This document shows, one piece after another, positions 1-64,000 of a stretch of 64,000 bases of DNA. A model generated the notes under the pieces. The model searched no databases, had not been told where the DNA came from, and was given only the letters and a program-made list of their open reading frames with translations. The DNA comes from Dokdonella sp. (lineage in GTDB: Bacteria > Pseudomonadota > Gammaproteobacteria > Xanthomonadales > Rhodanobacteraceae). The stretch covers positions 124,001 to 188,000 of the forward strand of contig NZ_JAHCAQ010000003.1 of assembly GCF_019634845.1 (NCBI RefSeq), given 5' to 3'. The position numbers and the translations under genes were made by a program. The first letter of the stretch is position 1. Each line of letters starts with the position of its first letter.

Positions 1-106
1 TCTCGCGCGCGGTGAGGCCACCGCACAGCTGGATGATGCGGTCGGCCAGCGTGGACTTGCCGTGATCGACGTGGGCGATGATGGAAAAATTGCGGATATT
101 GGTCAT
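1..106 (-). CDS. lepA: Elongation factor 4 (LepA), N-terminal fragment
   Basis: The first 35 codons of a translational GTPase run off the left edge of the window. The peptide begins [19 protein letters not shown], and AHVDHGKST is the P-loop (G1) of the EF-G/LepA GTPases; the [21 protein letters not shown] form is characteristic of LepA. LepA is a ribosome-associated GTPase that acts in translation and is usually about 600 residues, so most of the gene lies outside. It sits on the same strand as mucD, 176 bp downstream of it, matching the xanthomonad order rpoE-rseA-mucD-lepA. I saw no further gene in the 107-282 gap. Confidence 0.9.
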
Positions 107-282
107 GCGAACCGGAGACTTGCCCGGTGGCAAGAGCCCCGGCAAAAGCGGGATTATCGCATGCCGCCAGCGAAAAGTGCGGCCAGCGCGCTGGAGCGGC
201 GCGGCGCAACGACATCGAGCGACGCCGGCAGGTAGTGCCGACGTGGCCTGGCGACCACGTCGGCCTGCATGCGCAGCGCAGA

Positions 283-1731
283 CTATTCGCTGGCGGGCGC
301 GTCCTTCGGCACCGTCACCGCGAGGAACTGGGTCTGTTCGTTGCGTCGCACGAGCAACATGACGGCATCACCGGGCTTGGCGCCCTTGAGGCTGGCGTTG
401 AAGTCGGCGACCGACTTCACGGGCTTGCGGCCGACCATGAGGATGACGTCGCCCGGCATCAGTGCGCTGCGCCGGGCGAGATTGCCGGCCAACCGCTGCA
501 CCACGACGCCCTGATTGTCGGTGATGCCCAGTGCCTTGCGCTGCTCGCCGCTGAGATCCTCGACCACGATGCCGAGCGCGTTGCCGGCCGCCGCGGCCGG
601 CGCCGCGCCGCCACGCGCACTGGCCAGCGCGCCCTTGTCGACCGGCAGTTCGCCGACCGTCACCGGCAAGGTCAGCGTCTTGCCTTCGCGCCAGATCGAC
701 AGCTCGGCCTTGCTGCCGGGTCGGGTCGAACCCACCAGTGGCGGCAGATCGGCCGACATCGTGATGTCACGACCGGCGAAAGCCAGGATCACGTCGCCGA
801 CCTGCACGCCGGCCTTGTCGGCCGCGCCACCGGGGGTGACCTGGTTGACGAGTGCGCCGCCGATGCGCGGCAGACCGAGCGCCTTGGCCTGTTCACGATC
901 GACGTTCTGGATCTGCACGCCGATCATGCCGCGGCTGACCCGCCCCGTCGTCTTGATCTGTTCGACCGCGTTCATCGCAATGTCGATCGGGATCGCGAAC
1001 GACACTCCCATGAAACCGCCGGTGTTGGAAAAGATCTGCGAATTGATGCCGATCACCTGCCCCTGCAGGTTGAACAGCGGCCCGCCGGAATTGCCGCGAT
1101 TGATCGGCACGTCGGTCTGGATGAAGGGCACGTACTGCTGGTCGGCGCCGCCGAAGTTGCGCCCGACCGCACTGACGATGCCGGCGGTGACCGAATGGTC
1201 GAAGCCGAACGGCGAGCCGATCGCCACCACCCACTGGCCGGCCTTGACGAGTTTGGAGTCGCCGACGCTGACCACCGGCAGGTTCGACGCGTTGAGCTTG
1301 AGCAGGGCGATGTCGTACTGGGCGTCGGTGCCGATCACCTTGGCATCGAGCTCGCGCCGGTCGGACAGGCGCACGGTCACCTGGTCGGCGCCATCGACGA
1401 CATGGTTGTTGGTCAGCACGTATCCATCGGCGGAGATGATGAAGCCCGAGCCCATCGACACGCGCGTGCCATGGTCACGCGGCATCGGCATCTGCGGTCC
1501 GAAGAAGCGGCGGAAGATCTCCGGCACATCCTGCTGGTCGGGACCCTGCTGGACGCTGCTGTCGGGGTTGCCGGTGGCCTGCACGTTGACTACCGCCGGG
1601 CCGTATTTCTCGACCAGCGGACTGAAATCGGGCAGCTCGGCCGCCTGCACCGCGGCGGCGCCGCTGCACCAGACCGCTGCCGCAACCAGCCCTCGCCATA
1701 CCCACACGCTTGCTCGTGGATTCATCGTCAT
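283..1731 (-). CDS. mucD: Periplasmic serine protease Do/MucD (DegP/DegQ family)
   Basis: Envelope protease/chaperone of 482 residues that degrades or refolds misfolded periplasmic proteins. A Sec signal peptide covers about residues 1-31 (hydrophobic stretch, then VQAAEL). The trypsin-like domain shows the catalytic triad: His110 in TNNHV, Asp140 in QYDIALLK, Ser215 in [10 protein letters not shown]. Two PDZ domains follow (about 255-350 and 380-475). The start is supported by a GAGG 6 nt upstream; an in-frame ATG two codons later is possible. It is the third gene of the rpoE-rseA-mucD cluster and has its own sigma-E-like promoter candidate in the 160-bp gap before it. Family assignment is very secure; the choice among the names DegP, DegQ and MucD rests on the neighbours. 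Confidence 0.95.
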
Positions 1732-1817
1732 GTTGGCCTCGTTGTGTCTGTTGTCGAATGTCCATCGCCGCCCGTGCGGCGCGACGAGGCGCCGCTGCGC
1801 GGGCGAGGAGACTTGGG

Positions 1818-1844
1818 TTGGACGCGCGATCGGCGTCCGGGTTC
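1818..1844 (-). promoter_or_regulatory. Candidate sigma-E promoter for mucD
   Basis: On the minus strand GAACCC (1844-1839), a 15-bp spacer and GTCCAA (1823-1818) fit the sigma-E pattern GGAACTT-N15/16-GTCNAA reasonably well. The element lies between the rseA stop and the mucD start and would give a leader of about 80 nt. The -35 differs from GAACTT at two positions, so this is a prediction only. Confidence 0.4.
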
Positions 1845-1890
1845 GCGGCGCGGTCAGCCACGCTTCAGCGCGTCGGCTGGCTGGCGCCGC

Positions 1891-2529
1891 TCAATGCCTG
1901 GCGGCAGCCGGGTCGCCGTCGTGCCGAGCCGCTGGCGCCAGCAACAGGACCGACGGCGCGGTCGCGGTCGGCTGTGCGGGGCGGCCACAGGCCGCACCGC
2001 AGCGTGGATCGAGTGCCGGCACCAGCAGGGTTTCGATGCCGAAACTGGCCGGGGCGGCATCGAGCGGTGCGTTGGGCACCAGCAAGGGCGGGCCCACCTG
2101 GCCATGGCCGAACGTGGTCGTGGTCGCCGCCGCCGGCGCCACCGCGATTGCGCCCGAACCCTGCAGTGACGATGGCGTGCGCACCAAGGTCGGTTGCGCC
2201 GCGCCGGGAACCTCACCCGCTGGCCGCGTCACCACCAGTGCCGCCACCGCGACCGAGGCGGCCAGCGCACCGCCGGCGCCCCAGCGCAGCAGGCGCTGCG
2301 CCATCGGCTGGCGCCGCGGCAATGGCGCGATGCCGGCCATCACCGCATCGGCAAACCCGCTGCGCAGCGGCGCCAGCGGTTCACGGCGCAACACCTGCGC
2401 CGCCACCTGGTAGCGCCCCCAGCGCTGCACCAGATCGGCATCGGCGCGGGCCAGCACGAAGCGGGCCTGGTGGCCGTCCAGCTCGCCGTCCATCAGGGCG
2501 GACAGTTGCTCACGGATCTGCTCGTTCAT
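1891..2529 (-). CDS. rseA: Anti-sigma-E factor RseA/MucA-like
   Basis: A 212-residue single-pass inner-membrane protein that would hold RpoE inactive until envelope stress triggers its proteolysis. The N-terminal 50 residues (MNEQIREQLSALMDGEL...) match the RseA/MucA N-terminal domain that binds the sigma factor. A hydrophobic segment at about 84-101 is the membrane span, and the rest is a low-complexity Ala/Pro/Thr-rich periplasmic part. Its ATG overlaps the rpoE TGA (ATGA at 2526-2529), indicating translational coupling and matched stoichiometry. The C-terminal tail is poorly conserved-looking, so the exact end of the functional protein is less certain than its identity. Confidence 0.88.
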   Translation of the reverse strand: MNEQIREQLSALMDGELDGHQARFVLARADADLVQRWGRYQVAAQVLRREPLAPLRSGFADAVMAGIAPLPRRQPMAQRLLRWGAGGALAASVAVAALVVTRPAGEVPGAAQPTLVRTPSSLQGSGAIAVAPAAATTTTFGHGQVGPPLLVPNAPLDAAPASFGIETLLVPALDPRCGAACGRPAQPTATAPSVLLLAPAARHDGDPAAARH

Positions 2530-3119
2530 GACACTTGCTTTCCTTCCGGCAACAAGGGGCGCAGCTTTTCGTCGATCGCTTCACGGGCGCGGAAGATGCG
2601 CGACCTGACCGTACCGATCGGGCAGTTCATCGCCGCAGCGATTTCCTCGTAACTCATGCCTTCGACCTCGCGCAACGTGATCGCGGTGCGCAGGTCCTCG
2701 GGCAGTGCTTCGACCGTGGCAAACACGGTTTGTTCAATTTCCTGGCGCATGAGCTCGTGCTCGGGCGTGGCCGACTCGTGCAGGCGCGTGGCGCCGTCGA
2801 ACTGCACCGCATCCTCGACCGCGATGTCCTCGGTGGGCGGGCGCCGGCCCTGCGACACGAGATGGTTCTTGGCGGTATTGATCGCGATACGGTAGATCCA
2901 GGTATAAAACTGGGCGTCGCCGCGAAACGAGCCGATGGCGCGATACGCGCGCAGGAACGCCTCCTGGGCGACGTCCTGGCATTCGCTCCAGTCGTTGATG
3001 TAGCGCGAAATGACGCCAACGAGCTTGTGCTGGTACTTCCTGACCAGCAGGTCGAACGCCCGGTTGTCGCCTTTCTGCACGCGCTCGACGAGCGCCCTGT
3101 CCAAATCGCTTTCGCCCAT
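2526..3119 (-). CDS. rpoE: RNA polymerase sigma-E factor (ECF, RpoE/AlgU)
   Basis: ECF sigma factor of 197 residues, the usual size, directing transcription of envelope-stress genes. Region 2 spans about residues 20-95, including the -10 recognition motif (DVAQEAFLRAYRAIGSFRGD) and the TWIYRIAINTAKNHL stretch typical of RpoE. Region 4 at about 135-190 carries the helix-turn-helix (EGMSYEEIAAAMNCPIGTV) that reads the -35 element. It heads the rpoE-rseA-mucD cluster and is preceded by a sigma-E-type promoter candidate, which implies autoregulation. The stop overlaps the rseA start by one base pair frame (ATGA). Confidence 0.97.
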   Translation of the reverse strand: MGESDLDRALVERVQKGDNRAFDLLVRKYQHKLVGVISRYINDWSECQDVAQEAFLRAYRAIGSFRGDAQFYTWIYRIAINTAKNHLVSQGRRPPTEDIAVEDAVQFDGATRLHESATPEHELMRQEIEQTVFATVEALPEDLRTAITLREVEGMSYEEIAAAMNCPIGTVRSRIFRAREAIDEKLRPLLPEGKQVS

Positions 3120-3165
3120 CCGGGGCCTACTCCCTCGTCATTGTTGCCGCGTGCGTGCATGCCAC

Positions 3166-3192
3166 CTTGACCATGCGCACGCCGAAAAGTTC
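3166..3192 (-). promoter_or_regulatory. Candidate autoregulatory sigma-E promoter of rpoE
   Basis: Reading the minus strand, GAACTT (3192-3187) is followed by 15 bp and GTCAAG (3171-3166). This is close to the sigma-E consensus GGAACTT-N15/16-GTCNAA, with a perfect GAACTT. It lies in the 93-bp gap between the stop of the GGDEF-EAL gene and the rpoE start, leaving a leader of about 40 nt. Confidence 0.6.
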
Positions 3193-3212
3193 GCTGCCAC
3201 CCCCGCGCCGGC

Positions 3213-5798
3213 TCAGACGGGCTGCGGGGTGCCGGCCCCAAGCAGCCGGGCGCGCTCCTTGAGCAGGTTGTCGAAGCTGGCCACCGACAGCGGTCGGCAG
3301 AACAGGAAGCCCTGCAGCACATCGCAGCCTTCGTTGCGCAGGAACTGGAAATGCTCCTCGGTCTCGACTCCCTCGGCGACCACCTTGCAATTGAGATCAT
3401 GCGCCATCGACAGTGTCGCGCGCACGATCGCCTCGTCGTCGGGATCCAGGCCGATGTTGCGCACGAACGCCTGGTCGATCTTGATGCTGTCGGCCGGAAA
3501 GCGCTTGATGTAGTCGAGCGATGACTGACCGGTGCCGAAGTCGTCGAGCGACACCCCGCAGCCGAGCTCGCGCAGGCCGTTGAGCGTGGTGATGAGATTG
3601 GGGATGCTCTTGGCGCTGATGCTCTCGGTCACTTCCAGATCGAGCATGCGTGCTTCGAGCCCGGTCTGCTGCAGTACCGATTCCACGGTGCGCACCAGGG
3701 TCGGCTGGCGCAGTTGCAGCGGCGACAGGTTGACACCCAGGCGCAGGCGGACGCCGTACTCCTGCTGCCAACGTCGCGCCTCGCGGCAGGCCGCCTGCAG
3801 CACCCACTCGCCGATCGAGATGATGAGCCCGGTTTCCTCGGCCAGCGGCACGAAGAAGCCGGGGCTGATCATGCCCAGCTCGGGATGCTCCCAGCGCAGC
3901 AGCGCCTCCATGCCGACGATGTCCTCGCTGAGAGCGTCGACCTGGGGCTGGAAGAACACGCGCAATTCGCCGTTGCGCTCGGCCTGGCGCAACTTGGCCT
4001 CGAGCGCGAGGCGCTGGCGGTGCGATTCCTCGGACACCGCCACGTAGGCCTGGAAATTGTTGCGCCCCATGCCCTTGGCCGAATACATCGCCACATCGGC
4101 CTGCTTGAGCAGGCGTTCGGCATCGGTCGCATCATCGGGGTAGAAACTCACGCCGAGCGAGGTCGTGATGCTCAGCTCCAGCCCGTCAGCCAGCTGCAGC
4201 GGAACCTCCATCGCCCGCACGATCTTCTCGGCGATGCGCATCACGTCGTCCCGCTGCACGATGTGGCGCAGGATCAGCGTGAACTCGTCGCCGGCATAGC
4301 GCGCCACCGTGTCGGTGCCGCGCACGGTCGCCTTGAGGCGGCGCGCCACCGCCACCAGCACCTGGTCGCCCACCGCGTGGCCGAGCGAGTCGTTGATGGT
4401 CTTGAAACGATCGACGTCGACGAAGATCACGGCCAGCATCTCGCTGCCGCGGTGCGCCTCGGCGATCGCCGAATTGAGACGGTCGTTGAACAGCAGCCGA
4501 TTCGGCAGGCCCGTCAGCGGATCGCGCAGGCCGTCCGAGCGGCCCTGCTCGCGCGCCCGGCGCAATTCGAACTCGGCGCCGAGCGCGTGGCCGAACAGGC
4601 GCAGGCCGGCCAGCACCGCCATGTCGACGGTCATTGGATCACGCCGCGCCATCAGCAGCGCACCGACGCAGTCCTGTCGTTCACCGCGCACCGGAACGCC
4701 GAGCACGCACTCGAAGCGCCGCTCGCGCAGCGACAGGTCGATCGCCGGCGCGGCCCAGGCATCGTGGCCGAGCACGATCTCCTCGCCTGCCAGCACCTGG
4801 CGCAGCAGGCCGTCGTAGCGCGCGCTGGCACCCTCATCGATCTCGAAGCGATGGTAGGCCGCCGCCGCCTTCGGCTCGGGCACGTTGTCGACGCCGGTCT
4901 CGATTGCAACCACCACGTCGAGCCCAAGCCATTCGGCAATCCCGCGCACGATCGCCTCGGCGCGGTCACGGTCGTCGCCCTGTGCCACGCGCAGCAAGGC
5001 CACCATGGCCTCCTGCAGCCGACTGAGTTCCTCGATCTCGCGGAAGGTGTAGAACAGCACCACGCGTTCCTGGTGCATCGCATTGCGGATGTTGACGTCG
5101 ACCGGATAGGTGCCGCCATCGGCGCGCGGTTTGCGCGCGCGCACGCCGACACTGCTCTCGCTGGCCAAGCGCTGCGCGAGCGCATCGCGCCGATCGGCGC
5201 CGAGCACGAAATCGAAGCCGTCGATGCGACTGCCGATCAGGCGCGTGCGTGCATAACCCGAGCGGCGCACGAAGGTATCGTTGACGTCGAGGATGCGACC
5301 GCTGGCCGGATCGACCAGCGCCAGCTCGTCGAGGCTGCCATCGAAGGCGAAGCGGTACTGGTCGCCCGGCGCCGGCGGCGCCGCGGGTCGCTGTGCCACT
5401 GCCGGTCGCTGCGCCATCGCGATGTCGAGCCGCGCCTGCACGTCGCTGGCGCGGATCGGGCTTGCCAGCCACTCCACGACGCAGGCCGGCAGGTCGCCGG
5501 CCGTCCATTGCCGACCGCGCCCGGCGACGATGCCGATCACCGGCACGGCGTGGCCTGACTGGGCCTGCAGTTCGGCGCAGAACGCGACCGCGTCGCGCAG
5601 GTTGCCGCCGAACTCGACCACGGCCAGGTCGATGCTGATGCCGGGACCGAGGAATTCGCGCGCCTGGGCGATGTCCTTGGCCGAGTAGATTTCCTCGAAC
5701 GACTGCTGGTCGAGCACGTCGAACAGCACGCGGCGGTCGCTGCGGTCGGCGGCGACGATCAGTGCCGCCCCCTGGCTGGTGGGCAACGTCGCGCTCAT
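3213..5798 (-). CDS. Hybrid REC-like/PAS/GAF/GGDEF/EAL signalling protein
   Basis: An 861-residue cyclic-di-GMP enzyme or regulator. Domains in order: a receiver-like domain (1-135), PAS (about 150-270), GAF (about 285-430), GGDEF (about 440-600) and EAL (about 615-850). The receiver-like domain seems unable to be phosphorylated in the normal way, since the expected Asp at the end of beta-3 reads VVEF. The diguanylate cyclase signature is AGDEF rather than GGDEF, a variant that is active in some proteins. The phosphodiesterase side looks intact: EALLRW, the DDFGTG loop, KIDQAFVRN and EGVET are all present. I chose the ATG at 5798 because it overlaps the stop of the upstream gene (ATGA) and starts the receiver fold; the open frame continues upstream without coding character. 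Net output (synthesis, breakdown or both) cannot be read from sequence. Confidence 0.9.
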   Translation of the reverse strand: MSATLPTSQGAALIVAADRSDRRVLFDVLDQQSFEEIYSAKDIAQAREFLGPGISIDLAVVEFGGNLRDAVAFCAELQAQSGHAVPVIGIVAGRGRQWTAGDLPACVVEWLASPIRASDVQARLDIAMAQRPAVAQRPAAPPAPGDQYRFAFDGSLDELALVDPASGRILDVNDTFVRRSGYARTRLIGSRIDGFDFVLGADRRDALAQRLASESSVGVRARKPRADGGTYPVDVNIRNAMHQERVVLFYTFREIEELSRLQEAMVALLRVAQGDDRDRAEAIVRGIAEWLGLDVVVAIETGVDNVPEPKAAAAYHRFEIDEGASARYDGLLRQVLAGEEIVLGHDAWAAPAIDLSLRERRFECVLGVPVRGERQDCVGALLMARRDPMTVDMAVLAGLRLFGHALGAEFELRRAREQGRSDGLRDPLTGLPNRLLFNDRLNSAIAEAHRGSEMLAVIFVDVDRFKTINDSLGHAVGDQVLVAVARRLKATVRGTDTVARYAGDEFTLILRHIVQRDDVMRIAEKIVRAMEVPLQLADGLELSITTSLGVSFYPDDATDAERLLKQADVAMYSAKGMGRNNFQAYVAVSEESHRQRLALEAKLRQAERNGELRVFFQPQVDALSEDIVGMEALLRWEHPELGMISPGFFVPLAEETGLIISIGEWVLQAACREARRWQQEYGVRLRLGVNLSPLQLRQPTLVRTVESVLQQTGLEARMLDLEVTESISAKSIPNLITTLNGLRELGCGVSLDDFGTGQSSLDYIKRFPADSIKIDQAFVRNIGLDPDDEAIVRATLSMAHDLNCKVVAEGVETEEHFQFLRNEGCDVLQGFLFCRPLSVASFDNLLKERARLLGAGTPQPV

Positions 5799-6283
5799 GG
5801 CACCCAGCGTCCGTCGCGCAGGCGCAGGCGCTGTGGCGCCTGGGTGCGGGCCGACAGCTGGCCGTAGACCCCTTCCAGTTCCTCGGGCAGCACGACGTTG
5901 TCGCCCATGAACACGACCTTGCGCTCGCTGCGCATCGTCAGGCGCGAGATGCGGCGCAGGAACAGCGTCTCGGCGGGGCGCAGGTAGTCGGCGAAATCCA
6001 CGAACAGGTACACGCCGAAATGCAGACTCTGCAGCACATAGCGCAGCGCGTCGGCCAGGCGCTTGGTGCCCGGCACGTACAGGCCCGCCTCGCGCAGCGG
6101 GCTGATGCCACCTTCCGGATCCCAGGCATAGATCGACGTGCCGGCGCGGATCGCCAACGTGCGCAACTGCGCGAGTGTGTCGGCGGGATTGTCGCTGTCG
6201 AGCGCGATCACGTGCTGCGGCGACTGCACGATGCGCTCGAGCAACTGCTGGACGATCGACAGATCGGCTTTGGAATCGCTCAC
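5795..6283 (-). CDS. Conserved hypothetical protein resembling the N-terminal domain of Ycf46-type AAA proteins
   Basis: A 162-residue soluble protein. The pattern of an N-terminal segment on handling of residence in 'IALDSDNP...L', a YAWDPEGGI motif, then VYLFVDFADYL and KVVFMGDNVVLPEELEGVYG, resembles the N-terminal region of Ycf46-like AAA+ ATPases (the part before the ATPase core: predicted beta strands ending in a 'vLP.ELE' motif). No Walker motifs are present, so it is not itself an ATPase. I chose GTG at 6283 because GGAGG lies about 4-5 nt upstream; an upstream ATG (6301) would place that ribosome site inside the gene. Its stop overlaps the start of the GGDEF-EAL gene, so the two are probably co-translated and work together. 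The family relationship is an inference from motif pattern only. Confidence 0.7.
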   Translation of the reverse strand: MSDSKADLSIVQQLLERIVQSPQHVIALDSDNPADTLAQLRTLAIRAGTSIYAWDPEGGISPLREAGLYVPGTKRLADALRYVLQSLHFGVYLFVDFADYLRPAETLFLRRISRLTMRSERKVVFMGDNVVLPEELEGVYGQLSARTQAPQRLRLRDGRWVP

Positions 6284-6362
6284 GTGCCCTCCGGGCCGCA
6301 TTGACCCGATGCACGGCTTGCCGGGATTATAGCGATCCCGACGCCGTCGTACGGAGCCGACC

Positions 6363-8411
6363 ATGTTCGAAGGGCTGCGTTTCCAACACTGGCAGACGTC
6401 CCAGGACAGTGATGGCATCCTCGTCCTGACCCTCGACCGTGCCGGCAGCACGGTCAATGCGATGTCGCGCGCCGTGCTCGACGAGCTGGCCGAGATCGTC
6501 GAGCGCCTGTCGTTCGAGCCACCGCGCGGCATCATCCTGCGTTCGGCCAAGGCCGGCTTCGTCGTCGGCGCCGACATCAAGGAATTCGAGGGTTTCGAGA
6601 AGTCTGGCACCGTGCAGGACGCGCTCGAGAACGGCCAGCGCATCTACCAGCGCCTGGCCAGCCTGCCCTGTCCCAGCGTCGCCGCGATCCATGGCGTCTG
6701 CATGGGCGGCGGCACCGAGCTCGCGCTGGCCTGCCGCCATCGCGTGGCCGCGCGCGATCCGGCCACGCGCATCGCCCTGCCCGAGGTTCGGCTCGGCATC
6801 TTCCCGGGCTGGGGTGGCTCGGCACGCCTGCCCTATCTCATCGGCGCCCCGGCCGCGCTCGAGTTCATGCTGACCGGACGCGCGGCGTCGGCCGAAAATG
6901 CGCGCGCAATCGGTCTCGTCGACGCGCTTGCGGCGCCCGAACTGCTGCTCGATGCGGCGCGCGAGCTGATCCGCCATCCACGACCGCGGCCGCTCAAGCA
7001 GCGTTTGCTGGCGTGGGCCAGCAACCTGTGGCCGGTGCGGCAGGTCCTTGCGCCGATCCTCGTCCGCCAGACCGCGGCCAAGGTGCGCAAGGAGCAGTAT
7101 CCGGCGCCGTTCGCGCTGATCGAGACCTGGCGCCGCGGCGGCAGCCTGCGCCGCCGCCTGCACAACGAGGCTCGTGCGGTGGCGAAGCTCGCCACCACGG
7201 CCACGGCGCGCAACCTCATCCGGGTGTTTTTCCTGCAGGAGCGGCTCAAGGGCCTGGCCGGCGGCGCCGCGCACGACATCGCGCGCGTGCACGTGGTCGG
7301 CGCCGGCGTGATGGGTGGCGACATCGCGGCCTGGTGCGCATTGCGCGGCTTCGAGGTCACGCTGCAGGACCGCGAGATGAAGTACGTGCAACCCGCGCTC
7401 GATCGCGCCCGCAGCCTGTTCGACAAGAAGCTGCGGACGCCCGATCGCATCAACCCGGCACTGGCAAGGCTCAAGGCCGATGTCGAGGGCCACGGCGTGG
7501 CCGCCGCCGACCTGCTGATCGAAGCGATCTACGAAAACGCCCAGGCCAAGGAAGACCTCTACCGCGGCGCCGAAGCGCAGCTGCCAGCCGGCGCGCTGCT
7601 TGCAACCAACACCTCGAGCATCCCGCTCGCGCAGCTGCGCGAGGCGGTGCGCGTTCCGGGGCGCTTCCTGGGTCTGCATTACTTCAATCCGGTGGCGCTG
7701 ATGCCGCTGGTCGAGATCGTGCGCCATGACCGCCTCGACGCGCTCAGCGAGCGGCGTGCGCTCGCCTTCTGCAAGGCGATCGACAAGCTGCCGGTGCCGG
7801 TGGCCGGCACGCCGGGCTTCCTCGTCAACCGCACGCTGATGCCCTACATGCTCGAGGCCGCGCGCGCACTGGCCGAGGGCGTGCCGGCGCCCGTCATCGA
7901 CAAGGCGGCCAAGCGCTTCGGCATGCCGATGGGCCCGATCGAGCTCGCCGATACCGTCGGCCTCGACGTCGCGGCATCGGTCGGCGCCGAACTGGGGCCG
8001 TTCCTCGGTCTGGAGATTCCGGCTGCGATCGCCGAACTGGCGAAGGACGGCAAGCGCGGCAAGAAGGATGGCGAAGGCTTCTACAAGTGGCAGGACGGCA
8101 AGGCGATCAAGCCAGCGGTCGATCCACACTACGTCGCACCCGAGGACCTCGAGGACCGCATCGTCCTGCCGCTCATCAACGAGGCCGTGGCCTGCCTGCA
8201 TGATGGCGTGGTCGACGATGCCGAACTGCTCGATGCCGGCCTCATCTTCGGCACCGGCTTCGCACCGTTTCGCGGCGGTCCGATCCAGTACATCCGCGAC
8301 ACCGGCGCCGATGCGCTGGTGGCCCGCCTCGAAAACCTCGCGCGCCGCTACGGCGAGCGCTTCAAGCCGCGACCGGGCTGGGACGCGCCAGCGCTGCGCA
8401 CGCCGGCCTGA
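6363..8411 (+). CDS. fadB: Fatty acid oxidation complex alpha subunit (enoyl-CoA hydratase / 3-hydroxyacyl-CoA dehydrogenase)
   Basis: Multifunctional beta-oxidation enzyme of 682 residues (E. coli FadB is 729). The N-terminal crotonase domain (1-200) carries the oxyanion-hole region (VVGADIKEF, HGVCMGGGTE) and the two expected acidic residues, Glu119 and Glu141. The NAD-binding Rossmann domain starts near residue 308 (VVGAGVMGG). LHYFNPVALMPLVEIV holds the dehydrogenase catalytic His, and two C-terminal helical dehydrogenase domains complete the protein. GGAG 7 nt upstream supports the ATG. No thiolase (fadA) lies next to it, so the partner subunit is elsewhere. FadJ is an equally acceptable name on length and context. 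Confidence 0.9.
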   Translation: MFEGLRFQHWQTSQDSDGILVLTLDRAGSTVNAMSRAVLDELAEIVERLSFEPPRGIILRSAKAGFVVGADIKEFEGFEKSGTVQDALENGQRIYQRLASLPCPSVAAIHGVCMGGGTELALACRHRVAARDPATRIALPEVRLGIFPGWGGSARLPYLIGAPAALEFMLTGRAASAENARAIGLVDALAAPELLLDAARELIRHPRPRPLKQRLLAWASNLWPVRQVLAPILVRQTAAKVRKEQYPAPFALIETWRRGGSLRRRLHNEARAVAKLATTATARNLIRVFFLQERLKGLAGGAAHDIARVHVVGAGVMGGDIAAWCALRGFEVTLQDREMKYVQPALDRARSLFDKKLRTPDRINPALARLKADVEGHGVAAADLLIEAIYENAQAKEDLYRGAEAQLPAGALLATNTSSIPLAQLREAVRVPGRFLGLHYFNPVALMPLVEIVRHDRLDALSERRALAFCKAIDKLPVPVAGTPGFLVNRTLMPYMLEAARALAEGVPAPVIDKAAKRFGMPMGPIELADTVGLDVAASVGAELGPFLGLEIPAAIAELAKDGKRGKKDGEGFYKWQDGKAIKPAVDPHYVAPEDLEDRIVLPLINEAVACLHDGVVDDAELLDAGLIFGTGFAPFRGGPIQYIRDTGADALVARLENLARRYGERFKPRPGWDAPALRTPA

Positions 8412-8430
8412 GCGGCCGGCTCGCCGCGGG

Positions 8431-9312
8431 TCACAGCGACTCGACGCGCGCGCGCTCGACCGCCGGTCGCGTTTGCGCCGGCCAGTCGCGCGCCACCGCC
8501 ACCTGCGCCTGCCCGGCATGGGCGTCGAACGCGGCCAGATCGAGGGTGGCGATCGCCCAGCCATCGTCGCTGCGCGCGACGACGCCATCGGCGGGAAAAC
8601 CGCGATCGATCGGCGCGTAGATGCCGGCGCCACCGGTGTTGCTGTCGAGCGCCGGACTCCATGGCGCCTCGCCAGCCGTCACCGCGCACGCCACGTACAA
8701 CGGATTCTCGAGCGCTCGCGCCCGGCAGCCCACGCGCACGCGGTTGGCTCCGGCGGCGGTGTCGGTGCAACTGGGCACGAGCAGCAACCGCGCCCCTGCC
8801 TGCGCCTGGGCGCGCGCGTAGAGCGGAAACTCGACGTCGTAGCAGATGTCGATCGCCAATCGCCCGCAGTCGGTGGCGAACACCTTGAGTTCGTCGCCCG
8901 GCTCGATGATGCCGCTGGCGCGCTCGTAGCCCGTCAGCGCGAGCTTGTCCTGGAACGCAACCTGCCCGCCCGGCGTCGCCAGCAGGGCGCGGTTGCGGTA
9001 GCGCCCGGACGGCATGCGCAACAGGAACGTGCCTGCCAGCAGCAGCACGCCATGGCGCCGCGCCACCTCGCGAGCCAACGCCAGGTAGTCGTCCCAGCAG
9101 GGCTGCAGCGCATCGAGCGAGCGCGCGAGATCGTCGCGCACGTCGGGCGCGAGCATCGCGGCGGACTCGAGCGCGAGGTACTCGGGCAACACCACCAGCT
9201 GTGCGCCGCGCTTGGCCGCGTGTGCGACCTGGGCCGCCACGCCAGTGGCGAATGCGACGAAATCGGCAGGTTCGCCGATCGTGTATTGCGCCGCCGCCAC
9301 ACACAGTTTCAT
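8431..9312 (-). CDS. Carbon-nitrogen hydrolase (nitrilase superfamily)
   Basis: Amidase-type hydrolase of 293 residues. The nitrilase-superfamily triad is complete: Glu44 (LPEYLA), Lys123 (FQDKLAL) and Cys157 (DICYDVEFP). The substrate is not determined by sequence; the family includes N-carbamoyl-amine and omega-amide hydrolases. Its ATG overlaps the stop of the GNAT gene (ATGA at 9309-9312), and that gene in turn overlaps a flavoprotein, so all three form one tightly coupled operon. Fusions and neighbours of GNAT and nitrilase domains are known in bacteria, which supports a joint role in N-acyl or amide chemistry, but this is inference. It converges with the FadB-like gene. Confidence 0.85.
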   Translation of the reverse strand: MKLCVAAAQYTIGEPADFVAFATGVAAQVAHAAKRGAQLVVLPEYLALESAAMLAPDVRDDLARSLDALQPCWDDYLALAREVARRHGVLLLAGTFLLRMPSGRYRNRALLATPGGQVAFQDKLALTGYERASGIIEPGDELKVFATDCGRLAIDICYDVEFPLYARAQAQAGARLLLVPSCTDTAAGANRVRVGCRARALENPLYVACAVTAGEAPWSPALDSNTGGAGIYAPIDRGFPADGVVARSDDGWAIATLDLAAFDAHAGQAQVAVARDWPAQTRPAVERARVESL

Positions 9313-9902
9313 GTCGCCTCCAGTTCACGCCACCAGAACTGCAGCCAATGCGGCAGCGAGCCGCGCTCCACCTCGGGCCAATCGAGCGAGCAGCGTACGC
9401 CCGGCAGCGGAGCGTAGCCGCGCTTGCGCCAGAACGCCTCGTTGCCGCGATATCCCGGCGCCCGACGCGGGTCGGCCGCATCGCGTTCGACGCTGCAGAA
9501 GGCCGCGTGGGTCACGCCGCCCAGGCGCCGCGCGTGCGCCTCGCGTTCATCGAAGAAGCGATGGCCGAGACCGCGGCCGCGGTAGTCGGCCAGCAGCACC
9601 GACTCGCCGCAGTAGAAGATCCGATCCGCGGCCACGGCCAGCGTCGCGAATGGCTCGCGGATGGCCGCCATCTCGTCGACGAGCGGAATGCCGGTCGAGG
9701 CGCCGACCACGCGCGCGCGATCGAACGCGAGCACGAACACGCTGCGCGGCGAGCGCGCATAGGTGGCCAGGTATTCGCGTTCGTAGGCGGCATCACCGGC
9801 GTAGAGGTAGGGCCAGTCCCGGAACACGGCGATGCGCAGCGCGGCCACCGCATCGAGATGCGGCTGCACCGCGCCGCCCACGAACGTGCGCAGCTCGATC
9901 AT
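9309..9902 (-). CDS. GNAT family N-acetyltransferase
   Basis: A 197-residue acyl-CoA-dependent N-acyltransferase. The GNAT core is recognisable: YCGESVLLADYRGRGLGHRFFDERE contains the acetyl-CoA pyrophosphate-binding loop R/Q-x-x-G-x-G/A (RGRGLG), preceded by a beta strand and followed by the alpha-3 helix. FCSVERD and NEAFWRKRGY are the later conserved segments. It is the middle gene of the flavoprotein-GNAT-nitrilase operon, with ATGA overlaps on both sides. Its acceptor substrate is unknown; a pathway that acylates a product released by, or feeding, the neighbouring amidase is possible. Confidence 0.85.
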   Translation of the reverse strand: MIELRTFVGGAVQPHLDAVAALRIAVFRDWPYLYAGDAAYEREYLATYARSPRSVFVLAFDRARVVGASTGIPLVDEMAAIREPFATLAVAADRIFYCGESVLLADYRGRGLGHRFFDEREAHARRLGGVTHAAFCSVERDAADPRRAPGYRGNEAFWRKRGYAPLPGVRCSLDWPEVERGSLPHWLQFWWRELEAT

Positions 9903-11143
9903 GTCGCTCCCCCTGCGCTCGCCTGCGCGGCATGGGCAGCGGCGGCGGCGCCGGCCAGCCGCCCGCTGGCGAAGCAGGCGGTCAGCAGATAGCCACCGGT
10001 CGGTGCCTCCCAGTCGATCATCTCACCGGCGCAGAACACGCCGGGCAGCGCGCGCAGCATGAGGTCGTCGTCGAGCGCGTCGAAGCGCACGCCGCCGGCG
10101 CTGCTGATCGCTTCCTCGACCGGGCGGGCGCGCAGCAGCGTGAGCGGCAGCGCCTTGAGCGTCTGCGCGACAGTCACCGCGTCGCGCAGCGCATCGGCGT
10201 CGAGCACTTCGCGCAGCAGGCCGGCCTTGGCGCCAGCGAGGCCGAGGCTGCGCCGCCAGTGTTCGCTCAGCGAGCGCTTGCCGGGGTCGCGCGCAAGCGC
10301 GCGCACGAGGTTGTCGACGCTGCGGTCGGGCATGAGGTCAAGCTGGATCCTCGCCTGCCCTTGCGCGTCGATCGCGTCGCGCAAGGCGGCGCTGAAGGCA
10401 TAGACGAGGCTGCCTTCGAGGCCGGTGCTCGTGACCACACACTCGCCCTGCCGGCGCTGCGTCGTTGCGTCCGCCGTGGTCCATTCGAGCACGACGGGCT
10501 TGAGCGGATCGCCGGCATGGCGCTGGGCGAAAGGCGCACTCCAGGCGACATCGAAGCCGCAGTTCGACGGCCGCAGCGGCGCGATGTCGATACCACGAGC
10601 GCCGAGCAGCGTCGTCCAGCGTCCGTCCGAACCGAGTACCGGCCAGCTCGCGCCGCCGAGCGCAAGCACGACGGCGTCGGCGCGCACCGCGATGTCGCCA
10701 TGCGCGGTCGCGAAGCGCAGCGCGCCGTCGTCGTGCCAGCCGCGCCAGTCGTGGCCGACGTGCAAGCGCACGCCGCTCGCACGCAGGCGCCGTAACCAGC
10801 CGCGCAATAGCGGCGCGGCCTTGAGATCGCGCGGAAACACGCGCCCCGAACTGCCGACGAAGGTCTCGATGCCGAGCCCGGCCGCCCAAGCGCGCAGCGC
10901 GTCGGCATCGAAGTGGCGCAGCCAGCGCTCGACCTGCGCGCGGCGCGCGCCATAGCGGGTCACGAACAGCTCGAACCGATCGGAATGGGTCAGGTTGAGG
11001 CCACCCTTGCCGGCAATGAGGAGCTTGCGCCCGGGCGAAGCCATGCGGTCGTGCAGGTCGACCTCGGCGCCGGCCGCACGCGCGACCTCGGCCGCCATGA
11101 GGCCGGCCGGGCCACCGCCGATGACGTGCACTCTCGGGCTCAT
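9899..11143 (-). CDS. HI0933/BaiN-like FAD-dependent flavoprotein (TIGR03862 type)
   Basis: A 414-residue predicted FAD-dependent oxidoreductase. The N-terminal Rossmann motif is clear (HVIGGGPAGLMAAEVARAAG, FAD-binding GxGxxG), followed by SPGRKLLIAGKGGLNLTHS, the signature of the HI0933 flavoprotein family. C-terminal SSAGGVRFDAL and FCAGEMIDWEAPTGGY(LL) close the FAD site. Reactions of this family are poorly known; BaiN acts on bile acids in Clostridium, but that role cannot be transferred. I chose the ATG at 11143 because the Rossmann fold starts there, although AAGG sits directly against it, so initiation is not well supported by a ribosome site. It is the first gene of the three-gene overlapping operon. 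Confidence 0.88.
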   Translation of the reverse strand: MSPRVHVIGGGPAGLMAAEVARAAGAEVDLHDRMASPGRKLLIAGKGGLNLTHSDRFELFVTRYGARRAQVERWLRHFDADALRAWAAGLGIETFVGSSGRVFPRDLKAAPLLRGWLRRLRASGVRLHVGHDWRGWHDDGALRFATAHGDIAVRADAVVLALGGASWPVLGSDGRWTTLLGARGIDIAPLRPSNCGFDVAWSAPFAQRHAGDPLKPVVLEWTTADATTQRRQGECVVTSTGLEGSLVYAFSAALRDAIDAQGQARIQLDLMPDRSVDNLVRALARDPGKRSLSEHWRRSLGLAGAKAGLLREVLDADALRDAVTVAQTLKALPLTLLRARPVEEAISSAGGVRFDALDDDLMLRALPGVFCAGEMIDWEAPTGGYLLTACFASGRLAGAAAAAHAAQASAGGAT

Positions 11144-11270
11144 CCTTGAACGCCGCTTCGTGGGGCGACTCGACAGCCAGTGGCAGCCCGATTCGACCCG
11201 GCAGCCCGGAGCGTCCGGCCATGACCGCACGCGCCGCGGAAGGCCCGCGCCGTCGAAACGAAAGCAATCA

Positions 11271-11681
11271 TCAGGCGCCGACCTGGCGCAGCCAGTCCCG
11301 CAGGTTGTAGTAGTTGCTCACGCGCCTGATGCGGCCGGCGTCGATCGCGAAGAAGGCGCCGCCCGGCAGCACGTAGGTTTGTCCGCTGGCCGGCGGCAGG
11401 CCCTCGTCGGTCGCCTTGTAGCGGCCGTGCACGACGTACTCGGCGGCAGCGCGCGTGCCGTCGTCAGAGGCGACGACGACGACGTCGCGCAACTGCTCGG
11501 CGTAGCAGCGGTCCATGCGTGCGAGAAAGGCCGCAAACGCCGCACGCCCGACTTCACGCTCGCCCTGATTGAGGTCGTGCGCGACATCCTCGGCGAGACA
11601 GGCCAGCATCGCCGCCCAGTCGCCGCGATTGAACGCTGCGTAGTAGTGCTCGACCAGCGCCCGCGCATCGTCTCGCGCCAT
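11271..11681 (-). CDS. SnoaL-like/ketosteroid isomerase-fold protein
   Basis: A 136-residue NTF2-like protein. The pattern ALVEHYYAAFNRGDWAAMLACLAEDVAHDLNQGE is typical of the SnoaL/ketosteroid-isomerase-like superfamily, with the cone-shaped alpha+beta barrel; the C-terminal RRVSNYYNLRDWL is also characteristic. Members are small enzymes or ligand-binding proteins and no substrate can be named. I chose the ATG at 11681, with GAAGGTG just upstream; a longer reading exists but its extra 45 residues lack family similarity. It stands alone between the flavoprotein operon and a small membrane protein gene on the same strand. Confidence 0.8.
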   Translation of the reverse strand: MARDDARALVEHYYAAFNRGDWAAMLACLAEDVAHDLNQGEREVGRAAFAAFLARMDRCYAEQLRDVVVVASDDGTRAAAEYVVHGRYKATDEGLPPASGQTYVLPGGAFFAIDAGRIRRVSNYYNLRDWLRQVGA

Positions 11682-11752
11682 CACCTTCGTCCTGCCAGGA
11701 AAATGGCGCAGTGTACGCGCTGCCGCCGTGCTTGCGCCGGCGGCTTGCCGCG

Positions 11753-11932
11753 TCAGTGGATCCAGCGTTCGGGATGCACCCAGTGCAGCGCCCAGTACAG
11801 GCCGAAACAGGTCCACAACAACCTCCTGAGCCCGCGGCCCAGCAGCCAGGCGATGGCAATGGCGGCCAGTACCGGCAGGTATTTTTCGAGCGTGGTGCGC
11901 GTGGCCGGGCTATCCGGCAGTTCGACGTTCAT
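11753..11932 (-). CDS. Small membrane protein, 59 aa
   Basis: A short reading frame with a good ribosome site (GAGGAG, 7 nt before ATG). The product starts MNVELPDSPATRTTLEKYL, then has a hydrophobic segment at about 19-32 (LPVLAAIAIAWLL), a basic patch (GRGLRR) and a second apolar, Trp-rich stretch (LLWTCFGLYWALHWV). It may be a single- or double-pass inner-membrane peptide. I do not recognise a family. It lies between lolA and the SnoaL-like gene, all on the minus strand. Ribosome site and hydrophobic profile make it credible, but no function can be given. Confidence 0.55.
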   Translation of the reverse strand: MNVELPDSPATRTTLEKYLPVLAAIAIAWLLGRGLRRLLWTCFGLYWALHWVHPERWIH

Positions 11933-12065
11933 GGCAGCTCCTCGTGCACCGAAACAGGTGCACCGGCATGCTCGCGCAGCGCCGCGCGGCGCGGCAGTCG
12001 CGACCGTCAGCGGTCGCGGGTGACGGTTGTCAGTCGCTGCCGTCGCGCTCGCGCGGCGCGAGGTC

Positions 12066-12716
12066 TCAGTCCTTGACCGGGAACACTTCCGCGTCGGGTT
12101 TGGCGTCACCGACCACATCGACGCCCTTGGGCGGCACGAACTTGAACGTGCCGGCCGGCAGCGTCGGGTTGCGCTTCCAGTCGCCAAAGCGGATCAGGGT
12201 CTGGTTGCCGAGCTGGTCGGCGAAGCGCATCTGGCGCAGTTGATCGCCTTCGAACCCCAGTTCCGCGTTGGCGAACTCGGCGTCGTTGGCGCGCGGCTCG
12301 AGCTTGAGCCAGACCAGTCCGTCATGCGTGCCGCCTTCGCTGCTGCTGAACTGCTGGTCGAGCTGGCCCAGATCGGTGAGCACGGTCAGCGGGCTGTGCG
12401 CCTCGGCCGCGCTCTGGTTGCGCACCGACACCTGCTCGAGGTCGGGCTCGTAGACCCAGACCTTGCTGCCGTCGGCGACGATCGTCTGCTCGAACGGTGC
12501 CGTGGTCTGCCAACGCATCTGGCGTGGTGCCTGCAGCGCAAGCGTGCCGCGCGACTCGTCACCGCGATGGCCGTTGGCGTCGGTCACGCTCTGCTCGAAC
12601 GAGCCGCTGATCGACTGCAGTGAGCGCGCGAAGGCCTCCAGACGCGCCCGCGCCGGTTCGGCCGCCAGCGCGCCCGTCGCGAACAGCAACGCCAACATCC
12701 CCACCATTGCACGCAT
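12066..12716 (-). CDS. lolA: Outer-membrane lipoprotein carrier protein LolA
   Basis: Periplasmic chaperone that carries lipoproteins from the LolCDE transporter to the outer membrane. The 216-residue product has a Sec signal peptide (MLALLFATGALAA) and the LolA fold pattern: SISGSFEQSVTD, GTLALQAPRQMRWQTTAPFEQTIVADG with the conserved Arg/Trp segment, and VWVYEPDLEQVSV. The position directly downstream of ftsK on the same strand is the widespread gammaproteobacterial ftsK-lolA arrangement. Upstream in-frame ATGs at 12728 and 12734 are alternatives; I chose the one that gives a normal signal peptide. The expected rarA gene does not follow here. Confidence 0.93.
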   Translation of the reverse strand: MRAMVGMLALLFATGALAAEPARARLEAFARSLQSISGSFEQSVTDANGHRGDESRGTLALQAPRQMRWQTTAPFEQTIVADGSKVWVYEPDLEQVSVRNQSAAEAHSPLTVLTDLGQLDQQFSSSEGGTHDGLVWLKLEPRANDAEFANAELGFEGDQLRQMRFADQLGNQTLIRFGDWKRNPTLPAGTFKFVPPKGVDVVGDAKPDAEVFPVKD

Positions 12717-12789
12717 GTTCCCATCCATCCGCATTGCCACCGGAACGGTGATTATCATCGCCGCGGCTGAATCCGCGGCGACGCGCTGC

Positions 12790-15111
12790 TCATTCGGGCG
12801 GCGGCGGGGCGAGCACGGTGCGGTTGCCATTGTGCTCGGGTCCGCTGACCACGCCGTCGCGTTCCATCTGCTCGATGAGGCGCGCGGCGCGGTTGTAGCC
12901 GATGCGCAGGTGGCGCTGCACGCCCGAAATCGACGCGCGGCGCGACTTGGTGACGATGGCGACGGCCTTGTCGTAGAGCTGCGCATCCTCGCCGCCCTCG
13001 GCGTCAACGGCGTCCTGCGGCAGGCCGGAGGCGTCGATGACCTTGCCGTCGTCGAGTGACTGCACTTCCTCGAGCACGCCCGCGATGTAGTCGGGTTCGC
13101 CCTGCTGGCGCAGCCAGTCGACCACGCGATGGACTTCCTGGTCGTCGACGAAGGCGCCGTGCACGCGTTCAGGCATGGCGGTGCCGGGCGGCAGGTACAG
13201 CATGTCGCCGTTGCCGAGCAGCGTTTCCGCGCCGGATTGATCGAGGATCGTGCGCGAGTCGATCTTGGACGACACCTGGAACGCAATGCGGGTCGGGATG
13301 TTGGCCTTGATGAGGCCCGTGATCACGTCGACCGACGGACGCTGGGTGGCCAGGATCAGGTGCACGCCGGCCGCGCGCGCCTTCTGCGCGAGGCGCGCAA
13401 TGAGTTCCTCCACCTTCTTGCCGACGATCATCATCATGTCGGCGAATTCGTCGATGAACACGACGATGTAGGGCAGCGGCTGCAACGGCTGCGCCACGCG
13501 GGCCGGTTGCGAGGCGTCGGGCCGGAACAGCGGATCGAGCAGCGGCTGGCCGGCGTCGTCGGCCTCCTTGACCTTCTTGTTGAAGCCGGCGAGGTTGCGC
13601 ACGCCGACCAGCGACATGAGCTTGTAGCGCCGCTCCATTTCGGCCACGCACCAGCGCAACGCGTTGGCCGCCTCCTTCATGTCGGTGACGACCGGCGCGA
13701 GCAGGTGCGGAATGCCCTGGTAGACCGACAGCTCGAGCATCTTGGGGTCGATCATGATCATGCGCACGTCGCTGGCAGGCGACTTGTAGAGCAGGCTCAG
13801 CACCATCGCGTTGACGGCCACCGATTTGCCCGAGCCGGTGGTGCCGGCGACGAGCAGGTGCGGCATCTTGGCCAGGTCCACCACCACGGGCTTGCCACCG
13901 ATGTCCTTGCCCAGCGCCAGCGCGAGCGGCGACTTCTGCTGGTCGTACTTGTCCGAACGCAGGATCTCGGACAGGTACACGATCTCGCGGTTGGCATTGG
14001 GGATCTCCAGCCCGATCACCGACTTGCCGGGAATCACGTCGACGACGCGCACGCTCGTCACCGACAGGCCGCGCGCGATGTCCTTGTCGAGCGAGGAGAT
14101 CTGGCTGCCCTTGATGCCGGGCGCGGGCTGCAGTTCGAAGCGCGTGATGACGGGGCCGGGATAGGCGCTGACGACCTGCGCCTCGATGCGGAAGTCCTTG
14201 AGCTTGAGCTCGACCTGGCGCGACAGCGCCTCGAGGGTTTCCTCCGAATAGCCGCGCGCCTGCTGCCTGGGTTCATCGAGCAGGGCCAGCGGCGGCACGC
14301 CGCCGGCGCTGGCGGCGCCGGCGAACAACGGGATCTGGTTTTCGCGCTGGGCGCGATCGCTCTTCTCGATCGGCGCAATCACCGGTTCGATGCGCACCGG
14401 TTCGCGCCGCGACTGCTTGATCGTCTCGGCCTTGCGCACCACCTCGCGCGCGGCGCGGGCATCGCGCGCGGCGCTGCGATCGTCGCTCGTGCGCAGGCGG
14501 GCGGCCAACGCCGCACCCGCCGCCAGCAGCAGGCGGCCGATCCCATCCATCAACCGCAGCCACGACAGGCCGGTGGCCAGCGTGATCGCGATGAGCGCCA
14601 GCGCAAGCAGGAACAGGTTGGCGCCGAGCGGCCCGAAGCTGTGCAGGAGGCTGCTGCCGACCAGTTGGCCGAGGATGCCGCCGGCACCGGCCGGCAGCGG
14701 ACTCGGCGCGCTCGACTCGAGCCAGGCCAGGCCCGGGGTGGCGATGAAGAACGCAACGAAGCCGACCAGCCGCAGCGTCGGTTCCAGAGGCGAGCGCTCG
14801 CGGCCATCATCGCCGCGCAGCACCCGGTAGCCGACCAGCAGCAACAGCGGCGGCAGGGTCCAGGCGACGATGCCGAGCAGATAGAGCGCCACGTCGGCAA
14901 TCCAGGCACCGAATGCGCCGCCGAAATTGTGGATCGGCCGGTTCGGGTCACCTGCGTGCGACCAGCCCGGATCGGCCGGCGCATAGCTGGCCAGGCAGGC
15001 GAACAGGTAGATCGCCAGCGGCAACAGCAGCAGGAAGCCGACTTCGCGCAGGCGCTTGTGCCAGCGTTCGTCGGCAGGGAGTGTCGGGAGGTCTCTTGCG
15101 GCGCGTGGCAT
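12790..15111 (-). CDS. ftsK: DNA translocase FtsK
   Basis: Septal DNA pump of 773 residues that moves chromosome ends apart and activates XerCD at dif during division. Four to five membrane segments occupy the first 200 residues (about 24-43, 68-100, 112-133, 150-183). A short linker leads to the motor: Walker A GTTGSGKS (about 425-432), Walker [10 protein letters not shown] and the [12 protein letters not shown] segment. The C-terminal gamma winged helix (about 700-765; [23 protein letters not shown]) would read KOPS sequences. The linker is far shorter than in E. coli FtsK, as in most non-enteric relatives. It is followed by lolA 73 bp downstream. Confidence 0.97.
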
Positions 15112-15168
15112 TCGTGCAATCTACCCGAAGTACGCGTCTCAAGTCATTGATTGATCGAAACCGAATGG

Positions 15169-15201
15169 CGCACTGCCGCGGCGGGCAACCGCGGCAGTGC
15201 G
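15169..15201 (-). terminator. Strong hairpin downstream of ald
   Basis: A perfect 13-bp inverted repeat, CGCACTGCCGCGG (15169-15181) and its complement (15189-15201), with a 7-nt loop, starts 8 bp past the ald stop. It lacks a proper T-run on the minus strand, so it may act as a terminator with help, or protect the 3' end of the ald transcript. It separates ald from ftsK. Confidence 0.55.
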
Positions 15202-15208
15202 GCGCCAC

Positions 15209-17459
<2,251 letters not shown>

Positions 17460-17582
17460 CGAACCCGGGCGGCGCACGGCCAGTCGCCAGCGCGCAGGTC
17501 GCGGCTGCGCCGCGCGACCCGCACATCGCGCATGATGCGCGGGCGCGCCGGGTCGCGGTCACCAGGTCCAGTCATTCCACCC

Positions 17583-18740
17583 ATGCTGCAGGTCGAATTC
17601 CACGCCAGCCTCGATGCGATTGACGCCGCGGCGTGGGACGCACTGCGCCCCGACGACAATCCGTTCCTCGCCCATGCCTTCCTCGCCGGCCTCGAACGGC
17701 ACGGCTGCATCCGGGCGCGCGCGGGCTGGCAGGCCCATCACCTCAGCGTACGCGACGGCGGTCGCCTCGTTGCCGCCGCGCCGCTGTACCTCAAGACCAA
17801 TTCGCACGGCGAATTCGTCTACGACGGGTCGTGGGCGCATGCCCACGAAGATCACGGTCTGCACTACTACCCCAAGCTCGTGTGCGCGGTGCCCTACTCG
17901 CCCGTGCCGGGACCGCGCCTGCTCGTGGGCAGCGCGGCCGATGCCGCGATGCGGCGCAGCCAGCTCATCGACGCCATCCGCGCCGAGGCGCAGCGCCTGG
18001 GTCTGGCTGCGGCACAGGTGAACTTCACCGCCGCGGCCGATGCCGCCGCCTTCGCCGGTGGCGACTGGCTGGCGCGCCGCGACTGGCAATTCCATTGGCA
18101 CAACGACGCCGGCTGGCGCGACTTCGGCGACTTCCTCGCCGCGCTGTCGCACAAGAAGCGCAACAACATCCGCCGCGAGCGCGCCCAGGTCGCCGCCGCC
18201 GGCATCACCTGCCAGATCCGCCACGGTGACGAGCTCGGCGATGCCGATTGGCGCGCACTGCACGACTTCTACCGCGGCACCTTCGATGACAAGGGCAACT
18301 ACGCGGCTCTCACGCTCGATTTCCTGCGCCACCTCGGCCAGGCGCTGCCGCGCCAGGTGCTGGCGGTGCTGTGCCATCGCCAGCGCGAACTCATCGGCGG
18401 TGCGTTGCTGCTGCGCAGTGCGAGCACACTGTATGGCCGCTATTGGGGCGCCCGCGAAGCCGTCGCCGGCCTGCATTTCGAGGCCTGCTACTACCAGGGC
18501 ATCGACTACTGCCTGCGCGAAGGCCTGCGCAGCTTCGAGCCAGGCGCCGGCGGCGAGCACAAGATCGCGCGCGGCTTCCTGCCGACCGCCACGCACGCGT
18601 TCCACTGGATCGCCGACGCGGACCTGCGCGAGGCGATTGCGCAGGCGCTGCGGCGCGCCACGCCGCTGCTGGACGACTACCGCGACGACGTGTTGGCCCA
18701 TTCCCCCTACGTGGCGCCTGCGACGCCGGTGGCGCAATGA
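17583..18740 (+). CDS. DUF482/FemAB-like GNAT superfamily protein
   Basis: A 385-residue protein of the PF04339 (DUF482) family, whose fold is related to FemAB peptidyl- and GNAT acyltransferases. Family features visible are NPFLAHAFLAGLE near the N terminus, AHEDHGLHYYPKLVCAVPYSPVPGPRLL, SHKKRNNIRRERAQV, YYQGIDYCLREGLRSFEPGAGGEHKIARGFLPT and HWIAD. The substrate is not established in this family. I chose the ATG at 17583, where family similarity begins; earlier in-frame codons add a low-complexity leader. Its TGA overlaps the aat ATG (ATGA at 18737-18740), so both are probably co-translated. Confidence 0.88.
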   Translation: MLQVEFHASLDAIDAAAWDALRPDDNPFLAHAFLAGLERHGCIRARAGWQAHHLSVRDGGRLVAAAPLYLKTNSHGEFVYDGSWAHAHEDHGLHYYPKLVCAVPYSPVPGPRLLVGSAADAAMRRSQLIDAIRAEAQRLGLAAAQVNFTAAADAAAFAGGDWLARRDWQFHWHNDAGWRDFGDFLAALSHKKRNNIRRERAQVAAAGITCQIRHGDELGDADWRALHDFYRGTFDDKGNYAALTLDFLRHLGQALPRQVLAVLCHRQRELIGGALLLRSASTLYGRYWGAREAVAGLHFEACYYQGIDYCLREGLRSFEPGAGGEHKIARGFLPTATHAFHWIADADLREAIAQALRRATPLLDDYRDDVLAHSPYVAPATPVAQ

Positions 18741-19483
18741 TCCGGCTGCCATGGCTCGACAGCGAGTGCCTCGACCCGTTCCCGCCCGTCGCGACGGCGC
18801 TGGCCGAACCCGACGGCCTGCTCGCGGCTGGCGGCGACCTGCGCCCGGAACGCTTGCTCGACGCCTATCGCCACGGCATTTTCCCGTGGTTTTCCGCCGG
18901 CCAGCCGATCCTGTGGTGGTCGCCCGCGCGGCGCAGCGTGTTCGACACCGCGCAGCCGCACGTGCCGCGGCGCCTGCGCCGCTGGCTGCGCGGCTGCGAC
19001 TGGTCGATCCGCGTCGACACCGCATTCGGGCAGGTGATCGAAGCCTGCGCCGCGCCGCGGGCGCGCGAGCGCGGCACCTGGATCACGCCGGCGATGGTCA
19101 CCGCCTACGTGCGTCTGCACGAGCTCGGCCACGCCCATGCGCTTGAAGTGTGGGATGGCGCCACGCTGGTCGGCGGCATCTATGGTGTCGCGCTGGGCCG
19201 CATGTTTTTCGGCGAGTCGATGTTCAGTCGGCGCAGCAATGCCTCCAAGCTGGCCCTGCTCGCGCTGTGCGCTGGGCTGCACGAATGGGACTTCCCATTG
19301 CTCGACGCCCAGATCGCCTCGCCCCACCTCGCCACGCTCGGCGCCCGCGAGCTGCCGCGCGATGCATTCTGCAGCGAAGTCGCCCGCCTGGCCGTACCGC
19401 CCGGTCGCGTCGGCTCGTGGCGCGAGGCATTTGCCTGCCATCGGCCGGCCGCCCTCGCCGCGATGGGCGGCAGCCGCCGCTGA
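18737..19483 (+). CDS. aat: Leucyl/phenylalanyl-tRNA-protein transferase
   Basis: Transfers Leu or Phe from aminoacyl-tRNA to N-terminal Arg or Lys of proteins, marking them for ClpAP in the N-end rule pathway. The 248-residue protein shows GLLAAGGDL, the [10 protein letters not shown]...[10 protein letters not shown] core, [27 protein letters not shown] and [19 protein letters not shown]. Start overlaps the DUF482 stop. infA follows after 92 bp. The usual clpA/clpS neighbours of aat-infA are not in the window; instead the mutS 5' remnant follows. Confidence 0.96.
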
Positions 19484-19575
19484 CGCCTGCGCCGGGCCCG
19501 TGCTTCCGCCACCGCTGCGATCGTGGCACAATCCCGCGCTTTGTTGGCTCCAATCCCCGCAACCTCAAGGCACGC

Positions 19576-19794
19576 ATGTCCAAAGACGACGTCATCGAGA
19601 TGGAAGGCACGATCCTCGAGACCCTTCCCAACACGGTCTTCCGCGTGAAGCTCGAGAACGGTCACGTGGTCACCGCCCACATCTCCGGCCGCATGCGCAA
19701 GAACTACATCCGCATCCTCACCGGCGACAAGGTCAAGGTCGAAATGACCCCCTACGACCTGACCAAGGGTCGCATCACCTACCGCAACCGTTGA
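19576..19794 (+). CDS. infA: Translation initiation factor IF-1
   Basis: A 72-residue S1/OB-fold protein that binds the ribosomal A site during initiation. The sequence [22 protein letters not shown] and the [19 protein letters not shown] core are near-invariant for IF-1, and the length is exact. It follows aat by 92 bp on the same strand. The 219 bp after it up to the mutS remnant hold no gene or clear terminator that I can see. Confidence 0.98.
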
Positions 19795-20013
19795 GCGACG
19801 CGCGCCGCGCGCGCCAACGCCACCGCACCGACGCGACGCGGCCCCGCCCCTTCGCAGCACCCGAACCGATCCGCAGTGCCATGCCCCGCCGCGCGGCAGC
19901 GCGGTGGCATCGGCATGCCCGGTCGATCGCGCCGTCCACGGGCGCGCCCGTCAACGCTGCACGCTTCGCGTACCATCGGCGATCTGCCGCTCCGAGCCGG
20001 CACCGACCAAGCC

Positions 20014-20103
20014 ATGAACGAAGCCGCCGCAACGCCCCCACTGTCTCGCACCAGCGACCAGCACACCCCGCTGCTGCGCCAGTATTTGCCTAGGGTTGTG
20101 TAG
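20014..20103 (+). pseudogene. mutS: Abandoned 5' end of mutS
   Basis: An ATG frame of 29 codons ends at a stop just past an insertion point. Its residues SDQHTPLLRQYL match the conserved MutS opening (HTPMMQQYL in many MutS proteins). The functional mutS 1.5 kb downstream has the equivalent HTGAMRQYF. The shared nucleotides TGCGCCAGTA[T/C]TT (20075-20087 here, 21581-21593 there) are in the same reading frame in both copies. The simplest explanation is that this was the original mutS start and that an insertion severed it; codons after 20087 (PRVV, stop) come from the insert. It may still be transcribed from the old mutS promoter. Confidence 0.72.
20075..20087 (+). repeat. Left imperfect 13-bp repeat at the mutS insertion
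   Basis: TGCGCCAGTATTT matches 12 of 13 bases of the copy at 21581-21593 (TGCGCCAGTACTT). The two copies mark the crossover points in mutS coding sequence and are 1506 bp apart, as expected for attL/attR of a site-specific island. Confidence 0.6.
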
Positions 20104-20164
20104 CCCTGTTTTGTCCGGCATTTTTTGCGTGTTTATGATCGCAACCGAGCTGGAAACGGTCTCA

Positions 20165-20182
20165 TGGACACCCTATGGACAC
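20165..20182 (+). repeat. 18-bp motif, left copy
   Basis: TGGACACCCTATGGACAC is itself two TGGACAC units 11 bp apart (one helical turn). It matches the right copy at 21457-21474 at 16 of 18 positions. Location 78 bp inside the left junction suggests an arm-type recombinase or regulator site. Confidence 0.6.
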
Positions 20183-20287
20183 ATCCAAACCTGCTCCAGA
20201 GCCGTCGGGAGCCCGCTCGCTGAGCGCGGCATATGCCCATGGAAATTATGGCTTTGACTCCATATGCCCTTTGAGCCATCATCGGCC

Positions 20288-20680
20288 ATGACCTGGATCG
20301 TCATGCTTCACCCCGACTTCGACGCCGAGTTCGCAGACTTGGCAGAAGACCTGCAAGACGAATTGCTGGCCCATGCGAAGCTGCTGGCAGAGTTCGGCCC
20401 GAATCTCGGACGCCCCACGGTGGACACGCTCAAGGCGTCGAAGCACGCGAACATGAAGGATCTGCGCTTCGAATGGGCGAGCGAAGTCTGGCGCGTGGCC
20501 TTTGCCTTCGATCCGAAACGTCAGGCGATCCTGCTGACTGCCGGCGACAAAGCCGGCGCCGACCAACGCCGCTTCTACAAACGATTGATCGCCATGGCCG
20601 ATGCGCGCTACGACGATCACCTCGCCACGCTCCGCAACACCCGAACCCCTGAGGCTTCCCATGGCAAGAAAGCTCGATGA
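20288..20680 (+). CDS. higB: HigB/Gp49-like toxin
   Basis: A 130-residue protein of the phage-derived Gp49-like/HigB family (RelE superfamily), probably a ribosome-dependent mRNA endonuclease. Family blocks visible are FDAEFADL near the start, the GRPTVDTLKASKHANMKDLR core, the basic/aromatic WRVAFAFDPKRQAILLTAGDK segment and FYKRLIAMADARYDDHL. I chose the ATG at 20288, which gives the family's usual MxW opening; 20264 is an in-frame alternative. It overlaps the antitoxin gene by 20 nt, in the toxin-first order typical of higBA. It is the first gene inside the mutS insertion. Confidence 0.85.
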   Translation: MTWIVMLHPDFDAEFADLAEDLQDELLAHAKLLAEFGPNLGRPTVDTLKASKHANMKDLRFEWASEVWRVAFAFDPKRQAILLTAGDKAGADQRRFYKRLIAMADARYDDHLATLRNTRTPEASHGKKAR

Positions 20681-20987
20681 CGTGATCGCCGCCCTTCCGA
20701 CAAACCGGCGGAAGCGAATCGAAAAACGAGCGCAGGAATTGGCGACGCTGAAGGATTTGCGCCTGGCCGTCGAGAAGACGCAGGTCGAGTTGGCCGCCGA
20801 ACTCGGTGTCGGTCAGGACACGATCTCGCGACTGGAGAAGCGCAGCGACATGTTGCTCTCGACGCTGCGGCACTATGTCGAAAGCATGGGAGGAACACTC
20901 GAACTCGTTGCACAATTCCCTAATCGACCACCTGTGACTATCGAGCACTTGGGAATGGAGAAAACGAATCGCCGCAAAGCGGGCTGA
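20661..20987 (+). CDS. higA: HigA-like XRE antitoxin
   Basis: A 108-residue DNA-binding protein that should neutralise the upstream toxin and repress the operon. MARKLDDVIAALP and RRKRIEKRAQELATLKDLR precede a helix-turn-helix at about residues 40-60 (KTQVELAAELGVGQDTISRLEKRSD), typical of the XRE antitoxins paired with Gp49-like toxins. GAGG 6 nt before the ATG supports the start. Overlap with the toxin suggests translational coupling. Confidence 0.87.
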   Translation: MARKLDDVIAALPTNRRKRIEKRAQELATLKDLRLAVEKTQVELAAELGVGQDTISRLEKRSDMLLSTLRHYVESMGGTLELVAQFPNRPPVTIEHLGMEKTNRRKAG

Positions 20988-21534
20988 ACGTACACGATGG
21001 ATATGAACGGGTGAAAATACCCAGCCTCACGCACCAAGGCGAACGCCTGACCAACCCGGTGGTTGCTGTCTGCGCTGGCGCAGAAGGCGGCCGACTGGAG
21101 ATCCGCCGAACGCCATATCGCCGCCGTCATTCCGCTGCGCTTGGGCACGAAAGCGCTCGGGCGCAGCACCGCGCATTGCCGTTTCGCTTGGTGGTGGACG
21201 CAAGAACATCATCCGTCCCATGAGCAGCCCGTTAACGACCACGGCCAGCGGCATCGGTGGGCACACGCTGGCCCGTTTTCCGATTAGCGGCAACTGAGCC
21301 CTGCTATGGCGTGCGAAAGCGTGTCGTGCACGCGCTCGCGCGTTGAGACCCAAGAGCGATTCGATCCAAATTGGCTAGGCTGTAGATCGACACGCCCGCC
21401 GCTTCGGTCGGGAATGTGTCCACGGATTTCCTCATGTGCGTAGCTTGGGAGACCTGTGGACACAATATGGACACGCACCCCGTGCGAATTCGCCTCCCTC
21501 GATTTTTTGCACTTCACAGAAAGGCAAATGATTC
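20988..21534. other. 547-bp stretch without a convincing gene, right half of the mutS insertion
   Basis: Short frames here (for example 21011-21223 on plus, 21027-21353 on minus) have no recognisable family, no good ribosome site and no consistent codon pattern. The stretch holds the right 18-bp motif, an inverted GTGTCCA unit at 21416-21422 and the AT-richer lead-in to the new mutS start. It may contain decayed cargo or the recombination arm region. Confidence 0.5.
21457..21474 (+). repeat. 18-bp motif, right copy
   Basis: TGGACACAATATGGACAC matches the left copy at 16 of 18 positions, in the same orientation, 1292 bp away. It lies about 106 bp inside the right junction. A single inverted half-unit (GTGTCCA) lies at 21416-21422. 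Confidence 0.6.
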
Positions 21535-24153
21535 TTGAACTATCAAGAGCTTAAGGAAGACAAACGCCACACAGGGGCCATGCGCCAGTACTTCGCCGCC
21601 AAGGCGGAGCATCCGGACACGCTGGTGTTCTTCCGCATGGGCGATTTCTACGAGCTGTTCTACGAGGACGCGCGCAAGGCGGCGCGGCTGCTCGACATCA
21701 CGCTGACGCAGCGCGGTGCGTCGGCGGGCGCGCCGATTCCGATGGCCGGCGTGCCCTACCACGCGGCCGAGTCCTACCTCGCCAAGCTGGTGCGCCTGGG
21801 CGAATCGGTGGCGATCTGCGAACAGATCGGCGATCCGGCGCTGGCCAAGGGCCTGGTCGAACGCAAGGTGGTGCGCATCGTCACGCCCGGCACGGTCACC
21901 GATGCCGCATTGCTCGAAGAGCGGCGCGACAACCTGCTGCTCGCGATCGCCGCCGGCAGCGTCGGTTATGGCCTGGCCTGGGTCGATCTGTCGGCCGGCC
22001 GCTTCCTGCTCAGCGAGGTCGCCAGTGCCGAAGCACTCAATGCGGAACTGGCCAGACTGACGCCAGCCGAGACACTGGTCGGCGAGGACGTGGCCTGGCC
22101 GCGTTTCGTGACCGGGCTGCCGGGACTGCGCAAGCGTGGCCCCTGGCATTTCGACACCGCCACGGCGCGGCGCGAATTGGCGCGCTTCTTCGGCACGCGC
22201 GACCTGTCGGGTTTCGGCGTCGACGACCTGCCGCTGGCGCTGGCTGCGGCGGGCGCCTTGCTGGCCTACCTGGGCGAAACCCAGAAGGCCGCCCTGCCAC
22301 ACCTGAGCGGCCTTGCGGTCGAGAGCGCGAGCGAAACGATCGCGCTCGACGCCGCCACGCGGCGCAACCTGGAGCTCGACAGCCATGCCAGCGGCAACAG
22401 CGATCTCACGCTGTTCGGCGTGCTCGATTCGAGCGTGACGCCGATGGGCGCGCGCCTGCTGCGGCGCTGGCTCAATCGTCCGCTGCGCGACCATGAGCTG
22501 CTGCGGCAGCGCCAGCAGGCCGTGCAACACCTGCTCGACGGTGCCCGCGCAGGCGAATTGCGCGACGTGCTGCGCGGCGTCGGCGACCTCGAGCGCATCC
22601 TCGCCCGCGTTGCGCTGCGTTCGGCGCGTCCGCGCGACCTGTCGACGCTGCGCGACAGCCTCGCGCTCGCACCGACGCTCGCCGGCGTCCTCAGCGCCGG
22701 CGGCGATGCGCTACTGGCGACGGCGCCCGATACCCTGCTCGCCCGGATCCTGGACCGCATCGGCGATCATGCGCCCGTGGTCGAGCAGCTGACTGCCGCG
22801 ATCGTCGACACGCCGCCCGCGCTCGCGCGCGACGGCGGCGTGATCCGCGGGGGCTTCGACGCCGAGCTCGACGAGCTGCGTCAGCTGTCGACGCACGCCG
22901 ACCAGTTCCTCGTCGAACTCGAGGCGCGCGAGAAGGCGGCCACCGGCATCGCCACGCTCAAGGTCGGCTACAACAGCGTGCACGGCTACTACATCGAGAT
23001 CAGCAAGGCGCAGGCCGACAAGGCGCCCGCGCATTACACGCGGCGGCAGACGCTCAAGGGCGCCGAACGCTACATCACCGAGGAACTCAAGGCGTTCGAG
23101 GACAAGGTGCTGTCGGCGCGCGAACGCTCGCTCATGCGCGAACGCCTGCTCTACGAGGCCGTGCTCGACTTCCTCGCCGCCCGGCTCGATGCGCTCAAGC
23201 TCGCCGCGGCGGCGCTGGCCGAGCTCGATGTGCTGGCCGCGCTGGCCGAGCGCGCCGAGGCGCTGCGCTGGAACTGCCCGCAGCTTGTCGACGCCGCCGG
23301 CATCCACATCGTGCGCGGGCGTCATCCCGTGGTCGAACGCGTGCGCGAGGAGCCGTTCGAGCCCAACGATCTGGACCTGCGCGAAGGCCGTCGCATGCTC
23401 GTCATCACCGGCCCCAACATGGGCGGCAAGTCGACCTACATGCGCCAGGCCGCGCTCATCGTGCTGCTGGCCCACATCGGCAGTTTCGTGCCTGCCGACG
23501 CCGCCACCATCGGTCCGATCGACCGCATCTTCACCCGCATCGGCGCCGGCGACGACCTCGCGCGTGGCCAGTCGACCTTCATGGTCGAAATGAGCGAGAC
23601 CGCCGGCATCCTGCACAACGCGACGGCGGCGAGCCTCGTGCTGATGGACGAAGTCGGCCGTGGCACCAGCACCTACGACGGGCTGGCACTCGCGCGCGCC
23701 TGCGCGGTTGCGCTGGCCACGCGCAATCGCGCCTGGACGCTGTTCGCGACACATTACTTCGAACTGACCGAGCTCGCCGCCGAGCACGAGGGCATCGCCA
23801 ACGTGCATCTGGACGCGGTCGAGTTCCACGACCAGGAACGCGGCGAGCAGCTCGTGTTCATGCACGCGGTCAAGGAAGGCCCGGCCAACCGCAGCTTCGG
23901 CTTGCAGGTGGCGGCGCTGGCCGGTCTGCCACGCGCAGTCGTCGACGATGCGCGCCAGACCCTGCGCGCACTCGAGGCCGCGCACTTGCCTGGCGCACCT
24001 GCCGCGGCCACGTCCGCGCCCCATCCCCAACTGGGCTTGTTCGCGCCGCCACTGCCTTCGGCGGCCGAGGAGGCACTGCGCGCGCTCGACCCCGATGCGC
24101 TCACGCCACGCGAGGCGCTCGCGGCGATCTACCGCCTCAAGCACCTGGTCTGA
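21535..24153 (+). CDS. mutS: DNA mismatch repair protein MutS (with replaced N-terminus)
   Basis: Recognises mispairs and starts methyl-directed repair with MutL. The 872-residue protein keeps the mismatch-reading motif Phe38-x-Glu40 (RMGDFYELF), the connector, lever and clamp domains, and the ATPase: Walker [10 protein letters not shown] at about 626-634, the [10 protein letters not shown] block, Walker [17 protein letters not shown] and the [11 protein letters not shown] signature; a C-terminal dimerisation tail follows. The start is unusual: TTG at 21535 gives [20 protein letters not shown], supplied by the inserted element, with AAGG about 10 nt upstream. Alternatives are the ATG at 21580, which would remove 15 residues. 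Only the first 15-20 residues come from foreign sequence, so activity is probably kept, but expression now depends on the insert. Confidence 0.95.
21581..21593 (+). repeat. Right imperfect 13-bp repeat at the mutS insertion
   Basis: TGCGCCAGTACTT, 12 of 13 identical to 20075-20087 and in the same mutS reading frame (Arg-Gln-Tyr codons CGC CAG TAC). Past this point the MutS sequence is the normal family sequence. Confidence 0.6.
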
Positions 24154-24165
24154 CGGCCGGCAGCG

Positions 24166-24582
24166 TCACGTCATGTCGATGTCGCCGAGCGCGCGGATGA
24201 GTCGTCGCGCACGCTTGTCGGGGCGCTTGGGCGGACGCGCCAGCGCATCGCCGCGCAGGCGGCGCTGCTCGGCCGCCGCGGCGCGTGCGGCCGCGCTGGC
24301 CGGAGTCTCACTGTAAAGGGCCTGCGCGACGCGGGCCGGACCGCGTTGCCGCGACACGCCGACCACCTCGATATCGAAGCGCTCCTCGCCGCGCCTGATG
24401 TGCAGACGATCGCCCGCCTGCACGCTGCGCGAGGGCTTGGCCGTGGCGCCATTGAGCTCGACCCGACCGCCCTCGACTGCCTGTTTGGCCAGTGCGCGTG
24501 TGCGGAAGAAGCGCGCGGCCCACAGCCAAACATCCACGCGCAGGCCGGCGCCGGGAGCGGATGTGTCCGCGTGCGAACTCAT
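24166..24582 (-). CDS. hslR: S4-domain RNA-binding protein, Hsp15-like
   Basis: A 138-residue RNA-binding protein resembling Hsp15, which in E. coli binds stalled 50S subunits with peptidyl-tRNA after heat shock. The S4 domain spans about residues 14-75 (VDVWLWAARFFRTRALAKQAVEGGRVELNG...VQAGDRLHIRRG), followed by a basic, Ala/Arg-rich tail (RPPKRPDKRARR) as in Hsp15. Its start overlaps the stop of the secreted hydrolase (ATGA at 24579-24582). It converges on mutS with only 12 bp between stops. Confidence 0.88.
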   Translation of the reverse strand: MSSHADTSAPGAGLRVDVWLWAARFFRTRALAKQAVEGGRVELNGATAKPSRSVQAGDRLHIRRGEERFDIEVVGVSRQRGPARVAQALYSETPASAAARAAAAEQRRLRGDALARPPKRPDKRARRLIRALGDIDMT

Positions 24583-25640
24583 TGGTAGTGCAAGGCGTCG
24601 GCCAGGCGCCGGATGTCATCGCCGGCCGACTGCGCCCACGCCGCATCGAGTGCGCGCAGGGCCGTGCTGGCGGCGTCGCGCTCGCCAGCCGCAAGCATCG
24701 CGTCGACCGCGGCCACCTCGTCGTGCAACTGCCGCGCGTGGCGCGCGCGACAGGTTGCCGCTGGCGGCGCCGGCTCGTGTGCCGGCTCCTGCAGGCGCAG
24801 CGCGCGCAACAGCGTCGGCGCATCGGCTGGCTCGTGTCCGCGCCCGGCCATGACCAGACGATAGGTTGGCGGCAGGCACCAGGTCGCCGCCGACTGCATC
24901 GAGTAGCGCGCCTGCGCGGCGTTGTAGCTGTCATCGGCACCGTAGACATAGACCAGGCGCAGCCGCTGCTGCGCCAGTTCGAGCAGGTGCGGTGGCGGCA
25001 GCAGCGCCAGCGGCGTGCCGATGCGGTCGCTGCTGCCGTCGAGCACGGCGCCATGGAAGACGTCCGGGTATGCCAGCGCGAGCACCTCGGCGATGCGCGC
25101 GCCGCCGGAGAAACCGCCGACGTACACGCGCTCGGCATCGATGTGGTAGCGCGCGACGATGTTGCCGTAACCATGCAGCGCCAACGCCATGCGTCGCGGC
25201 AGTTCCGGCTCCGGATTGCCCGACCGCGCGGCGCTGACGTAAATGATGCCAGTGCGCTCGAATACGCCTTGCCAACGCCGCGGCACGGTCGCCTGCTGCC
25301 AGGGCGCCACGTACACCAGCAGTCCGTAGCCCTGCGGCGGTGGCGGCGCCTTGGGCACGAACACGGCGAATTCCTCCTCGGCCAGATCCACCGTGTATTC
25401 GGGCACCTCGAGCCGGCGCTGCGCGTAGCGGGCCAGTGCGCGGCGCTCACCGAGCGGATTGAGGCTGCGCGCGAACAGCTCGCGCGTACGCGCGAGCGGC
25501 GAATAAGCCTCGAAACGCACGCCAAGATTGACGCCCTCGTGCAGGCGATCGACCGTCGCCGCCGCCAGCAGCGGCCAGGCGAGGAGCACGCCGAGCGCGA
25601 GGCGGCAGCGCGAACCGTGGCTTGACCGGGCACTTCCCAT
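24579..25640 (-). CDS. Secreted alpha/beta-hydrolase (PHB depolymerase/esterase-like)
   Basis: A 353-residue exported protein with a signal peptide (about 1-28, [15 protein letters not shown]). The nucleophile elbow is GFSGGAR with Ser178, in the setting [34 protein letters not shown], typical of esterase/PHB-depolymerase-like hydrolases. A later [11 protein letters not shown] carries a candidate acidic residue and VMAGRGHEP the candidate His, which would complete the triad. The C-terminal about 60 residues are a helical extension. The substrate is unknown. It is translationally coupled to hslR, an odd pairing without an obvious functional reason. Confidence 0.75.
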
Positions 25641-25985
25641 TGGCGCGATTCTAGCGCCGCCGACCCCAACCTGAACGCGCCGCGCCGCGCGGCGGCAGCG
25701 CGCCGCGCTTTCGCGTACACTGCGCGCGTTTGTTGCGCCGCTGCGCGATCTTCCCTTCCGGAAATCACGGCCACGAAGCGTCCATCGACGCCCGTCGCCT
25801 TCCGCACCGTTCGACTTGACGTCGCCGCAAATCGCGGACTCGCCGCCCCGGGCACGAGCCGCTCCATTTCCGTTCGCCCGCCGCGCGGTTGCAGGGAACG
25901 CCGCGGACGATGCCGGTCATCCATGCCGGAACGTTCATTGCTGCGCCCGTGCGGTCACTCGCGCCGGTGCGGTACAGGAGTTGTC
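25641..25985 (+). other. Long leader region upstream of rhlE
   Basis: A 345-bp gap between the divergent hydrolase and rhlE. A possible -10 (TACACT, 25714-25719) without a clear -35 would give a leader of about 260 nt. The helicase start has a good AGGAG. Long leaders are common in cold-induced RNA helicase genes, where they serve control of mRNA stability, but I see no defined RNA motif here. Confidence 0.3.
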
Positions 25986-27308
<1,323 letters not shown>

Positions 27309-27469
27309 ACCCGACCGCCAGCGGCCGCGGCTCGCGTGTCCGCTGGCGATGACCGCACGCCGCGTTCGCCTGCAGTCGGTAGCCGCTGCGGTTGCGCGCC
27401 GCGTTGCCGGCCACCACGCGCGGCCCGAACGCGTGCGTCACCGCAGCGCGCTTGCGCGGCGGTGCGCGC

Positions 27470-28144
27470 TCAGCTGCGCTGCTCGACCGACTGCACGCCC
27501 GGGATCACGCGCAGCGCATCGATCACGCGGATGAGGTCGGCGCTGGAGGTGCCTTCGGCAAGGATCAGTTCGATGTCGTCGCCGCCGTTGCCGCGTCGCA
27601 GCAGGGTCTGCCGGATCGCGATGCCGCTCGCGGCGATCACCGACTCGATCGTCGACAGCCGCGCGCCATGGTCGAACGCGACGAGCAGGCGCGCGGTGCG
27701 CGAGTGCCCCAGATAGCGACGTTCGAGTGGCTTGATCACGGCCAGCGTGATCCACGCGATTGCGGTCGCCGCGATGCCGGCCAGGTACATGCCCGCCCCC
27801 ACCGCCAGGCCGACCGCCGCGACGACCCAAAGCCCGGCGGCCGTGGTCAGGCCGCGGATGATGTTCTCGCGCTCGAGAAAAATGATCGTGCCGGCACCGA
27901 GAAAGCCGATGCCGCTGATGACCTGGGCGGCGATGCGCGAGGGGTCGAGCACCACCGCAGGTGTGCCGAGAACGTCGCGGAAGCCGAACGCCGACACGAT
28001 CACGGCCAACGCCGCGCCGAGGCAGACCAGCATGTGCGTGCGCAGGCCGGCGGCCCATTCGTGGCGCTCGCGGTCGATGCCGACGACGCCGCCGAGGATG
28101 GCGGCCAGCAGCAGGCGGGCGACGAGCTCGATCTCGGGCACCAT
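27470..28144 (-). CDS. MgtC/SapB family membrane protein
   Basis: A 224-residue inner-membrane protein with about four transmembrane helices in the first 130 residues and a soluble C-terminal domain. The MgtC/SapB signature is present: GGVVGIDRERHEWAAGLRTHMLVCLGAAL, ISGIGFLGAGTII and IRGLTTAAGLWVVAAVGLAVG. The C-terminal part (about 145-220) has the ACT-like pattern found in the long MgtC forms. MgtC proteins are linked to Mg2+ limitation and ATP-synthase control in pathogens; that role is not shown here. ATG at 28144 is preferred to a TTG four codons earlier that lacks space for a ribosome site. Confidence 0.9.
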   Translation of the reverse strand: MVPEIELVARLLLAAILGGVVGIDRERHEWAAGLRTHMLVCLGAALAVIVSAFGFRDVLGTPAVVLDPSRIAAQVISGIGFLGAGTIIFLERENIIRGLTTAAGLWVVAAVGLAVGAGMYLAGIAATAIAWITLAVIKPLERRYLGHSRTARLLVAFDHGARLSTIESVIAASGIAIRQTLLRRGNGGDDIELILAEGTSSADLIRVIDALRVIPGVQSVEQRS

Positions 28145-28202
28145 GAGCGGCGGCAACCTCAGGCGTGGACGTGGTTGCGCGCCATGTTACGCGCCCGCGC
28201 CG

Positions 28203-29465
28203 TCACTGCGCAGTCCTCGCCTGCAGCGCCGCGCGCAGGTTGGCGCCGAAGGCGCGCGGTTCGCAGCGCCCCAAGCGCAGGCGCGGCGTGCCGTGCCAGC
28301 GCGCGCAATCGTGGATGGCGCGTGCCAGGTCACGCGCCAGCGCCGCGTCGGGCGTCACGCCCTGCTCCAGGTACAGCGCCTTGATCTCGAACACGCCAGC
28401 GGTCCGGTGCGCCTTGGCATCGAGCCGGCCGACGAGGCGGCCGCGCCGCAGCAGCGGCAGCACGAAATAACCATGGCGCCGCCGCGGCGCCGGCGTGTAG
28501 CACTCGAGCCGGTAGTCGAAGCCGAACACGGTGGCGGCGCGTTCGCGATCCCATACCAGCGGATCGAACGGCGACAGCAGGCTCGTGTGCGTCGCGCGCA
28601 AGCGGTTGGCGCGCGCCTGCGCAAGCAGGCATGCGTGGTCGGCATGCAGGTAAGCCGGCGCCTCCCAGCCAGCCACCTCGATCTGCAACAGTGCACCGCT
28701 GGCGACGAAGTCGGCCAGCGCGTCATCGCGCAGGCGCGTGCCGCGGCGAAAGTAGTCGTTGATCCAGCGCGCCTGGGTGATGCCCAGCGCCTTGACCGCG
28801 CCGAGCGTGAACTCGCGCCGCAGTGTGGTGGCATCGGGTAAGCGCGGGTCGAACACATGGCGCGCGCGTGCCTGTTCGAGCACGCGCTCGCGCAGGTCGT
28901 ACACACGCTGGAAGCGCTCGCGCCGCGCCACCATGAGTTCGCCGGTCGCAAACAGCGCCTCGAGCACGCGCTTTTCGTCCTTCCAGCCCCACCAACCGCC
29001 ACCACCGCGGGCGGGACGCGCGAAATCGGCCGACTTCACCGCGCCGTGCGCGCGCACATGCGCCAGCAGCGCGTCCACCGCCGCGGCCTGATCGCGCCGC
29101 ACACGCGCCGCGTGGCGCATGGCCCAATGCTGCCCGCGGGCGTCCTGCCGGCCATGTGCCGCATGCAGCGCGTAGTCGACGATCGGCGCGAAACAGGCCT
29201 CGTGGGCCCAACATTCGAATACGCCACCCTCGGCCAGCAGCTCGTCGAGCCAGCTTGGCTCGTAGGCGCCCAGGCGCGAGTACAGCACCAGATAGGGACT
29301 GCGCGCGACGACCTGGATGGTGTCGATCTGCAGCACGCGCATGCGTGTGATCGCGGCCAGCAGATCGGCCTTGCGCGCCCGCCGGCGCGGTGGCGTCAGC
29401 AAGCCCTGCGCAGCGAGTTGGATGAGCTGCGCCTGGCGCAGGCTGAGCCGCGGCAGCGTGTCCAT
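28203..29465 (-). CDS. Winged-helix DNA-binding protein, YcaQ/AlkZ-like (HTH_42)
   Basis: A 420-residue member of the DUF1006/HTH_42 family, which includes DNA glycosylases acting on interstrand crosslinks (AlkZ/YcaQ). Recognisable are LSLRQAQLIQLAAQGL, MRVLQIDTIQVVARSPYLVLYSRLG, ECWAHEACF, WWGWKDEKRVLEALFATGEL and the C-terminal LLSPFDPLVWDRERA...FGFDYRLECYTP with YFVLPLLRRGRLVGRLDAKAHR. The catalytic Gln-x-Gln/Asp pattern of AlkZ corresponds to the QIDTIQV region (QID-x-x-Q). This makes a role in repair of bulky or crosslinked DNA likely, as known for the family, without proof. It sits between mgtC-like and M61 genes on the minus strand. Confidence 0.82.
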   Translation of the reverse strand: MDTLPRLSLRQAQLIQLAAQGLLTPPRRRARKADLLAAITRMRVLQIDTIQVVARSPYLVLYSRLGAYEPSWLDELLAEGGVFECWAHEACFAPIVDYALHAAHGRQDARGQHWAMRHAARVRRDQAAAVDALLAHVRAHGAVKSADFARPARGGGGWWGWKDEKRVLEALFATGELMVARRERFQRVYDLRERVLEQARARHVFDPRLPDATTLRREFTLGAVKALGITQARWINDYFRRGTRLRDDALADFVASGALLQIEVAGWEAPAYLHADHACLLAQARANRLRATHTSLLSPFDPLVWDRERAATVFGFDYRLECYTPAPRRRHGYFVLPLLRRGRLVGRLDAKAHRTAGVFEIKALYLEQGVTPDAALARDLARAIHDCARWHGTPRLRLGRCEPRAFGANLRAALQARTAQ

Positions 29466-29482
29466 GCCCGCTCGCGTCACCT

Positions 29483-31393
29483 TCAGCGCGGCGCGAGGAT
29501 CGCGCTGAGCCGATCGGCGCTGCCTTCGATGCGCTCCAGGTGCGGAAACCTCAGTCCGCCGTGGTAGTCGAGGCGCACGCTGCGGTAGAGATTGCCGTCC
29601 TTGAGCAACAGTTCGATCGGCGCCGTGCTGCCCACCGCGGCCGTGATCGCGTCGTCGAGTTCGTCGTTGCTCCACGCCCGGCCGTTCACCGCGACGATCG
29701 TGCTGGTGGGCGTGACACCGGCGTTGAACGCGGCGCCGTCCCAGCACACGTCGCTGATGCGGCCATCCTTGCCGCCCACCACGAACCCAAGCGAGGCGGA
29801 GTAGTCCCAGCCGCGCCGGCCACCCTGGTTCGCCTTCTCGAAGGCGCTGGGCTTGTCCCTGTAGACGAGCTTCCAGCCGCTGGCGGCGAGCCCGTCCAGC
29901 GGCGGCGCGTGGCCGTCGATGCGCTCGCGCAGGAAGCGTGCCCAGTCATGGTGGGCAACACCATCGAGCGCCGCGACCACGTCGTCGAAGTCGTAGGTGC
30001 TGATGGCCCAGCTGCCGTCGTCGATGCCGAAGAAGGCACGCGCAAAGTCATCGAGCGAGCGCTTGTCGCCCGTGAGTTCGCGCAGCTTGGCGTCGACCGC
30101 GAGCCAGATCAGCTGGCCGGCGCTGTAGTAGTCCTCGCTCATCTGCCAGTTGCGATAGGGCAACGCGCGCCGCGCCGCGATGATCGGATCCTGCGTGGTG
30201 TCCTGCACATTGCGCCAGGCAAAGCCCGGGCGGTTGTCGGCATAGGTTGCCGCCACCAGCGCAAGCGCATCACGCGTCTGTTCGCTGCTCCACAAACCCG
30301 AACGCGCCGCCAGCACGAAGCCCCAATACTGGGTCTGGCCCTCGTACACCCAGAGCAGGCCATCATCCATCGGCACGTTGTAGTTGGCAGTGGCCGAGCC
30401 GACCGGGCGGCGGAACTTGCCATTCCACGAGTGGGTGAATTCGTGCGGCAGCAGGCCGCGTCCGGGCGCATGCTTGTCCCACTCGGTGAAGTAGCCCGGA
30501 TCGCCAGAGTTCTCGCTCGAGCGCGAGTGCTCAAGGCCAATGCCGCCGAGCTGGTTGGTCAGCGCCAGCAGGAAGTCGTAATGGTCGTAGTGTTGCGAGC
30601 CGAACAGCTTGCGCGCCTGCACGACGAGGTTCTCATGCAGCTTGAGCTGCGCCGGCGTGGCGGCGAGGAAGCGTGCCGCGTCGGCGAACAGGTTGAGATG
30701 CACCGGCGCGTTGCCGGCGAGCTCGATGCGCTTGAAATGGCGACCGGCGAACAGCGGCGAATCGACGAGGGTCTCGAAGTCGACCGGCTTGAAGCGGGCC
30801 ACGCCGTCGCTGGCGGGCTCGTTGGGCGTGGCGCCCGCGGGCAGGTCGAGCGCGCCGGCATAGTGCCAACCACCAGGCAGCTTGACGCTCGGCGCGAACG
30901 TGATGCGTCGCGCCGCATGGCCGGCCGGATACAGCGCCACCGCATCCCATTGCAGGTTCAGCATGTCGGGCGTCATCACCACGCGGCCTTGCGCCGGCTC
31001 CTGCGGCGAGAGGTACTGGAAGTCGACGCTGAGCGTGTCCACACCCTGCGGGATGTCGAGGTGGAACGCATAGACGTCGAGCGGATCGCGCTGCCACTCG
31101 AGCCTGTGGCCGTTGGCACTGGTCACGAGTCCGGCCAGCTTGTCGATCGGTCCGCGCGGCGCGTGCTTGCCCGGCAGCCAGGCGGGATAGAGCAGCGTCA
31201 GCTTGCCCGGCGCGACCGGGATTTCCTCATGCACGCGGAAGATGTGACGCTGAATGTCGGTGGCATCGACTTCGAGGCGGATCGTGCCCGGATAGGCGAC
31301 GTCGGCCGGCGGTGGCACGCGCGGCGATTGCGCCCATGCGCCACCTGCCGCCATCGACAGGATCATGCCGGCCAAGCCCGTGGTCGTGTTCAT
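29483..31393 (-). CDS. M61 family metallopeptidase with PDZ domain
   Basis: A 636-residue exported zinc peptidase (glycyl-aminopeptidase-like family). A signal peptide is visible (about 1-22, MILSMAAGGAWAQ). The zinc site is HEFTH at 317-321, with Glu351 in VYEGQTQYWG as the probable third ligand. A PDZ domain follows at about 525-600 (GFVVGGKDGRISDVCWDGAAFNAGVTPTSTIVAVNGRAW). Related proteins cleave peptides in the periplasm. GGAGGAGCGCG before the ATG supports the start at 31393. It is divergent from the PHA depolymerase gene. Confidence 0.9.
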   Translation of the reverse strand: MNTTTGLAGMILSMAAGGAWAQSPRVPPPADVAYPGTIRLEVDATDIQRHIFRVHEEIPVAPGKLTLLYPAWLPGKHAPRGPIDKLAGLVTSANGHRLEWQRDPLDVYAFHLDIPQGVDTLSVDFQYLSPQEPAQGRVVMTPDMLNLQWDAVALYPAGHAARRITFAPSVKLPGGWHYAGALDLPAGATPNEPASDGVARFKPVDFETLVDSPLFAGRHFKRIELAGNAPVHLNLFADAARFLAATPAQLKLHENLVVQARKLFGSQHYDHYDFLLALTNQLGGIGLEHSRSSENSGDPGYFTEWDKHAPGRGLLPHEFTHSWNGKFRRPVGSATANYNVPMDDGLLWVYEGQTQYWGFVLAARSGLWSSEQTRDALALVAATYADNRPGFAWRNVQDTTQDPIIAARRALPYRNWQMSEDYYSAGQLIWLAVDAKLRELTGDKRSLDDFARAFFGIDDGSWAISTYDFDDVVAALDGVAHHDWARFLRERIDGHAPPLDGLAASGWKLVYRDKPSAFEKANQGGRRGWDYSASLGFVVGGKDGRISDVCWDGAAFNAGVTPTSTIVAVNGRAWSNDELDDAITAAVGSTAPIELLLKDGNLYRSVRLDYHGGLRFPHLERIEGSADRLSAILAPR

Positions 31394-31515
31394 CGCGCTC
31401 CTCCGCCTGCTGCAGGCAATGCAAAGTAAAGATTGTGACAGTTCGGCAGGATCGCGCCTGGGGCAATCGTCATGGCTGCTAGAATGTTGCGCTGCCGCAG
31501 TCGGAACTACCACGC

Positions 31516-32763
31516 ATGCTCTACCACCTGCACGAGATGAACCGCGCCCTGCTCAACCCCTGGGTCGCCTGGTCGGGGGCACTGTCGCAGGCGCTGTCGG
31601 CGCCCGACAACTGGGTCGCGCGCATGCCGGGCATGGAGCGGCTCAGCGCGGGTTACGAGCTGTTCTACCGCCTCGGCAAGGATTACGAAAAGCCCGCGTT
31701 CGGCATCGACCGCGTGGAGGCGCATGGGCGCGAGGTCGCGGTCAACGAGCAATGCGAGCTGCCGACCCCGTTCTGCCGCCTGCTCCGCTTCAAGCGCTAC
31801 AGCGATGACCCGATGACGCTCACGCAGTTGCGCCGCGACCCGCGCGTGCTGGTGGTGGCGCCGCTGTCGGGACACCACTCGACCCTGCTGCGCGACACCG
31901 TGCACACGCTGCTGCGCGACCATGACGTCTACGTCACCGACTGGATCGACGCGCGCATGGTGCCGATCGCCCACGGCACCTTCAGCCTCGACGACTACGT
32001 CGCGCTGATGCGTCGCTTCATCACCCACCTCGGTGCGGACAGCCTGCACGTGATGTCGGTGTGCCAGCCCACCGTGCCCGTGCTCGCGGCGGTGTCGCTG
32101 ATGGCTGCGGCCGAGCAGACCACGCCGCGCTCGTTGATCCTCATGGGCGGTCCGATCGACCCGCGCGAGACGCCGACCCAGGTCAACGATCTCGCCACGC
32201 GCAAGCGCTTTTCGTGGTTCGAGACCAATGTCATCTTTGCGGTTCCGCCCAACTATCCCGGCAGTGGCCGGCATGTCTATCCGGGCTTCCTGCAGCATGC
32301 CGGCTTCGTGGCGATGAACCCGAGCCGCCACTTCGAGGCGCACTGGGACTTCTACCAGAACCTCATCCGCGGCGATCTCGAGGACGCGGCGGCGCACCGA
32401 CGCTTCTACGATGAATACAACGCCGTGCTCGACATGCCGGCGCGCTTCTACCTCGACACGATCCGTACGGTGTTCCAGGAGTTTGCGCTGCCGCGCGGCC
32501 AGTGGCATGTCGAAGGCGAGCGCGTCGCGCCGGAAGCGATCAAACGCACCGCGCTGCTCACGATCGAAGGCGAACTCGACGACATTTCGGGTATCGGCCA
32601 GACCCGCGCCGCGCACGCGCTGTGCAAGGGCGTGCCCGACAAGCGCCGCCAGCATCTGGAGATCAAGGGCGCCGGCCATTACGGCATCTTCAGCGGGCGG
32701 CGCTGGCGCGAGGTCGTCTACCCCGACGTGCGCCGCTTCATCGCCCGCTTCGACAGGCGCTGA
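31516..32763 (+). CDS. phaZ: Intracellular polyhydroxyalkanoate depolymerase
   Basis: A 415-residue cytoplasmic enzyme that degrades stored polyhydroxyalkanoate. It begins MLYHLHEMNRALLNP, the usual opening of this family. The catalytic triad is visible as Cys183 (SVCQPT), Asp355 (ELDDISG) and His388 (GAGHYG). These are the same positions I recall for the PhaZ1 enzyme of Cupriavidus necator, so the enzyme is probably complete and active. No PHA synthase, phasin or reductase lies in the window, so this gene stands outside any PHA operon. A possible -10 (TAGAAT, 31480-31485) precedes it. Confidence 0.93.
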   Translation: MLYHLHEMNRALLNPWVAWSGALSQALSAPDNWVARMPGMERLSAGYELFYRLGKDYEKPAFGIDRVEAHGREVAVNEQCELPTPFCRLLRFKRYSDDPMTLTQLRRDPRVLVVAPLSGHHSTLLRDTVHTLLRDHDVYVTDWIDARMVPIAHGTFSLDDYVALMRRFITHLGADSLHVMSVCQPTVPVLAAVSLMAAAEQTTPRSLILMGGPIDPRETPTQVNDLATRKRFSWFETNVIFAVPPNYPGSGRHVYPGFLQHAGFVAMNPSRHFEAHWDFYQNLIRGDLEDAAAHRRFYDEYNAVLDMPARFYLDTIRTVFQEFALPRGQWHVEGERVAPEAIKRTALLTIEGELDDISGIGQTRAAHALCKGVPDKRRQHLEIKGAGHYGIFSGRRWREVVYPDVRRFIARFDRR

Positions 32764-32818
32764 CGCCAGCGCGGCTCCAGCCTGCTAGGCTGGGCGATCT
32801 CGCCGTCATGGAGTCGCC

Positions 32819-33739
32819 ATGTCCTGCCGCCTGCCCGTCGCCGCCCTCGCCTGTGCGATCGCCTGTGGCCTTGCCCACGCAGCGCCGGCGCCGCGCCTGA
32901 CCACCCAACAGGTGCTCGACGCCGCCACGCCCGCCGACTGGCGCCGGCCCGATCCGCAGCACACCTTGTACCTGGATCTCGATGCCGGGCGCGTCGTGAT
33001 CGAACTGGCGCCGCAGTTCGCGCCGCTGCATGCCGCCAACATCAAGACCCTCGTGCGCGCACACTACTTCGATGGCCTGGCGATCCTGCGCGTGCAGGAC
33101 AACTTCGTCACCCAGTGGGGCGACCCCGAGGCCGAGCATGCCGAGCGCGCACGCAGCTTCGGCGCGGCGCAACGCACGCTGGCAGCCGAATTCGAGCGCA
33201 GCATCGACCGGTCGCTGCCATTCACGCCCCTGCCCGATGGCGACGTCTACGCGCGCGAAGTCGGCTTCAGCGACGGTTTTCCGGCCGCGCGCGACCGCCG
33301 CATCGGCAAGACCTGGCTCGCGCACTGCTACGGCATGGTCGGCGCCGGTCGCGACAACGCGGCCGACAGCGGACCTGGCGCCGAGCTGTATGTCGTGATC
33401 GGCCAGGAGCCGCGCCAGCTCGATCGCAACATCGCCCTCGTCGGGCGCGTGCTGCAGGGCATGGAACTGCTTGCGGCGCTGCCGCGCGGCAGTGGCCCGC
33501 TCGGCTTCTACGAGCGCCCCGAGCAGCGCGTGCCGATCCGCCGCGTGCGCGTGGCTGCCGATCTGCCCGACACCGAGCGCACGCCGCTCGAAGTGCTGCG
33601 CACCGACACCCCGCGCTTTGCCGCCTTCGTCGAATCACGCCGCAACCGCAGCGATGCCTGGTACCTGCAGACGGCCGGCAAGATCGGCCTGTGCAACATC
33701 GCCGTGCCGGTGCGCAGCGCGGCGCCGACCACGCCCTGA
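32819..33739 (+). CDS. Exported cyclophilin-type peptidyl-prolyl isomerase
   Basis: A 306-residue protein with a signal peptide (about 1-21, [15 protein letters not shown]). The cyclophilin core runs from about residue 45: [41 protein letters not shown] and NFVTQWGDP replace the usual 'F.R...F..QGGDP', and [11 protein letters not shown]...GAELYVVIG fits the later blocks. The core is interrupted by about 60 residues of insertion ([12 protein letters not shown]...), making it longer than standard cyclophilins. Some catalytic residues differ (QWGDP for QGGDP). A role in periplasmic folding is likely. Confidence 0.85.
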
Positions 33740-33821
33740 AGGCGCCTGGCGCCGACGGCGCGGCGCCGTCATGCGGCTCGCGCGAGCCGCATGCTTCAGG
33801 TGGGTCGGCAGTGGAGGCTGC

Positions 33822-34694
33822 CTACAGCGTGCGCGCGGCGAAGGTGTCGCAGGCGCCGAGCTGGCCCGCGGCGAAACCGGCCTTGAACCAGCGCACACGT
33901 TCGGCCGAGGAGCCATGCGTGAATGAATCGGGCACCACGTAACCGCGCGCCTGCTTCTGCAGCGTATCGTCGCCGATCTGGTTGGCGGCGTTGAGGGCGG
34001 CGTCGATGTCGCCCGGTTCGAGCCAGTTGAGCTGCTGCTGGGCGTGGTTGGCCCACACACCGGCGAAACAATCGGCCTGCAGTTCCTGCCGCACCGACAG
34101 CCCCTCGGCGCCCTGCATCGGCGTGCCGCCGCGCGCCGCCTGCTCCACCTTGGCCATCACGCCGATGAGATTCTGCACATGGTGGCCGACCTCGTGCGCG
34201 ATCACGTAGGCGCGGGCAAAGTCGCCGGCGGCATGGAAGCGCGTCTGCATCTCGCGGAAGAAGTCGAGGTCGAGATAGACCTGCTGGTCGCCGGGGCAAT
34301 AGAACGGCCCCATCGCCGCCGACGCGGCGCCGCAGGCCGACTGCACGGCACCGTTGAACAACACGAGGCGCGGCGCCGCATAGCGCTGGCCGCTGGCCTG
34401 GAACATCTGGCCCCACACATCCTCGGTGCTGCCGAGCACCTTGCGCACGAACAGGCTCTGCTCGTCGTTGGCGGGCGCAGTGACCTGCTGCTGGCCCGGC
34501 GCGCCGCCATCACCGCCCATGTCGCCCAGCAGTTGCAGGATCTGTCCCGGGTCCTTGCCGAACAACAGGCCCACGATCACGACGACGATGATGCCGCCCA
34601 GGCCCAGGCCGCGGCCGCCGAAACCACCGCCACCGCCGCCGCGGCCCGTGTCCTGCACCACGTTGTCGCTGGCGCGACCCTTTTGCCACAGCAT
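33822..34694 (-). CDS. ypfJ: Neutral zinc metallopeptidase family membrane protein, YpfJ-like
   Basis: A 290-residue protein of the PF04228 family. It has an N-terminal [17 protein letters not shown], a Gly-rich stretch and one transmembrane helix (about 32-45, [14 protein letters not shown]), then an exported domain. The zinc motif HEVGHH (167-172) is complete, and [12 protein letters not shown] supplies the downstream ligand. Family members are presumed peptidases without known substrate. GAGGA 7 nt before the ATG at 34694 decides the start over an upstream frame. It converges on the PPIase gene and is divergent from rnt. Confidence 0.9.
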
Positions 34695-34887
34695 TGCGCG
34701 ATCCTCGTTCGCGACCCCAGCGGTCGGACACGCGCACGCTAGCGCGCCAATCCACCCCACCGCAAGCGCAGGCGCGCGCCGCATCACTGCGTTTGAACAA
34801 TGTTCACGCGCGCTGCCGGCACACCGCTGCTGGCCACGCGGACGGCCCGGCGCGTGGCGGCCCACCGCGACTTGCTATGCTGCGCCC

Positions 34888-35532
34888 ATGAACGTCTCTG
34901 CTGCCGCGCTGCGCATGGCGCAACGCTTCCGCGGTTTCCTGCCCGTGATCGTCGACGTCGAAACCGGTGGTTTCGACAGCGAGCGTCACGCGCTGCTGGA
35001 AATCGCCGCCGTCACCGTGCACATGGACGAGGACGGCTGGCTGCACCCCGACCCCGTGGTGTCCACCCATGTCGAGCCGTTCGCCGGCAGTGAACTCGAC
35101 CCGCGTTCGCTCGAGGTCAACGGCATCGACCCGACCCATCCGCTGCGCGGCGCGGTACCCGAGAAGGCCGCGCTCGACCTCATCTTCAAGGCCGTGCGCG
35201 GTGCCGTGCGCGCCGCCGGCTGCCAGCGCGCGATCCTCGTCGGCCACAACGCGGCCTTCGACCTCGGCTTCCTCAACGCCGCGATCCGCCGCACCGACCA
35301 CAAGCGCAGCCCGTTCCATCCGTTCAGTTGCTTCGACACGGTCACGCTGGCGGGCCTGGCCTATGGCCAGACCGTGCTGAGCCGCGCAGTGGAAGCCGCT
35401 GGCGGCCAGTGGGACGCACGCGAGGCGCACGCCGCCGTGTACGACACCGAACGCACCGCCGAGCTGTTCTGCACGATCGTCAACCGCTGGAAGGAATTGT
35501 CCGATCTCGATGCACCACCGGGTTCGCGCTGA
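34888..35532 (+). CDS. rnt: Ribonuclease T
   Basis: A DEDDh 3'-5' exoribonuclease that trims tRNA 3' ends and other stable RNAs. The 214-residue protein has Asp23 and Glu25 ([10 protein letters not shown]), Asp125 ([11 protein letters not shown]), His181 and Asp186 ([14 protein letters not shown]). These are the positions of the active-site residues in E. coli RNase T, and the size is also equal. The start at 34888 has no strong ribosome site, yet family similarity begins exactly there. It is divergent from ypfJ. Confidence 0.96.
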
Positions 35533-35633
35533 GCGCGTGGGCGGCGACCGGGCTGCACGCGCCGATCGCACGCTCGACCTTGCGGCGGCGTCGCGCCACA
35601 ATGCGGGCTGTCCCTGATCGAACGAGTCCAGCC

Positions 35634-36077
35634 ATGTCCTGCACGCTCCATCGCGCCGCCTTCGCCGGTACCTGTCTCGCCAGCCTGCTCGCGTTCGCGA
35701 CTGCCATGGCGGCCACGCCGGCGACCGGCAAGGTCGCCGACCAGCCCGCCAAGGCACCGGCAACGCTGAAGTTCGACAAGGCCGGCGCGAGCGCAACGGC
35801 CAAGGGCAAGTTCAAGGGCCCCAAGGATGTTGTCCACGACTACGCCGTACCGATGCAGGCCGGCCAGACGCTGGAAGTGAAGCTCAGCGACAAGCCCGGC
35901 ACCGCCTTCAGCTACATCTATCGCCCCGGCGCGCCGCAGGTGGAAGGCGAAGGCCGCAAGCAGTGGACGATCCAGCCCACGGTCGACGGCACCTACGTGG
36001 TGCATGTGTTCCTCACCAAGTCGGCCGCCGACAAGGGCGAGTCGGCCAGCTACGAGCTCTCGGTCACGCGCAAGTAG
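35634..36077 (+). CDS. Secreted protein resembling g-type lysozyme inhibitors (PliG-like)
   Basis: A 147-residue exported protein with a signal peptide (about 1-27, LASLLAFATAMAA). The mature part has FDKAGASATAKGKFKGPKDVVHDYAVPMQAGQTLEVKLS, SYIYRPGAP and TYVVHVFLTK. This resembles the pattern of PliG-like periplasmic inhibitors and related beta-sandwich domains: a 'G.I.G....DY...A.AGQ.L.V.L' stretch, a 'fn...pg' turn and a final strand. Inhibition of host or competitor lysozyme is the role known for the family. The match is by pattern only, with no diagnostic residue confirmed. Confidence 0.6.
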   Translation: MSCTLHRAAFAGTCLASLLAFATAMAATPATGKVADQPAKAPATLKFDKAGASATAKGKFKGPKDVVHDYAVPMQAGQTLEVKLSDKPGTAFSYIYRPGAPQVEGEGRKQWTIQPTVDGTYVVHVFLTKSAADKGESASYELSVTRK

Positions 36078-36127
36078 GCGCGCGGCGCGTACTTGCGCGT
36101 GGGCGCCGCAATCACCATGTCGCCGCC

Positions 36128-36412
36128 ATGAGCATCCACGAATACTTTCCGGCCGAAGGCCGTGGCTGCGCGCTGTGCTGCTATGGCTTCGAACGCCTGC
36201 ACCAGGCCGGCGAGGCGCCGCTCACGCACTGCCCGGCCTGCGGCGCGGCGCTGCGTCGCGCACTCGGGACACCGGCGATCATCGAGGGCGGCGGCCACCG
36301 CTTGCGCGAATCGCATCTCGCGCGGCACGGCTACACGCAGTACCGCCGCCTCGAGCGCGGCCGTTACGAGAAGACCGCCGGCGACGGCCCCGACACCATC
36401 GGCGGCGACTGA
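36128..36412 (+). CDS. Small zinc-ribbon protein
   Basis: A 94-residue hypothetical protein. Two Cys pairs, CALC (14-17) and CPAC (35-38), form a predicted zinc ribbon near the N terminus, in the style of FmdB-type regulators. The remaining part is Arg/Gly-rich and ends in an acidic tail (GDGPDTIGGD). Starts 51 bp after the secreted protein on the same strand. Function unknown; nucleic-acid or protein binding is typical of zinc ribbons. Confidence 0.65.
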   Translation: MSIHEYFPAEGRGCALCCYGFERLHQAGEAPLTHCPACGAALRRALGTPAIIEGGGHRLRESHLARHGYTQYRRLERGRYEKTAGDGPDTIGGD

Positions 36413-36446
36413 GCTGCGGCGCAGCGGCCGCTGGGCGCGCTGCGCC

Positions 36447-37193
36447 CTACCCGCCGCTGCCGCGCTGGCGCAGCGTTTCGAACAGCACGATGCCAGTCGA
36501 CACCGACACATTGAGGCTCTCGATGTCGCCGCGCATCGGGATGCGGACGAGGAAGTCGCAGGCCTCGCGCGTGAGCCGGCGCATGCCTTCGCCTTCGCCA
36601 CCGAGCACGAGCGCGAGCGGTCCCTTGAGATCGACCTCGTAGAGCGATCGTTCGGATTCGCCGGCCAGGCCGACCAGCCACACGCCGCCTTCCTTGAGTG
36701 TCTTGAGCGTGCGCGCCAGGTTGGTCGCCATCACGATCGGCACGCGGTCGGCGGCGCCGGCCGATGCACGGCGCACGGTCGGCGTCACGCCGACCGCTCG
36801 ATCCTTCGGCACCAGCACCGCCGTGACGCCCGCGGCTTCGGCGCTGCGCAGGCAGGCACCGAAGTTGTGCGGGTCAGTCACCCCGTCGAGCACGAGCAGC
36901 AGCGCCGTCGCGCCGGCCTGCTCGACGAGGGCCGGCAGATCGCCCTCGGCGCGCGGTGGCGGTGCCCGGTAACGGGCCACCACGCCCTGGTGACGCGCAC
37001 CGCCGGTCATGCGGTCGAGCGCGGCGCGATCGCGCGCGTGCGGTTTGACGCCGAGTTCGCGCGCGCGCTCGCCGAGCGCCTTCACGCGCGCATTGTGCGT
37101 GCCATTCTCGATGTAGAGCTCGACGAGATTGGCGACATCGTGGTCGAGGGCGGCTTCCACGGCATGGATGCCGATCAGCAGGTCATGGCTCAT
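36447..37193 (-). CDS. rlmB: 23S rRNA (Gm2251) 2'-O-methyltransferase RlmB
   Basis: A SPOUT-family methyltransferase of 248 residues that modifies G2251 in the peptidyl transferase centre of 23S rRNA. The N-terminal substrate-binding domain begins LLIGIHAVEAAL. The trefoil-knot SAM site shows LLLVLDGVTDPHNFGACLRSAEAAGV, LVLGGEGEGMRRL and IPMRGDIESLNVSVSTGIVLFE. It lies 74 bp downstream of rnr on the same strand, the E. coli rnr-rlmB order. Confidence 0.96.
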   Translation of the reverse strand: MSHDLLIGIHAVEAALDHDVANLVELYIENGTHNARVKALGERARELGVKPHARDRAALDRMTGGARHQGVVARYRAPPPRAEGDLPALVEQAGATALLLVLDGVTDPHNFGACLRSAEAAGVTAVLVPKDRAVGVTPTVRRASAGAADRVPIVMATNLARTLKTLKEGGVWLVGLAGESERSLYEVDLKGPLALVLGGEGEGMRRLTREACDFLVRIPMRGDIESLNVSVSTGIVLFETLRQRGSGG

Positions 37194-37267
37194 GCGCGGC
37201 TCGCAGCGAGTTCAGGCCGCGCAGTGTAGCGCCCATGCCGTGCGCGTGGCCGGCGACAGGCGCCGGC

Positions 37268-39643
37268 TCAGCGCCCCGACACCATGCGGAAGTCGATCTT
37301 GCGATCCTCCAGACTGGCGCGCAGCACCTGCACCCGCACCGCATCGCCGAGCCGGAACTTGAGGCCGCGTCGCTCGCCCGTGAGCAGGCGGCGCGTTGCA
37401 TCGAAGTGGTAGTAGTCGATCGGCAATTGGGTGATGTGGACGAGGCCGCTGATGCGGGATTCGACCAGTTCGACGAACACGCCGAATGAGGTCACGCCCG
37501 AGACGATGCCGTCGAAGGTGCTGCCGACGTGCTTCTCCAGCCACGCACACTTGTAGCGTTCGTCGACGTCGCGCTCGGCCTCGTCGGCGCGGCGCTCGTT
37601 GTGCGAGCAATGCACGCACTGGCTCGCCATCTGGGTCGGGCTGTACTCGTAGGCGGCCGGCTTGCCACCGCCGAGCGCGTAGCGGATCGCCCGATGCACG
37701 AGCAGGTCCGGATAGCGGCGGATCGGCGAGGTGAAATGGGTGTAGGTGGCCAGGCCCAGGCCGAAGTGGCCGGGGTCGTCGGGCTGGTATACGGCCAGGC
37801 TCTGCGCGCGCAGCAGCACCGACTGGATCAGCGCCGCATCGGGGCGCTTGTGCACCTTGCGCATGAGTGCGGAAAAATCACCGGGTGTGACCTTGTCGTG
37901 CGCAGGCGGGCTCAGCTTGAATTCGCGCAGGAAGCCGAGCAGGTCCTCGTACTTGGACGCCGGCGGTGGTGCATGCACGCGATACGGCGCGGGAATGCGT
38001 TTCTTCTGCAGCAGCTTGGCCGCCTCGACGTTGGCGGCGATCATGCACTCCTCGATGAGCTTGTGCGCATCGTTGCGTTCGTGGGCGGCAAGCTGCACGA
38101 CCTCGCCATTGGCACCCAGGCGGAACTCGACTTCGCTGGACTCGAACTCGATCGCACCGCGCCGCTGACGGGCCTTGGCCAGCAGCTTGTACAGCGCATG
38201 CAGATGCCGCAGTTGCGGCAGCACGTCGGCATACTCGGACTGCGCGTCGCGATCCTTGAGACCGATTGCCTGCCACACGCGGGTGTAGGTCAGGCGCCCG
38301 TGCGATCGCATCAGCGCCGGGTAGAACTTCGAACGCACCACCTCGCCGGCAAGGTCGACCTGCATGTCGCACACCATGCACAGGCGCTCGACCGCCGGGT
38401 TCAGCGAGCAGATGCCGTTGGAGAGCGTTTCGGGCAGCATCGGCACCACGAAGCCCGGGAAATACACCGACGTCGCGCGGTTGTAGGCTTCGGCATCCAG
38501 TGGCGTGGCGGGCCGCACGTAGTGCGACACGTCGGCGATCGCCACCACGAGGCGATAGCCCTTGTCGTTCGGCTCGGCATACACCGCGTCATCGAAGTCG
38601 CGCGCGTCCTCGCCATCGATCGTCACCAGCGGCAGTCCGCGCAGGTCGACGCGGCCGACCTTCTCGGCAGCCGTCACCTCGGGCTCGACGCGGGCGGCGT
38701 CGCGCAGCGCGGCGGCCGGCCATTCATGTGGCAGGTCGTGGCTGGCGATCGCCATTTCCACCACCAGCGAAGGGGTGAGCCGTTCGCCGAGCACGGCCAG
38801 GATGCGGCCGAGCGGTCCGCGCTGCGCGGTCGGCGGCTCGGTGATCTCGGCGACCACGATCTGGCCGGCACGCGCGCCGCGCTCCTTGCCCGGCGCGATC
38901 AACACGTCCTGATGCAGGCGCCGATCGTCAGGCGTGACGAGCATGAGTCCGTCCTGCTCGATCACGCGCCCGACCAGACGCGACGAGCGCCGCTCGAGCA
39001 CCTCGACGATCACGCCCTGTTCGCGGCCACGGCGGTCGACGCGCACCACGCTGGCCAAGGCACGGTCGCCGTGCAGCACCTTGCGCATCTCGTAGGGCGA
39101 CAGGTACAGGTCCTCGCCGCCGGCATCGGGCCGCAGGAAACCGTAGCCCTCGGCGTTGGCGATCACGCTGCCGGGAATCAGGTTGAGCTGACGCGCGACG
39201 GCATAACCGCCGCGCCGGTTCTGGATCAACTGGCCATCGCGCAGCATTGCGTTGAGGCGCTTGGTCAGCGCATCGAGATCCGCCGCCGCCGACAGCTCGA
39301 GCGCGCGCGACAGCGCCTCGATCGTGAGCGGGCCCTGCTGCGTCTCGAGCAGCGCGAGGATCGCCTCGCGACTCGGGATCGGTTGCGCATAGCGCTGCGC
39401 CTCGCGCTCGGCATAGGGATCGGCCACGCGCGGTGCGCCCTTGCGTGGGCGCGGCATGGCGGGCGCCGGCTGCGGCATGAAGGCCGGTACGCGCTGGCGG
39501 CTCGCCTTGGCGGACTTGCCGGCGCCGGGCTTGCCCGCAGGCACCGGTCGCGGCGTATCAGCCGTGCCGCCGCTGCGCTTGCCGGGACCGCGTCGCTGGG
39601 CGCGCTTCTGCGGCGGACGGCCGCCTGGGCTGGATCGTTTCAA
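37268..39643 (-). CDS. rnr: Ribonuclease R
   Basis: A processive 3'-5' exoribonuclease of 791 residues that degrades structured RNA. It has a basic low-complexity N-terminal tail (about 1-75), an N-terminal HTH-like region, cold-shock domains, the RNB catalytic domain (about 260-600) with the Asp cluster in DGEDARDFDDAVY, and an S1 domain near 710 (GSTFDGIVSGVTSFGVFVEL). The start is TTG at 39643, supported by GAGGA 7 nt upstream; the ATG nearby is out of frame and closes after two codons. It is the first gene of the rnr-rlmB pair. Confidence 0.95.
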   Translation of the reverse strand: MKRSSPGGRPPQKRAQRRGPGKRSGGTADTPRPVPAGKPGAGKSAKASRQRVPAFMPQPAPAMPRPRKGAPRVADPYAEREAQRYAQPIPSREAILALLETQQGPLTIEALSRALELSAAADLDALTKRLNAMLRDGQLIQNRRGGYAVARQLNLIPGSVIANAEGYGFLRPDAGGEDLYLSPYEMRKVLHGDRALASVVRVDRRGREQGVIVEVLERRSSRLVGRVIEQDGLMLVTPDDRRLHQDVLIAPGKERGARAGQIVVAEITEPPTAQRGPLGRILAVLGERLTPSLVVEMAIASHDLPHEWPAAALRDAARVEPEVTAAEKVGRVDLRGLPLVTIDGEDARDFDDAVYAEPNDKGYRLVVAIADVSHYVRPATPLDAEAYNRATSVYFPGFVVPMLPETLSNGICSLNPAVERLCMVCDMQVDLAGEVVRSKFYPALMRSHGRLTYTRVWQAIGLKDRDAQSEYADVLPQLRHLHALYKLLAKARQRRGAIEFESSEVEFRLGANGEVVQLAAHERNDAHKLIEECMIAANVEAAKLLQKKRIPAPYRVHAPPPASKYEDLLGFLREFKLSPPAHDKVTPGDFSALMRKVHKRPDAALIQSVLLRAQSLAVYQPDDPGHFGLGLATYTHFTSPIRRYPDLLVHRAIRYALGGGKPAAYEYSPTQMASQCVHCSHNERRADEAERDVDERYKCAWLEKHVGSTFDGIVSGVTSFGVFVELVESRISGLVHITQLPIDYYHFDATRRLLTGERRGLKFRLGDAVRVQVLRASLEDRKIDFRMVSGR

Positions 39644-39784
39644 GACATGTCCTCAAGTCAGCAAGGCGCCGCGGAATTGCGCGCCACAGGGGTCGGGGTG
39701 CGGGGCGCAAGCCGCTGCGTCCGCAGGCCGGGTTGCGCGCCGGGTCAGGCGCATGCTCTGGCGGCAACGCGATGGCGGCCGCCT

Positions 39785-40888
39785 TCAGCGCATTTCGGGC
39801 AGCGGCTCGTCGAGATCGAGTTCGCCATCGCGGACGGCGGCCATGGTGTCGAACACCGGCGCCTCGACATGGAACGTGGCCAGGTCGATGCGGCTGTCGG
39901 CGCCGGCCAAGGTCACGCTCACCTTGCCGGTCGTCAGCGGGGCGTCCGGGCTCAGCGCCTGGCCGCTGCCGCGTGCCCGCACCAGCCAGGCATGACCGTT
40001 GCTTTCGCTGTAGACGCGGCCGATGCCGTCGCTGTCGATGCACAAGGCGGTGTTTTCGTCGACACCGATGCCGATCGGTCGCTCGACCAGGCCGTCGTGT
40101 TCGGCGCGGGCGAGGAAGGTCACGAGCCGACCGAGTCGATCACGCGCACCGAAGTGGCTGTCGGTCACCACGCGCGACAGGAACGGCAGGTGCAGGAAAT
40201 CGTCGTCGAGCGTCACCGCATCGCCGAGCGGGTTGGTCAGCGCGCGCAGCGAATCGATGCTGCCGCCATCGAGCGCGCCGTAGCTGGCGCTGCCGAGGAT
40301 CGCCAGTCCGGCGCTGGTGCCGCCAAGCGGCTTGCCTTCGCGCACGTGGCGGTCGAGTGCCGCGTTGAGCGGCGTGCCCTTCCAGTAGCGGATATAGCGT
40401 GCCTGATCGCCGCCGGCGATGAAGATGCCATCGGCGCGCGCCACGGCCGCCAGCATGAACGGGTCGCTGGCCGCCTCGCGCCGCTCGAACACGAAGGTCT
40501 CAACCGACGCCACCGCATCGAGGCGGTCGTAGAACTCGTGCTGCAGGTCGTCGCTGCCCGATGCGCGCAGCACGACGACATGGCCGTGACCGGCGCGCTC
40601 GGCGAACCAGCGGAAGGCGTCTTCGACATAGTCGCCGCCGCCCATCAGCATGAGTCCGAAGCCAGGTGCCTGCGGCGTGGCGGCCTGCAGGTCACCGGCG
40701 GCATAGTAGCGATAGCCGCGCGTGGCACCGGCAACGGCCGCCGGCACCTGCGCGCCGACCTGTGCCGGTGGCGGTTCGGCCGGGGCTTGCGGGTCCGGCC
40801 CCAACGCCTGTCCGTGCGCCGCTGCCGCCCAACCCAGGCACGCCAGGGCCAGCAGGCGATGGCAAGGGCGGATCGGATGGCGGCTCAT
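39785..40888 (-). CDS. Exported cyanophycinase-like peptidase (S51)
   Basis: A 367-residue serine peptidase of the S51 family. A signal peptide is visible (about 1-27, LLALACLGWAAAAHGQA), so the enzyme acts outside the cytoplasm, as extracellular cyanophycinases do. GLMLMGGGDYVEDAF opens the domain; IFIAGGDQARYIRYWKGTPL and GGTSAG with the nucleophile Ser192 are the S51 signatures. GIGVDENTALCI is also typical. Cyanophycinases cleave multi-L-arginyl-poly-L-aspartate to beta-Asp-Arg. It is divergent from a TonB-dependent receptor gene across 210 bp, suggesting a shared control region. Confidence 0.85.
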   Translation of the reverse strand: MSRHPIRPCHRLLALACLGWAAAAHGQALGPDPQAPAEPPPAQVGAQVPAAVAGATRGYRYYAAGDLQAATPQAPGFGLMLMGGGDYVEDAFRWFAERAGHGHVVVLRASGSDDLQHEFYDRLDAVASVETFVFERREAASDPFMLAAVARADGIFIAGGDQARYIRYWKGTPLNAALDRHVREGKPLGGTSAGLAILGSASYGALDGGSIDSLRALTNPLGDAVTLDDDFLHLPFLSRVVTDSHFGARDRLGRLVTFLARAEHDGLVERPIGIGVDENTALCIDSDGIGRVYSESNGHAWLVRARGSGQALSPDAPLTTGKVSVTLAGADSRIDLATFHVEAPVFDTMAAVRDGELDLDEPLPEMR

Positions 40889-41098
40889 GGGCTGTGGGTG
40901 GTTCCGTTGGCGAGGGTGCGGGGACGTCCGCGACATGCCGCGGTGATGCGGCATTCTGACCCGAAAGGCCAGTGGCGGCAACCATTGCGGCATGCCAAGA
41001 TGGAGTGGAATTTTCTTTCCGCGCAGCGCCACCGGAGCGGTGCGCGGGGCATCAGACACTCGGGCTACGGGCCCATCTTTCGGCATTGGGGAGGCAAC

Positions 41099-43903
41099 AT
41101 GCGCAGGACCACACTCGCCGCCGCGATTGCGTGCGGCATCTTCACCTGCATCACGGCGGCTGGCAATGCGCGCGCGCAGGATCAGGGCACGACCGGCAGC
41201 GAGGACAATCCCACCGGCAGCGCGCTGGAAACGATCGTCGTCACCGGCTCGCGCATTCCGCGCGCGCAGGTCGAGGGCCCGGCGCCGATCACGGTGATGA
41301 CTGCCGCCGACATCAAGAACAGCGGTCTCATGAGCGTGCCCGACGTGCTGCGCGCAATGACGCAGAACGGCGGCGAGACGCAGAGCCAGCAATCGTCCAG
41401 CGGTGCGGATTTCTCACCCGGCGCGCAGCAGGTCGACCTGCGCGGGCTGGGTCCCAATCACACGCTGGTGCTGGTCAACGGCCGCCGCATCGCCGACTTC
41501 CCGCTGCCGTTCAAGGGGCGCAGCAATTTCACCGACATCTCCAACATCCCGATCGGCCTGATCGACCGCGTCGAAATCCTCACCGGCAGCGCCTCGGCAG
41601 TATACGGCTCCGACGCCATCGCCGGCGTGGTCAACTTCATCCTCAAGGACAGCGCCGACGGCACCACGGTGAACCTGCGCTATGGCGGCACCTCGCGCGG
41701 GGGCGGCGAGTCGGCCAAGCTCGACATCTCGACCGGTTTCACCCACGGCGACTTCAATCTCATGTTCGGCGCCGAGCTGATCGACCAGAAGCCGCTGTGG
41801 GCCTACGACCGCAAGATCCAGGACTCCACCGCCGATGGCCCCACCGCGCGTTCGCAGACGGCGCGCCGCGTGTTCCTGCGCACCGACTGGTACGACGACT
41901 ACATCGACCCGGGCGCGGCAACCTGTGCCTCGCTGGCCTATCTCAACTTCGGCAGCACCGGCTACTTCAACCGGCGCAACTACGGTGATTTCTGCGGCAG
42001 CCAGACCTCGATCGGCTACGGCACGATCCTCAGCGGCCGCAAGGGCATCAACACCTATACGACGATGAACATGCCGCTCGGCGACGACCTCAAGTGGTTC
42101 GCCGACGTGCAGCTCGGCTACAGCAAGGTCAAGCTGTTCCGTGACGTCGAGAAGTGGAGCTACATGGCGCCCGACGGCAACGAGGAAGGGTATTTCTACA
42201 ATCAGGCGACCGACCAGGTCGAATACTGGGGCCGCCAGTTCACCCCCGAGGAGATGGGCGGCCTCAACAAGGGCTTCATCGAAAACACGCAGAAGACCTT
42301 CGGCTTCACCACCGGCTTCAAGGGCACCTTGCTGCAGAACTGGGACTGGGAGGCCTCACTCAACCACTCGCAGTACCACGCGACCATCAGCTGGCCGCAG
42401 ATCGTTGCGGCGGCAGCCAACAACCTGTTCCTCGGGCCGCAACTGGGCATCGATGACGACAGCGGCTATCCGATCTTCAACGCCGATCCCTCGCGCCTGT
42501 ACACGCCGCTCACGCGCGCCGAGTACGACTCGATCTTCGCGCGCACCGTCTACCACCCCAAGTCGCAGAGCGACACGCTCGCCTTCAGCTTCTCCAACAT
42601 CGACCTGTTCCAGCTGCCCGGCGGCGGCGCCGGCTTCGCCGGTGTGGTGGAGTACGGCTTCCAGTCCTACAACCTGCGCCCCGACCCGCTCGCCACCGAG
42701 TACTACTACTACTCGTGGAAGGATTCGGATGGCCACGGCAGCCGCAACCGCTGGGCCGCGGCCGGCGAATTGCGCATGCCGCTGCTCGAGCGCCTGAGCC
42801 TGAGCGTGGCTGGCCGCTACGACCGCTACAACTTCGCCGGCAACAGCGTCGGCAAACTCACCTGGAGCTCGGGCCTGGAATGGCGCCCGATCGACAGCCT
42901 GCTGGCACGCGCCTCCTACGGCACCGCGTTCCGCGCCCCCGACCTGCACTACGTGTTCGCCGGCATCGGCAACGACGAAACCTCGGGTAACGACTACTAC
43001 CGCTGCCGCACCGACGAACCCGGCGTCGACATCACCGACTGCACCTGGTCCGACCAGGGACTGATCCGTACCCGCGAGGGCAACCGCAAGCTCAAGCCCG
43101 AGACCAGTACGTCATGGACGGCCGGTCTCGTCTGGTCGCCGTGGTCCGATCTGGACGTGTCACTGGACTATTTCAACATCGACATGCGCAACCAGGTGCA
43201 GGACCTCAGCACCGACCGCCTGCTCCAGCTCGAAGCCAACTGCCGCATCGGCAGCGACGTCAACGGCAATCCGGTCGACCGCAATTCGCCCAGCTGCGTC
43301 GATGCGATCGGGCGCGTGACGCGCCTGCCCAGCGGCCGTCTGTACGGGGTCTTCGTCAACCCGATCAACGTCGCCCGCGAGAAGACCAACGGCGTCGACC
43401 TCAGCGCGCACTACAAGCTCGAGACGCGCGTGGGCGACTTCCACTTCAACGGCAACTACACCTGGACTCGCCGCCACAGCTTCCAGCAGTACACGGGCGA
43501 CGCGGTGCTCGACGAGTTCGCGGTCAATTCAGGCTTCGACATCCCGCGCAACAAGGCCAGTGCGACCGTGACCTGGAAGCTCGACCCGTGGACGGTATCG
43601 CTGCACGGCGAGCGCTTGGGTCGTCTGCCAAACTCCGATTCCTACGACCAGATCGTCGACCTGTCGGCGGGCGAAAAGGCCTGGATCGGTGCCACCTACC
43701 GCTACAACCTGTCGGGCCAATACCGCTTCAACGACCACATGCAGTTGTCGCTGTCGATCGACAACCTGTTCGACAAGATGCCGCCCAAGGATCCGACCTA
43801 CACCGCGTATCCGTATTACGACATCTCCTGGTTCGACTCGGTCGGCCGCAGCTACTACCTGCAATTCACCTGGAAGTTCGGCGGTTCGCCGCTGTCGAAC
43901 TGA
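41099..43903 (+). CDS. TonB-dependent outer-membrane receptor
   Basis: A 934-residue outer-membrane transporter. Signal peptide (about 1-27, ...NARAQDQ), TonB-box region SALETIVVTGSRIPRAQ, plug domain (about 50-165: DVLRAM..., GLGPNHTLVLVNGRRIADF, LIDRVEILTGSASAVYGSDAIAGVVNFIL), then a 22-strand barrel ending in WFDSVGRSYYLQFTWKF with an aromatic terminus after GGSPLSN. It belongs to the large xanthomonad receptor class that imports organic substrates. GGGGAGG 4 nt before the ATG supports the start. The divergent cyanophycinase-like gene suggests a peptide or polymer fragment as the ligand, which is inference. Confidence 0.93.
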   Translation: MRRTTLAAAIACGIFTCITAAGNARAQDQGTTGSEDNPTGSALETIVVTGSRIPRAQVEGPAPITVMTAADIKNSGLMSVPDVLRAMTQNGGETQSQQSSSGADFSPGAQQVDLRGLGPNHTLVLVNGRRIADFPLPFKGRSNFTDISNIPIGLIDRVEILTGSASAVYGSDAIAGVVNFILKDSADGTTVNLRYGGTSRGGGESAKLDISTGFTHGDFNLMFGAELIDQKPLWAYDRKIQDSTADGPTARSQTARRVFLRTDWYDDYIDPGAATCASLAYLNFGSTGYFNRRNYGDFCGSQTSIGYGTILSGRKGINTYTTMNMPLGDDLKWFADVQLGYSKVKLFRDVEKWSYMAPDGNEEGYFYNQATDQVEYWGRQFTPEEMGGLNKGFIENTQKTFGFTTGFKGTLLQNWDWEASLNHSQYHATISWPQIVAAAANNLFLGPQLGIDDDSGYPIFNADPSRLYTPLTRAEYDSIFARTVYHPKSQSDTLAFSFSNIDLFQLPGGGAGFAGVVEYGFQSYNLRPDPLATEYYYYSWKDSDGHGSRNRWAAAGELRMPLLERLSLSVAGRYDRYNFAGNSVGKLTWSSGLEWRPIDSLLARASYGTAFRAPDLHYVFAGIGNDETSGNDYYRCRTDEPGVDITDCTWSDQGLIRTREGNRKLKPETSTSWTAGLVWSPWSDLDVSLDYFNIDMRNQVQDLSTDRLLQLEANCRIGSDVNGNPVDRNSPSCVDAIGRVTRLPSGRLYGVFVNPINVAREKTNGVDLSAHYKLETRVGDFHFNGNYTWTRRHSFQQYTGDAVLDEFAVNSGFDIPRNKASATVTWKLDPWTVSLHGERLGRLPNSDSYDQIVDLSAGEKAWIGATYRYNLSGQYRFNDHMQLSLSIDNLFDKMPPKDPTYTAYPYYDISWFDSVGRSYYLQFTWKFGGSPLSN

Positions 43904-43913
43904 GGCATGCGCG

Positions 43914-43951
43914 CTGGCCGCCCCCGCGTTGACATGCGCGGGCGCGGCCAG
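43914..43951 (+). terminator. GC-rich hairpin between the receptor gene and tRNA-Leu
   Basis: CTGGCCGC...CCCGCG and CGCGGG...GCGGCCAG pair across an 8-nt loop just after the receptor stop. It lacks a T-run, so it may be a weak terminator or an end-protecting stem. Confidence 0.4.
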
Positions 43952-43988
43952 TAAGGTTCGCGCCCCGGTCGGCAGCGACCGGGCACCT

Positions 43989-44073
<85 letters not shown>

Positions 44074-44120
44074 ACAACAAGTCTCCGGACGTCCAAGGAC
44101 GTCCACGAGAACCCCAAGAG

Positions 44121-44143
44121 CCCCGTCAAGCGCGGGGTTTTTT
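44121..44143 (+). terminator. Rho-independent terminator after tRNA-Leu
   Basis: CCCCG-TCAAGCG-CGGGG followed by TTTTTT, about 48 nt after the tRNA. A tandem palindrome (GGACGTCC twice) lies just before it. This is a clear intrinsic terminator for the tRNA transcript. Confidence 0.75.
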
Positions 44144-44148
44144 GTTTC

Positions 44149-44607
44149 ATGGCATCCGCTACCGTCCCATGGCATCCGCGCAACGTACGGATACGCACCG
44201 GGAGATACGAGACGCAAGCGCCGTCTCCCTGCGTCATCGCTGAGGTCTCCCATGCCAAGGCCCGCCGGGAAACCGACGTCGTCGGCACCCGCGAGGCCAA
44301 GCGCGATGACTTCCCGCCACGGAACCGCAGCGGCCTGCACCTGATCCGACGCGGTGGCAAGTTGCACCAGCGCTGGAATTGCACGCGCCCCGATGGTCGC
44401 AAGAACCGCCTCGCACCTGGCCAACATTCCGATATGGACCCAGAGGACGACCGCGCGTGTTGCGTCGAATATCGCCGCCTGCCGGCCGCCGGCACCGACC
44501 CTGCCGCACTGCGCGCCGCCGCGCGCGTCACCAGGCAACAGACGTTGGCACAAGTCGCGGCGCATTGGCTGGCGATCAAGTCAAGCGGCCGGGCCGAACC
44601 ACAGTGA
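44149..44607 (+). pseudogene. Decayed tyrosine integrase (DUF4102 arm domain)
   Basis: An open frame of 152 codons without a trustworthy start. From about residue 57 it aligns by eye with the N-terminal arm-binding domain of P4-type integrases: NRSGLHLIRRGGKLHQRWN resembles 'GGLYL.V...G.K.WR.RYR', and YRRLPAAGTDPAALRAAARV resembles the 'AR.LLA.GIDPAAERKA' end of DUF4102. QTLAQVAAHWLAI matches the start of the SAM-like core-binding domain, after which the frame stops. The catalytic domain is absent and the first 55 residues are unlike the family. Position next to a tRNA 3' end is typical of such integrases. I call it a remnant of an integrated element. Confidence 0.5.
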
Positions 44608-44751
44608 GGTGAGAGTCCGGGGCGCGGTGCATGGCGCGCCGGGTATCCGGTGTAACATTCGCTCGGCTTCGCGCAGGATCAAGGCAGGCTCGAGACACGC
44701 GTCCTGGTTCCGGTCCCGCATCAATCAATGACTGGCAAAAGGGAGTGTGCC

Positions 44752-47013
44752 ATGTGCTGGCAAACGAGGTTGTCGTTGTTCGGTCGTATTGCGCTCGCGC
44801 TGTTGGTACTGGGCGCAAGTTTCCGGGTGCCCGATGCTCGGGCGGGTGCTGGTGTCGCTGTGGCCGCCGGCGACGAGCACACCTGCGCCATCGTGTCTCG
44901 CGGCGCGGTCAAGTGCTGGGGCCGGAACGATTACGGCCAGCTCGGCGACAGCACGACGACGGATAGCCCGACGCCGGTATACGTGAGCAGGATCAACGGC
45001 GCGACAGCTGTGGCAGCAGGCGGGAATCACACCTGTGTCATCGTGTCCACCGGTGCGGTCAAGTGCTGGGGCCGGAACGATTACGGCCAGCTCGGCAACG
45101 GCACGACGACGGATAGCCCGACGCCGGTATACGTGAGCGGGATCAACGGCGCGACAGCTGTGGCAGCAGGCGGGAGTCACACCTGTGTCATCGTGTCCAC
45201 CGGTGCGGTCAAGTGCTGGGGCCGGAACGATTACGGCCAGCTCGGCAACGGCACGACGACGGATAGCCAGACGCCGGTGGACGTAAGCGGACTCAGCGGC
45301 GCAACGGCTTTGGCAGCGGGGACGGCCCACACCTGCGCCATGGTGCCCGGCGGTGCGGTGAAATGCTGGGGTTATGGTGGCGCGCTCGGCAACGGCACGG
45401 GAGCGGACAGCGCGACGCCGGTTGGCGTGAGCGCGATCAGCGGCGCGACAGCATTGGCAGTCGGGGATGAACACGCCTGCGTCATTATGTCGAGCGGCGC
45501 GGTGAAGTGCTGGGGCTCCAACGGTTTCGGCGAGCTCGGCGACCGCACGGGAGCGACGGGGGCGAACGGCGCGACGCCGGTGGACGTGAGCGGAATTGAC
45601 GGGGCGACAGCTGTGGCAGCAGGCAGGCATCACTCCTGCGCCATCGTGTCCGGCGGCGCGGTGAAATGCTGGGGCAGCAACTATTACGGCGAGCTCGGCA
45701 TTGGCACATTCGGCTACAGGGCCACACTAGTGGCTGCCATTGGAATCAGCGGTGCGACGGCGTTGGCAGCGGGCAAGTATCAAACCTGCGCCACCGTGTC
45801 CCGCGGCGCAGTGAAGTGCTGGGGCGCCAACGACAGGGGGCAGCTCGGCATTGGCGCATTTGGCGACAGTGCCACGCCGGTGGCTGCCATTGACATCAGC
45901 GGTGCGACGGCGTTGGCAGCAGGCTGGTATCACACCTGTACCATCGTGTCCGGCGGCGCGGTGGAATGCTGGGGACGGAATGATTCCGGCCAGCTCGGCA
46001 ACGGCACGACGACGGCTAGCCCGGCACCGGTGACCGTGAGCGGAATCAACGACGCGACGGCATTGGCAGCAGGCGGGACTCACACCTGCGCCATCGTGTC
46101 TATGGGTGCGGTCAAGTGTTGGGGCAACAACGGTTCCGGTCAGCTCGGCAACGGCACGACGACGGATAGCTCGACGCCGGTGGACGTAAGCGGACTCAGC
46201 GGCGCAACGGCTTTGGCAGCGGGGACAGCTCACACCTGCGCGATCGTGTCCGGCAACGCGGTGAAATGCTGGGGCTTTCGTAACGCACTCGGCAACGGCA
46301 CGGAGACGGACAGCTCGACGCCGGTGGTCGTGAGCGGGCTCAGCGACGCAACGGCACTGGCAGCCGGGGATGGTCACACCTGCGTCAGCGTGTCCACCGG
46401 CGCAGTGAAGTGTTGGGGACACAACCAGTACGAGCAGCCCATCCCCGGTCAGATGCCATTCAACCGGACTCCCGCGAACGTGAACGGAATCAGTGGCGCT
46501 ACGACATTGGCAGTGAGGGAGCATTACACCTGCGCCATCGTGTCCGGCGGGACGGTGAAGTGCTGGGGCGACAGCGTCTACTATGGCCAGCTCGGGGACG
46601 GCACGGTGGCGGAGATCGCGACGCCGGTGGACGTAAGTGGTATCAGCGGCGCGACGGCATTGGCGGTAGGTGAGTTGCACGCTTGCGCCGTCGTGTCCGA
46701 CGGCGCGGTCAAGTGCTGGGGCTACAACGCTCGCGGTCAGCTCGGCGACGGGACGACGACGAACAGGCTGACGCCGGTGGACGTGATCGGAATCAGTGGC
46801 GCGGCGGCTGTAGCGGCTGCGGATGGCCACACCTGCACCATTCTGTCCGGCGGTGCGGTGGAGTGCTGGGGCGACCGTGGGGCTGGCCAGCTTGGCGACG
46901 GGTTCTGCTCGTTCTGTCTGACGCCGCAGAACGTCGTCGGACTGCTTGGTGATTCGGGCTTCCCGCCACGCCCGCATCGACCGCCGCTGCCGCCCGTTGG
47001 CCAGCGCTGGTAG
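44752..47013 (+). CDS. Secreted RCC1-repeat beta-propeller protein, 14 repeats
   Basis: A 753-residue exported protein. Signal peptide at about 1-32 (MCWQTRLSLFGRIALALLVLGAS...ARAGAG). It is built from 14 RCC1-type repeats of about 50 residues, each with the pattern HTCAIVSxGAVKCWGxNxxGQLGNGTTTDSxTPVxV. Each repeat holds two conserved Cys (HTC and KCWG), suggesting disulfides in an extracytoplasmic protein. Fourteen repeats could make two seven-bladed propellers. Repeats 2 and 3 are nearly identical in DNA, with a 150-bp period, and repeats 3-4 resemble 9-10, so the array is being homogenised. GGGAG 6 nt before the ATG at 44752 decides the start. It ends in a Pro-rich tail. Function unknown. 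It follows the integrase remnant and may be its cargo. Confidence 0.85.
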   Translation: MCWQTRLSLFGRIALALLVLGASFRVPDARAGAGVAVAAGDEHTCAIVSRGAVKCWGRNDYGQLGDSTTTDSPTPVYVSRINGATAVAAGGNHTCVIVSTGAVKCWGRNDYGQLGNGTTTDSPTPVYVSGINGATAVAAGGSHTCVIVSTGAVKCWGRNDYGQLGNGTTTDSQTPVDVSGLSGATALAAGTAHTCAMVPGGAVKCWGYGGALGNGTGADSATPVGVSAISGATALAVGDEHACVIMSSGAVKCWGSNGFGELGDRTGATGANGATPVDVSGIDGATAVAAGRHHSCAIVSGGAVKCWGSNYYGELGIGTFGYRATLVAAIGISGATALAAGKYQTCATVSRGAVKCWGANDRGQLGIGAFGDSATPVAAIDISGATALAAGWYHTCTIVSGGAVECWGRNDSGQLGNGTTTASPAPVTVSGINDATALAAGGTHTCAIVSMGAVKCWGNNGSGQLGNGTTTDSSTPVDVSGLSGATALAAGTAHTCAIVSGNAVKCWGFRNALGNGTETDSSTPVVVSGLSDATALAAGDGHTCVSVSTGAVKCWGHNQYEQPIPGQMPFNRTPANVNGISGATTLAVREHYTCAIVSGGTVKCWGDSVYYGQLGDGTVAEIATPVDVSGISGATALAVGELHACAVVSDGAVKCWGYNARGQLGDGTTTNRLTPVDVIGISGAAAVAAADGHTCTILSGGAVECWGDRGAGQLGDGFCSFCLTPQNVVGLLGDSGFPPRPHRPPLPPVGQRW

Positions 47014-47254
47014 CGCGGCGGGCGGATGCGTGTTGCCGCGCAGCGGCGATCGGCGCAGCGTCGCAACCGCCGTTCGCACGGCAGGCTCACACGCCACCTG
47101 CGCCTCAGCCCCGATCACCGCCACCGTGGATGACGAGCACATCGGGCGATCGGCCTCGATCCCCTGCGCGCGAGGGAAGGATTCAGGCCGGCGGGTTTCT
47201 TGTTGCCGCTGGGCACGGCCACGACGCTGCGCTCGGCTATACTGCGCCGCTTGA
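47014..47254. other. Intergenic region between the RCC1 gene and the glycine riboswitch
   Basis: No gene or terminator with a T-run is seen. A possible -10 box for gcvP lies at 47238-47243. I searched by eye for a repeat of the tRNA-Leu 3' end that would mark the far end of an island and found none. Confidence 0.3.
47238..47243 (+). promoter_or_regulatory. Possible -10 box of the gcvP leader
   Basis: TATACT lies about 17 bp before the first glycine aptamer, where a transcript start would be expected. No good -35 is present at 17-bp spacing, so the assignment is weak. Confidence 0.3.
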
Positions 47255-47257
47255 TGC

Positions 47258-47440
47258 ACGCGACGGGAGAAGCGGCGATGAGCCGCTGCCGAAGGCGCAA
47301 CGCCCGTAATCGCTCAGGCCAGCAAACCTTCGCGTGCGCACACTCTGGAGAGATCGGCCCGCAGTCGAGCGCGGCAGCCGGCGCCGAAGGGGCATGAGGC
47401 GGCAACGCCTCCAAACTCTCAGGCAAAAGGACAGAGGGGC
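47258..47440 (+). promoter_or_regulatory. Tandem glycine riboswitch upstream of gcvP
   Basis: Two glycine aptamers are recognisable. The first (about 47261-47337) has GACGGGAGA, CCGAAGGCGCAA and CGCTCAGGCC. The second (about 47341-47440) has CTGGAGAGA, CCGAAGGGGCA and CTCTCAGGCAAAAGGACAG. These are the conserved core blocks of the gcvT-motif riboswitch. Glycine binding normally switches on the cleavage system, and the gene 176 nt downstream is gcvP. No intrinsic terminator with a T-run follows the second aptamer, so control at translation is more likely, but the expression platform is not clear. Confidence 0.9.
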
Positions 47441-47616
47441 GCGGACGAAGTCCGCAACGACCTGCCGTGCCCGATGCTGCTGGGTGCCGGCGCTGCGCGG
47501 GATCCTTGCGTGCCGATGCGTGCACGTCGCGTCCCGTGCCGCGGCGACCCACGATCCATCAACGCCCGCGCCGGTTGCTGCGTGCTTCCCATCAACCACG
47601 ATCCGGGTGCCCCGCC

Positions 47617-50532
47617 ATGTCCTCGACCAGCCCTTCGCTCAACGAACTCGAAAACCACGACGCTTTCATCGCCCGCCATCTCGGCCCCAGCGACGCCGAG
47701 ATTGCCGCCATGCTCAAGCTGCTCGGCCACGACTCGCTCGATGCGTTCTGCGACGCCATCGTGCCGGCGGCGATCCGCTCGGCGGCGCCACTGGCGCTGC
47801 CTGCTGCGATGAGCGAAGTCGACGCGCTCGCGCGCGTGCGCGCGATCGCCGCCAGGAACCGGGTGTTCAGGAGCTTCATCGGCCAGGGCTATTACGGCAC
47901 CCATACGCCCAACGTCATCCTGCGCAACATCCTCGAGAATCCGGCCTGGTACACCGCCTACACGCCGTATCAGGCGGAAATCTCGCAGGGGCGCATGGAA
48001 GCGCTCATCAATTTCCAGACCATGGTCGCCGACCTCACGGCCATGGACATCGCCAACGCCTCGCTGCTCGACGAGGCCAGCGCCGCCGCCGAGGCGATGA
48101 CGCTGGCCAAGCGCTCGGCCAAGTCGAAGTCCACCACCTTCCTCGTCAGTGGCGATACGCACCCGCAGACCCTGGAAGTGCTGCGCACCCGCGCCGAGCC
48201 GCTCGATCTCAACATCGAAGTCGTGCGCTCCACCGATGCGTTCCGCGCCGCGCTCGAGAAGGGTGATTATTTCGGCGTGCTGGTGTCGTATCCGGCCTCC
48301 AGCGGCTGGCTCGCCGACTGGGAGCGCGCTGCCGAGGCCATCCACGCCAACCACGCCTTGCTCGTGGTCGCCACCGACCTGCTCGCGCTGACCCTGCTCA
48401 AGGCGCCGGGCGAGATGGGCGCCGACATCGTGATCGGCAACAGCCAGCGCTTCGGCGTGCCATTCGGTTTCGGTGGCCCGCACGCGGCGTTCATGGCCTG
48501 CCGCGACGCCTACAAGCGCAGCATGCCAGGCCGCCTGATCGGCGTGTCGGTCGATGCCCAGGGCCACAGCGCCTACCGCCTGACCCTGCAAACCCGCGAA
48601 CAGCACATCCGCCGCGAGAAGGCCACCAGCAACATCTGCACCGCGCAGGTGCTGTTGGCGGTGATGGCTTCGATGTATGCCGTCTACCATGGCCCGGAAG
48701 GCTTGAAGCGCATCGCCAATCGCGTTGCCCGTCTGACCGCGATCCTTGCCGCTGGTCTGCGCCAACTGGGGCATGCCGCGCTGCATGCCAGCGCCTTCGA
48801 CACGCTTTGCATCGACGCCGGTGAACACAATGCCGCTGTTGCCGAGCGCGCGCGCACGCTGGGCGCCAACCTGCGCGTGCGTGACAACGGTTCGCTGTGC
48901 GTCTCGCTGGACGAAACCACCACACGCGCCGACGTCGAACTGCTGTGGCGCATTTTCGCTGGCGATGGCGCCACGCTGCCGTCGATCGACGCGCTCGACG
49001 CCAACGCGCCGTCGCTGATTCCGGCCGAACTGGCACGCAAGAGCGCATTCCTCACCCACCCGGTGTTCAACACCCACCACAGCGAGCACGAGCTGCTGCG
49101 CTACCTGCGCCAGCTCGCCGACAAGGATCTGGCGATGGATCGAACGATGATCCCGCTCGGTTCGTGCACGATGAAGCTCAACGCCACCGCCGAGATGATC
49201 CCGGTGACCTGGCCCGAGTTCGCCAACATCCATCCGCTGGCGCCAGCCGAGCAGGCGCAAGGCTATGCCGAGCTCATCGGCTCGCTGGAGGCGATGCTGG
49301 TGGAGATCACCGGCTACGACGCGGTCAGCCTGCAGCCCAATTCGGGCGCGCAGGGCGAGTACGCCGGCCTGCTCGCGATCCGCGCCTGGCACGCTTCACG
49401 TGGGCAGGGTCATCGCAACATCTGCCTGATCCCCGAATCGGCGCATGGCACCAATCCGGCCAGTGCGCAGATGGCTGGCATGCAGGTCGTCGTGACCAAG
49501 TGCGATGCCAACGGCAACGTCGACGTCGCCGACATCCGCGCCCAGGCGCAAAAGCACTCGGCCAACCTCGCGGCGATCATGATGACCTACCCGTCCACGC
49601 ATGGCGTGTTCGAGGAAGACGTGATCGAGATTTGCGGGATCGTGCATGAGCACGGCGGACAGGTCTACACCGACGGCGCCAACATGAACGCGCTGGTGGG
49701 ACTGGCCAGGCCGGGCAAGTGGGGCTCGGACGTGTCGCACCTCAACCTGCACAAGACCTTCTGCATTCCGCACGGCGGCGGCGGCCCTGGCGTCGGCCCC
49801 TGTGCGGTCAAGGCGCACCTGGCTCCGTTCCTGCCCGGCGCGCTGCGCAAGGACGGCCTGCGCACGGCCGGTACCGGCAATGGCGCCATGGTGGCGGCGG
49901 CGACGTTCGGCAGCGCCTCGATCCTGCCGATCAGCTGGATGTACATCGTCATGATGGGCAGGGACGGGCTGCGCAAGGCGACCCAGGTGGCGATGCTCAA
50001 CGCCAACTACATCGCGCGCCGCCTCGCACCGCACTATCCGACGCTGTACACGGGCCGCAACGAGCTGGTCGCGCACGAATGCATCCTCGACCTGCGGCCG
50101 CTGGAGAAGCTCTCGGGCGTCGGCGCCGAGGACGTCGCCAAGCGCCTCATCGACTTCGGCTTCCACGCCCCGACGTTGAGCTTCCCGGTCGCGGGCACGC
50201 TGATGGTGGAGCCCACCGAGTCCGAGTCGCAACATGAACTCGACCGCTTCATCGACGCGATGATCCAGATCCGCGCCGAGATCCAGGCCGTGATCGATGG
50301 CACGCTCGACCGCACCGACAACCCGCTCAAGAATGCGCCGCACACCGCCGCCCAGGCCAGCGCGGAGCAGTGGCCGCACGCCTACTCGCGTGAGCTGGCC
50401 GTGTTTCCGCTGGCCAGCCTGCGCCAGCAGAAGTACTGGTCGCCGGTGGCACGCGTCGACAATGTCTACGGCGACAAGAACGTGTTCTGCGCCTGCATCC
50501 CGATCAGCGAGTACGCCGCACCGGCGGGCTGA
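47617..50532 (+). CDS. gcvP: Glycine dehydrogenase (decarboxylating), P protein
   Basis: PLP enzyme of the glycine cleavage system, decarboxylating glycine and passing the aminomethyl group to the lipoyl H protein. The 971-residue single-chain form contains both halves of the family. The N-terminal half has [40 protein letters not shown]; the PLP lysine is about residue 713 in [19 protein letters not shown] chose the ATG at 47617, where family similarity begins ([15 protein letters not shown]). The ribosome site is weak. gcvT and gcvH are not in the window. It is under the tandem glycine riboswitch. Confidence 0.97.
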
Positions 50533-50559
50533 GCGGACGTTGCCGTTGCCGCTGCGCCG

Positions 50560-50589
50560 GGACTGCCGCGGACGCACGGCAGGCAGTCC
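50560..50589 (+). terminator. Weak hairpin after gcvP
   Basis: GGACTGCC and GGCAGTCC pair across a 14-nt loop 28 bp past the gcvP stop, with no T-run. It might mark the end of the gcvP transcript. Confidence 0.25.
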
Positions 50590-50761
50590 ACGCGCGAAGC
50601 GCGACACCGCACGCAGGCCGCAGCGTCGCGCGCCCGGAGCCGGCGGGCCCGGGCCAACCGCGTGGCGGCGACCTGCCCTGTCCCGTTTGCCGGCGCCATT
50701 GCGTATTGTTGGATCAGTGGCCGCGACGGCGGCCGCGCCGATCGATCCTTGCGGAGCCGCC

Positions 50762-51268
50762 ATGAAGCACCTGTACGCCTGCCTTGCCATCGCCGCGCTC
50801 GCGGCCAGCACCACCGCCCACGCCGCGCCGCAGAGTCTGACCGCCCAGGTCGGCGACATCGCGTTCGAAGCCGGCGATGACGACATCATGCTGGTGCCGC
50901 TCGATGACAGCTTCGCGCTGTCGGCATCGACCAAGGGTTCGGCGCAATGGCCACCGCCCAAGACGCGCGTCGACCGGCTGGCGATCAGCTGCGACCATTT
51001 CCAGGCCGGCCAGACCCTGCTGCTCGACGACAAGGCATTCGCCCGCAGCACCTGCGACGTCAGCTTCGAAGTCGGTCACAAGGGCATGGGCAAGGACCCC
51101 GACGCCACCTGGAAGCTCGACAAGGGCGCCAGCGGCAACCGCTTCGAGATCACGCGCGCCCAAGGCAAACAGTACGAGGGCCGCTTCACGTTCCACCTCA
51201 AGGATGCCGGCGGCAAGGCGATCGAGGTGCGCGACGGTCGCTTCGTGATCGAAGACCGGCAGTTGTGA
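50762..51268 (+). CDS. Secreted hypothetical protein
   Basis: A 168-residue exported protein. Signal peptide (about 1-21, LACLAIAALAASTTAHAAP-like). The mature part alternates charged and hydrophobic residues in a beta-rich pattern (ISCDHFQAGQTLLLDDKAFARSTCDVSFEVG; FTFHLKDAGGKAIEVRDGRFVIEDRQL). Two Cys (in ISCDHF and STCDVS) could form a disulfide. GGAG before the ATG supports the start. I recognise no family. It stands between gcvP and the convergent sufT. Confidence 0.65.
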   Translation: MKHLYACLAIAALAASTTAHAAPQSLTAQVGDIAFEAGDDDIMLVPLDDSFALSASTKGSAQWPPPKTRVDRLAISCDHFQAGQTLLLDDKAFARSTCDVSFEVGHKGMGKDPDATWKLDKGASGNRFEITRAQGKQYEGRFTFHLKDAGGKAIEVRDGRFVIEDRQL

Positions 51269-51286
51269 GGCCGATGCCGCGCCTGC

Positions 51287-51841
51287 TCAGAGCATGCCGG
51301 TCTCGAGCCGCGCGGCGTCCGACATCATCGTTTGGTTCCACGGCGGGTCGAACACGAGGCCCAGATCGGTCTCGACCACGGTCGGGATCATCTCGAGCTT
51401 GTTGCGCACGTCCTCGATGAGGATGTCGCCCATGCCGCAGCCGGGGGCGGTCAGCGTCATGCGCAGCCTGACGCTGCGGTTGCCATCGGGCAGGTGGACG
51501 AGCTCGCATTCGTAGACCAGACCGAGATCGACGATGTTGATCGGGATTTCGGGATCGAAGCAGGTGCGCAGCTGATCCCACACCAGCCGTTCGACGTCCG
51601 CATCGCCGGCGTTTTCCGGCAACGTGATCGCCTCGGGCGGATCCATGCCGATCGCATCGGCATCGGCCCCGGCGATGCGGAACAGGTTGCCGTCGACATA
51701 CACGGTGAAACTGCCGCCCAGCGCCTGCGTCATGTAGCCGATCTGACCGGCCGGCAGGATCACCTCCTCGCCGTGCGGCACCATCACGGCAGGGCAGTCG
51801 CGCTCGAAGCGCACCGGCTCGGAAGTCTGGCCAAAACCCAT
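51287..51841 (-). CDS. sufT: Putative Fe-S cluster assembly protein SufT (DUF59/MIP18 family)
   Basis: A 184-residue protein whose N-terminal part (VPHGEEVILPAGQIGYMTQALGGSFTVYV) is specific to the SufT form. The C-terminal DUF59 domain has DPEIPINIVDLGLVYECELV, TLTAPGCGMGDIL with the conserved Cys, and DPPWNQTMMSDAARLETGML. SufT acts in maturing Fe-S proteins. In this window it stands alone, without sufBCDS. It is convergent with the secreted protein gene. Confidence 0.92.
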   Translation of the reverse strand: MGFGQTSEPVRFERDCPAVMVPHGEEVILPAGQIGYMTQALGGSFTVYVDGNLFRIAGADADAIGMDPPEAITLPENAGDADVERLVWDQLRTCFDPEIPINIVDLGLVYECELVHLPDGNRSVRLRMTLTAPGCGMGDILIEDVRNKLEMIPTVVETDLGLVFDPPWNQTMMSDAARLETGML

Positions 51842-51933
51842 CGCGTCGCAAAACCCGTCTGGACAAGACCGTCATTATGCCGCAGCAACGCCGCCGCCGG
51901 CGCATGCCGCGACGATTGCACATGCAATGCTGT

Positions 51934-53376
51934 TCATTGGGCGAGGCCAAGCTCGCGCAGGCAGCGGCCGAGCAGGCGCAGTGCGGCCTCGATGTCGGCT
52001 GGCGGCAGACCGGCGTAGCCAAGCACGAGCCCCGGTCGCGGCGGCGGACGCAGGCAATACGGCGTGATCGTGTACAGGCCCAGGCCCTTGCCGCGCGCAT
52101 GCGCGACCAGGCGCTCGCATTGGCCATGGTTGGCGTGCACGAGCCAGGCGGTCAGGTGCATGCCGGCATTGGAGTCGACGACCTCGAGCGCACCGCGCGC
52201 ATGCCGCGCGATGCCCTCGAGCATCGCCGTGCGCCGCGCGCGCAGCGCCAGCGCGGCCCGGCGCAGATGGCGCTCGAAACCGCCATCGGCCATGAAGTTG
52301 GCCAGCGCGACCTGTTCGAGCGTGTTGCTGCCGCGATCCTCGAGCCACTTGGCGGCCGCGAAGGCATCGCGCAGCGATGATGGCAACACCATGTAGCCCA
52401 GCCGCAGCGCCGGGAACAGCGCCTTGGAAAAACTGCCGATGTAGATCACGCGGCCATCACGATCGAGCGACTTGAGCGCAGCCAGCGGCCGGCCGCCGTA
52501 GCGGAACTCGCCGTCGTAGTCGTCCTCGATGATCCAGGTGCGCTCACGCGCCGCCCAGTCGAGCAGCTCCACGCGGCGCGCCAGCGGCAACAGCGCGCCG
52601 GTCGGAAACTGGTGCGAGGGCGTGACCACGGCCAGCCGCGCTCCTCGCGGCAGCGCCGACGGCACCAGGCCCTCGCCGTCGACACGACAGCCGCGCACAT
52701 GTGCGCCGGCGGCGGCGAACACCTGCCGCGCGCCACGGTAATGCGGGTCTTCCAGCGCAACCTCGTCGCCGGCTTCGAGCAGCACGCGCGCGGCCAGCGA
52801 AAACGCCTGCTGGGTGCCGTTGACGATCAGCACATCCTCGGGGGCGACCGGCACGCCACGCCGACGCTGCAGGTAGTCGCATACCTGTTCGCGCAGCGCG
52901 GCCCAGCCCTGGGCCTCGGGATAATCGGGCGGCATGCGTTCGCCCGCGCGCGCGATCTCGCGCCGCCACGCGCTCGCCAACAGCGGATTGGTCAGCGGGA
53001 CGCCGTACTGGAGGTTGTAACGCAGGTCGTGGTGCTGATGTCCCGGCAGGTGGCGGCCATCGGTATTGGCCAGTGCGCGCCGCGCGAACCCTGCCAGCGG
53101 TGCCACCAAGGCGGTGCCGCCGATCTTGCGCGGCGCGCGTGCGCCGACGTTGGCGACGAAACTGCCCGAACCGACCCGGCCGAGCAGGAAGCCTTCGGCC
53201 TGCAATTGCTCGTAGGCGGCCAACACCGTGTTGCGCGACAGGTCGAGCTCGCGCGCCAGGGCCCGGCTCGGCGGCAGGCGCACGCCGGCTGCATAGCGGC
53301 CATCGAGGATCGCCCCCTTGAGCGCGCGGATCAGTTGCGCGTAGCGCGGTCCCTGCCCGTCCAGTTCCAGATACAC
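51934..53376 (-). CDS. MocR/PdxR-type regulator (GntR DNA-binding domain fused to aminotransferase fold)
   Basis: A 480-residue transcription factor. The winged helix (about 1-70) has YAQLIRALKGAILDGRYAAGVRLPPSRALARELDLSRNTVLAAYEQLQAEGF. The rest is a fold-type I aminotransferase domain, with EDDYDGEFRYGGRPL and the PLP lysine in SFSKALFPALRLGY. Such regulators respond to PLP or amino compounds. GTG at 53376, with GGAG 7 nt upstream, is the likely start. It is divergent, across 93 bp, from a pyridoxamine-oxidase-like gene, which is probably its target. Confidence 0.9.
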   Translation of the reverse strand: MYLELDGQGPRYAQLIRALKGAILDGRYAAGVRLPPSRALARELDLSRNTVLAAYEQLQAEGFLLGRVGSGSFVANVGARAPRKIGGTALVAPLAGFARRALANTDGRHLPGHQHHDLRYNLQYGVPLTNPLLASAWRREIARAGERMPPDYPEAQGWAALREQVCDYLQRRRGVPVAPEDVLIVNGTQQAFSLAARVLLEAGDEVALEDPHYRGARQVFAAAGAHVRGCRVDGEGLVPSALPRGARLAVVTPSHQFPTGALLPLARRVELLDWAARERTWIIEDDYDGEFRYGGRPLAALKSLDRDGRVIYIGSFSKALFPALRLGYMVLPSSLRDAFAAAKWLEDRGSNTLEQVALANFMADGGFERHLRRAALALRARRTAMLEGIARHARGALEVVDSNAGMHLTAWLVHANHGQCERLVAHARGKGLGLYTITPYCLRPPPRPGLVLGYAGLPPADIEAALRLLGRCLRELGLAQ

Positions 53377-53469
53377 GAGTGGCTCCGTCGTTCGCGCCCA
53401 ACGTGGCGCTACACGGTACCAATTCCACGCGCTAGCGTGTAGTTCCGCCGCCACGCCACGGTGACCCCG

Positions 53470-54132
53470 ATGCCCAGCCGTCCCGCCCGCCACCAGGTCC
53501 AGCGCAGCAAGGCACGCGCCTGCTACGAGCGCACCACGATCCACGCCATTTTCGACGCCGGCATGCTCGCGCACGTCGCGTTCTGCAGCGACGGCCAGCC
53601 ATTCGCGATTCCGATGCTGTACGCACGCGACGGCGACGCGCTGTTGCTGCATGGCTCGATCGCCAGCCGTCTCATCGGTGAACTGGGCCATGGCATCGCC
53701 GCCTGCGTGAGCGTCACCCACCTCGATGGACTCGTGCTCGCGCGCTCGCACTTCGACCACTCGGTCAACTACCGTTCGGTGGTCGCCTTTGGCCATGCCA
53801 GGATCGTCGACGACGCCGATGCCAAGGCCGCGGCACTCGCGCGCTTCGTCGACACGCTGATCCCGGGCCGTGCCAGCGAGGCGCGCGCCGCCGATCGCAG
53901 CGAACTGGCGGCAACGCACGTGCTGCGCTTCGAGATCGAGGATGCGAGTGCGAAGGTGCGCAGTGGCGGCGTGAAGGACAACCCGGCCGATCGCGCGCTG
54001 CCGTACTGGGCCGGCGTGGTGCCGCTGCACACGCGCTACGGCCTGCCGCTGCCCGACGCCGACCTTGCCGCCACGATCGGGTTGCCGCCGTCGGTGGCGC
54101 GCCTGCTCGAAGCGGGAAGCGTGGCGTCATGA
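53470..54132 (+). CDS. Pyridoxamine 5'-phosphate oxidase-like flavin-binding protein
   Basis: A 220-residue protein of the PF12900-type split-barrel family (Pyridox_ox_2; FMN- or heme-binding). The region RACYERTTIHAIFDAGMLAHVAFCSDGQPFAIPMLYARDGDALLLHGSIASRL opens the domain; VNYRSVVAFGHARIV is the second family block. ATG at 53470 or an in-frame GTG at 53461 are both possible, with no clear ribosome site. It is divergent from the MocR-type regulator and overlaps the following GNAT gene by ATGA. A role in detoxification or redox of a flavin or PLP-related compound is plausible. Confidence 0.85.
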   Translation: MPSRPARHQVQRSKARACYERTTIHAIFDAGMLAHVAFCSDGQPFAIPMLYARDGDALLLHGSIASRLIGELGHGIAACVSVTHLDGLVLARSHFDHSVNYRSVVAFGHARIVDDADAKAAALARFVDTLIPGRASEARAADRSELAATHVLRFEIEDASAKVRSGGVKDNPADRALPYWAGVVPLHTRYGLPLPDADLAATIGLPPSVARLLEAGSVAS

Positions 54133-54536
54133 TCCACTATCGCGACGACCATCGTCCCACCCTCGACGCCGCACGCGAGCTGTACCGTGCATCGACGCTC
54201 GGCGCGCGCCGCCCGCTCGACGACAGCGCGCGCTTCGCCGCCATGCTTGCCCACGCCAACCTCATCGTCACCGCATGGGATGGCGAGCACCTGGTCGGCA
54301 TCTCGCGCTGCGTCACCGATTTCGTCTGGACCACCTATCTCGCCGACCTCGCGGTGGTCGCGTCGCACCAGCGCCAAGGCATCGGCAAGGAGCTCATTCG
54401 GCGCACGCAGGCTGCCGCGCCGCAGGCAAAACTGCTGCTGCTGGCCGCACCGGCGGCGGTCGACTACTACCCGCATGTGGGCTTCGAAGCGGTCGCCCAG
54501 GCGTGGCTGCTGCGCGCCGGGCAAACAGTGAGCTGA
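54129..54536 (+). CDS. GNAT family N-acetyltransferase
   Basis: A 135-residue GNAT protein. TYLADLAVVASHQRQGIGKELIRRTQAAA holds the Q-x-x-G-x-G acetyl-CoA loop (RQGIGK), and PHVGFEAVAQAWLL is the usual C-terminal motif. The size is minimal for the family. The ATG overlaps the stop of the oxidase-like gene, so the pair is one operon facing the MocR-type gene. Substrate unknown; small amines are common. Confidence 0.85.
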   Translation: MIHYRDDHRPTLDAARELYRASTLGARRPLDDSARFAAMLAHANLIVTAWDGEHLVGISRCVTDFVWTTYLADLAVVASHQRQGIGKELIRRTQAAAPQAKLLLLAAPAAVDYYPHVGFEAVAQAWLLRAGQTVS

Positions 54537-54688
54537 GCCGCGCCGGCACGGCGCGCGGATGAACGCGGCAAGCCTGCCGGATGCGACCGCAGCGCTGCCG
54601 GCATCGCGCCGCTGGCTTGCCATTTGCGCGCGACGAGCCGTTATCATCGCCGGGCGCGGCATTGGGCGGCGCCCACGCCCGAGCCACG

Positions 54689-55123
54689 ATGCGAGATCAG
54701 ATTACCCAATCCCCTGCCCCGCGCCGCATCGGCATCGCCACCGCCGGCATGTGCGCGCTGGCCGGCGGCGCGCTGTGGGGCCTGCTTGCATTGCACGCGG
54801 TCGGTGATCTTGCGCCATTCGCGTTCGTGGTCGCCGCGGTCGTGGCCTGGACCCTGCGCGCGCACGGCTATGGCGGGCGCCCGCTCGGCATCGTGCTCGC
54901 GCCCGTGCTGGTGGCGCTTGCCGCCACGTATGCCTACTACCTGCAGGCCGCTGCGCGCATCGCGGCAATGCTCGGACTGCCGCTGCGCGAAGCATTGTTC
55001 AGGATGCAGGCGTCGTTCGCACTCGACATCGTGCGCGTCAACCTGAGCCCGACCAGCGTCGTCACGGTGGCACTCGCCCTCGTCGCCGCGATCGCCATCA
55101 TGTGGCCGCGCGGGCGGCGCTGA
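54689..55123 (+). CDS. Hypothetical membrane protein
   Basis: A 144-residue inner-membrane protein with about four hydrophobic segments (approximately 14-36, 41-55, 64-83 and 122-139). No motif or family is recognised. The linker between helices 3 and 4 (QAAARIAAMLGLPLREALFRMQASFALDIVRVNLSP) is amphipathic. I chose the ATG at 54689, since the earlier frame is low-complexity. It stands alone, convergent with pgm. Confidence 0.6.
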   Translation: MRDQITQSPAPRRIGIATAGMCALAGGALWGLLALHAVGDLAPFAFVVAAVVAWTLRAHGYGGRPLGIVLAPVLVALAATYAYYLQAAARIAAMLGLPLREALFRMQASFALDIVRVNLSPTSVVTVALALVAAIAIMWPRGRR

Positions 55124-55175
55124 GCACGGCTGCGCAGGTGGCGCGGCAGCGGCGCTGGCGCAAGCCGCCGCCTTG

Positions 55176-56825
55176 TCACCCAGCCATCACGCGATCGAGC
55201 AACGCCTGCGCCTCGGTGATGATCTGGCGTAGATGCTGGTCACTGCGGAAGCTCTCGGCATACAGCTTGCAGATATCCTCGGTACCCGAAGGCCGCACCG
55301 CGAACCAACCGTTGGCGGCACAGACCTTGATGCCGCCGATCGGCGCGCCATTGCCGGGAGCGCGATCGAGCACGCACTCGACCGGTTCACCCGCGAGCGT
55401 GGCCACCTCGAGCTGTGCCGCCGTGAGCGCCGCCAGGCGCGCCTTCTGCTCGCGCGAGGCGCGCGCATCGGTGCGTTCGAACCACGACGCGCCGAGCTCG
55501 GCGCACAGCGCGGCGTGACATTCACCCGGATCGCGGCCGCGCCGTGCCGTGATCTCGGCCGCCAGCAGCGCCGCCGCGATGCCGTCCTTGTCGGTGCTCC
55601 ACGCCAGGCCGTCACGGCGCAGGAACGAGGCGCCGGCACTCTCCTCGCCGCCGAAGCCGAGCGAGCCATCGACGAGGCCGTCGACGAACCACTTGAAGCC
55701 CACCGGCGTCTCGTGCACGCGCCTGCCCAAGCGCGCCGCCACGCGGTCGATCAGCGCGCTCGACACCACGGTCTTGCCGATGGCCGCGTCGCGGCGCCAC
55801 TGCCTGCGTTCACTGAACAGGTAGTCGATCATCGTCGCCAGGTAATGGTTGGCCGGCATTAGTCCGCTGCTGCGCGCGACGATGCCATGGCGGTCATGGT
55901 CGGTGTCGCAGGCAAACGCCACGTCGTAACGGTCGCGCAGCGCGAGCAGGCGCTGCATGGCCGGTACCGACGACGGATCCATGCGCACCCGGCCGTCCCA
56001 ATCCAGGCTCATGAAGGCGAATTGCGGATCAACCTCGAGGCTGACGATGTCGAGGTCGATGCGCCAGCGCTCGGCGATGCGCGGCCAGTACTGCACGCCG
56101 GCACCACCGAGCGGATCCACCGCAAGGCGCAGACCGGCGCTGCGGATCGGCTCGAAGTCGATCAGCGCGTCGAGCTCGTCGACGTAGGGGCCGACGAAGT
56201 CGTGCTCGCGCGTGGTGCCCGCAGCACGCGCCTGCGCCAGCGGCAGCCGGCGCACGCCGCGCAGGTCATCGGCCAGCAAGGCATTGGCACGTCGCTCGAT
56301 CCAGCCGGTCACGCGCGAGTCAGCCGGTCCACCATGGGTCGGGTTGTACTTGAAGCCGCCGTCCTCGGGCGGATTGTGCGAGGGCGTGATCACGATGCCA
56401 TCGCCCAGTCCACGGTCACGGCCGCGATTCCAGCGCAGGATCGCATGCGACAGCGCCGGCGTCGGCGTGTAGTGGCCGCGCGCGGCGCAGCGCACCTCGA
56501 CGCCATTCGCCGCCAGCACTTCGAGTGCGCTGTCGAGCGCCGGCGGTGACAGCGCGTGGGTGTCGATGCCGAGGAACAGTGGCCCGTCGATGCCGGCCTG
56601 CCGGCGGTGCTCGCAGATCGCCTGCGTGATCGCGAGCACGTGCGCCTCGTTGAAACTGCCAGCGCTGGCGGTGCCGCGATGACCCGACGTACCGAAGCTC
56701 ACGCGCTGCGCGGCAACGGCCGGGTCGGGACGCACCTCGTGATAGGCCGCAACGAGACGCTCGACGTCGATCAGGCGCGTCGCCGTGGCCGGCTTGCCGG
56801 CCAGTGGATGTGGGCTGGAACTCAT
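55176..56825 (-). CDS. pgm: Phosphoglucomutase (alpha-D-glucose phosphate-specific)
   Basis: Interconverts glucose 1- and 6-phosphate. The 549-residue protein has [20 protein letters not shown], the phosphoserine loop [15 protein letters not shown], the metal loop DTDHDRHG and the sugar-binding [15 protein letters not shown], with [19 protein letters not shown] near the end. AGGA 7 nt upstream supports the ATG at 56825 over an upstream one. It follows pgi on the same strand, 73 bp after it, so the two enzymes around glucose 6-phosphate are probably an operon. Confidence 0.95.
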
Positions 56826-56898
56826 GGCAGGTCCTGCAGGCTGGCGCGCTGGCCTCGCCACGGCGGCGCGATCGGAAACCAGCGGGTGCCGGCGCCGT

Positions 56899-58560
56899 TC
56901 ATTGGCGCGGCGTGCGCTGGCGCCGGTAGCGGCGGATCAGCGCATTCGTCGAACTGTCGTGCGCAAGCGGCGGCATCCGCGCCGCACCGAGCTCGGCGCC
57001 GATGCGCTTGGCCAGCACCTTGCCCAGCTCCACGCCCCACTGGTCGAACGAGTCGATGTCCCAGATCGCGCCCTGCACGAACGTGCTGTGTTCGTAGAGC
57101 GCAACGAGCGCGCCCAGCGCATGCGGATCGAGCCGGCGCGCCAGCAGCGTGCTGCTGGGGCGATTGCCCTCGAACACGCGGTGCGGCGCCTGCGCGGCGG
57201 GTACGCCTTGCGCGCGCACTTCCGCAGCGGTCTTGCCGAAGGCGAGCGCTTCACCTTGCGCGAAAAGGTTCGCGATGAGCAGGTCATGCTGGTTGGCGAC
57301 CGGATTGGCCGTTGCGCAAAAGCCGATGAAGTCGCAGGCGACCTTGCGCGTTCCCTGATGGATGAGCTGGTAGAACGAATGTTGCCCATTGGTGCCTGGC
57401 TCGCCCCACACGATCGGGCAGGTGTCGACCCCGACCGCCCTGCCCGCATGGGTGACGCGCTTGCCATTGCTCTCCATCATGAGCTGCTGCAGATAGGCCG
57501 GGAAACGCTTGAGGTACTGCTCGTAGGGCAGCACCGCCAGCGACTGCATGCCGAGGAAATTGCTGTTCCAGATCGCGATGAGGCCATGCAGCAGCGGCAG
57601 GTTGCGCGCCGCTGGTGCGGTGCGGAAATGCTCGTCCATTGCGTGAAAGCCCGCGAGCATGTCGGCGAAGCGGGCCGGCCCGATCGCGAGCATGGTCGAC
57701 AGACCGATCGCGCTGTCCATCGAGTAGCGCCCGCCGACCCAATCCCAGAATCCGAACATGTTGACGGGGTCGATGCCGAACCTGGCGACTTCGCCGCCAT
57801 CGGTCGACACCGCGACGAAGTGCCGCGCGATCGCGCGCTCGTCGCGCAGCGCCGCCAGGCACCAGCGGCGCGCCGCATGGGCATTGGCGAGCGTTTCCTG
57901 GGTGGTGAAGGTCTTGGAGCAGACGATGAACAGCGTGCGCGCCGGATCGAGGTCGCGCACGGCTTCGCTGAAATCGGTGCCATCCACGTTCGACACGAAG
58001 CGCAGGTCCAACGAGCGGTCGGCATAGTGGCGCAGCGCTTCGAACGCCATCACCGGGCCGAGATCGGAGCCGCCGATGCCGATGTTGACGACGTGGCGGA
58101 TGCGCTCGCCGGTATGCCCTCGCCATGCGCCCGTGCGCACGCGCTCGCACCATGCGGCCATGCGCGCGAGCACCGCATGCACCTCGGCCACCACATCGCG
58201 CCCGTCGACGAGCAGGCGCCGCCGCCTCGGCATGCGCAGCGCCACATGCAGGGCCGGACGGTCCTCGGTGCTGTTGATGCGCTCGCCGGCGAACATCGCC
58301 GCGACGCGTTCGGGCACGCCGCGCACCTGCGCCAACGCCAGCAGCAGTTCGAGCGTGCGGGCATCGAGTCGCTGCTTGGCGAAGTCGAAGTACCAGCCGG
58401 CGGCTTCGATCGCGAAGCGTTCGCCACGTTGCGTGTCAGCGGCGAAAAGCTCGCGCAAGTGGCGGCGCTGCATGGTGGTGGCGTGACGTTGCAACGCCTT
58501 CCATGCAGTGCTGGCCGCGAGCGCCGACGCGGCCGCGGCGCGAGTCGTGGCGGATTTCAT
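56899..58560 (-). CDS. pgi: Glucose-6-phosphate isomerase
   Basis: Interconverts glucose 6-phosphate and fructose 6-phosphate. The 553-residue enzyme has [18 protein letters not shown], the signature [39 protein letters not shown] and [16 protein letters not shown] with the catalytic Lys. Length is normal for the family. It lies between pntB (upstream, 31 bp) and pgm on the minus strand, so the transhydrogenase genes may share its transcript. Confidence 0.97.
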
Positions 58561-58591
58561 CTGCGAACCCTGCTCCGGTGCGGCGCGGCGC

Positions 58592-60001
58592 TCAATGCCC
58601 GCCGCCGCCCTCGATCATCTTGAGTTCCGAGATGAGCTGGTTGGCCGCTTCCTTGCCGTCGGCGTAGAGCATGCGCGTGTGGTCGGCGTAGAACAGCGCG
58701 TTCTCGATGCCGGCAAAACCGGTGCCCTTGCCGCGCTTGATGACGATCGTCTGCCTGGCCTCGACCACATCGAGGATCGGCATGCCGTAGATCGGCGAGG
58801 CCTTGTCGGTCCTGGCCGCCGGATTGACCACGTCGTTGGCGCCGATCACGATCGCCACGTCGCAGGTCTTGAACTCGGGATTGATCTCGTCCATGTCGGC
58901 GATGAGATCGTAGGGCACGCCGGCCTCGGCCAGCAGCACGTTCATGTGGCCCGGCATGCGCCCGGCCACCGGATGGATCGCGAATTTCACTTCCTTGCCG
59001 GCCTTGATCAACGCCTGCGACAGCTCCCAGATCTTGTGCTGGGCCTGCGCCACCGCCATGCCGTAGCCGGGCACGATGATGACCTTCTCGGCCATGTACA
59101 GCAGTGACGCCGCATCGGCGGCCTCGATCGGCTTTTGCGCACCGGCGATCGCCGTGCCCTCGCCGCCGCCGCCGAAGTTCGAGAACAGCACGCCGCTGAT
59201 CGGCCGGTTCATCGCCTTGGCCATCAGCTGGGTCAGGAAGGTACCGGCCGCGCCGACCACCATGCCGGCGACGATCAGCGCCTCGATGCCCATCGCATAA
59301 CCTTCAAACGCGACGGCCAGGCCCGTGAATGCGTTGTAGAGCGAGATCACGACCGGCATGTCGGCGCCACCGATCGGCAGCGTCATCAGCACGCCGAACG
59401 CGAGGGCCAGCACGAAGAACACCACCACGAGATTGACGTCGAGCTTCCAGAACACGAGGGCGAGGCCCGCCAGCACCGCCGCGGCAAACACCGCGAAGTT
59501 GAATGCCTGCTGGCCTGCGAACGTGAAGCGCTTGTCCATGCGGCCATCGAGCTTGGCCCAGGCGATGATCGAGCCGGTCATCGAGATCGAGCCGATCAGC
59601 GCGCCGATCACGGCCAGCACGAGCGTGGACAGCGGGTGGCTCGCGCTGGGCTCGGCCGAGAACTTGAGCAGCTCGATCGCGCCGATCGCGGCCGCCGAGC
59701 CACCCCCCATGCCGTTGAACAGCGCGACCATCTGCGGCATGTCGGTCATCGCGACCTTGCGCCCCCACAGCCAGGTCGGCAGCACGCCGATGGCGATGCC
59801 AGCGACGATCCAGGCCAGGTTGTTCGTCCCCGTGATGGCGAAGGTGGCGAGCGTTGCAATCACCATGCCGACGCCGGCCCACTTGATGCCGGCGCGCGCG
59901 GTCACTGGCGAGGACATGCGCTTGATGCCGAGGATGAACAGCAGCGCCGCGAGCAGGTAGCTGGCCTTGGCGGCGGTGACGAGCAGAACGTGCATGTCCA
60001 T
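58592..60001 (-). CDS. pntB: NAD(P) transhydrogenase subunit beta
   Basis: A 469-residue membrane subunit that carries the proton channel and the NADP(H)-binding domain III of proton-translocating transhydrogenase. There are about eight to nine membrane helices in the first 280 residues. The C-terminal domain has [41 protein letters not shown] and [23 protein letters not shown]. Start at 60001 (MDMHVLL) with an alternative at 59995. It is the third gene of pntAA-pntAB-pntB, 4 bp after pntAB. Confidence 0.96.
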
Positions 60002-60005
60002 CGGC

Positions 60006-60302
60006 TCAGCCCTTGTTCTCGTTCTTGCTCGACTTGAACATCTCGAGCATGCGTTCGGTCACCACGTAGCCGCCGGCGGCATTGCCGGCACCGAGGATCA
60101 CGCCAATGAAGCCGATCGCGATGCCGAGCGGCGTGGTCGCCTCGGCCAGCGCGATCATCGCGCCGACGAGCACGATGCCGTGCACGAAATTCGAGCCCGA
60201 CATCAGCGGCGTGTGCAGGATCACCGGCACCCGCCCGATGATTTCCTTGCCGGTGAAGGCGGCGAGCATGAAGATGTAGAGCGCGAGGAAGCCGTCGATC
60301 AT
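60006..60302 (-). CDS. pntAB: NAD(P) transhydrogenase subunit alpha, part 2 (membrane segment)
   Basis: A 98-residue membrane protein equal to the C-terminal helices of one-piece PntA. It has three to four helices, with AAFTGKEIIGRVPVILHTPLMSGSNFVHGIVLVGAMIAL as the diagnostic stretch. The ATG at 60302 begins the family's MIDGFLALYIF opening. It lies 57 bp after pntAA and 4 bp before pntB, in the three-gene form of the enzyme. Confidence 0.95.
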   Translation of the reverse strand: MIDGFLALYIFMLAAFTGKEIIGRVPVILHTPLMSGSNFVHGIVLVGAMIALAEATTPLGIAIGFIGVILGAGNAAGGYVVTERMLEMFKSSKNENKG

Positions 60303-60359
60303 TGCTGGACTCCGGAAGCGTTGGGTGTCGTCGCCGCGGCTGGCGCCGCAAGCGACCAA

Positions 60360-61487
60360 TCAGGCGGCGCCGACCAGGGTCCGGGTCGGCTCGTGGCGGA
60401 TCTCGCCGCCATGCGTGAGACAGGTCTTGGCGATGAGCTCGTCGTCCCAGTCGAGCTTGATGGCGCCGTCGCTGAGCATGAGCTCAAGAAAGTTGTAGAG
60501 GTTGCGCGCATACATCTCGCTGGCATGCACGGGCGCACTCGATGGCAGGTTGGCGCTGCCGATGATGCTGACGCCGTTGGCGGTGACCACGGTTTGGCCC
60601 GCCGCACTGCCCTCGACGTTGCCACCGGTCTCGGCCGCGATGTCGACGATGACTGCGCCGGCCTTCATCCCGGCCACCATAGCCGCGCTGATGATGCGCG
60701 GCGCCTTGCGACCCGGCACCGCCGCGGTGGTGATGACCGCATCGAAACCCTTGAGCTGTTCGGCCAATGCCCGTTGCTGCTGCTCGCGCTCTTCGGCGGT
60801 GAGCTCGCGCGCATAACCGCCACTGCCGGCCGCACTGACGCCGAGATCGAGGAACTTGGCGCCGAGCGATTCGATCTGTTCCTTGGTCTCGGGGCGCACG
60901 TCGAACCCTTCGACCTGCGCGCCCAGGCGCTTGGCCGTGGCTATCGCCTGCAGCCCGGCAACACCGGCGCCAACGATCAGCACCTTGCTCGGCCGGATCG
61001 TGCCGGCGGCGGTGGTCAGCATCGGGAAGAACTTTGGCGCGGCCTCGGCGGCAAGCAGCACGGCCTTGTAGCCAGCCACGCCCGCCTGCGACGACAGCAC
61101 GTCCATGGCCTGCGCGCGCGTCGTGCGCGGCAGCAGCTCCATCGCGAAACTCGTGAGCTTGCGGTCGCGCAGGGCTTTGCTGCGCTCGGGGGCGAGGTGC
61201 GGCTGCAGATGACCGATCACGATGGCACCTTCACGCAGCTGGCTGATCTGATCGAGCGTGGGCGGCTGCACGCACAGCAGCACGTCGGCGCGCGCGAGCG
61301 CGGCGGCGGCGTCAGTTGCCTCGACCTCGAGATAGCTCGCGTCGGCGAAGAATGCGCTGCTGCCGGCACCGCGCTCGATCACCACCTGGGCGCCCCGCGC
61401 GCGCAGCTTCCTGGCCACTTCCGGCGTCAGCGCCACACGGCGTTCGCCGTCCACCGTCTCGCGCACTGCTGCTACCGTGGTCGCCAT
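60360..61487 (-). CDS. pntAA: NAD(P) transhydrogenase subunit alpha, part 1 (NAD-binding)
   Basis: A 375-residue soluble NAD(H)-binding domain I. It begins TVAAVRETVDGERRVALTPEVARKLRARGAQVVIERGAG, with the alanine-dehydrogenase-like fold. VLIVGAGVAGLQAIATAKRLGAQVEGFDVRPETKEQ binds NAD, and VITTAAVPGRKAPRIIS with IVDIAAETGGNVEGS are the later signatures. It starts the pntAA-pntAB-pntB operon, which balances NADPH against NADH with proton translocation. Confidence 0.96.
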   Translation of the reverse strand: MATTVAAVRETVDGERRVALTPEVARKLRARGAQVVIERGAGSSAFFADASYLEVEATDAAAALARADVLLCVQPPTLDQISQLREGAIVIGHLQPHLAPERSKALRDRKLTSFAMELLPRTTRAQAMDVLSSQAGVAGYKAVLLAAEAAPKFFPMLTTAAGTIRPSKVLIVGAGVAGLQAIATAKRLGAQVEGFDVRPETKEQIESLGAKFLDLGVSAAGSGGYARELTAEEREQQQRALAEQLKGFDAVITTAAVPGRKAPRIISAAMVAGMKAGAVIVDIAAETGGNVEGSAAGQTVVTANGVSIIGSANLPSSAPVHASEMYARNLYNFLELMLSDGAIKLDWDDELIAKTCLTHGGEIRHEPTRTLVGAA

Positions 61488-61613
61488 GCACTGCCTCGAT
61501 CGGTCCGATGAAAATTCGATCCTAGCCCAGATCGAGCGCCGCTGGCGAGGGCGTGGCTTCGCCCACGGGCATGGCGGCGGTTATGCTCGGCTTTTCACCT
61601 GCGGGACGCACGC

Positions 61614-62186
61614 GTGACCCTCCTCGATCTGCTTGGCCGGCGCCGCTCGACGCCGGTGCGCCTGCTCGGCCCGCCCGGCCCCGATCCAGCCCAGCTCCGC
61701 CGCCTGCTCAACGCCGCGCTGCGCGTACCCGACCACGGCCGCCTGGTGCCATTCCGCATCATCGCGCTGCACGGCCCGGCGCAGGTGCGCTTTGCCGAGG
61801 AAGTGGCCGCGATCCACGCCCGCAGCGAGCCGGCGCTGCCGGCCACCGCATTCGACAAGGACCGCGAACGCTACGCAGCGGCGCCACTCATCCTCGTCGT
61901 CGTCGCCTGCATCGACCAGGCGCATGCCAAGGTGCCGGCGCAGGAACAACTGCTCAGCGCCGGCTGCGTGGCGCACAACCTGCTGCTCGGCGCACACGCG
62001 CTCGGCTATGGCGCGCAATGGCTCACCGGCTGGGCCGCCTATGATGCGGCGGTGGCGACCCTGCTTGGTCTGGCCGCGCACGAGCGCATTGTCGGCTTCA
62101 TCCATATCGGCACCGCACGCGAGGAGGCACCCGAGCGCCCGCGGCCCACGCCGGCCGACGTGGTCAGTGACTGGGCGGCGCCGTGA
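61614..62186 (+). CDS. Nitroreductase family protein (YdjA-like)
   Basis: A 190-residue FMN-dependent oxidoreductase fold. RRSTPVRLLGPPGPDPAQLRRLLNAALRVPDHGRLVPFRIIAL is the usual N-terminal FMN-binding region (RRS...DHG in place of the P-S-G/N). GCVAHNLLLGAHALGYGAQWLTGW is the second FMN block, and ERIVGFIHIG closes the site. GTG start at 61614, with GGGA 8 nt upstream. Its stop overlaps the GTG of the exonuclease gene (GTGA at 62183-62186). Confidence 0.87.
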   Translation: MTLLDLLGRRRSTPVRLLGPPGPDPAQLRRLLNAALRVPDHGRLVPFRIIALHGPAQVRFAEEVAAIHARSEPALPATAFDKDRERYAAAPLILVVVACIDQAHAKVPAQEQLLSAGCVAHNLLLGAHALGYGAQWLTGWAAYDAAVATLLGLAAHERIVGFIHIGTAREEAPERPRPTPADVVSDWAAP

Positions 62187-63073
62187 CGCCGACGATCCAT
62201 CTGGTCGACGGCAGCCTGTATGTCTGCCGCGCCTGGTTCGGGCAAGGTCCCGACGTCTTCGATGCCGCCGGCGAGCCGGCACACGCCGTGCATGGCTTCG
62301 TGCGCTTCCTGCTCGAACTCATCGAGCGGGCACGCCCGAGCCACCTCGCGGTCGCGTTCGACCTGTCGCTCGGCGGCTCGTTCCGACATGCGTTGTATCC
62401 GGCCTACAAGGCCAACCGGCCGCCGGCGCCGCCCGATCTGCAGCGCCAGTTCGCGGCCTGCACCGCACTGGCACACGCGCTAGGCGCGACCGTGCTGGCC
62501 GACGCCGGGTTCGAGGCCGACGATCTCATCGGCAGCGCACTGGCGGTGGCGCGCGCGGCAGGCCATCGCGGCGTGATCGTCTCGGCCGACAAGGACTTCG
62601 GTCAGCTCATCGGCGCCGACGACGAACAGTGGGATCCGCCACGCAACCAGCGCTGGGATGCCGCCGGAATCAGGCAACGCCTGGGCGTGCATCCGCATCA
62701 GGTCGCCGACTATCTCGCGCTGACGGGCGATCCGGTCGACAACATTCCAGGCGTGGCCGGCGTCGGTGCCAAGACGGCGGCCATCCTGCTGGCGCACTAC
62801 GGCTGCCTCGACGCGATACTGGCGCGGACCGACGAAGTGGCCTTCCTGCGTCTGCGCGGCGCCGCCGCCATCGCCGCGCGCCTGCGCGAGCAGGCCGCCG
62901 CCGCGCGCCTGTCGCGCGCGCTGACCGGCATCGCCACCGACGCGCCGGTGCCAGACTCGATCGACGCCTACGGCCGCCGCGGGATCGACGCGAACATGCA
63001 CGACCTGCTAGACCGCTACGCGTTCGGCGCCCTTACGCGTGCGCGCGTGCAGGCCCTGGCGGAAAGGTGCTGA
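62183..63073 (+). CDS. xni: 5'-3' exonuclease/flap endonuclease (Xni/ExoIX-like)
   Basis: A 296-residue stand-alone relative of the 5' nuclease domain of DNA polymerase I. The metal-binding acidic residues appear in HLVDGSLYVCRAWF, VAFDLSLGGSFRHALYPAYKANRP, GFEADDLIGS and VSADKDFGQLI. The helix-hairpin-helix is LTGDPVDNIPGVAGVGAKTAAILLAHYG. It belongs to the small exonuclease group near ExoIX/Xni, which acts on flap or gapped DNA. GTG start overlaps the nitroreductase stop, with translational coupling likely. It stays distinct from polA, which is longer. Confidence 0.88.
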   Translation: MTPTIHLVDGSLYVCRAWFGQGPDVFDAAGEPAHAVHGFVRFLLELIERARPSHLAVAFDLSLGGSFRHALYPAYKANRPPAPPDLQRQFAACTALAHALGATVLADAGFEADDLIGSALAVARAAGHRGVIVSADKDFGQLIGADDEQWDPPRNQRWDAAGIRQRLGVHPHQVADYLALTGDPVDNIPGVAGVGAKTAAILLAHYGCLDAILARTDEVAFLRLRGAAAIAARLREQAAAARLSRALTGIATDAPVPDSIDAYGRRGIDANMHDLLDRYAFGALTRARVQALAERC

Positions 63074-63119
63074 AGGCGCGCGCCGCGCCGAGTCCGGTGC
63101 GGCGCACAGGCCCTTGCGA

Positions 63120-64000
63120 TCAGTTGCCGGTGACCGAGGTCGAACCGCCTTCGACGTTGGAAAAGGTTCCCGCACCCGGCTTGGACTTGCTGATCACAGT
63201 GTCCGCCTTCGAGATCGATTCGTGCTTGCTGGCATCCCAGCCAAAGCGCAGGTCGGTACGGAAGATCTCCACCGGTTTGAGCTTGGTCACGTCCTTGGGA
63301 TTGCCGTAACCGTCGTATTCGTTCTTCTGGCTGTTGGCGATGAAATACAGGAAATTTCCCGCGACCGTGCCGTAGGTCGGCAACGCGAACGCCGGCTGGG
63401 CGGCATCGAGCGGCGTTGCGCCGATGACCGTCCGTCCGTCTGCGCTCAAGGCCAATCGCATCACCCGGCGTGGCGACATGCCGCTCTGGATTGCAACGAG
63501 ATGGTTGTCGTACCACGACAGACCGTCGATGCCCCCCAGCGCGAGCTTGGCTGGATCGGTGTGTACGTCGAAGGCGCGGCCAGCAGCCAGGTCGACGCCG
63601 AATACGCCCATGACGTAGTCGGCGAAGTACAGGAAGCGGCCATCGCCGCCGACGGCCATGCCGCGCAGGCTGGTCAGCTTGGGGTTGGCCAGCAATGGCT
63701 TGAGCTGGCTGCCGTCGAGTCGATAGATGATGTTGCGCAGGCCATCCGCCACGAACACCTTGCCGTGTGGCCCCACCGCGATGCTCGACAAGGTCTGCGG
63801 CGGGCCATCGGATTCGAGCAGGTACTTGTCGAGCAGCTTGCCGTCGGTGAGCGAGAACCTGAACACGCCGGCCTTGCCGTAGTCCTGCTGCGTGAAGCCC
63901 TTGAAATACACCGACGAGGTGCTCGCGACATAGAGCGAATCGCTCGATGTGTCGACGGCCAGCGCGTACACGCTCCACAGCCCGTTGCCGGCATCGGCAC
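63120..64000 (-). CDS. Beta-propeller protein (SMP-30/NHL- or Yellow-like), 5' end outside the window
   Basis: The C-terminal 292 residues of a longer protein; the frame is open to the right edge (ADAGNGLWSVYALAVD...), so the start lies outside. Repeats with 'hydrophobic-G-phi-D/N' turns suggest propeller blades: TSSDSLYVASTSSVYFKG, IAVGPHGKVFVADGLRNIIYRLDG, RGMAVGGDGRFLYFADYVMGVFGVDLAAG, LSWYDNHLVAIQSGMSPRRVMRLAL. These resemble SMP-30/NHL or MRJP/Yellow-family lactonase-like folds. No catalytic motif can be confirmed. It converges on the exonuclease gene. Confidence 0.65.
   Translation of the reverse strand, partial: ADAGNGLWSVYALAVDTSSDSLYVASTSSVYFKGFTQQDYGKAGVFRFSLTDGKLLDKYLLESDGPPQTLSSIAVGPHGKVFVADGLRNIIYRLDGSQLKPLLANPKLTSLRGMAVGGDGRFLYFADYVMGVFGVDLAAGRAFDVHTDPAKLALGGIDGLSWYDNHLVAIQSGMSPRRVMRLALSADGRTVIGATPLDAAQPAFALPTYGTVAGNFLYFIANSQKNEYDGYGNPKDVTKLKPVEIFRTDLRFGWDASKHESISKADTVISKSKPGAGTFSNVEGGSTSVTGN

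What the first reader, a model, noticed from the sequence alone, without database searches (positions are those of the whole stretch)
19995..21620. Insertion has severed and replaced the 5' end of mutS
Seen: an ATG frame at 20014 encodes SDQHTPLLRQYL, and 1.5 kb later the functional MutS frame encodes [10 protein letters not shown] followed by normal MutS sequence. Both align with the conserved HTPxxxQY(L/F) opening of MutS. The nucleotide overlap TGCGCCAGTA[T/C]TT occurs in frame at both points. Inferred: a site-specific element entered codons 21-25 of the old mutS and supplied a new start. Such islands are described at the mutS 5' end in streptococci, where excision and integration switch mismatch repair on and off. 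A similar switch here would make a reversible mutator possible.
Basis: partly seen in the sequence, partly recalled or inferred. Interest (0 to 1): 0.82.

Follow-up and report, generated by a model that had tools for sequence, protein, structure and literature searches.

The report
Stripped-down mobile island inside mutS
A 1.5-kb piece of mobile DNA carrying a toxin-antitoxin gene pair has cut off the original start of the DNA-repair gene mutS and supplied a new one; such mutS insertions are a known phenomenon, but this one has no mobility enzyme of its own and looks locked in place rather than like a mutation-rate switch.

Summary
Codons 1-25 of the original mutS (ATG 20014, ...HTPLLRQYL) are severed, and 1.5 kb later mutS restarts from a foreign start (TTG 21535, [19 protein letters not shown]) at a shared core (20075-20087, 21581-21593). 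The insert has paired integrase-arm-like motifs at both ends and a conserved toxin-antitoxin pair, but no integrase. Relatives show an integrative element: a same-genus genome has a 22-kb island here while a sister has the site empty; eight of 233 family genomes carry a recombinase, or pieces of one, beside mutS; one holds two islands in tandem. A reversible mutator is not supported: no such integrase was found in this 90%-complete genome, and the predicted excision product is an in-frame mutS. New here: a 1.5-kb integrase-less derivative (published range 4 kb to >150 kb), and a second class of element start, found in three genera, with no integrase detected, possibly a satellite lineage. Verdict: real, a new variant of a known kind, moderate interest.

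The parts
20014..20103 (+). Severed original mutS start (29 codons plus stop; up to about codon 24 host, the rest read-through into the element)
   Evidence: HTPL(L/M)RQY as in relatives
20075..20087 (+). Left core repeat TGCGCCAGTATTT (attL)
   Evidence: similarity to relatives ends at 20084-20088 in 18 of 20 blastn hits
20165..20182 (+). Left paired arm-like motif TGGACACCCTATGGACAC
20288..20680 (+). Toxin gene, 130 aa, Gp49-like (DUF891); called RelE/ParE family in plasmid records; the name HigB-like is recalled
   Evidence: PF05973 E 4.8e-18 on the longer frame 20264-20677; plasmid annotations; dN 0.04 / dS 0.36-0.47 against G011 and G280
20661..20987 (+). Antitoxin gene, 108 aa, XRE-type helix-turn-helix, overlapping the toxin
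   Evidence: HTH_3 E 1.9e-6 on the longer frame 20601-20984; dN 0.02-0.04 / dS 0.78-0.84 over the first 94 codons
20988..21410 (.). Filler without long similarity in 233 family genomes; probable site of internal deletion or cargo exchange (inferred)
21415..21464 (.). Imperfect inverted repeat TGTGTCCACGGATTTCC / GGAGACCTGTGGACACA overlapping the right arm
   Evidence: similar sequence in G011 right end
21457..21474 (+). Right paired arm-like motif TGGACACAATATGGACAC
   Evidence: identical 18-mer in G011 and G284 island A
21535..21580 (+). Element-supplied new mutS start ([17 protein letters not shown])
   Evidence: same type in G011, G390, G284
21581..21593 (+). Right core repeat TGCGCCAGTACTT (attR)
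21535..24153 (+). mutS with replaced 5' end, 872 aa

Best explanation
The insert is an integrase-less, 1.5-kb derivative of a family of integrative islands that recombine into the conserved HTPxMRQY codons at the 5' end of mutS. Shown: the host start is orphaned at the left; the element's right end brings its own start codon and first codons, so mutS stays open; both ends keep the core repeat and the paired TGGACAC motifs; the body is down to a conserved toxin-antitoxin pair and 0.4 kb of filler. Inferred: a larger island entered by a tyrosine recombinase acting on core plus TGGACAC arms, then lost its integrase and cargo; the toxin-antitoxin pair selects against loss; without an integrase the insertion is locked unless a related island supplies the enzyme in trans. 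MutS is expected to be made from the new start; if excision happened, mutS would be rejoined in frame, so no on/off mutator switch is predicted. A change of MutS level through the new promoter and the TTG start remains possible and untested.
For: Filled/empty pair in the same genus: in G005 an intact mutS follows sequence whose start-proximal 83 bases (82%) and next 366 bases (92%) match G004 at 96.2-96.6 kb, while G005's mutS matches G004 at 72-74 kb (92%), so 22 kb lie between the halves in G004. G011 (same genus) has the same left end with the same gene pair (88% over 866 nt) and the same right end (79% over 167 nt), on two contigs, with other cargo beside the right end. The paired motif is exact in 6 of 233 family genomes, 8 sites; all 8 lie close to a mutS core or a severed mutS start. 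Recombinase P0001 matches 11 of 233 family genomes; in 8 of the 11 it lies directly beside mutS, divergent, and so does the one hit (G046) among 369 class genomes at E<=1e-10. Catalytic R...HxxR...H...Y residues are invariant in six relatives. No match in the window genome and no remnant in the window. The gene pair is under purifying selection; in 233 family genomes matches over more than 800 nt were reported for G000, G011 and G280 only, each at a severed mutS start. In-frame rejoining. Junctions.
Against: The cognate integrase is assigned from shared arm motifs and site, not from an experiment. The genome is a 90%-complete assembly in 27 contigs, so an integrase elsewhere could be missed. 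No relative with the window's own upstream gene order (infA-mutS) was seen among the loci held, so the window's exact empty site is not observed. The G004/G005 pair is not perfect: G005 has about 1.06 kb more upstream, part of which (142 nt, 75%) matches G004 elsewhere. Pfam's PF00589 is not reported for P0001 even at E<=1; PHROG integrase matches are 0.0042 for P0001 and 3.4e-9 and 5e-18 for two relatives. Part of P0001 (99 and 39 aa) also matches G304 on another contig, and three weak hits (G288, G041, G503) are not known to be at mutS.
Confidence: 0.85

Rival explanations
1. Trans-mobilised satellite: NYQELK-type ('class II') elements are a lineage of integrase-less islands that use the integrase of mutS islands in trans, carry exchangeable cargo, and keep arms and core for that purpose.
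For: Class II right ends in 4 of 233 family genomes, of three genera, with different cargo (toxin-antitoxin pair; Zorya; sulfur genes; transporters and regulators). No match of the P0001 family or of PF00589 at that place in any of the 4. G284 holds a class II island (10 kb) in tandem with an integrase-bearing island (62 kb). The right arm 18-mer is identical in window, G011 and G284.
Against: No movement observed; G390 lacks the exact arm motif and its orphaned start was not found; the interior of the G011 island is not assembled; independent decay of several islands would look alike. Other recombinases were looked for only by Pfam scans of 8 frames (plus one) of G284 island A and 10 frames of the G390 island.
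Confidence: 0.3
2. Reversible mutator switch: excision and reintegration turn mismatch repair on and off.
For: Described for an element in mutS of V. splendidus 12B01 (excision leaves a 2-bp deletion; reintegration not shown there; PMC5296598) and for SpyCI in mutL (abstracts).
Against: No integrase here; the rejoined frame is intact. In E. coli 536, P. putida F1 and B. multivorans CF2 excision left mutS in frame (PMC5296598).
Confidence: 0.04
3. Assembly or binning artefact, or a chance similarity of two short peptides.
For: Draft genome in 27 contigs.
Against: Both ends recur in another genome, G011, and the class II start in G390 and G284; the locus lies inside a 253-kb contig.
Confidence: 0.02
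4. MutS starts at ATG 21580 (MRQYF...) and the NYQELK codons are untranslated.
For: An ATG exists at 21580 within the frame.
Against: The codons before it tend to keep their amino acids across genera: codons 2-20 dN 0.02-0.23 against dS 0.76-1.88 in three comparisons (only 19 codons, five of them the shared core, so rough).
Confidence: 0.1

Closest known systems
Mobile elements in mutS of Vibrio splendidus 12B01 and other Beta-/Gammaproteobacteria (Chu et al. 2017, PMC5296598)
   Same: Same conserved motif in mutS, orphaned host start upstream, element supplies new start and upstream region, flanking imperfect direct repeats
   Different: Published elements vary from 4 kb to >150 kb and were found through their integrase; the window element is 1.5 kb without one, carries a toxin-antitoxin pair, and its new start does not restore the HTP motif (HTGA). 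12B01 excision leaves a 2-bp deletion; here the predicted joint is in frame
SpyCI islands of Streptococcus pyogenes (PMC3430984, PMC4689407; abstracts only)
   Same: Island at the 5' end of a mismatch-repair gene
   Different: In mutL, blocks transcription, excises with growth phase; phage-like
dusA-specific islands (PMC4482086)
   Same: Integrase-directed insertion in the 5' end of a conserved gene, with replacement of the first codons by the island
   Different: Different gene; carry the integrase
GInts (PMC5385486)
   Same: 5'-end insertion, 10-11-nt imperfect repeats, exchangeable cargo, short 3' end
   Different: Need a three-integrase ginABCD operon; the described ones enter an ABC-transporter gene; the word mutS does not occur in that main text
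Type II toxin-antitoxin pairs of the RelE/ParE-XRE type on plasmids
   Same: Toxin followed by XRE antitoxin; Hydrogenophaga and Limnohabitans plasmid copies 71% and 68% identical over 48% of the insert query
   Different: Here tied to the left end of mutS elements

Membership tests
mutS-integrating mobile elements (Chu et al. 2017) | Insertion within the conserved HTPMMQQ-type codons of mutS | tested here: met
   Core at codons 21-25; junctions
mutS-integrating mobile elements (Chu et al. 2017) | Orphaned host start upstream | tested here: met
   20014-20103; filled/empty pair in the genus
mutS-integrating mobile elements (Chu et al. 2017) | Element supplies a new start for mutS | tested here: met
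   TTG 21535; same type in G011, G390, G284. Translation from it not tested
mutS-integrating mobile elements (Chu et al. 2017) | Integrase gene beside mutS | tested here: not met
   None seen in insert or window nor in the assembled genome; filed as an integrase-less derivative, not a full member
mutS-integrating mobile elements (Chu et al. 2017) | Integrase homologous to that of V. splendidus 12B01 | not tested
   The 12B01 sequence was not at hand; the relatives' recombinase is P0001
mutS-integrating mobile elements (Chu et al. 2017) | Excision as a circle | not testable with these tools
   Needs PCR or reads
SpyCI | Integration at 5' end of mutL | tested here: not met
   The gene is mutS: five MutS domains
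GInt | ginABCD operon with three integrases | tested here: not met
   No PF00589 match at the site in G000; no recombinase seen in the insert
Type II toxin-antitoxin (RelE/ParE type with XRE antitoxin) | Toxin family and adjacent HTH antitoxin | tested here: met
   PF05973 and HTH_3; no curated NCBIfam toxin-antitoxin model reached its cut-off; toxicity not tested
Tyrosine recombinase (relatives' P0001) | R...HxxR...H...Y catalytic set | tested here: met
   Invariant R365, H529, R532, H554 and Y571 in 6 aligned relatives; roles inferred from the recalled motif; Pfam PF00589 not reported

The most novel reading that the evidence does not exclude
mutS is a shared docking site with two partners: integrase-bearing islands that restore the HTP(L/F)MRQY motif, and a satellite lineage of integrase-less elements, down to a 1.5-kb addiction cassette, that borrow the integrase in trans and re-write the first codons of MutS with a conserved [N/D]YQ-L--D-RH[T/S][G/A][A/S] peptide, so that tandem docking (as in G284) lets a cell carry several interchangeable MutS starts.
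Probability: 0.25. Interest if true: 0.62.

Novelty: new variant of a known kind. Interest (0 to 1): 0.42.

Why it matters
It shows how a repair gene can be lastingly re-started by a stripped-down mobile element and gives a concrete locus, with filled, empty and tandem relatives, to ask whether islands in mutS alter MutS levels or only use a conserved site. It also corrects the streptococcal precedent and tempers the idea that each insertion at mutS is a mutation-rate switch.

Tried and rejected
Reversible mutator switch: rejected as the main reading (no integrase; in-frame joint). Artefact: rejected. SpyCI and GInt membership: rejected (see membership rows). Integrase remnant in the insert: tblastn of seven relatives' recombinase frames gave nothing convincing; the 2.5e-5 hit of G464 at 21638-21570 is a reverse-strand read of the mutS start shared by that over-long frame. 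A promoter for the new mutS start: the sigma-70 scan found two sites in 19950-21700, both in the left part (20111, 20254), none before 21535 in the right end, so the promoter is unknown. HxG-type mutS start in the genome-contig collection: 17 stretches, of which 2 are mutS (L069, the contig of G390; L075, the contig of G011), 15 chance. IMG/VR: 2 stretches, none mutS; class II start pattern 5 stretches, none mutS. Forty IMG/VR stretches with the arm motif were listed but not studied. P0001 in plasmid and phage records: no match. G004's more distant recombinase: 18 phage records, 25-32% identity, mostly Acinetobacter and Moraxella phages. NCBIfam gave nothing for the recombinases; the best solved-structure hits of the profile are a ribosomal protein (E 0.031, chance) and a CP4-like integrase (E 0.047). 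No structure was predicted: the recombinase comes from loci outside the tool's stated set, so it was not submitted.

Mistakes mended on the way: one search read nine minus-strand loci in the wrong sense (redone); one search used a wrong infA frame (redone) and its left-flank query ended at 20085, so its hit ends say nothing (replaced).
Full report
Observation. The sequence at 20014 reads MNEAAATPPLSRTSDQHTPLLRQYLPRVV* and the mutS frame reopens at TTG 21535 as [20 protein letters not shown].... The mutS frame is 872 codons with five Pfam MutS domains. The 10-nt identical core TGCGCCAGTA starts at 20075 and at 21581; with the next three bases it is TGCGCCAGTA[T/C]TT, in frame at both ends. In 28 of 29 relatives' loci read, mutS begins with a HTP(L/F/M)M(R/K)Q(Y/F) motif; the exception is G011. 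With a left query that runs 115 nt past the core, 20 of 29 relatives' loci gave a blastn hit and 18 of the 20 end at 20084-20088; on the right, similarity begins at 21579-21586 in 26 of 29.

The insert. Between the cores lie: a paired motif TGGACACCCTATGGACAC at 20165; a 130-aa toxin gene of the Gp49-like family (PF05973, E 4.8e-18) and an overlapping 108-aa helix-turn-helix antitoxin gene; about 420 bases without long similarity in 233 family genomes; an inverted repeat and a second paired motif TGGACACAATATGGACAC at 21457. The paired motif has an expectation of 0.01 in shuffles of the window. The insert has 59% G+C against 71% on both sides. No recombinase or remnant was detected in it.

Relatives with the same ends. 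In G011 (same genus) the left end, gene pair included, is 88% identical over 866 nt, and the right end 79% over 167 nt; beside the right end lie ZorA, ZorB and a cut-off ZorC of a Zorya defence system. The middle of that island is not assembled. In 233 family genomes a long match to the gene pair was reported for G000, G011 and G280 only, each at a severed mutS start; 15 other genomes have matches of at most 61 nt (the search scored two candidates per genome). The pair is under purifying selection: toxin dN 0.02-0.04, dS 0.36-0.47; antitoxin, first 94 codons, dN 0.02-0.04, dS 0.71-0.84. The pair is 86-87% identical between the window and each of G011 and G280, whereas the first part of mutS is 79% and 76% identical; this fits horizontal exchange, but the antitoxin dS is no lower than that of mutS (0.71-0.80), so the point is weak.

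The new start is a type. The NYQELK-type start occurs in 4 of 233 family genomes (G000, G011, G390, G284; reversed control 0), of three genera, each time at a mutS core. In G284 it belongs to the inner end of a tandem and is followed by another island, not by mutS. A scan of the genome-contig collection (one genome for each of 84,980 species by its description) for an H-x-G variant found 17 stretches; 2 are mutS, namely the contigs of G390 (a Lysobacterales MAG) and G011; 15 are chance. The window genome may be left out of that collection, and G284's HSAS variant does not fit that pattern. In window and G011 the first start codon of the frame is TTG; in G390 an in-frame ATG lies six codons earlier.

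Islands with an integrase. The exact paired motif occurs in 6 of 233 family genomes at 8 sites, all close to mutS cores or severed mutS starts; the reversed control pattern hit once in the same genomes. Following these led to a recombinase of about 630 aa (P0001 from G116) directly beside mutS and divergent from it. P0001 matches 11 of 233 family genomes. In 8 of the 11 it adjoins mutS: G116, G284, G304, G386, G464, G505, G440 and G004. In G440 only fragments remain, in G505 only residues 15-220 align, and G004's is 35-40% identical in three pieces. G304 has a further partial match on another contig. The other 3 genomes (G288, G041, G503) have weak partial matches; G041's lies on another contig than its mutS, the other two were not checked. 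In 369 genomes of the class the profile matched 1 at E<=1e-10, G046, again beside mutS. Pfam's PF00589 is not reported for P0001; the catalytic R, HxxR, H and Y are invariant in six relatives, PHROG integrase families match P0001 at 0.0042 and two relatives at 3.4e-9 and 5e-18, and an Arm-DNA-binding domain is hinted at in G304's (E 0.0017, below its cut-off).

Anatomy. G116: island of 56.8 kb; G004: 22.2 kb; G284: island A of 10.0 kb directly followed by island B of 61.9 kb. Island B carries a TrwC relaxase and a TrwB/TraD-type coupling protein, so at least this one is probably mobilisable or conjugative (inferred). Island A has a NYQELK-type right end and no recombinase by PF00589, P0001 or Pfam scans of 8 of its frames and one more. 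In the G390 island 10 frames were scanned: sulfur-metabolism, transport and regulatory families, no recombinase; its orphaned start was not found and it lacks the exact paired motif.

Filled and empty site. G005's locus (4,344 bases, intact mutS) aligns to G004 as follows: mutS at G004 72.0-74.0 kb (92%), the 83 bases around the start at 96.2 kb (82%), and 366 bases further upstream at 96.3-96.6 kb (92%); about 1.06 kb of G005 between the last two is absent there, and 142 nt of it match G004 at 106.3 kb (75%). Joining flanks at the core in scripts gives an open frame across the joint for G004, G116 and island B of G284 and for the window, where it is 877 codons without a stop; joining the flanks of island A alone leads into island B, not into mutS.

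Mechanism. Shown: site-specific insertion into mutS with replacement of the start; retention of core and arms at both ends of the window element; no integrase detected. Inferred: a tyrosine recombinase of the P0001 type made the insertion, the island then shrank to the gene pair and its ends, and the toxin-antitoxin pair hinders loss. The arms suggest it could still be moved in trans; the tandem in G284 shows that two elements can share the site. A switch of mismatch repair is not expected, because both states leave mutS open; a change of MutS amount is possible and untested, and no sigma-70 consensus was found in the right end before the new start.

Known work. Chu et al. 2017 (PMC5296598; parts 1-3 of 6 read, plus a term search) describe elements of 4 kb to >150 kb in the HTPMMQQ codons of mutS in hundreds of Beta- and Gammaproteobacteria, with new start and promoter; excision in 12B01 leaves a 2-bp deletion and hypermutation, while in E. 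coli 536, P. putida F1 and B. multivorans CF2 mutS stays in frame. They also report a 7-kb element in Enterovibrio norvegicus with few genes and no excision detected, possibly degraded, the nearest published parallel to a worn-down element. The terms toxin, tandem, integrase-less, Xanthomon, Lysobacter and Stenotrophomonas do not occur in its main text. SpyCI sits in mutL (abstracts). dusA islands also replace a 5' end (PMC4482086; passages and two sections). GInts need three integrases (PMC5385486; part 1 of 6 and passages). A prophage site between mutS and cinA in Pseudomonas is another thing (PMC2647930; passages). In the listings I saw no title or abstract start that describes an integrase-less mini-element in mutS; this says nothing about papers outside that library or about unread texts.

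Verdict. Real, correctly seen, mostly correctly read at the sequence level; the functional inference of a switch is not supported. Membership in the published kind is incomplete because the integrase is missing, so it is filed as a new variant: an integrase-less form below the published size range, with a distinct start shared across three genera.

Noticed in passing
L145-L149 (G284:C9:789288-861105): Two mutS islands in tandem (10 kb without integrase, 62 kb with integrase, TrwC relaxase and coupling protein), so three alternative mutS starts lie in one genome.
   Followed up: partly
L084:4107-8031 (G011:C290): Zorya genes ZorA1, ZorB1 and a cut-off ZorC1 (PADLOC names) as cargo beside the mutS right end.
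   Followed up: yes
L062:6382-14663 (G390:C31): Island with DoxD/DoxA, TauE, Sulf_transp, Lactamase_B and AhpC-type genes between cinA (name from recall) and mutS, with a NYQELK-type start but no orphaned mutS start found.
   Followed up: partly
L154 (G304:C4:156956-160917): Two consecutive large frames (753 and 567 aa) on the minus strand with partial integrase matches (E 2.8e-6 and 1.8e-5), 7-11 kb from mutS; reminiscent of a GInt-like operon.
   Followed up: no
P0001 (L152:17166-19067): A recombinase family of about 630 aa for which Pfam's phage integrase model is not reported; the long matches found all lie beside mutS.
   Followed up: partly
window 47254-47438: Tandem glycine riboswitch aptamers (Rfam RF00504 twice); a tRNA lies at 43989-44070.
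   Followed up: no
window 44878-46872: About 13 copies of a 150-bp repeat (73% matches); it looks like an RCC1-type protein (name recalled, not tested).
   Followed up: no
L105-L144 (IMG/VR contigs): Forty viral stretches hold the exact motif TGGACACNNTATGGACAC; two hold it twice. Not examined for integrases.
   Followed up: no
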